A stretch of 20,972 nt of DNA. It comes from a virus. A program made the translations under genes and the position numbers. The notes under the pieces were generated by a model. It did not search any database and had not been told where the DNA came from. It saw only the letters and a list, made by a program, of their open reading frames with translations. Where the stretch lies: IMG/VR virus record IMGVR_UViG_3300045944_000082, positions 1 to 20,972 of that record. One strand, 5' to 3'. This document shows, piece after piece, positions 1-20,972 of the stretch (within the stretch, counting starts at the first letter, position 1; each line of letters opens with the position of its first letter).

Positions 1-195
1 GGCAAGGATAGCCACACATGGAAGTGCGGAAGGTGCGGCTGCAAGGATACCCGCGTTGTCAAAACGTGGGCGTTAGATAACGGGGCGATACGACGCAAGC
101 GAGTCTGCCGACACTGTGGCCAGGACTTCACTCACACGACTGAGGTTCCGTGCCCTCGCGGTCTGAGGGTTGTATTGGATCAGGCGGTTGCTTAA
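1..195 (+). CDS. NrdR-like zinc-ribbon protein, 5' partial
   Basis: An open frame enters from the left edge and ends at TAA 193-195, leaving 64 residues. It has two Cys pairs (C9/C12 and C36/C39 of the visible part), with DTRVVKTW after the first pair and AIRRKRVCRHCGQDFT around the second. That order and spacing closely resemble the N-terminal zinc ribbon of NrdR, the ribonucleotide reductase repressor. The ATP-cone domain that follows in true NrdR is absent, because the protein stops about 20 residues after the ribbon. It is probably a small phage DNA-binding or scaffold ribbon rather than a full NrdR. Its 3' end overlaps the opposite-strand gene at 128-325. The ribbon is clear; the function is inference. 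Confidence 0.6.
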   Translation, partial: GKDSHTWKCGRCGCKDTRVVKTWALDNGAIRRKRVCRHCGQDFTHTTEVPCPRGLRVVLDQAVA

Positions 196-325
196 TTGGT
201 TCGAAATATGCGAACCATTCTCCAGTGACCAAGTTTTGACAAATTGAAGTAATCTTGGCCGGCCTGCCAAATCCGTCAACGCAATCCGTTCTGGCGAAGG
301 CTTCCTGAATTTCTTTCTCAGTCAT
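128..325 (-). CDS. small hypothetical protein, leftward
   Basis: A 65-residue product starts at the ATG whose complement is 323-325 (MTEKEIQEAF...). An upstream in-frame start at 361 exists, but the stretch between holds a good -10 box (TATAAT, complement of 332-337) exactly six bases before the chosen ATG, so the shorter form is preferred and its mRNA may be leaderless. The composition looks like a real soluble protein, with a GEWFAYFEP segment and a Pro/Glu-rich tail. I recognise no family. It is the only leftward gene on the left side of the window and overlaps the end of the zinc-ribbon gene tail to tail by 68 bases. A single leftward gene beside a late promoter could be a lysogenic-state gene, but that is only inference. 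Confidence 0.5.
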   Translation of the reverse strand: MTEKEIQEAFARTDCVDGFGRPAKITSICQNLVTGEWFAYFEPIKQPPDPIQPSDREGTEPQSCE

Positions 326-331
326 CGCCGC

Positions 332-361
332 ATTATACGCCAAACAGCCACTAATAGCCAA
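332..361 (-). promoter_or_regulatory. candidate promoter for the leftward gene
   Basis: On the minus strand TTGGCT (356-361) and TATAAT (332-337) are 18 bp apart. The -10 is a perfect consensus and the -35 is moderate. Transcription would begin near 325, the A of the start codon, giving a leaderless mRNA. Confidence 0.45.
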
Positions 362-376
362 AGCATCAGAATCGGT

Positions 377-405
377 TTGACATTCCGAAATACATTCCCT
401 TGAAT
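377..405 (+). promoter_or_regulatory. candidate rightward promoter for the head operon
   Basis: A perfect -35 TTGACA (377-382) is followed after 17 bp by TTGAAT (400-405), a weak 4/6 match to the -10. The predicted start near 412 lies just before the structured leader at 421. The position and perfect -35 favour it; the weak -10 would suit a regulated late promoter. No other good promoter is visible before the head genes. Confidence 0.4.
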
Positions 406-420
406 CAACGATAGATACAT

Positions 421-528
421 GGGGCCGCGGCTATCGCGGCTCCCGTAACGGTAGGAGTTGCAACCTCCGAGACGCGCTAACGTCGAGCCTTTAGCGGGGC
501 GCGAGAAATCGCGGCCCCGTTTTCTTTT
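421..528 (+). promoter_or_regulatory. structured leader RNA with mutually exclusive hairpins
   Basis: Three structures share the same arms. Hairpin A (421-444) pairs GGGGCCGCG with CGCGG-C-TCCC around the loop GCTAT, with one bulge and one G-U pair. Hairpin B (496-518) is the terminator listed separately. The 5' arm of A (421-429) is also perfectly complementary over 9 bases to the 3' arm of B (510-518, CGCGGCCCC), so pairing the outer arms would prevent both local hairpins. Between them lie GGAG/CTCC around TTGCAAC, and CGCTAA (475-480) with TTAGCG (491-496). This is the form of an attenuator or antiterminator leader in front of the head operon. It was tested as a class II tRNA and does not fit. 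Confidence 0.5.
496..528 (+). terminator. intrinsic terminator before the head genes
   Basis: GGGGCGCGA pairs with TCGCG-G-CCCC around a GAAA tetraloop: nine base pairs with one bulged G, followed by GTTTTCTTTT (519-528). This is a strong Rho-independent terminator, 12 bases before the first head gene on the same strand. The head genes therefore need either read-through or antitermination. Confidence 0.75.
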
Positions 529-539
529 AAGGCTCGTAC

Positions 540-752
540 ATGCCCGACTCTGCGGACATCGACGCGATTACCGAAGACATCGTGGAATCTTCGGCCAAGC
601 CCTCATCGGCGGTGGTTGACGGTAACAGCGTCACCAGCCGGACGATTGACGAAAAAATCAAGGCCGCGAATTACGTCGCTGGCCAAGTCGCATCAGGCCA
701 AGGGCATTTCGGCCTGCGGTTCACCCAACTGGTTCCACCCGGCTGCGGCTAA
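540..752 (+). CDS. gpW-like head-tail joining protein
   Basis: A small 70-residue acidic protein immediately upstream of the portal gene. This is the position and size of lambda gpW (68 residues), which completes the head and joins the tail. Visible features are an acidic N-terminal helix, a VDGNSVTSRTIDEKIKAAN stretch and a C-terminal LRFTQLVPPG motif that I associate with small proteins next to portals in this phage group. AAGG lies about seven bases before the ATG. The stop overlaps the portal start (TAATG), so the two genes are probably translationally coupled. The assignment rests mostly on position, size and remembered motif, not on an alignment. Confidence 0.55.
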   Translation: MPDSADIDAITEDIVESSAKPSSAVVDGNSVTSRTIDEKIKAANYVAGQVASGQGHFGLRFTQLVPPGCG

Positions 753-2308
753 TGTTCCAACGGATTCGCAACATCTTCCGGCGTTGGATTGGCGATGAGC
801 CGAAGGCACCGGCCCAGAATGTTGACGCCTGGCGGAAGCGTTACGCAGACCTGCGGGCGACTTACGACGCGGCACGGACTACGAGCGAGTACGAGAAGAT
901 TTGGGAAAACGCCGACGCCTTCGACGCCGACTCGGCTCACTCGAAAGACGTTCGTCATACGCTCATTAAACGCAGCCGGTACGAAATCGGCAGCAACGGC
1001 TACAGCGACGGCATAGCCCAGACATACGCCACGGACCTAGTTGGCGTCGGCCCCACGCTGCGGATGCAGACTGGCAGCGAGGGATTCAATCGGCTTGTCG
1101 AGCTGAACTGGTATCGCTGGTGCAAGGCGGTTCACTTCCGCCGAAAGCTCTGGTGCATGGCCCACGCAAAGCATCAGGACGGCGAAGCGTTCGGCATCCT
1201 GCGTCGCAATCCAGGCGTTATGCACCCGGTGAAGCTGGACGTTGTATTGCATGAAGCCGACCAGATTCAAACGCCCTACGTGCCATACGACCAGCCGGGC
1301 TACATAGACGGAATCAAGTTCGATGAGTTTGGAAACCCGCAGTGGTACGACCTGCTAACGGAACATCCCGGAAACACGCATCGGATGTTCTTTAAGTTCG
1401 AGCCGGAACGGGTTGACGCTTCAAAAGTCGTTCATTGGTTCAAGATGCGTCGGCCTGGGCAACACCGTGGCGTGCCTGAATGTTCCAGCACTCTCAACGT
1501 AGGTGCCGCTGCCCGACGCTGGCGGGAAGCCACGCTTGCCGCTGCCGAGACTGCCGCAGACTTCACGCTATTTCTGCGGACGCAGTTTCAGCCGACAGAT
1601 GAGGAAATGCAGTACGCGACCGATTTCACCCAGCAGGAAATCGTAAAGCGAATGATGACGGCCCTGCCCATCGGCTACGAGCCGTTCCAACTGAAGGCCG
1701 AACATCCGAACGCGACGCACGAAGGCTTCCACAAGTCGTTGGTGAACGAGCAGGCACGGCCGAAGTCGATGCCGTACAACAAGGCCGCTTGCGACTCATC
1801 GGCCTACAACTACGCCAGCGGACGCCTGGACCACCAGACCTACTACTCATCGCTGGACGTTGAGCGCGAAGACTGCAACGAGCTGGTATTAAATCCGCTG
1901 TTCGATAGTTGGTTCAATCTGGCCGTGTATCGGCTGGGCTGGTTTGGTGGCGATCCGAATACCGTCAACTACAACGCCCGCGAGCATATCTGGGATTGGC
2001 CTAAGCATCGCGTGGCAGACGTTGAGGCCGAAGCGAACGCGAACAAGACGCGGCTACAAAGCGGCCAACTATTCCTGCACCAGCTATTCGCGGATAGCGG
2101 CTGGGACTTGGCAGACGAAATCACGAAGGCCTCTGAATCTCTTGGGGCCGGCGAAGACGAAATCAAGACGCGGCTGCTGGACGTGACATTGCCACCGCCG
2201 AAGGTTGGCTCGCCACCGGCCGGCGCCCCGGGCAAGGAAACCGAACAAGCGGTGGACGCCGTATTGGCGAAGCTCAACGGGAGGGCCAATGGCTACGCGC
2301 ACCAATAA
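752..2308 (+). CDS. phage portal protein, lambda family
   Basis: A 518-residue protein, the usual size for lambda-type portals (lambda gpB family). Portals form the dodecameric ring at the capsid vertex through which DNA is packaged. Supporting features are the basic N-terminus, a region near residues 60-110 with SNGYSDGIAQTYATDLVGVG, the HQDGEAFGILRR segment near 140-150 and the WDWPKHRVADVEAEANANK segment near 414, all typical of the family. The C-terminal tail is rich in Pro, Gly and Ala. It starts at TAATG directly behind the gpW-like gene, and its end overlaps the protease-capsid gene by 20 bases. No truncation is seen. The family is secure; the exact subfamily is not. Confidence 0.9.
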   Translation: MFQRIRNIFRRWIGDEPKAPAQNVDAWRKRYADLRATYDAARTTSEYEKIWENADAFDADSAHSKDVRHTLIKRSRYEIGSNGYSDGIAQTYATDLVGVGPTLRMQTGSEGFNRLVELNWYRWCKAVHFRRKLWCMAHAKHQDGEAFGILRRNPGVMHPVKLDVVLHEADQIQTPYVPYDQPGYIDGIKFDEFGNPQWYDLLTEHPGNTHRMFFKFEPERVDASKVVHWFKMRRPGQHRGVPECSSTLNVGAAARRWREATLAAAETAADFTLFLRTQFQPTDEEMQYATDFTQQEIVKRMMTALPIGYEPFQLKAEHPNATHEGFHKSLVNEQARPKSMPYNKAACDSSAYNYASGRLDHQTYYSSLDVEREDCNELVLNPLFDSWFNLAVYRLGWFGGDPNTVNYNAREHIWDWPKHRVADVEAEANANKTRLQSGQLFLHQLFADSGWDLADEITKASESLGAGEDEIKTRLLDVTLPPPKVGSPPAGAPGKETEQAVDAVLAKLNGRANGYAHQ

Positions 2309-4355
2309 ACCAGTTATCGCTATCTCTGCCCCTGTGACTGTAGTCGCTGGCGAAATGAGCGGCGACAAGAAGGGGCCGGCGAAGTTTAGTTCCACGTTCT
2401 ACACGGGCGGCAAGCTGGATATTTCCGGCTGGGACATGCCGGTAGTTGTGGACCTGGCGGCACTGAAGGAAGCCAAAGTTCTAGTCGCCAATCTTGACCA
2501 CGACCAATCAAAGCGGGTTGGCAATTTCACGGTAGCCAACGACGGGAAGACTCTAGTCGCCAACGGCACCGCCACGGCGAAGACTGCCGCACGGGACGAG
2601 GTAATCGAATCAGCCCTGGACGGCTACCAGTGGCAATCGAGCCTCGAAGTCAACCCCAGCAAAGTCACGGAAGTAAAGGCCGGCAAGTCGGTAACTGTCA
2701 ACGGACAGGAACACGAGGGGCCGGTTTATGTGGTGGCGGGAACTCTCAAAGGTTTTGGGTTCGTTAGCCACGGAGCTGACGACAACACGACAGCAACTAT
2801 TGCGGCGTCTGCCGCTTCTACGAAAGGGAATGTCATGGACGCTGCTTGCAAAAAGTGGATTGAGGATTTGGGTTTCGACGTTGACACCATCAGCGAAGAC
2901 CAGCGGACGAACCTTGAAGCGAACTTTAAGGGCCAGAACGGGAAGACGAAGGCCAAGAAGGCCGGCGACCCCTACAGCGAAATGAAGGCCGAGGGCCAAC
3001 GCCGCAAGGAAATCCACGCCGTTGCAAAGCGGTGGATTGAGATTCACGACAAGGAAGACGACGTGGACTTTATCGGTTCCGTCGAGAAGTGCGTTGACCA
3101 CGCTATCGAGGCAGGCATTGACGCGAAGGAGTTTCGCGGCGACCTGTACGAGAGCAGCTTTCCATTGGCCCGCACGGTGTCGGCCCCACGGGAGCGAGGC
3201 GTTGGCGACCGGGCACTAATGGCTTCCATCTGCGAGGCGAATCGCCTGCCGAACCTCGACAAGCACTTCACGGACCAAGAGCTGCAAGCCGGACGCGACC
3301 ACTACCCGCACGGCATCGGCCCTGCCGAACTGTTGCTGCTTGGCGCGGAGGCTCGTGGCTATCGACGCACCGGCAGCCGTCAAGTTACCCGCGAGGTGCT
3401 TGAATGTGCGTTTGCCAGAACAACGGACGGCCGGACGATTCGAGCCAGCGGCGGATTCTCCACGATCGACGTGGCGAACATTACCGGGGCCGTAGCAAAT
3501 AAGTTCGTGATGGAAGGCTGGAACGCGGTTGACCAGACCTGCCTTCGCATTGCGAAGATTACGCCGGTTCGCAACTTCCACACCATCACGACCGTAAGCC
3601 TGACCGACTCCCTTCGCTACGAGCAGATTGGAGCAGACGGAGAAATCAAGCACGGCACGCTGGATGAGTTGACCTACACCAATCAGGCCGACACCTACGC
3701 GAAGATGCTGGCCATCACGCGGAAGGACATTATTAACGACGACGTTAGTGCATTCGCCAGCGTGCCTCGAAAGCTTGGCAACGGGGCAATCAAGCTCCTG
3801 AACCATATCTTCTGGACGGAATTCCTGGGTGCCGTCACGGCCAACTTCTTTGGCAGCGGCAACAGCAACATCAATACCGGCGTGGCCGATATGAGCCTCG
3901 GCGGATTGGATGCGACCGAGACTGTATTTATGAACCAGACGAACCCAGACGGAACTCCGTTGGCCCTGATGCCTCGAATCCTGCTGGTTCCGACCGCCTT
4001 GAAGAATAAGGCCCTCACGCTGATGGGTTCTCAACTCAACGCCCTGGCCATCACGTCCTACGCGACTGGCACCGGCGACGCTAACCCGTTCGCTGGCCGG
4101 TTCCGTGTTGAAAGCTCTCCTTACATCAGCGTTAGCTCGTACACGGGTTCCACTTCCACCGCGTGGTGGATGCTGGCCGACCCGAACGAACTGGCGGTTA
4201 TCTCTATCGCGGCTTTGAACGGCCGAGTTGAGCCGACCGTTGATAGTGCCGAGGCCGACTTTAACACGCTTGGCATTCAGTGGAGGGGCTACAGCGACGT
4301 TGGAGTAAACCTCCAAGAGTACCGGGCCGGCGTCCACGCTGACGGAACCACCTAA
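2289..4355 (+). CDS. prohead protease/major capsid protein fusion
   Basis: The 688-residue product starts at ATG 2289, preceded by GGGAGGG; an upstream in-frame start at 2205 would read a shadow of the portal gene and is rejected. Residues about 1-180 look like a prohead protease: His71 in NLDHDQS, Ser117/118 in YQWQSSLEV and His161 in VSHGADD are plausible catalytic residues of the assemblin-like fold. Residues about 183-370 are charged and helical, like a scaffold. Residues about 382-688 match capsid domains of the known protease-capsid fusion family, with ITRKDIINDDVSAF as the clearest motif. The enzyme would mature the prohead by cleaving scaffold from capsid. ATG 2835 (Met183), after AAAGGGA, could start a separate scaffold-capsid product. 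Confidence 0.9.
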   Translation: MATRTNKPVIAISAPVTVVAGEMSGDKKGPAKFSSTFYTGGKLDISGWDMPVVVDLAALKEAKVLVANLDHDQSKRVGNFTVANDGKTLVANGTATAKTAARDEVIESALDGYQWQSSLEVNPSKVTEVKAGKSVTVNGQEHEGPVYVVAGTLKGFGFVSHGADDNTTATIAASAASTKGNVMDAACKKWIEDLGFDVDTISEDQRTNLEANFKGQNGKTKAKKAGDPYSEMKAEGQRRKEIHAVAKRWIEIHDKEDDVDFIGSVEKCVDHAIEAGIDAKEFRGDLYESSFPLARTVSAPRERGVGDRALMASICEANRLPNLDKHFTDQELQAGRDHYPHGIGPAELLLLGAEARGYRRTGSRQVTREVLECAFARTTDGRTIRASGGFSTIDVANITGAVANKFVMEGWNAVDQTCLRIAKITPVRNFHTITTVSLTDSLRYEQIGADGEIKHGTLDELTYTNQADTYAKMLAITRKDIINDDVSAFASVPRKLGNGAIKLLNHIFWTEFLGAVTANFFGSGNSNINTGVADMSLGGLDATETVFMNQTNPDGTPLALMPRILLVPTALKNKALTLMGSQLNALAITSYATGTGDANPFAGRFRVESSPYISVSSYTGSTSTAWWMLADPNELAVISIAALNGRVEPTVDSAEADFNTLGIQWRGYSDVGVNLQEYRAGVHADGTT

Positions 4356-4387
4356 TAACTAACCGCTGCCCGTCCCGTGCTTCCCCC

Positions 4388-4423
4388 GACAAGGTGAAGC
4401 CGGGCGGGTGGTGTCACCTTGTC
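4388..4423 (+). repeat. inverted repeat (RNA hairpin) after the capsid gene
   Basis: GACAAGGTG (4388-4396) and CACCTTGTC (4415-4423) are perfect 9-base arms around an 18-base GC-rich loop, in the 81-base gap after the capsid gene. No T-tract follows, so it is not a normal terminator. It ends four bases before the GGAG ribosome-binding site of the next gene. It may stabilise or process the capsid mRNA, or reduce translation of the next gene. Confidence 0.55.
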
Positions 4424-4436
4424 ACCGGAGATTGAT

Positions 4437-4688
4437 ATGCAGCACCGATTAAAACACACCCTGGGCCAGTTCGACGCGAAGAAATGCAACGAGCAGTTCG
4501 GGGCGAGCCTGTCGCTGGACGCAAAAGACCTGCGGAGAGGTTGCATTATCGACCTGCCTCAAGCCGCGTTTGATTGGCTCACGGGGCCAAGATCCAAGAA
4601 GTGCCGAGGGTACTTCGCCCTGATGGAACCTGCAGGCAAAGTTCGCGGCGATGCCAAGGAAACGGAACTGAAGTCACCGGCCAAGTAA
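4437..4688 (+). CDS. small hypothetical protein in the head module
   Basis: An 83-residue protein starting at ATG 4437, six bases after GGAG. A TTG start at 4419 is possible but lies inside a hairpin arm and has no ribosome-binding site. The sequence is mixed and soluble, with DLPQAAFDWLTGPRSK in the middle and a charged, Lys-rich end. I recognise no family. It lies between the capsid and glycosyltransferase genes, and its stop overlaps the next start (TAATG), so it is translated with the enzyme. A role as a partner or target of that enzyme, or as a minor head protein, is possible but not shown. Confidence 0.7.
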   Translation: MQHRLKHTLGQFDAKKCNEQFGASLSLDAKDLRRGCIIDLPQAAFDWLTGPRSKKCRGYFALMEPAGKVRGDAKETELKSPAK

Positions 4689-5977
4689 TGACCGTCAACC
4701 TTACAGACCGACGTATCGTGCTTGGGATGCCAGGCTACGGCAAGCAGTCTTCCGCTGCCGGCCGTGCGTTCTGGCGTGCCTGCCGGGATATGACGACCGT
4801 CGTCAATGAATACTCGCCAGGCTCATTGCTCGCCTGCAACTTCAATAAGTTGTGGTGCACGGCCCTGAACCTGCACCACCAGGGGCACCGCGTTGATTAC
4901 TTCGCAATGCTCCACGATGACATCGGCTGCGAAGACTTCTGGCTAGACACGCTCATCAACGAACTAGAGGCGAAGCAGCTCGACGTTCTGGGCGTCGCGG
5001 TTCCCATCAAGGACAACCGTGGCCTGACCAGCATCGCCCTGCACCATCGCGGCGACAACTGGAACCCTGAATGTCGTCTGACGATGCACGAGCTGTACGA
5101 CCTGCCAGAGACGTTTACGAGTGACGACCTGGGCGGGCTGCCTCTGCTACTCAACACCGGCTGCTGGGTGGCGAAGTGGAATCAGGATTGGGCTAAGAAA
5201 GTCCATTTCACGATTAACGACCGCATCGTATTCGACCGCACGCAGAACCGCTATTGCCCCGAAGTTGAATCAGAGGATTGGTTCTTCTCGCGGCTGATGA
5301 ACGAACTCGGCCTGCGTATCGGTTGCACGCGGAAGATAGCCGTTAAGCACGAGGGCGAAGCGGAGTTTCCAAATACGTTCGCTTGGGGTTCGCGTTCATA
5401 CGACAACGAATCGTGCGTCCACAATCGCACCTGCAGCCCGGTGCCTAACGTCTTCCCGCGTGATATTGAAGGCTGGCTAAGTGAAGCCGAGGCGAAGGCC
5501 CTGGCGGAAATAGCGGCCGGCAAGATGGTTCTGGAAATCGGCTCATACTGCGGGCTATCCACAGTTTGCATGGCCCGCACCGCTAAGTATGTCACGGCCT
5601 GCGATTACTTCGACGGCAGGGCAACTCCTGCACCGCGCGACACGCTGGCGGACTTCAATCGGAACATTGAACGCTATTCATTGACGCATAAAGTATCGAC
5701 GGTTCACCCCGATGAGCTGCCAGAGCTGCAGGCAGAATTCGACCTCATATTTATCGACGGTGCCCACGACTACGCCTCAGTAGCGGCCGACATCGTAAAG
5801 GCCCTGCGGCTGCTGTCGCCTTGCGGGCTGTTGGCATTCCATGACTACAAACGCAGCGGTGACCCCGGCGTTGAACAGGCCGTTGACGACTTGCTCTTGG
5901 ACGGCGGCAAACTGCTTTCACTAACTGACACTCTGGCCGTGGTTCGTCCACCGGCTCAAATTCCCTTGGAGGTTTAG
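4688..5977 (+). CDS. glycosyltransferase-methyltransferase fusion in the head operon
   Basis: A 429-residue, two-domain enzyme. Residues about 1-235 resemble a GT-A (family-2-like) glycosyltransferase: HDD at 76-78 fits the metal/nucleotide-sugar site, ESED at 194-197 the acceptor-side acid, and His221 the late metal ligand. Residues about 255-429 form a class I SAM-dependent methyltransferase of the Methyltransf_24 type, with the glycine motif VLEIGSYCG (281-289), Asp306, FIDGAH (355-360) and AFHDYKR (383-389). A Cys-containing linker joins them. It starts at TAATG, coupled to the preceding gene, and lies within the head genes. Modification of the capsid or decoration proteins is therefore the simplest role: sugar addition followed by methylation. 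Cytoplasmic; no signal peptide or membrane segment is seen. Domains are secure; the target is inference. Confidence 0.82.
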   Translation: MTVNLTDRRIVLGMPGYGKQSSAAGRAFWRACRDMTTVVNEYSPGSLLACNFNKLWCTALNLHHQGHRVDYFAMLHDDIGCEDFWLDTLINELEAKQLDVLGVAVPIKDNRGLTSIALHHRGDNWNPECRLTMHELYDLPETFTSDDLGGLPLLLNTGCWVAKWNQDWAKKVHFTINDRIVFDRTQNRYCPEVESEDWFFSRLMNELGLRIGCTRKIAVKHEGEAEFPNTFAWGSRSYDNESCVHNRTCSPVPNVFPRDIEGWLSEAEAKALAEIAAGKMVLEIGSYCGLSTVCMARTAKYVTACDYFDGRATPAPRDTLADFNRNIERYSLTHKVSTVHPDELPELQAEFDLIFIDGAHDYASVAADIVKALRLLSPCGLLAFHDYKRSGDPGVEQAVDDLLLDGGKLLSLTDTLAVVRPPAQIPLEV

Positions 5978-5980
5978 GCA

Positions 5981-6367
5981 ATGGCTGATGCAACATTTCG
6001 ACACGGCGACGTGACTATGGTGGACTACACGCCCGCGAGCGGCAACGTCGCGGAGGGCACCGTAGTCGTACTCGGCACGGTTACCGCGAACACCAGCGGC
6101 ACGGGCGGCTATGCCACCGTCGCTCATAAGGCGATTACGAACAGCACCCTCGGTGCCGTAAGTGTCGGCGGGGGCATCTACGCGATGGTGAACCTGAACA
6201 ACGCGGCCACCGGGGCGAAGGTGTATTGGGACATCCAGAACAACACCCGCAAAGTGACGACCGTCAGCACGAACAACGTGCAGATGGGCTACATCGTCAG
6301 CACTGGCGGGGCTGGTGCCAATACGACCTGCTACGTCCGCCACGTCCCAGGCCACATCAACGTGTAG
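5981..6367 (+). CDS. DUF2190-type capsid decoration protein
   Basis: A 128-residue, Gly/Thr/Val-rich protein of beta-strand character. The order of features (an early RHGDVTMVDYTPASGNV, alternating VVVLGTV strands, AVSVGGGIYAMV, then TGAKVYWD) fits DUF2190, a small family of capsid-cement or decoration proteins commonly encoded just after the major capsid gene. It would sit on the outer capsid surface. The ribosome-binding site GGAGG lies shortly before ATG 5981. It directly follows the glycosyltransferase fusion, so it is a candidate acceptor for that enzyme. Many Thr, Ser and Asn residues are available, but nothing in the sequence proves modification. Confidence 0.78.
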   Translation: MADATFRHGDVTMVDYTPASGNVAEGTVVVLGTVTANTSGTGGYATVAHKAITNSTLGAVSVGGGIYAMVNLNNAATGAKVYWDIQNNTRKVTTVSTNNVQMGYIVSTGGAGANTTCYVRHVPGHINV

Positions 6368-6370
6368 CCA

Positions 6371-6757
6371 ATGGCAGACATGCTGGCCGACGCTGCGGAC
6401 TTCGTAGCGGAGGCACAAACAGAACACCTAAGCCAACAAGTCACCTACACGAAATTCGGAGGTGGGTTCCAGGCGACAGTAGCGGCAACGCTTGGCCGCT
6501 CCACAGTTGACCTGCCCGACGCTGGCGGCGGTTTAGTTCGCGTGGAATCCTGGGACTTCCTAATTGACGCGGACTTGCTGGCCATAGCGGGAACCCAATT
6601 CGAGCCAGTGAAGGGCGACTTGATTGAGCTAGTGATAGGAACCCAGACGCACCGCCGCGAGGTTATGCCGCTTGGGTTCAATGAGGATGCGTGGGAGTGG
6701 GCCGACCGCTACCACCTGAAACGCCGGATACATACCAAGCTCGTGCGGATTGCGTAA
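6371..6757 (+). CDS. head-closure (head-tail adaptor) protein
   Basis: A 128-residue protein after the decoration gene and before a tail-terminator-like gene. Its pattern is an N-terminal helix (MADMLADAADFVAEAQ), a QVTYTKFGGGFQATVAATLGR strand pair, a WDFLIDADLLA segment, GDLIELV, and a C-terminal RIHTKLVRIA. This resembles small connector proteins (the head-tail joining class that includes lambda gpFII) that close the portal after packaging. It starts three bases after the previous stop with no clear Shine-Dalgarno site, so it may depend on coupling. The connector class is supported by position and pattern; the exact family is not proven. Confidence 0.65.
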   Translation: MADMLADAADFVAEAQTEHLSQQVTYTKFGGGFQATVAATLGRSTVDLPDAGGGLVRVESWDFLIDADLLAIAGTQFEPVKGDLIELVIGTQTHRREVMPLGFNEDAWEWADRYHLKRRIHTKLVRIA

Positions 6758-7204
6758 ATGGCGACCGCCAAACTTGTCGCTATAGCCGATGAAGTCGAAA
6801 CGACACTTGACGCCGCAAGCCTTGAAATCGCGTTCACGTCAACGCGGCGGTACGTGCCGTATGACCAACTCAAAGACCTCGAAACGATTTCCGTGTCGGT
6901 TGTCCCGCAAGCCGAGCGGGCGGTGCCTGACAATCGGGCTGAGTGGAGCTACGAGTACGACATATTCATCTTCGTTCAGAAGCGGCTCACCTCCGCCGCG
7001 ACGGAAGCGACAGACATCACGGCCGTTGATTCAGTTGTCAAGCTCGCCCAGGACATCGCGGATTACTTCCGCTTTGTGCGGCCAACAGTTCAGGACGTGC
7101 CACTCATCGCCATTGAAACTATCCCTTGGAACTTTGAAGCACTGCAAGACAAGAAGCTAATCATATCCACAGTCAAGCTCACCTTCCGAGGGTGGCGAAC
7201 ATAA
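6758..7204 (+). CDS. tail terminator-like connector protein
   Basis: A 148-residue protein whose ATG directly follows the previous stop (TAAATG). Visible segments are an N-terminal helix, VSVVPQAERA near residue 45, EYDIFIFVQKRL near 65-75, a helix with LAQDIADYFR, and a final strand KLIISTVKLTFRGWRT. Alternating strands plus a central helix, in this position, suit the tail-terminator class (lambda gpU-like), which caps the tail tube and joins it to the head. It is the last connector before the second decoration gene and the tail tube gene. I do not recognise a specific family, so the role comes mainly from gene order. Confidence 0.6.
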   Translation: MATAKLVAIADEVETTLDAASLEIAFTSTRRYVPYDQLKDLETISVSVVPQAERAVPDNRAEWSYEYDIFIFVQKRLTSAATEATDITAVDSVVKLAQDIADYFRFVRPTVQDVPLIAIETIPWNFEALQDKKLIISTVKLTFRGWRT

Positions 7205-7205
7205 G

Positions 7206-8162
7206 ATGCCCGACGCAATTTTTAATGCCGCATTTGATAAAGAGCGAGTCACGCTTGCAGCCGGCATTAGTGCGGGCGAAATCTGGCAGATGAAATCTGG
7301 ACTGGCAGCCTACAACAACGGCATAGCCCGTTCGTCAGGGGACCAGCCAGAGTTTACGACCGAAGGCGTTGTCACTGTCACCAAGTCAAACGGCGTCGTA
7401 ATCCTCGACGGCGGGCGGGTGTATTGGGACCACTCCGCAGGTTCAGCCACCTACAAGCCGGCGAACGACCGGGACTTCTATATCGGCGTGGCTGTTGGCG
7501 ATTGGGAGTCTGGCGACCTGCTGATGAACGTTCGGCTCAACGCCCAGCAGGCCAACATAATCGACTTCCAACGCGACGCCTTTGATACGGTTCTAATCGG
7601 CACGCAGGCCGTTGGCGGTTTTGGTGAGTGGAAAAGTCGTGGCGGTGCAGTTAAGTGCAACATCACCAGCACGAGCGAGGCCCAAAAGGCCGACATGCTA
7701 TCGCAGTTCGCTTTCGATAAGACGGCGAACGCGATTGTAGAGCTGATATTCAACGTCCGAGACGACGGCAGCGGAACGGTTGTGGACGTGTCTATGGGTG
7801 TGGCGAACGATACGCACGCCTCAAATGCAGACACGATTACGGAATCATGCTTCATTCACCTGGACGCGAACGACACAAGAATCTTTGCCGAGTCGGATGA
7901 CAACGCGGCCGGCGAAGTTAATGCAACCGACACCACAATTACCTACACGGCCGGCACGCCTGTTGAGGTGTGGTTCGATTTCCGCAACCCGGCAGACATC
8001 CAAATCTACATCAACGCGGCTCTAGTGCTTGGCTCTACTACGTTCACCATCAGTGCCGCCACCGGGCCGTTCAAGCTGCTTCTGCACGTTGAGAAGTCGT
8101 CAGCGGCGGACACCTACGAAATTGACATAAACCGATTTCACGCTCGCATTGCGGAGCAATAA
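7206..8162 (+). CDS. decoration protein with C-terminal lectin-like domain
   Basis: A 318-residue protein. Residues about 1-120 resemble DUF2190: GVVTVTKSNGVVILDGGRVY, YWDHSAG and IGVAVGDWESGD recall the strand pattern of the smaller decoration protein at 5981-6367. Residues about 130-318 differ and read as a jelly-roll beta-sandwich like concanavalin A or laminin-G modules, with AFDKTANAIVELIFNV, VEVWFDFRNPADIQIYINA and FKLLLHVEKSSA. Such modules often bind carbohydrate. The protein could decorate the capsid or neck and present a sugar-binding surface. It lies between the connectors and the tail tube gene. The decoration part is moderately sure; the lectin-like fold is inferred from strand pattern. 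Confidence 0.65.
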   Translation: MPDAIFNAAFDKERVTLAAGISAGEIWQMKSGLAAYNNGIARSSGDQPEFTTEGVVTVTKSNGVVILDGGRVYWDHSAGSATYKPANDRDFYIGVAVGDWESGDLLMNVRLNAQQANIIDFQRDAFDTVLIGTQAVGGFGEWKSRGGAVKCNITSTSEAQKADMLSQFAFDKTANAIVELIFNVRDDGSGTVVDVSMGVANDTHASNADTITESCFIHLDANDTRIFAESDDNAAGEVNATDTTITYTAGTPVEVWFDFRNPADIQIYINAALVLGSTTFTISAATGPFKLLLHVEKSSAADTYEIDINRFHARIAEQ

Positions 8163-8173
8163 GGACATAACCA

Positions 8174-8632
8174 ATGGCAGGGGCTTTAATCGGCAGAGAG
8201 TGCAAGTTGTACTACAACACGGGCACTTTCGTCACGCCATCTTGGACCGAACTAACCCGCGTCATCGACTTGACGCTGCCAGTAACGGCCGAGTACGGCG
8301 ACACGAGCAGCCGGGTTTCAATCTTCAAGATGCAGGCCAAGTCTCAGGTTGTCGTTGGCCCGCTGACGTTCGGGTATCGCTACCGCCAGGGCGTCACGGA
8401 TGCGGTCTTCGATGCCCTGCGGCCAATGGTACTGAACAACACCAAAGTCGAGTTTGCTGTCTGTGACGGCACGATTGCCACGAGCGGCAACGAATACCTG
8501 CGGGCCACATATCAAATCAGCTTTACCATCAATCAGCCTATGGGCGACGGCGTAAGCGTTGATTTCGAGGCCGTTGTTGCCAGCGAGGAAGACAGCGGCA
8601 CAATCCGCGAGCCGGCCTGGGTAACAGTTTAG
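8174..8632 (+). CDS. major tail tube protein
   Basis: A 152-residue protein with AAGGA 10 bases before ATG 8174. The opening MAGALIGRECKLYYNTG, the phrase WTELTRVIDLTLPVTAEYGD near 30-50, the FGYRYRQG strand and the C-terminal INQPMGDGVSVDFEAVVAS are typical of siphovirus tail tube subunits seen after connector genes in this phage group. It would polymerise into the tail tube around the tape measure. Two small chaperone-region genes and the tape measure follow, which is the usual order. Identification is by pattern, size and position. Confidence 0.75.
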   Translation: MAGALIGRECKLYYNTGTFVTPSWTELTRVIDLTLPVTAEYGDTSSRVSIFKMQAKSQVVVGPLTFGYRYRQGVTDAVFDALRPMVLNNTKVEFAVCDGTIATSGNEYLRATYQISFTINQPMGDGVSVDFEAVVASEEDSGTIREPAWVTV

Positions 8633-8639
8633 AGGTACT

Positions 8640-8978
8640 ATGTTCACCGAAGTTGAGACATTGCAACTGGACCGCATCTATAAGGACGCCTCCCACAAGG
8701 TGGCAGAGCTACCCGCACGCGAGAAGGCCGAATTCCTGAAGGCCGAACAGCAGCACCGCAAGCCGTACCCGATAACGCCGCTGACGGCTATCCCGGCCCC
8801 GCTGCTGGAGAAGGTACTGGACGCCATAACCGGCGAGATTCCTGCCGACGTGCGTCCCCTGATTGGCCCGCTGCGTAAGGCCACACGCGGTTGTGAAACC
8901 GGCGCCGATGCTAACCTGCTATCCGCCCAACTGAAGGCGGTTCTGGACGCCGCAGGCCTGACGCCGAAGGAGGCCTAA
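8640..8978 (+). CDS. hypothetical tail-module protein
   Basis: A 112-residue, Ala/Leu/Glu-rich, largely helical protein between the tail tube and the first chaperone gene. AGAGG lies just before the ATG, and the stop overlaps the next ATG (TAATG). Segments include AELPAREKAEFLKAEQQ and PAPLLEKVLDAITGEIP. No family is recognised. Genes here often encode tail assembly factors, so a helper role in tail assembly is the likeliest reading, but that comes only from position. Confidence 0.65.
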   Translation: MFTEVETLQLDRIYKDASHKVAELPAREKAEFLKAEQQHRKPYPITPLTAIPAPLLEKVLDAITGEIPADVRPLIGPLRKATRGCETGADANLLSAQLKAVLDAAGLTPKEA

Positions 8979-9448
8979 TGCACGCCTTCAAGGATAAGGA
9001 CGGCCGGGAATGGGGCGTGCATCTTAACGGCTGGCAACTAAAGAAGATTCAAGAGAAGCTAGGCCACAAGTGCCGAGATCCGCAGGCCGTGCTTGCCGCC
9101 AGCGATGACCCGCCTTTGTTACTGGACATCCTATTCGTATTGTGCGAGGCCCAGGTTGCCGAGCGTGGCCTGACGGAACAGCAGTTCTGCGAGGCCCTCG
9201 AAGGCGACGCCTTAGACGAAGCAACGGCCGCTTATCTAGACGAATCAATCCCTTTTGTCCCGCGCCAATACAGGGCACTCCTGGCACAGGTGTTGGCGGA
9301 AGCGAAGACGGCCCAGGAGAGGGCGACGGAGGAACTGACGAAGGACATGAGGGCAGTCATCGACAAGGCGATGGGCCAAGTTCAGAGCCTATTACCTGGG
9401 ACCAATACTGGCAATTCATCTGGGAAGCCGCTGGCGTCACTGGCCTAG
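8978..9448 (+). CDS. tail assembly chaperone, gpG-like
   Basis: A 156-residue, mostly helical acidic protein between the tail tube and tape measure genes, as lambda gpG is. It opens with a small strand region (FKDKDGREWGVHLNGWQLKK) followed by helices and ends in a low-complexity Gly/Ser tail. The -1 frame is open across at least 9142-9446 and continues into a conserved-looking domain (9379-9696). The two frames thus look like a gpG/gpGT pair made by programmed frameshifting, in which the long form binds the tape measure and recruits tube subunits. It is coupled to the gene before it by TAATG. Confidence 0.7.
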   Translation: MHAFKDKDGREWGVHLNGWQLKKIQEKLGHKCRDPQAVLAASDDPPLLLDILFVLCEAQVAERGLTEQQFCEALEGDALDEATAAYLDESIPFVPRQYRALLAQVLAEAKTAQERATEELTKDMRAVIDKAMGQVQSLLPGTNTGNSSGKPLASLA

Positions 9449-9696
9449 ATCCGATGCCTCGCACGGCACGGGAAATGGTTTGGGCGTATCAGGGCCGGGC
9501 CTACCTCGAATACGAACAGACAGCGGAGATTTGGGCAGTGATAGCAGAAGTGAACCGCGACAAGTCGAGGAAGCCGACGCCGTTCACGGCCCAAGATAAG
9601 TTCATGCGGCCTGGGGCGAAGGTTCATCGGCCTGGCCGGCTGACGGCTGAGACGTTCAAGACACTAAAAGGTGCGTTCACCACGCCCACCAAATGA
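9379..9696 (+). CDS. tail chaperone T-domain, probably expressed by -1 frameshift
   Basis: The domain WDQYWQFIWEAAGVTGLDP...MVWAYQGR...NRDKSRKPTPF matches small proteins found just after gpG-like genes in this phage group. The frame has no good start before it: the nearest ATG (9454) would remove conserved residues, and the ATG at 9142 reads a shadow of gpG. Expression by -1 frameshifting from the gpG frame is therefore likely. Two possible slip sites are C_CCT_TTT (9250-9256), a full match to X_XXY_YYZ that would add a Gly-rich linker, and G_GGC_CAA (9373-9379), an imperfect match nearer the domain. The start given is the first codon after the second site and is approximate. An ATT start at 9391 is an alternative. 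Confidence 0.6.
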   Translation, partial: SSEPITWDQYWQFIWEAAGVTGLDPMPRTAREMVWAYQGRAYLEYEQTAEIWAVIAEVNRDKSRKPTPFTAQDKFMRPGAKVHRPGRLTAETFKTLKGAFTTPTK

Positions 9697-9699
9697 GCC

Positions 9700-10176
9700 A
9701 TGTCGTTCGGCGTAAAGATGACCGTCAAGAACCTATTTTTCGACCGGGCTACCGTCGTCCGCGAAGTAGGGAAGCTAAACGCGAAAGCGTTGAGCAAGGC
9801 GGGGGCGTTCGTGCAGCGGCGGGCACGAAGCAGCATGAAGCGACGCAAGGCCATCTCACCGCCAGGGAAGCCGCCAAGCGCTCACAGTAAAGACCCCGTA
9901 GCTACTCTAAAGAAGATTCTATTCGCCTACGAACCCTCCCGCATGAGCGTGGTAGTCGGCCCGGTGTTACTCAACGGCCAGGGCGGCAGCGTGCCAGCCC
10001 TCCATGAATTCGGCGGCAGCCGGCTAATACACGTCACTCGCCACCATCGCGGCCAAAAGGTGCAGTTAGCCAAGCAGGCCACCTACCCGCCGCGTCCATT
10101 CATGGCCCCAGCCCTCGCAGCCGAGGCCCCTAAGTTCCCGATGCTGTGGGCATCTAGTGCAGCGAGGGTTGCATGA
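9700..10176 (+). CDS. HK97 gp10-like tail/neck protein
   Basis: A 158-residue basic protein. FFDRATVVREVGKLNAKALSK followed by GAFVQRRARSSMKRRK, then PPGKPPSAHSK, SVVVGPVLLN and PALHEFGG, are typical of the HK97 gp10-like group of small tail-completion or neck proteins. It starts three bases after the previous stop and overlaps the tape measure start (ATGA). In many phages this gene lies among the connectors; here it is after the chaperones, next to the tape measure. The family is moderately sure; its place in the virion is less so. Confidence 0.65.
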   Translation: MSFGVKMTVKNLFFDRATVVREVGKLNAKALSKAGAFVQRRARSSMKRRKAISPPGKPPSAHSKDPVATLKKILFAYEPSRMSVVVGPVLLNGQGGSVPALHEFGGSRLIHVTRHHRGQKVQLAKQATYPPRPFMAPALAAEAPKFPMLWASSAARVA

Positions 10177-11195
10177 GTGCAGCAGCAATCAGAGCCGGTC
10201 AAGCGTTCGTTGAGCTGACGATACGGGATAAGTTAGGCCAGGGCCTTAACGCTGCCTCTGCACGGCTGAAGGCCTTTGCGGCAAGTGTGTCTGCTGTCGC
10301 GGCACTTGCTATTAAGCACTTCGCCAACTTGGGTTCCGAGTTGCACGACATGTCGCTTCGCACGGGGTTAGCGACTGACAACCTATCGGAACTGAAATAC
10401 GCAGCCGAACAAACCGGGGCCACGATTCAGGATGTAGAGAAGGCTATTCGCTTCATGCAGAAGCAGGGCCTGGATGCTACGAAGTTCGATGAGGTTCTAA
10501 AGGCCGTTTCCGGTATCGCAGATGCAAGCGAGCGAGCGGCTATGGCCATGAAGATATTTGGCCGTGGCGGCACTTCGCTTTTGTCAATGGCGAAGGAACT
10601 GCCACAACTAAGGCAGGAGGCCCGCGAGTTGGGTGTTTCAGTGTCGCCAGGCCGGGCCGCGTTATCCGACGCCTTGGGCGATGAGTTTGGGAGGCTTAAG
10701 ACGGCGTTGAGCGGGCTGGCAATGAACTTCGGAGACATGATGGCCCCAGCCGTACTGGCCGTAACGCAGATGCTAGTTGGGGCAGTGGTCGGCCTATCAA
10801 AGTTCACGGTGGCTCTAGCGGCTGCCACGAAGTCACTCGTTGGAAAGGCCGCTTCATGGTTTGAAGGCCTGACCGGAAAAGGCCAAACAACCCCTCAGGG
10901 AATGGCATTCAAGCAGCTTTTGCTATGGCTTCAAGGTAAGCCAAATCTATTTGACGAACAGGCCAAGAAAAAACGCAGACCGCCTCCCGATTTGTCAGAG
11001 TTTCTTATGTCCAGAGTTGGCCAAAGTTCACGGGGCCAATTCGGCGGATTCCGAGCGGGGGCACTTGGCATCGGCAGCGGGGCCAGCACTAAGCAACAAC
11101 TGGAAGACGTCAAGCGGCTGCTTAAAAACATCGACATGCACGTCCAGGAAAACGTCAGAGCCGTGGAAGACATAGAGGGCGGGGAGTTTGGCTAA
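10173..11195 (+). CDS. tail tape measure protein (short)
   Basis: A 340-residue protein. The early part has the phrases usual in tape measures: SELHDMSLRTGLATDNLSEL, KYAAEQTGATIQDVEKAI, MKIFGRGGTSLLSMAKELP and RQEARELGVSVSP. A hydrophobic stretch (MMAPAVLAVTQMLVGAVVGL) lies near residues 190-210 and a Lys/Pro-rich region follows. The C-terminus is helical (KQQLEDVKRLLKNIDMHVQENV) and could anchor in the tail tip. Tape measures set tail length at roughly 0.15 nm per residue, so the tail should be short, about 50 nm if the rule holds. The gene starts at an ATGA overlap and its stop overlaps the next ATG. Confidence 0.8.
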   Translation: MSAAAIRAGQAFVELTIRDKLGQGLNAASARLKAFAASVSAVAALAIKHFANLGSELHDMSLRTGLATDNLSELKYAAEQTGATIQDVEKAIRFMQKQGLDATKFDEVLKAVSGIADASERAAMAMKIFGRGGTSLLSMAKELPQLRQEARELGVSVSPGRAALSDALGDEFGRLKTALSGLAMNFGDMMAPAVLAVTQMLVGAVVGLSKFTVALAAATKSLVGKAASWFEGLTGKGQTTPQGMAFKQLLLWLQGKPNLFDEQAKKKRRPPPDLSEFLMSRVGQSSRGQFGGFRAGALGIGSGASTKQQLEDVKRLLKNIDMHVQENVRAVEDIEGGEFG

Positions 11196-12076
11196 TGGCT
11201 GTATGGTGCCAGGAAACAACGACAAGCCGGCAGGGGAGCAGCGACGGTTCCCAGGAGTTGACGTTTGTCGTTCAAGGAACCACGGACGACTTGGAGGCTG
11301 AGGCCTATGCCTTCGCACGCTCGCCAATCGCCCATCTTGGCTTGCCTCGTATGCCGATACCGACGAAACGGGAAGTCGGCAGGGGCCACTACGAGTTTAC
11401 CTTTCAGTACAAGCAAGGCGAGGGCGAAGACCCCAACAACGAACCGCAGGGCGACTTGCCGACGATTGGCAAGCTGACCTTTGAGCCGGTGAACGGCACC
11501 CAGCACGTAACGCAATGCCTGTACCAAACGGGCTACGCTAATGGAGTCAATACGAGGCCTATCGCGGATTCGCGGATAGTGGGCTTGCACAAGGACGGCG
11601 TCAACGGCGTCGATATAGATTCACCCGGATCTCTTATCACGCTGGAAAAACTGTTTCTGCCGGGGGCCATCAGCGGGAACTATATCGCTGGCCTGGAACT
11701 TTTACGCGGGTGCGTGAACCTTTACCCGTACACCATCGGGTGGGCGCTCAACAGTGCTAGATACCAGAGAACCTACGAGCCAGACGAACTGCGGTTCATG
11801 GGGGCCACGCTGTCAGTAACCGAGACGCCTAAAGGGCTGTCGGCGTGGAGCGTGCAATATAAGTGGCTGCACGCAAACAACCATCGGAACATTGAATTTG
11901 CGACTGGCAGTGCGCCAATCATCGTGCCCTACATAGGCGGCCACAATTACATTTGGGTGTTCTACGATAAGTCCCAAATCAACGGCGACATAGCGGCGAC
12001 GATTGAGGTGCCAAAGGCCGTGTTCGTGTCTTATATGTACCCGCTCGCCAACTTTATACAGTTCATTGGCTTTTAG
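11195..12076 (+). CDS. tail-tip structural protein, unknown family
   Basis: A 293-residue, mostly beta-strand protein directly after the tape measure gene, where the distal tail or hub genes usually lie. Visible segments are QELTFVVQGTTDD near residue 25, REVGRGHYEFTFQYKQGEG near 60-75, GLHKDGVNGVDID, FMGATLSVTETPKG and AWSVQYKWLHANN. Position and strand-rich character suggest a distal tail protein or hub component. No motif names the family. It is coupled to the tape measure gene by TAATG, and the next gene follows after two bases. Confidence 0.65.
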   Translation: MAVWCQETTTSRQGSSDGSQELTFVVQGTTDDLEAEAYAFARSPIAHLGLPRMPIPTKREVGRGHYEFTFQYKQGEGEDPNNEPQGDLPTIGKLTFEPVNGTQHVTQCLYQTGYANGVNTRPIADSRIVGLHKDGVNGVDIDSPGSLITLEKLFLPGAISGNYIAGLELLRGCVNLYPYTIGWALNSARYQRTYEPDELRFMGATLSVTETPKGLSAWSVQYKWLHANNHRNIEFATGSAPIIVPYIGGHNYIWVFYDKSQINGDIAATIEVPKAVFVSYMYPLANFIQFIGF

Positions 12077-12078
12077 AT

Positions 12079-12831
12079 ATGGCCGTGAAGCGAGGCGACA
12101 AACTCAGCCGGAATATCACGGCGAACGATTGGAACGCCATGCTGGCCCTCGTCTCGCAAGAGAAGGGCAGGGCAGCCGACAAGCTCGCGGAGGTGCTGCG
12201 TACCATCTACAGCCCGTCTGTCTGCTGGGTGCAGAACACCACGAGCAGCCCGCGAGCCGCCTTCGAGGTTATGTCCCTCGACAACATCATTGCCGACGTG
12301 CGGGTGTACGAGGGCGAGAAGTACAAGCCGATACACTTCACCGGGACCACTATTACGAACAACCCGCTATACAGCTATTGCGTGCTTCAGGAACCGGCAG
12401 CACCTAACGGCGGCTTCGCTCGTGCGGTTGTCGCGGGCGTGACGCTGTGCAAGCTGAACATTACGCACGCCTCGGATATGTGGGCTGACGTGGTGGACAG
12501 CGTGAACACGACGCTGAAGACGCATTGCGTTGGAAGTTCCCGCGTAATTCTGAAGAACAGCGGGACCGGGAGCGGAGACAAGTGGGGAATACTGCGGATT
12601 GGCGACCGTAGCGGCGAGGTGTTGGTATTCAACGACACCGGCAGCACGATTAGCAGCGGCGGGAGCGGGGTGGCATCCGTGGCCTCTGGTACGCCACTCA
12701 GCGAGACACTTACTGGGCAAGAGATTCTGGCCTACAACAGAACCGGCTTCGATTGGGGCGACCAGAAGTTCGGCACGCTGGCACTTTTGGGTGGCCGTGG
12801 GCCATACGTATCGCCGCTAGAATCGCCGTGA
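12079..12831 (+). CDS. tail-tip or tail-fibre protein, unknown family
   Basis: A 250-residue protein. It opens with a charged helical part (KRGDKLSRNITANDWNAMLA) and continues with many short strands, Thr/Ser/Gly-rich turns and a Gly-rich stretch (STISSGGSGVASVASGT). This mix suits a minor tail or fibre protein. It is followed by a GTGA overlap with the next tail-end gene. I know no characterised homologue. The position at the distal end of the tail operon suggests a part in host recognition, which is inference. Confidence 0.6.
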   Translation: MAVKRGDKLSRNITANDWNAMLALVSQEKGRAADKLAEVLRTIYSPSVCWVQNTTSSPRAAFEVMSLDNIIADVRVYEGEKYKPIHFTGTTITNNPLYSYCVLQEPAAPNGGFARAVVAGVTLCKLNITHASDMWADVVDSVNTTLKTHCVGSSRVILKNSGTGSGDKWGILRIGDRSGEVLVFNDTGSTISSGGSGVASVASGTPLSETLTGQEILAYNRTGFDWGDQKFGTLALLGGRGPYVSPLESP

Positions 12832-13361
12832 GAAACGACCCGCGACATCAGACGATTAGGCTCGTGGCGTTGTGCCTGGCCGTTGCTATTGTGTCCAATT
12901 GGAACCGGGACGCTGCGGCACTCCTGGCCCTGATGATTCCAATGGGACTTCTAGACGCATCGCCAACAATCTGCGGCGGCTACATCGTGGCCGGCACGCT
13001 GCCGAGTCAGGTGCAGTTGGATGTATCGGGCGTGGTGGAATTCCCGGCCGTGAACTGCGGGGCCTGCGTCGCGGAAGTGAATGATTCTTTTGTTCTGGAC
13101 CCGCACCCGTCCCTAGCCTGCACCTATACCTCTTCGGACGTTGGCATATTCTGCTACGGCGACATTGACGCCTTTTATCAGGACCAGTTCAGAATCAGAA
13201 TTTACAACACCAGCAATGAGATTCGTTGGGCGAAGGCATACCCAGGCGGCACGCCGTTTGACGCCAGTGCAAATATCTCTGCCATTCCTTACGTATCGCA
13301 GACCACGAACGGCACTTGCGACGGCTCATCGTCCAGCGTGAACATGACGGCCATACCGTGA
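12828..13361 (+). CDS. Cys-rich tail-end protein with N-terminal hydrophobic segment
   Basis: 177 residues from GTG 12828, which overlaps the previous stop (GTGA); the longer frame from 12753 would read a shadow. After VRNDPRHQ comes a hydrophobic stretch (about residues 12-45) that could be a membrane or signal segment. Then come pairs of cysteines in NCGACVAEVNDSFVL, SLACTYTS, GIFCYG and NGTCDG around a strand-rich domain. The phrase with a C-x-x-C followed by a NxSFVL strand recalls proteins at the end of tail modules in planctomycete prophages. It may form a disulfide-linked, secreted or surface-exposed receptor-binding domain. The function is unproven. Confidence 0.6.
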   Translation: MRNDPRHQTIRLVALCLAVAIVSNWNRDAAALLALMIPMGLLDASPTICGGYIVAGTLPSQVQLDVSGVVEFPAVNCGACVAEVNDSFVLDPHPSLACTYTSSDVGIFCYGDIDAFYQDQFRIRIYNTSNEIRWAKAYPGGTPFDASANISAIPYVSQTTNGTCDGSSSSVNMTAIP

Positions 13362-13675
13362 CGTGCGACCTGGCAACAGACTTCGAGCAAGATGGCAAGG
13401 TGCGGCACTATTGCCGGCGTGGTTGCACGAATGACAGCGGGGCACTTAGAACCTATTGGGTGCCAGTGGGGCGGAAGTTGTACCCTGGCCGATGCAAGAG
13501 CTGGCCATATTGGTACGAGCCGGGGGGCTGGCTATCGCTTATCTTTGAAGCGTTCGGCGTGAGGCCGTGGAGGGGCTGCGGTTGTAAGGACCGGCAGGCC
13601 TGGCTCGATAACGTGGGCCGGCAAATCTCCCGAAACCAAGATTCCACCGGCGTCAGCACTTCCACTCCAAAGTAG
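13358..13675 (+). CDS. small Cys-containing protein ending the tail module
   Basis: 105 residues from GTG 13358, again in a GTGA overlap with the previous gene; an upstream in-frame ATG at 13316 would read into that gene. Cys3, Cys19 and Cys23, a Pro/Trp-rich centre (SWPYWYEPGGWLS) and the ending RGCGCKDRQAWLDNVG are visible. The C-x-C-x-x-R-x-x-W-L-N/D motif recalls small proteins that close tail operons in planctomycete prophages; the cysteines may bind a metal. No function is known to me. Its last part overlaps a possible leftward membrane-protein gene tail to tail. Confidence 0.6.
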   Translation: MTCDLATDFEQDGKVRHYCRRGCTNDSGALRTYWVPVGRKLYPGRCKSWPYWYEPGGWLSLIFEAFGVRPWRGCGCKDRQAWLDNVGRQISRNQDSTGVSTSTPK

Positions 13676-13827
13676 CGTTCAGCTATCATCGCCCCCACCC
13701 AAAGGCCGAATAAGCCGCCAGCTATCCATGCCACCACGAAGACGCTGGGAAGCGGCCCTTTGTGCCTGTGGCGCCGTGGCCTAAAGAAACGCCGGTGCTG
13801 CCTTGTCCTGATTCTCAGGCCGTCCAT
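13453..13827 (-). CDS. possible small membrane protein downstream of integrase
   Basis: 124 residues from the ATG whose complement is 13825-13827. The N-terminus is very basic (QHRRFFRPRRHRHK), and residues about 26-49 form one transmembrane segment (VVAWIAGGLFGLWVGAMIA). The rest is Pro/Ser-rich and overlaps the tail gene on the other strand by 223 bases, so the C-terminal half may be only an open shadow. The part outside the overlap (about 50 codons) is otherwise unexplained DNA. It lies directly after the integrase gene on the same strand, behind a palindrome with a -10-like TATAGT six bases before the ATG. A superinfection-exclusion role is conceivable but unsupported. Confidence 0.4.
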   Translation of the reverse strand: MDGLRIRTRQHRRFFRPRRHRHKGPLPSVFVVAWIAGGLFGLWVGAMIAERYFGVEVLTPVESWFREICRPTLSSQACRSLQPQPLHGLTPNASKISDSQPPGSYQYGQLLHRPGYNFRPTGTQ

Positions 13828-13845
13828 TGCGGTACTATACCGCAA
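13827..13845. repeat. perfect 19-bp palindrome between integrase and membrane-protein ORF
   Basis: TTGCGGTA-CTA-TACCGCAA: 8-bp arms with a 3-bp centre. It begins one base after the integrase stop and touches the start codon of the leftward ORF. It contains TATAGT on the minus strand. An operator for a phage regulator is the likeliest reading; a recombinase site is the alternative. Confidence 0.6.
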
Positions 13846-14727
13846 CTACCACGGCCTAAATAGCTTTGTCTCATCCTGACGCATCAAGCTAGGGTCAATG
13901 TAGCTACGCCTAGTAGTGGCCGGATCCGAGTGCCCCAAAGCCTGCGTCGCATCCTGGCCGGTTACGTGCAGCCAGCTAGCATGGCTCACCCTCATACGGT
14001 GGTACTTGCAATACCTATCAGACGGCAGGCCAGCCCACGTCAACAGCTTGCGGTAATCGTAGTACAGCATTGTGGCATCTTTGGCCCACGGGAATACCAA
14101 GTCACGTTTAGGCCCATTGGGCGGTAGTATCTGCTCGAGCATCAGAACCAAATCAGCCCACAGCCGATGTACTGCCGGCTTGCGTTTGCCCTTGCGGATA
14201 CTGGCCGGCAGTACGGCAACACGCTCTTCGAGGTGCAGGTGTTCCACCCTCATTACCAGCGTCGCCCCAATTCTTTCGCCGCTGCACCACAGGAACCCGT
14301 GAAGGCACATCCACCAACGCCACGCCGGTATGCCGCATATGTCGCCACGCCAACGCCGGCAGGAGTTGAAGATTCGTACTAGCTCATCTTCACGCCAGGC
14401 CACGGGAATCTTCTCAGGTTCAGGCACGAACGTGAACGCGGGCCACTCTTGGACGTGACGTTTCTTAGCAGCCCAAGTCCAGAACGCTTTGATACGGCCT
14501 GCCCGTTCGTTGGCGGTTCGTTCTGCGAGCTGTCGCCGCGTGAGCAGGTGGCGAATCAACGCTGTTAGATTCTCGTCCGACAGATCCGCCAGCGTCGGCT
14601 CACGGCCCAGCAGTTCGGCTAGGTCATCGACGGCACGGCGGTAGTGTTCCACCGTCTTGCTATCGCGGATTTTCAGGTTTTGCGGGATGTACTTGCCGAG
14701 AACCCAAGCACGCAAATTGTCCGCCAT
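13846..14727 (-). CDS. int: tyrosine recombinase (phage integrase)
   Basis: A 293-residue site-specific recombinase. Residues about 1-105 form the SAM-like core-binding domain (TVEHYRRAVDDLAELLG, NERAGRIKAFWTWAAKK). The catalytic domain follows with all key residues: Arg152 (GERIGA), Lys179 (IRKGKRK), His243 and Arg246 (YHRMR), His266 (LGHSDP) and the nucleophile Tyr276 (RRSYIDPS). No separate arm-binding domain is obvious, so it may be a minimal type. The overall phrasing (WREDELVRIF, GIPAWRWW, GERIGATL, FPW) resembles planctomycete enzymes. It would integrate and excise the phage at attP, expected nearby. No clear Shine-Dalgarno precedes the ATG. Confidence 0.92.
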   Translation of the reverse strand: MADNLRAWVLGKYIPQNLKIRDSKTVEHYRRAVDDLAELLGREPTLADLSDENLTALIRHLLTRRQLAERTANERAGRIKAFWTWAAKKRHVQEWPAFTFVPEPEKIPVAWREDELVRIFNSCRRWRGDICGIPAWRWWMCLHGFLWCSGERIGATLVMRVEHLHLEERVAVLPASIRKGKRKPAVHRLWADLVLMLEQILPPNGPKRDLVFPWAKDATMLYYDYRKLLTWAGLPSDRYCKYHRMRVSHASWLHVTGQDATQALGHSDPATTRRSYIDPSLMRQDETKLFRPW

Positions 14728-14959
14728 CGTACAGCAGCAGTTACGGGAATCCGCATCCTTGTGACCACGCCTCCGCGTGTCCTTTGTTGTCCGTCAAGAA
14801 GCAGTATGCCATGCGATTCTTAACAATTCGTAATGGAAAAATATTTGCACCAAGCTATGCAACATAAGGCGACTTCGCAGGTGCAGTTCAATTGCCGTAG
14901 GGGGTGTTGGAGCTTTCCATCCAAGCTAATTGCGGGGAATGGAAAGTCAAAACCGAAAA
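14728..14959. other. non-coding interval between integrase and the switch; candidate attP area
   Basis: No supported gene. An AT-rich patch (about 14815-14875) includes small inverted repeats such as TTGCA/TGCAA. CTTTCCAT (14913-14920) and ATGGAAAG (14939-14946) are perfect 8-bp arms 18 bases apart. AT-rich DNA next to int is the usual place for attP, but no core can be named without the bacterial sequence. An ORF at 14833-15033 is judged not real. Confidence 0.4.
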
Positions 14960-15020
14960 CGGCGGGGGCCGGTGGGACTGACGCTTGTGGTTCCGCTATC
15001 ACCCGGCCCCTGCCGCCTTT
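14960..15020. terminator. bidirectional intrinsic terminator before the repressor promoter
   Basis: CGGCGGGGGCCGGTG (14960-14974) pairs with the arm at 15000-15015, giving about 15 bp with one G-U pair and one bulged C around a 25-base loop. AAAA precedes it and TTTT follows (15018-15021), so it can stop RNA in both directions. It insulates the repressor promoter from integrase-side transcription and the reverse. Confidence 0.6.
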
Positions 15021-15048
15021 TGACACGTCGTAGCGTAACCGCTACATT
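15020..15048 (+). promoter_or_regulatory. repressor promoter with embedded operator O1
   Basis: TTGACA (15020-15025), a 17-bp spacer and TACATT (15043-15048) form a good sigma-70 promoter. The palindrome GTAGCG-TAAC-CGCTAC (15030-15045) covers the spacer and the first half of the -10, so a bound repressor would block polymerase. Transcription should start near 15055, the A of the start codon. A second copy lies at 15297-15326. Confidence 0.8.
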
Positions 15049-15054
15049 AAGGGG

Positions 15055-15300
15055 ATGTCAACGATGCCATTTCGCGACAATTTCAGGGATAACCTGCGGA
15101 AGTGGTTGGACCGTGGCGAGCTAACAATTACGAAGCTCGCCGAACTGGCCGGCGTTCACCGGGTGACAATTCACAAAATTCTTTCCGGTGAAATCGAGCC
15201 AAGCCTGTCACTATGCGAGAAAATCGCACAGAAAACAGGCACTTCTCCGCCCGAAAAGATTTTCCAAAAAAATCGCCGCCAACTGGCTAAGTCGGCTTGA
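15055..15300 (+). CDS. XRE-family phage repressor (CI-like)
   Basis: An 81-residue helix-turn-helix protein. Residues about 27-65 (ITKLAELAGVHRVTIHKILS followed by EPSLSLCEKIAQKTG) form a clear HTH_3 domain. There is no C-terminal peptidase domain like that of lambda CI, so induction by RecA-triggered self-cleavage is unlikely. The gene lies between two matching operator/promoter units, which suggests a small dimeric repressor that controls both its own gene and the early operon. The start is ATG 15055, exactly six bases after the -10, implying a leaderless mRNA. If transcription began slightly upstream, ATG 15064 with AAGGGG nine bases before it could be used instead. The TGA stop lies inside the -35 of the early promoter. 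Confidence 0.85.
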   Translation: MSTMPFRDNFRDNLRKWLDRGELTITKLAELAGVHRVTIHKILSGEIEPSLSLCEKIAQKTGTSPPEKIFQKNRRQLAKSA

Positions 15301-15326
15301 CATGGTGTAGCGTACTACGCTACATT
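15297..15326 (+). promoter_or_regulatory. early promoter with embedded operator O2
   Basis: TTGACA (15297-15302), an 18-bp spacer and TACATT (15321-15326). The palindrome GTAGCG-TACTA-CGCTAC (15307-15323) lies in the spacer and -10; with the centre included the arms are eight bases, GTAGCGTA/TACGCTAC. Both operator arms and the ATT that completes the -10 are identical to O1; the extra operator base is also the extra spacer base. It should drive the early operon and be shut by the repressor. Confidence 0.8.
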
Positions 15327-15466
15327 CCCTCGCGTTGGTTAGGTGTGATAGCCGAGCCAACAGCGAACTAACAAGCGACTTCTGGCCGGGCGAATCTTTG
15401 GCCAATCGTCGCAGGAATCTTTGGCGACACGGATTTGCGTCTCATTTCTTTTCTTAGGAGAACCCA
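15327..15466 (+). promoter_or_regulatory. early transcript leader with an 11-bp direct repeat
   Basis: A 140-base untranslated stretch from the early promoter to the leader ORF. GAATCTTTGGC occurs twice (15392-15402 and 15415-15425), 23 bases apart start to start. GTCGC/GCGAC arms near 15409-15428 can form a small hairpin overlapping the second copy. It ends in CTTTTCTTAGGAG, a strong ribosome-binding site. Possible roles are a regulator or antitermination site; nothing is certain. Confidence 0.35.
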
Positions 15467-15517
15467 ATGAACGTGACAAAGGAAACGATTACCCCCGAAG
15501 CAGCCATTCGTGACTGA
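15467..15517 (+). CDS. 16-residue leader peptide
   Basis: ATG 15467 follows TTAGGAG at seven bases and encodes MNVTKETITPEAAIRD, then TGA at 15515-15517. The stop region overlaps the GTG start of the next gene (15510) by eight bases. The strong ribosome-binding site belongs to this mini-ORF rather than to the 100-residue gene, so the peptide probably serves to couple translation. A past frameshift that split one longer gene is possible. Confidence 0.45.
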   Translation: MNVTKETITPEAAIRD

Positions 15518-15812
15518 GGTTCGCTCCCAACTAATAACCGTTATTAGTTCACCAGCCGCCAGGTCAGCTAGCCAACCTAGAGTCGGCCGCGACGGAAAGA
15601 AGCGACGGCCCAGCGTCAAAACGCAGCAGGCCAAACCGCCGAAGCAACCGCCCGACCAACTACCGAAACAGCAGCCGCTACCGCCCCCGCAGGAGGTGGT
15701 GGAAGAACGTGGCGTGTTTTGTGATCTACGCAAAGTGTTCGACGCAATGACTGTTGACCAGAGATTCCAGGCTTCGCTTATGTGGGCCGGATGGATTGAG
15801 GATGCAGCATGA
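15510..15812 (+). CDS. basic, proline-rich early protein
   Basis: A 100-residue protein, the first substantial early gene. Residues about 20-45 are Arg/Lys-rich (RVGRDGKKRRPSVK), residues about 40-65 are Pro/Gln-rich and look disordered, and the end (CDLRKVFDAMTVDQRFQASL) looks helical. No family is recognised. It precedes two strong terminators, beyond which lie the recombination and replication genes. Lambda N, also small, basic and disordered, sits in a similar place, so an antitermination role is a testable guess, not an identification. Start GTG 15510 overlaps the leader peptide; the stop overlaps an ATG at 15809. A 21-bp palindrome lies inside its first third. Confidence 0.55.
   Translation: MTEVRSQLITVISSPAARSASQPRVGRDGKKRRPSVKTQQAKPPKQPPDQLPKQQPLPPPQEVVEERGVFCDLRKVFDAMTVDQRFQASLMWAGWIEDAA
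15529..15549. repeat. 21-bp perfect palindrome inside the first early gene
   Basis: AACTAATAAC and GTTATTAGTT are perfect 10-base arms around a single C. It is AT-rich, unlike its surroundings, and lies within the coding part near the start of the 15510 gene. A binding site for a second regulator is plausible; the RNA could form at most a weak hairpin. Confidence 0.65.
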
Positions 15813-15904
15813 CGCGCGACGAACAAGATCCACCCCGAAGCAACCGAACAAGACCTTACACCCAGCGGCTCGTCGCCACTGGACCCCCGCCACGTTCATG
15901 TTGA
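15809..15904 (+). CDS. doubtful 31-codon ORF before the early terminators
   Basis: ATG 15809 overlaps the preceding stop (ATGA) and the frame runs 31 codons to TGA 15902-15904. The sequence is Arg/Pro-rich with no pattern, and its end lies inside the first terminator hairpin. The coupled start is the only support; it may be just the spacer between gene and terminator. Confidence 0.2.
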   Translation: MTRDEQDPPRSNRTRPYTQRLVATGPPPRSC

Positions 15905-15921
15905 GTCGCGTGGCGGGTTTT
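15886..15921 (+). terminator. early-operon terminator 1
   Basis: CCCGCCACG (15886-15894) and CGTGGCGGG (15909-15917) are perfect 9-bp arms around a 14-base loop, followed at once by TTTT. A strong intrinsic terminator in the direction of the early operon. Confidence 0.75.
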
Positions 15922-15968
15922 AGAACACGGACCTCGGATGGGCACGGACGCAATTCATGGACGACCAC

Positions 15969-15992
15969 GGCGGCACGACGCCGCCAATTTTT
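15969..15992 (+). terminator. early-operon terminator 2
   Basis: GGCGGC (15969-15974), loop ACGAC and GCCGCC (15980-15985), then AATTTTT. A compact intrinsic terminator 12 bases before the ATG of the next gene. Together with the terminator at 15886 it should stop most early transcription before the recombination genes unless antitermination occurs. Confidence 0.7.
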
Positions 15993-16004
15993 CACGGAGG
16001 AACC

Positions 16005-16154
16005 ATGCTACTGCACATCATCAAAGCCACTCGCACCGACCAGTACGTGACCATACGCGACGACGAAGGCCGCGTGGCCGAGTTGCGTGTGTGGCATCTG
16101 CGGGAGTTGATTGTTGAGGAATACGAAACCAACGAGGAAAGGAAAGCAGCGTGA
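16005..16154 (+). CDS. small early hypothetical protein
   Basis: 49 residues from ATG 16005, preceded by a strong CGGAGG; an upstream in-frame start at 15957 reads through terminator 2 and is rejected. The first half is strand-rich (HIIKATRTDQYVTIRDDEG) and the end is a charged helix (LRELIVEEYETNEERKAA). No family is recognised. It is the first gene after the two early terminators and is joined to the next gene by a GTGA overlap. Confidence 0.6.
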   Translation: MLLHIIKATRTDQYVTIRDDEGRVAELRVWHLRELIVEEYETNEERKAA

Positions 16155-16423
16155 CCACCGACCCACTTTTGAATCACAACATTCGCTGCCAGCGTGAACT
16201 TGACCGCGAGGCACGTCTGGACGCGGATGCGAGGTTTAGCACAGACACAGAAGGGCACGCACTATCGCGGGCCATTATCCAGTTCGTAGAGAAATACGTG
16301 GCCTGGCCACAACAGCTCGACGCTTCTCTCGCACTTAATGAGATGATTGCCGACCGTTGCAAGGCGATACTTAAAGCGGCTGTGAAGATAGGTGCGACCA
16401 ATGCGACGGAGAGGGGACGGTAG
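16151..16423 (+). CDS. small helical early protein
   Basis: 90 residues from GTG 16151 (GTGA overlap). It is highly helical and charged (NIRCQRELDREARLDADARF, AIIQFVEKYVAWPQQLDASL) with no Cys motif and no membrane segment. No family is recognised. It lies directly before the exonuclease gene, so an accessory role in recombination or host takeover would fit the position, but nothing shows it. Confidence 0.6.
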   Translation: MTTDPLLNHNIRCQRELDREARLDADARFSTDTEGHALSRAIIQFVEKYVAWPQQLDASLALNEMIADRCKAILKAAVKIGATNATERGR

Positions 16424-16426
16424 AGG

Positions 16427-17224
16427 ATGAACATCGAAGTTGACCTACCAGCCGAAGCCTACCACTCCAAAACGGAATGGCTTAGCAGCTCCATGTTCAA
16501 GGACTTCCTAGACGACCCCCGCTTATACGAATCGCGCTACCTCCACAAGTCACTACCGCCCAAGCGATCGCAGGCCATGGACCTCGGCACCGTTGGCCAC
16601 GCGGCCATACTAGAACCCCACGTTATCGACGGCGTTTGCTTGGAGATCCCGGCCAAGGTTCTGAACAGCCAGGGCCACAAGAAGGGCGAAGCCTGGGCAG
16701 CATTCCAGCTAGAACACGCCGACCGCATTCTGCTAAAGGGCGACGAGCTGAAGCAGGTTCGCGGCATGTTCGACGCGTGCTATGCCCACCCGGTTGCCAA
16801 GCGGCTTCTGATGGCTGCCGGTGCCACAGAGTCATCTATCTTTTGGACGTGCGGACTATCCGGCGTTAAGCGTCGCGTTCGGCCCGACAAAATCGTTGAC
16901 GGCTGGGGCTGGTGCAACGTCAAGACAACCACGGCCGGCGTCGATGAGGATTCATTCCGGCGAACCGTGCGGCAGTTCAGATACGACGTGGGCCAGGAAT
17001 ACTACAGGGACGCTGGCGAACGGATGTACGGCGAGCGGCCTCGGCATGTATTCCTGTTAGTCGAGCAGGACGTGCCACACCGTGTTCGCGTGTACTCGCT
17101 TGGTCAGAAGTGGGTTGACGCGGCTCGCACCGTCGTTGAGCTGGGGCTGTTGGACTTTGCCCAGCGTCATCAGTCAGGCGATTGGTCGCACGTTTCAGAG
17201 AGAGACATATTCCAACTTTCATAG
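16427..17224 (+). CDS. PD-(D/E)XK exonuclease, RecE/DUF3799-like
   Basis: A 265-residue protein with the motif order of the RecE/YqaJ-like nucleases: SSSMFKDFLDDPRLYESRY near the start, His58 in GTVGHAAIL, Glu135, Asp154 in RRVRPDKIV, then NVK at 164-166 and Gln190 in YDVGQEYY. The family resects DNA ends 5' to 3' to leave 3' tails for an annealing protein, and the next gene encodes such a protein. The residue expected to be acidic in the D/E-x-K motif is Asn164 here, so activity may be altered or lost. The start follows GAGAGGGG and AGAGG. Identification is good; catalytic competence is uncertain. Confidence 0.75.
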   Translation: MNIEVDLPAEAYHSKTEWLSSSMFKDFLDDPRLYESRYLHKSLPPKRSQAMDLGTVGHAAILEPHVIDGVCLEIPAKVLNSQGHKKGEAWAAFQLEHADRILLKGDELKQVRGMFDACYAHPVAKRLLMAAGATESSIFWTCGLSGVKRRVRPDKIVDGWGWCNVKTTTAGVDEDSFRRTVRQFRYDVGQEYYRDAGERMYGERPRHVFLLVEQDVPHRVRVYSLGQKWVDAARTVVELGLLDFAQRHQSGDWSHVSERDIFQLS

Positions 17225-17232
17225 GAGCAACT

Positions 17233-17961
17233 ATGGCCGCTAACGCCCTATCCCTACGCCTCGCACCCGACAAGATTCGGGCAATGGAGGTAGTTATCAA
17301 CGAATGCGGCCTGCACCACATCGACGGTGCCTCGCAGTTTGAAGCGATGTTCCGTATGGCAGCCGGCGTCAGGGAGCTAAAGGCCCTGATTACCGATGAG
17401 GCCATGAAGGACGTTATGCAGCTGCAGAACACGGCCCTCGGCTTCAGAACCGACAGGCCGCAAGGCTACGAAATCGGCATCGTCAAGGACGTGATTATCG
17501 AGGCGTGTCTACGCGGGCTGCGGCCGATTGGAAATGAATTCAACATTATCAGCGGCCGGCTGTACACGACCAAAGAGGGCTACGCCCGCCTAGTCCGCGA
17601 GTACCCCGGCCTGACTGACCTGAAGCTAACCCCAGGTATCCCAGCAATGAAAACTGGCGGGGCCTTAGTGCCGTTCAAGGCAGTCTGGAAACTTGACGGC
17701 AAGCCCGACTCCCTGGACCGCGAGTTTGCGGTGCGAGTCAATTCGGGTATGGGTGCCGATGCAATCTTGGGCAAGGCAACTCGAAAGATGCTCTGTGCAA
17801 TCTACGGCCACCTGACAGGCAGCGAACACGCTTTGCCAGAGGGCGAAGTTGACGACCTGCTAGAAGTGCAGGCCGAGCCGCGTTCTGCCCCTAGCGGGCT
17901 GGCTGAGACGTTGCCAGAGCCACGGGACGGAAACCACAGGCAACCGGAGCTAATAGCATGA
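17233..17961 (+). CDS. RecT-like single-strand annealing protein
   Basis: 242 residues from ATG 17233, after AGGAG; the longer frame from 17182 would read the end of the exonuclease gene. The central part resembles phage RecT-like annealing proteins: IVKDVIIEACLRGLRPIGNE, NIISGRLYTTKEGYARLV, PGIPAMKTGGALVPFKAVWK and VNSGMGADAILGKATRKML. It would coat 3' tails and anneal them to homologous DNA, working with the preceding exonuclease. The C-terminal 40 residues are Pro/Glu-rich and probably disordered, as in RecT-type proteins that contact SSB. The ATGA overlap with the next gene shows coupling. Family assignment is by pattern and neighbour. Confidence 0.75.
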   Translation: MAANALSLRLAPDKIRAMEVVINECGLHHIDGASQFEAMFRMAAGVRELKALITDEAMKDVMQLQNTALGFRTDRPQGYEIGIVKDVIIEACLRGLRPIGNEFNIISGRLYTTKEGYARLVREYPGLTDLKLTPGIPAMKTGGALVPFKAVWKLDGKPDSLDREFAVRVNSGMGADAILGKATRKMLCAIYGHLTGSEHALPEGEVDDLLEVQAEPRSAPSGLAETLPEPRDGNHRQPELIA

Positions 17962-18158
17962 GCTACACCTATCAAGGCCTCCGCGACAAACACGCCGCCG
18001 AACGCCAGGCCCACGACAAGACGCGGGCTGAACTGGCGGCTTTAGAGAATCGAATCAATCAAGTCATCTTCAAGTGCCGCAGGCATGAGCATCCTGGTGT
18101 GAGCCTGGGCGTGCATGAGTTTGCGGCGAGTGTGAGGCGGATGCTCGAATCGGATTGA
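17958..18158 (+). CDS. small coiled-coil early protein
   Basis: 66 residues from an ATGA overlap with the annealing gene. Residues about 8-35 form a likely coiled coil (LRDKHAAERQAHDKTRAELA), followed by FKCRRHEHPG and a short helical end. No family is recognised. The length and coiled coil suit a small partner of recombination or replication proteins. Its stop lies directly before the replication gene. Confidence 0.6.
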   Translation: MSYTYQGLRDKHAAERQAHDKTRAELAALENRINQVIFKCRRHEHPGVSLGVHEFAASVRRMLESD

Positions 18159-18196
18159 GGATTGACAGGCCAAGGACAAAGGATTGGGGCCGACGT

Positions 18197-18829
18197 ATGG
18201 CACGCTCACGAAACCTAAAGCCGAGTTTCTTTACCAACGAGGAACTTGGAAAGCTAGACGACGCAGCCTGCCTGCTGTTCGCTGGACTGTGGACGCTGGC
18301 AGACCGCGAGGGTCGACTGAAGGATAGCCCAGACTGGATTAAGGCTCACGTATTCCCGTACAAGCGGCGGCCTGTGGATGCCCTGCTAGACAAGTTGGCG
18401 TTGGCAGGTTTCATCATTCGCTACGCGGCCGAGGGTGGTCGTTTCATTCAGGTTGTCAAGTTCCTAAAGCACCAGACACCGCACATTAAAGAACCGGAAA
18501 GTCTGATACCAGTACCAGACTCGTCTTGTACTGAAACAAGTCTTGTCTGTCATTCCAATAGTATAGAGGGATTCAGTAAGAGGGATTCAGTAAGAGGGAT
18601 TCAGTTTCAGCCACCGACCGTTGAGGACGTGGCGGCCTACTGCCGAGAGCGTGGCAACGGGGTTGACGCCGAACAATTCGTGGCGTTCTACGCATCAAAC
18701 GGCTGGAAGGTAGGCAAAAACGGCATGAAGAGCTGGCAAGGTGCCGTAATCACTTGGGAGAAAAACCAAGGCAAATTCAACGGCAAGCCGGCCCAGCCTC
18801 GCACCATCAGGAGCATTTGCGATGACTAG
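18197..18829 (+). CDS. phage replication initiator-like protein (DnaD/DnaT type)
   Basis: 210 residues from ATG 18197. A TTG at 18155 is in frame and overlaps the previous stop, but MARSRNLKPSFFTNEEL is the usual opening of this protein type. Residues about 1-105 form a winged-helix part (LFAGLWTLADREGRLKDSP, IKAHVFPYKRRPVDALLDKL, KFLKHQTPHIKEPE). A linker holds a 14-bp tandem repeat. Residues about 140-190 (VEDVAAYCRERGNG, WKVGKNGMKSWQGAVITWEK) look like the DnaD/DnaT C-terminal region that binds ssDNA and a helicase loader. It probably organises the phage replisome. The stop overlaps the next gene, which encodes a loader-like protein. Confidence 0.75.
   Translation: MARSRNLKPSFFTNEELGKLDDAACLLFAGLWTLADREGRLKDSPDWIKAHVFPYKRRPVDALLDKLALAGFIIRYAAEGGRFIQVVKFLKHQTPHIKEPESLIPVPDSSCTETSLVCHSNSIEGFSKRDSVRGIQFQPPTVEDVAAYCRERGNGVDAEQFVAFYASNGWKVGKNGMKSWQGAVITWEKNQGKFNGKPAQPRTIRSICDD
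18566..18605 (+). repeat. 14-bp tandem repeat inside the replication gene
   Basis: GAGGGATTCAGTAA occurs twice in full (18566-18579, 18580-18593) and then as 12 of 14 bases (18594-18605). Fourteen is not a multiple of three, so gain or loss of one unit would shift the reading frame. The repeat encodes the linker between the two domains. Confidence 0.9.
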
Positions 18830-19598
18830 GTCCGACTTTGACCGCTGGTGGGCTGACCTCATTTCGCGGTTTCCCAACGTCGATGCGTGGCTAATGCGAG
18901 TGGCACCTGAGACAACGGCGCAGAGAACCATGCTGCGAACCTGGGCCGACGTTCTCGCCGACGTTCCCCTCACCGACGCCCTCGACGTAAACCGCCAAAT
19001 GCAAAGCGGCGACGCTGAGTACGTAGCCGACTTCCATGAACAGGACTTGCCAAAGCACGTGCGACGCTTGGCACGCCAACTATCGTGGGACCGCCGCAAG
19101 CGAACCGATGACGACTGTGAACTCGACAGGCGCCCTAGCGAATTCCCGGCCGGCAAGATACTGCGTCACATAATCGAGGCCCGCGATCGTGGCGTGCCGT
19201 TAGCCGAGGCGAAGGCACAAGCCCTGTCCCTATTCCCAATCAAGCCCCCACGCTGGGAACCACGCTACAACTGCCACCTATGCCTTGACGTGGGCCGCGT
19301 GCTTGTCGCCAGCCCAACTGCAATTCGGGCCATGCTGAAGGGCGACTTCGACCGCTGCCACCACCGCGAGTGCGTAGTGAAGTGCAAGTGCCGTGAACAC
19401 CTGCCTTGCAATCCAAATCGCCCGCTCGCGGTTTATGACGCGAAACTCTGTTTCAAGATTCAAGACTCGCTTTGGAATGCTGCCGAGGTTCAGCGGTTTG
19501 AAGCCTGGGTGGAGGAACAACGGGAGCGGAGTGCTACGGCGAGGGCACAGGCTAACCCGCGTTACGAACAAGCCTTTGCGGAGTGGAACGCAAGATGA
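18822..19598 (+). CDS. helicase loader-like replication protein with zinc-binding region
   Basis: 258 residues from ATG 18822, overlapping the previous gene by eight bases. Residues about 1-90 (SDFDRWWADLISRFPNVDAW, RTWADVLADVPLTDALDVNR, HEQDLPKHVRRLARQ) recall the G39P-type loaders that bring the replicative helicase to the origin. A Cys-rich region follows from Cys151/Cys154 (YNCHLCLD) to HHRECVVKCKCREHLPC near 180-192, likely a zinc site. The end is a charged helix with EQAFAEWNAR, a motif seen again in two later genes. It pairs naturally with the initiator-like gene before it. The loader role is moderately supported; no ATPase motif is seen. Confidence 0.65.
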   Translation: MTRSDFDRWWADLISRFPNVDAWLMRVAPETTAQRTMLRTWADVLADVPLTDALDVNRQMQSGDAEYVADFHEQDLPKHVRRLARQLSWDRRKRTDDDCELDRRPSEFPAGKILRHIIEARDRGVPLAEAKAQALSLFPIKPPRWEPRYNCHLCLDVGRVLVASPTAIRAMLKGDFDRCHHRECVVKCKCREHLPCNPNRPLAVYDAKLCFKIQDSLWNAAEVQRFEAWVEEQRERSATARAQANPRYEQAFAEWNAR

Positions 19599-19933
19599 CT
19601 ACGCCCATCGACTCCGGGGTGCGTGAAATGGTTCCCAAGACCATGTACGTGTACCTGTCCGCATCAGTTTTACCCTGCAACCCAGATGTGCCGCTCACGT
19701 TCACGCCAGAGTGGGAGAGCATGTCCGAGACTCGCGAGGGCGTAGAGGCTTATATCACAGAGTGGTCTGCGGAGGACGTGGGCATCATCACGGAACTCAC
19801 GATTGAGTCGAAAGAGATTGCCAGGATTCCGCCCGATGCGATGTTTCGCGGCGAGCCAGAGTATGTGGATTGGTGGCGTAATCGGTTTAAGAAGCCAGAG
19901 TACATGCCGCTGTTTGAAGGGGCTAGTGAATGA
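19595..19933 (+). CDS. early hypothetical protein
   Basis: 112 residues from ATG 19595 (ATGA overlap, GGAG before it). An acidic protein with SETREGVEAYITEWSAEDVG and AMFRGEPEYVDWWRNRFKKP. No family is recognised. Its start region (TTTGCGGAGTGGAA, six bases, ATGACTAC) is almost the same as that of the zinc ribbon at 20198, and its first codons (MTTPIDS) resemble those of the next gene (MTPIDSI). These repeats suggest that genes were exchanged or duplicated here. Confidence 0.6.
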   Translation: MTTPIDSGVREMVPKTMYVYLSASVLPCNPDVPLTFTPEWESMSETREGVEAYITEWSAEDVGIITELTIESKEIARIPPDAMFRGEPEYVDWWRNRFKKPEYMPLFEGASE

Positions 19934-20172
19934 CGCCCATCGACTCCATAATCGACGAGGTTTGCAAGTGCGTGAAGTGCGGCAAGGGCCGGAAGGAATG
20001 CCGGTGCTGGATTTCCTGTGTCTGCCCTAAATGCAACGCGACTTGGATGATTGAGAACGAGCGGCCAATGTCGCCAAACATCGCAAGAATTGAAGTCGTC
20101 TGTATAAACTGTGACCCACGATGCAAAGGCGATAGCTTCCGCATGTTCGACTACGAAGGCAATGAGATATGA
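19930..20172 (+). CDS. Cys-rich zinc-binding protein
   Basis: 80 residues from an ATGA overlap. It has 11 cysteines, at residues 12, 14, 17, 24, 26, 30, 32, 35, 58, 61 and 65, in CxxC and CxC pairs (CKCVKCG, CVCPKC, CINCDPRC), so it probably binds two or more zinc ions. No family is named. Such small zinc proteins are frequent in phage early regions and often bind host enzymes or DNA; the partner here is unknown. The stop overlaps a ten-codon mini-ORF. Confidence 0.65.
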   Translation: MTPIDSIIDEVCKCVKCGKGRKECRCWISCVCPKCNATWMIENERPMSPNIARIEVVCINCDPRCKGDSFRMFDYEGNEI

Positions 20173-20201
20173 ACGCTTTTGCGGAGTGGAATAACCGATG
20201 A
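20169..20201 (+). pseudogene. ten-codon remnant of a gene end (MNAFAEWNNR)
   Basis: ATG AAC GCT TTT GCG GAG TGG AAT AAC CGA TGA, overlapping the genes on both sides by four bases. Its end FAEWNNR copies the end of the loader-like protein (FAEWNAR). It looks like a leftover of a duplicated gene junction that still supplies the ribosome-binding site (GCGGAG) of the next gene. Confidence 0.45.
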
Positions 20202-20359
20202 CTACAGCACAGAAAACTGACTTGTTCACTTGCAACGACTGCGGTGCCTCTTTCCGCCTAACATCGGTGGAGGTGCTGGAAGACACGATAGAGTTTTGCC
20301 CATTCTGCGGGGAGACGTTCTGCGATGTGGAAGACTTGGAAGATGAGGCCAAAGAATGA
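20198..20359 (+). CDS. small zinc-ribbon protein
   Basis: 53 residues from ATG 20198, eight bases after GCGGAGTGGAA. Two CxxC pairs (Cys12/Cys15 in FTCNDCGASF and Cys34/Cys37 in EFCPFCGE) form a classical zinc ribbon, with an acidic end (DVEDLEDEAKE). The role is unknown; the form fits small DNA- or protein-binding ribbons of phage early genes. The stop overlaps the ATG of the nuclease gene (ATGA), so the two are coupled. Confidence 0.7.
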   Translation: MTTAQKTDLFTCNDCGASFRLTSVEVLEDTIEFCPFCGETFCDVEDLEDEAKE

Positions 20360-20697
20360 AGGCCCACCTCGAACAACGCTTCCTAGAATCCTGGCGGCGG
20401 CTATTCCCGTCGTTGCCTACGCCGACGATGCAACACAAGTTCCACCCGACGCGAAAGTGGCGATGGGACTTCAGCTTCCCCGAATACCTGTTGGCGGTTG
20501 AAATCCAGGGCGGCTCGTGGATAGGCGGCGGGCACAATCGCGGCAGGCAACAGCAAAAGGATTACGAGAAGCAACGCGAGGCCGTGAAGCTGGGGTGGCG
20601 AGTGCTGCCGTTCAATACGGCCGATATGAGCGACCCCGACTACTGTGCGACGTTTGTTGCGGAAGTGCTTTGTGATGCAAAGGACACCGGACCCTAA
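20356..20697 (+). CDS. PD-(D/E)XK nuclease, Vsr/resolvase-like
   Basis: 113 residues from an ATGA overlap. RKWRWDFSFPEYLLAVEIQGG carries the usual motif: Asp in WDF, then E-x-Q in VEIQ in place of E-x-K. GGGHNRG, then DYEKQREAVKLGWRVLPF, complete the pattern of the small Vsr-like/DUF559-like endonuclease family. Such enzymes nick mismatches or resolve branched DNA. In a phage early operon with recombination proteins, a junction resolvase role before packaging is the best fit. The family is fairly sure; the substrate is inference. Confidence 0.75.
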   Translation: MKAHLEQRFLESWRRLFPSLPTPTMQHKFHPTRKWRWDFSFPEYLLAVEIQGGSWIGGGHNRGRQQQKDYEKQREAVKLGWRVLPFNTADMSDPDYCATFVAEVLCDAKDTGP

Positions 20698-20777
20698 ATC
20701 CAGTGCATGAACAAAGTAGCTACTGATGACTGACGCAGAAATCAAGGTAGAGGTAGTCCTGTACGTGGAGGAATTTT

Positions 20778-20960
20778 ATGATTGGCGTGCATTTAACTCT
20801 GGAAGCGACCAACGCCACGCTCGACAGCAACAGCGAGGAGGCCGCGCTACTCCGCGCCGAGCTGCGCGACATGCTGAACCGCTTTGCGACGGAGTGGAAC
20901 AGCAAATGTGAGGAGATTAACCAGCGCACGCCGCTCAAATATGTGGCGTTCATGCGTTGA
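20778..20960 (+). CDS. small helical early protein
   Basis: 60 residues from ATG 20778, six bases after GTGGAGG. An Ala/Leu/Glu-rich helix (SEEAALLRAELRDMLNRFAT) contains FATEWN, a variant of the FAEWN motif at the end of the loader-like protein. The end is LKYVAFMR. No family is recognised. An ORF in another frame starts at 20726 (MTDAEIKVEVVLYVEEFYDW) and runs over this start; its later part is Arg/Gln-rich and looks like a shadow, so only its first 20 codons might be real. Twelve bases remain before the window edge. Confidence 0.5.
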   Translation: MIGVHLTLEATNATLDSNSEEAALLRAELRDMLNRFATEWNSKCEEINQRTPLKYVAFMR

Positions 20961-20972
20961 CGCACTGGATTA

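Follow-up and report, generated by a model that had tools for sequence, protein, structure and literature searches.

Among phages, glycosylated virions have been described in a small number of cultured mycobacteriophages. Among the closest described systems, A064R of the chlorovirus PBCV-1 is a proven fusion of two glycosyltransferase (GT) domains and one methyltransferase (MT) domain, GT-GT-MT, 638 aa in length, which finishes and methylates the capsid glycan: domain D1 adopts a GT-A fold and domain D3 is proven to add the 2-O-methyl group to rhamnose (PMC9614988). In the cluster O mycobacteriophages Corndog and Firecracker, the O-methyltransferase (OMT) gp33 and the glycosyltransferases gp35 and gp36 are encoded between portal and protease, and methyl or glycan modification of the capsid was proposed for Corndog-type phages in 2015 (PMC4351075); glycosylated mycobacteriophage virions were reported later. 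The archaeal virus STIV encodes A197, an essential protein for which glycosylation of B345, the capsid protein of the same virus, has been proposed (PMC10551542). On the cellular side, MeT1 of Mycobacterium hassiacum is a sugar 1-O-methyltransferase of methylmannose polysaccharide (PMC9883506).

The locus described here lies in a virus record of 20,972 bases, analysed at its full length and referred to below as the window. Its head genes follow one another on the plus strand: a portal protein gene at 752–2308 (PF05136, E 7.5e-42), a head maturation protease fused to the major capsid protein at 2289–4355 (PF25209, E 7.3e-34; phrog_4523, E 5.3e-53), a small protein with no assigned role at 4437–4688, the GT-MT gene at 4688–5977, a cement (decoration) protein gene at 5981–6367 (PF09956, Phage_cement_2, E 2.6e-9) and a head-tail joining protein gene at 6371–6757 (PF25138, E 1e-23). 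The reading frame at 4688–5977 is open and encodes 429 aa, with a predicted GT-A glycosyltransferase in the N-terminal half and a predicted class I SAM O-methyltransferase in the C-terminal half. The ATG of this gene shares bases with the stop codon of the small ORF before it (TAATG), and the cement gene starts 3 bp past its own stop. An earlier note on this DNA had placed the enzyme between the capsid and decoration genes, as the profile matches on either side bear out, and had described it as coupled to the small protein. The latter is a real ORF with the TAATG overlap, but the coupling is not specific to the enzyme: homologues of the small protein occur in 17 loci among those searched, including the GT-less loci L161 and L162, which rules it out as a dedicated partner of the enzyme. 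Its relatives show sub-threshold matches to DUF7210/DUF7302. Downstream in the same operon, at 7206–8162, lies a second Phage_cement_2 protein of 318 aa with a longer C-terminal part; in the GT-less loci L167 and L168 a long cement similar in sequence to this protein is located directly after the capsid gene. A tyrosine integrase gene is present on the minus strand at 13846–14727 and, on this ground, the phage is probably temperate. A search of the window for tRNAs and known RNA families found none.

The GT domain spans residues 1–245 (4688–5422). AlphaFold models built on an alignment of relatives reach a pLDDT of 95.9 and a pTM of 0.92 for this domain, and 94.1 and 0.87 for the full protein. 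When the GT model is compared with the PDB by Foldseek, 125 matches are obtained at E ≤ 0.001, and the best are for the most part GT-A enzymes or sugar nucleotidyltransferases, whose fold is related: among solved structures STIV A197, a viral glycosyltransferase, ranks first (E 4.8e-7), followed by the collagen galactosyltransferase COLGALT1 (E 2.7e-6) and others. Model and matches together assign a GT-A fold to a domain that has no Pfam or PHROGs match of its own; the named Pfam family Glycos_transf_2 is matched weakly by 21 of 59 relatives (best 1e-4) and its curated cut-off is not reached by the window protein. GT-A enzymes carry four active-site signatures, namely DxD, the G-loop glycine, xED and the C-His (PMC7185993). 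All four are present here, as H76-D-D78 (codons 4913–4921), G158, E196-D197 (5273–5278) and H221 (5348–5350), and are invariant in 59 aligned domains, the assignment being based on motif order and predicted secondary structure; the GT-A domain with HDD, ESED and H221 recognized in the earlier note is thus confirmed. The GT half is predicted to transfer a sugar from a nucleotide-sugar. Genes for the phage's own sugar supply are nearly absent, with one epimerase in 15 records of relatives and none in the window, so a host nucleotide-sugar is assumed.

The MT domain covers residues 256–425 (5453–5962). Methyltransf_24 (PF13578) is matched at residues 282–387 with an E value of 2.9e-17 and 63.9 bits, against a cut-off of 26.3. 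Residues E283-x-G285, D306, D357, H360 and H385-D386 are invariant in 33 fusions, and E283, G285 and D306 provide the SAM-binding ExG and acidic loop of a class I SAM methyltransferase. With this profile match, the confident model and the fold matches, the fusion to a SAM methyltransferase asserted earlier stands. The best structural match of the MT half in the full model is MeT1 (E 1.3e-10), a similarity from which we infer that this half is a sugar O-methyltransferase. A further match, to phrog_2675 over 5465–5923 (E 3.3e-14), is labelled 'DNA methyltransferase' in PHROGs, a label that may be wrong. It bears on an alternative in which the enzyme hypermodifies phage DNA, acting as a base glycosyltransferase and a methyltransferase. 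Phage DNA glycosyltransferases do exist, as reported by Pyle in 2024. However, the structure of the MT half resembles small-molecule and sugar O-methyltransferases, the gene is located in the head operon, and no thymidylate-synthase-like hydroxymethylase (PF00303) was found in 15 records of relatives, which are incomplete. DNA hypermodification was rejected on the PF00303 result in these incomplete records, and appears highly improbable. A search for Tet_JBP gave no match, and the control was likewise without a match.

Scans of viral contigs recovered 110 distinct ORFs with the GT domain, some of them cut by contig ends: 51 have the GT-MT arrangement, 13 the swapped order MT-GT (for example L043, L047, L058, L060 and L073) and 46 the GT alone. 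On the best quick GT tree, many of whose branches are weak, the architecture changes about 26 times and the presence of the MT 24 times; mixed arrangements occur even within well-supported small clades, such as that uniting L032, L126 and L035 (GT-MT) with L104 (MT-GT). Judged from these sequences, the GT appears to be the core of the family and the MT a module joined to it in either order. Fusion in both orders suggests a common pathway for GT and MT, and the 46 relatives that lack an MT in the same protein indicate that methylation is optional. The same 46 relatives can be read differently, the GT acting on a virion protein and the MT on a protein side chain, such as an Asn, Glu or Lys of capsid or cement, instead of on the sugar. 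NCBIfam matches of relatives do include protein L-isoaspartate methyltransferases, at weak scores; the best structural match of the MT is nevertheless a sugar O-methyltransferase, and the repeated fusion in both orders speaks for a shared pathway. Separate targets for the two halves are therefore quite unlikely.

Several loci show further variations. In L069 (8146–9774) the C-terminal part joined to the GT is rich in cysteine and by eye is radical SAM/SPASM-like, and L002 encodes near its portal gene, on the minus strand at 2703–3680, a separate protein that by eye is radical SAM-like. The GT of L131 (7863–9311) bears an unrelated C-terminal extension of approximately 235 aa, which the MT profile does not match. 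Two family GT genes, one fused to an MT and one alone, lie close together in L043 (9119–13070) and L049 (9983–12332). In L031 a gene for a PASTA-domain protein (8796–9239, E 1.6e-15) separates the capsid gene from the GT-MT gene; as peptidoglycan is a ligand of PASTA domains, this protein may be a capsid or host-binding decoration.

The earlier note also located the enzyme in the head operon and would have been contradicted by a family found mainly outside head operons. The opposite pattern emerges: a major capsid gene lies within 6 kb in 94 of the 110 relatives, five of the 94 being counted on weak capsid scores. The capsids near the GT gene belong to three sequence types, namely the protease-capsid type of the window, an HK97-like type (phrog_10) and a third (phrog_1623), and in three further loci (L004, L041 and L042) a gene resembling a portal or the phrog_29 capsid lies close to the GT gene. 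Taken together, the fusion and placement data identify a genuine fusion and a head-operon accessory. When 85,000 bacterial and archaeal genomes were scanned with patterns from the alignment of close relatives, 48 pattern matches and no relative were obtained, the patterns being narrow enough for distant cellular relatives to escape; a collection of annotated phages gave only weak matches to the MT and none for two GT-only relatives. In a scan based on the capsid protein, 52 of 114 capsids have the GT gene downstream and 42 lack it although 2.5 kb or more of sequence follows the capsid gene. Even close capsids differ in this respect: L096 has the GT gene and L162 does not, their capsids being 88.6% identical over the C-terminal 290 aa, and in L162 the small gene is followed directly by the cement gene. 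The enzyme is an accessory cassette that is absent from close relatives.

Phage glycosyltransferases with roles at the host surface are known, and the window carries an integrase gene, so the phage may be temperate. The enzyme might accordingly modify host surface glycans, leading to serotype conversion or exclusion of other phages, or else other virion or tail proteins. This proposition is very unlikely: in many lineages the gene belongs to the late head operon, where it is coupled to head genes, and it is co-inherited with the cement gene, and the enzyme, from a reading of its sequence by eye, looks soluble, unlike the membrane-bound enzymes of serotype conversion, which are encoded outside the late head operon.

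The association with the cement gene points to a candidate substrate. Across the same 54 phages, the state of the GT gene changes seven times on the portal tree, seven times on the capsid tree and eight times on the head-tail joining tree, but only twice on the cement tree. The head-tail joining gene is the next gene past the cement gene and serves as a control: as it shows eight changes, neighbourhood alone does not explain the cement pattern. A careful cement tree likewise gives two changes and does not reject a single clade for all cements accompanied by the GT (GT-plus), with p 0.63 in the AU test. The motif [TS]x[STG]TN[NM], chosen after the data had been seen and represented in the window by S96-T97-N98-N99 (6266–6277), is a candidate site of modification or of recognition by the enzyme. 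It occurs in 38 of 45 cements of GT-plus phages, and all 46 cements of GT-minus phages lack it; of the seven GT-plus cements without it, five are encoded upstream of the GT gene. Asparagines at positions 54, 71, 74, 98 and 114 are present in 80–100% of GT-plus cements and in 0–2% of the others, the contrast being 97% against 0% for Asn54 (codon 6140–6142) and 95% against 0% for Asn98. A reverse scan from GT-plus cements, one pattern of which contained N71 and N74, found a GT ORF directly upstream of 26 of 26 distinct motif-bearing cements and of 0 of 6 motif-less ones, counting cements with upstream sequence and including the GT ORF of L244 through a frameshift. In L256 and L260, the closest cements that come without a GT, N54, S96 and N98 are missing but N71, N74 and N114 are kept.

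Co-inheritance with one form of cement makes this protein the prime acceptor candidate and, on comparative sequence grounds, the likely substrate of the enzyme. Several observations qualify the pattern. The GT-plus cements form one clade, so the asparagines may be shared by descent or be structural; adjacent genes may travel as a block; and the supported independent contrasts number approximately six, about four of them for cement coupling and none against (p ~0.125). The neighbouring small ORFs of relatives with HK97-like capsids do not contain the STNN motif, so the acceptor there must differ, and several MT-GT relatives are located after a cement that lacks the motif.

The earlier note had cited the glycosylated capsid and tail proteins of mycobacteriophages and supposed methylated glycans on the virion that might shield it or alter adsorption. 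The likely target is here narrowed, as the two changes on the cement tree against seven on the capsid tree point to the cement. Modification of the major capsid protein itself, for instance at its C-terminal tail, would reduce the cement association to genetic linkage. The GT-MT gene lies just downstream of the capsid gene, distance matrices correlate with the GT equally for capsid (0.44) and cement (0.42) and so do not separate the two, and mycobacteriophage capsid C-termini are reported to carry glycans. The tails of GT-plus phages are also richer in Ser/Thr, with a mean of 1.35 against 0.89 in the last eight residues. The tails, however, do not follow the GT gene once relatedness is allowed for, and close GT-less capsids retain the same ADGG-S tail; with the Ser/Thr enrichment gone in the comparison of close relatives, the C-terminal tail was rejected as acceptor. 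The capsid protein as target is on the whole unlikely.

The preferred explanation, to which a probability of roughly 55% is attached, is that the protein is a soluble two-domain virion-modifying enzyme that glycosylates the cement and then O-methylates the sugar. What we infer comprises the catalytic activity, the sugar donated, the site that accepts it, the methylation of that sugar and any advantage to the phage, and the events would unfold as follows. The enzyme would be made late in infection together with the head proteins. Its GT-A domain would take a sugar from a host nucleotide-sugar, with the metal bound via H76-x-D78 and H221 and D197 acting as the base, in a reaction that is likely to be inverting. 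The sugar would be placed onto the decoration protein, the product of the gene that follows, the likeliest site being in or next to S96-T97-N98-N99, or an asparagine exclusive to cements accompanied by the enzyme. The fused MT would then O-methylate the transferred sugar as a cap, and the capsid surface would present the glycan, carried on the cement, at numerous positions. A broader proposal, held tentatively and at somewhat less than even odds, is that of a 'glyco-cement' cassette: the enzyme and a dedicated decoration protein would be exchanged as a unit between capsids and would cover the outside of the capsid with methyl-capped sugars on an Asn or Ser-Thr motif, in a widespread and undescribed system whose MT is optional and often gained, lost or permuted.

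In a large family of uncultured phages the head operon carries this enzyme, and genome comparison singles out two adjacent genes, for the enzyme and for its likely substrate, whose small size permits co-expression. If the proposal is true, they constitute a compact system for glycosylating proteins, in which an optional methyl cap is built in, and sugar-coated phages become predictable from sequence.

How, then, does the window enzyme compare with the systems described at the outset? Like A064R, which with A061L builds and methylates the glycans of the major capsid protein, it holds GT and SAM MT domains in one polypeptide; unlike it, A064R belongs to a eukaryotic algal virus, has the order GT-GT-MT and elongates an N-glycan already attached to the major capsid protein. 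A064R is not among the Foldseek matches listed for the window models, and the likeness drawn here is one of domain content and proposed function. STIV A197, the top solved match, is also a viral GT-A glycosyltransferase, but one from an archaeal virus, with a single domain, 12% identity and no methyltransferase. MeT1, the best structural match of the MT, differs in being a cellular single-domain enzyme with approximately 21% identity and a different acceptor. The cluster O phages share with the window the presence of OMT and GT genes inside the head operon; theirs, however, are separate, unfused genes, with a similarity to the family profiles of 22 bits for the MT and approximately 11 bits for the GT. 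The idea of capsid modification by OMT and GT genes of the head operon is hence not wholly new, given the cluster O proposal and the A064R precedent. What is new is a fused, order-shuffled enzyme that forms a large head-operon family with a probable dedicated cement partner, and the observation that its GT gene comes and goes relative to the portal, capsid and head-tail joining genes, but not relative to the cement gene.
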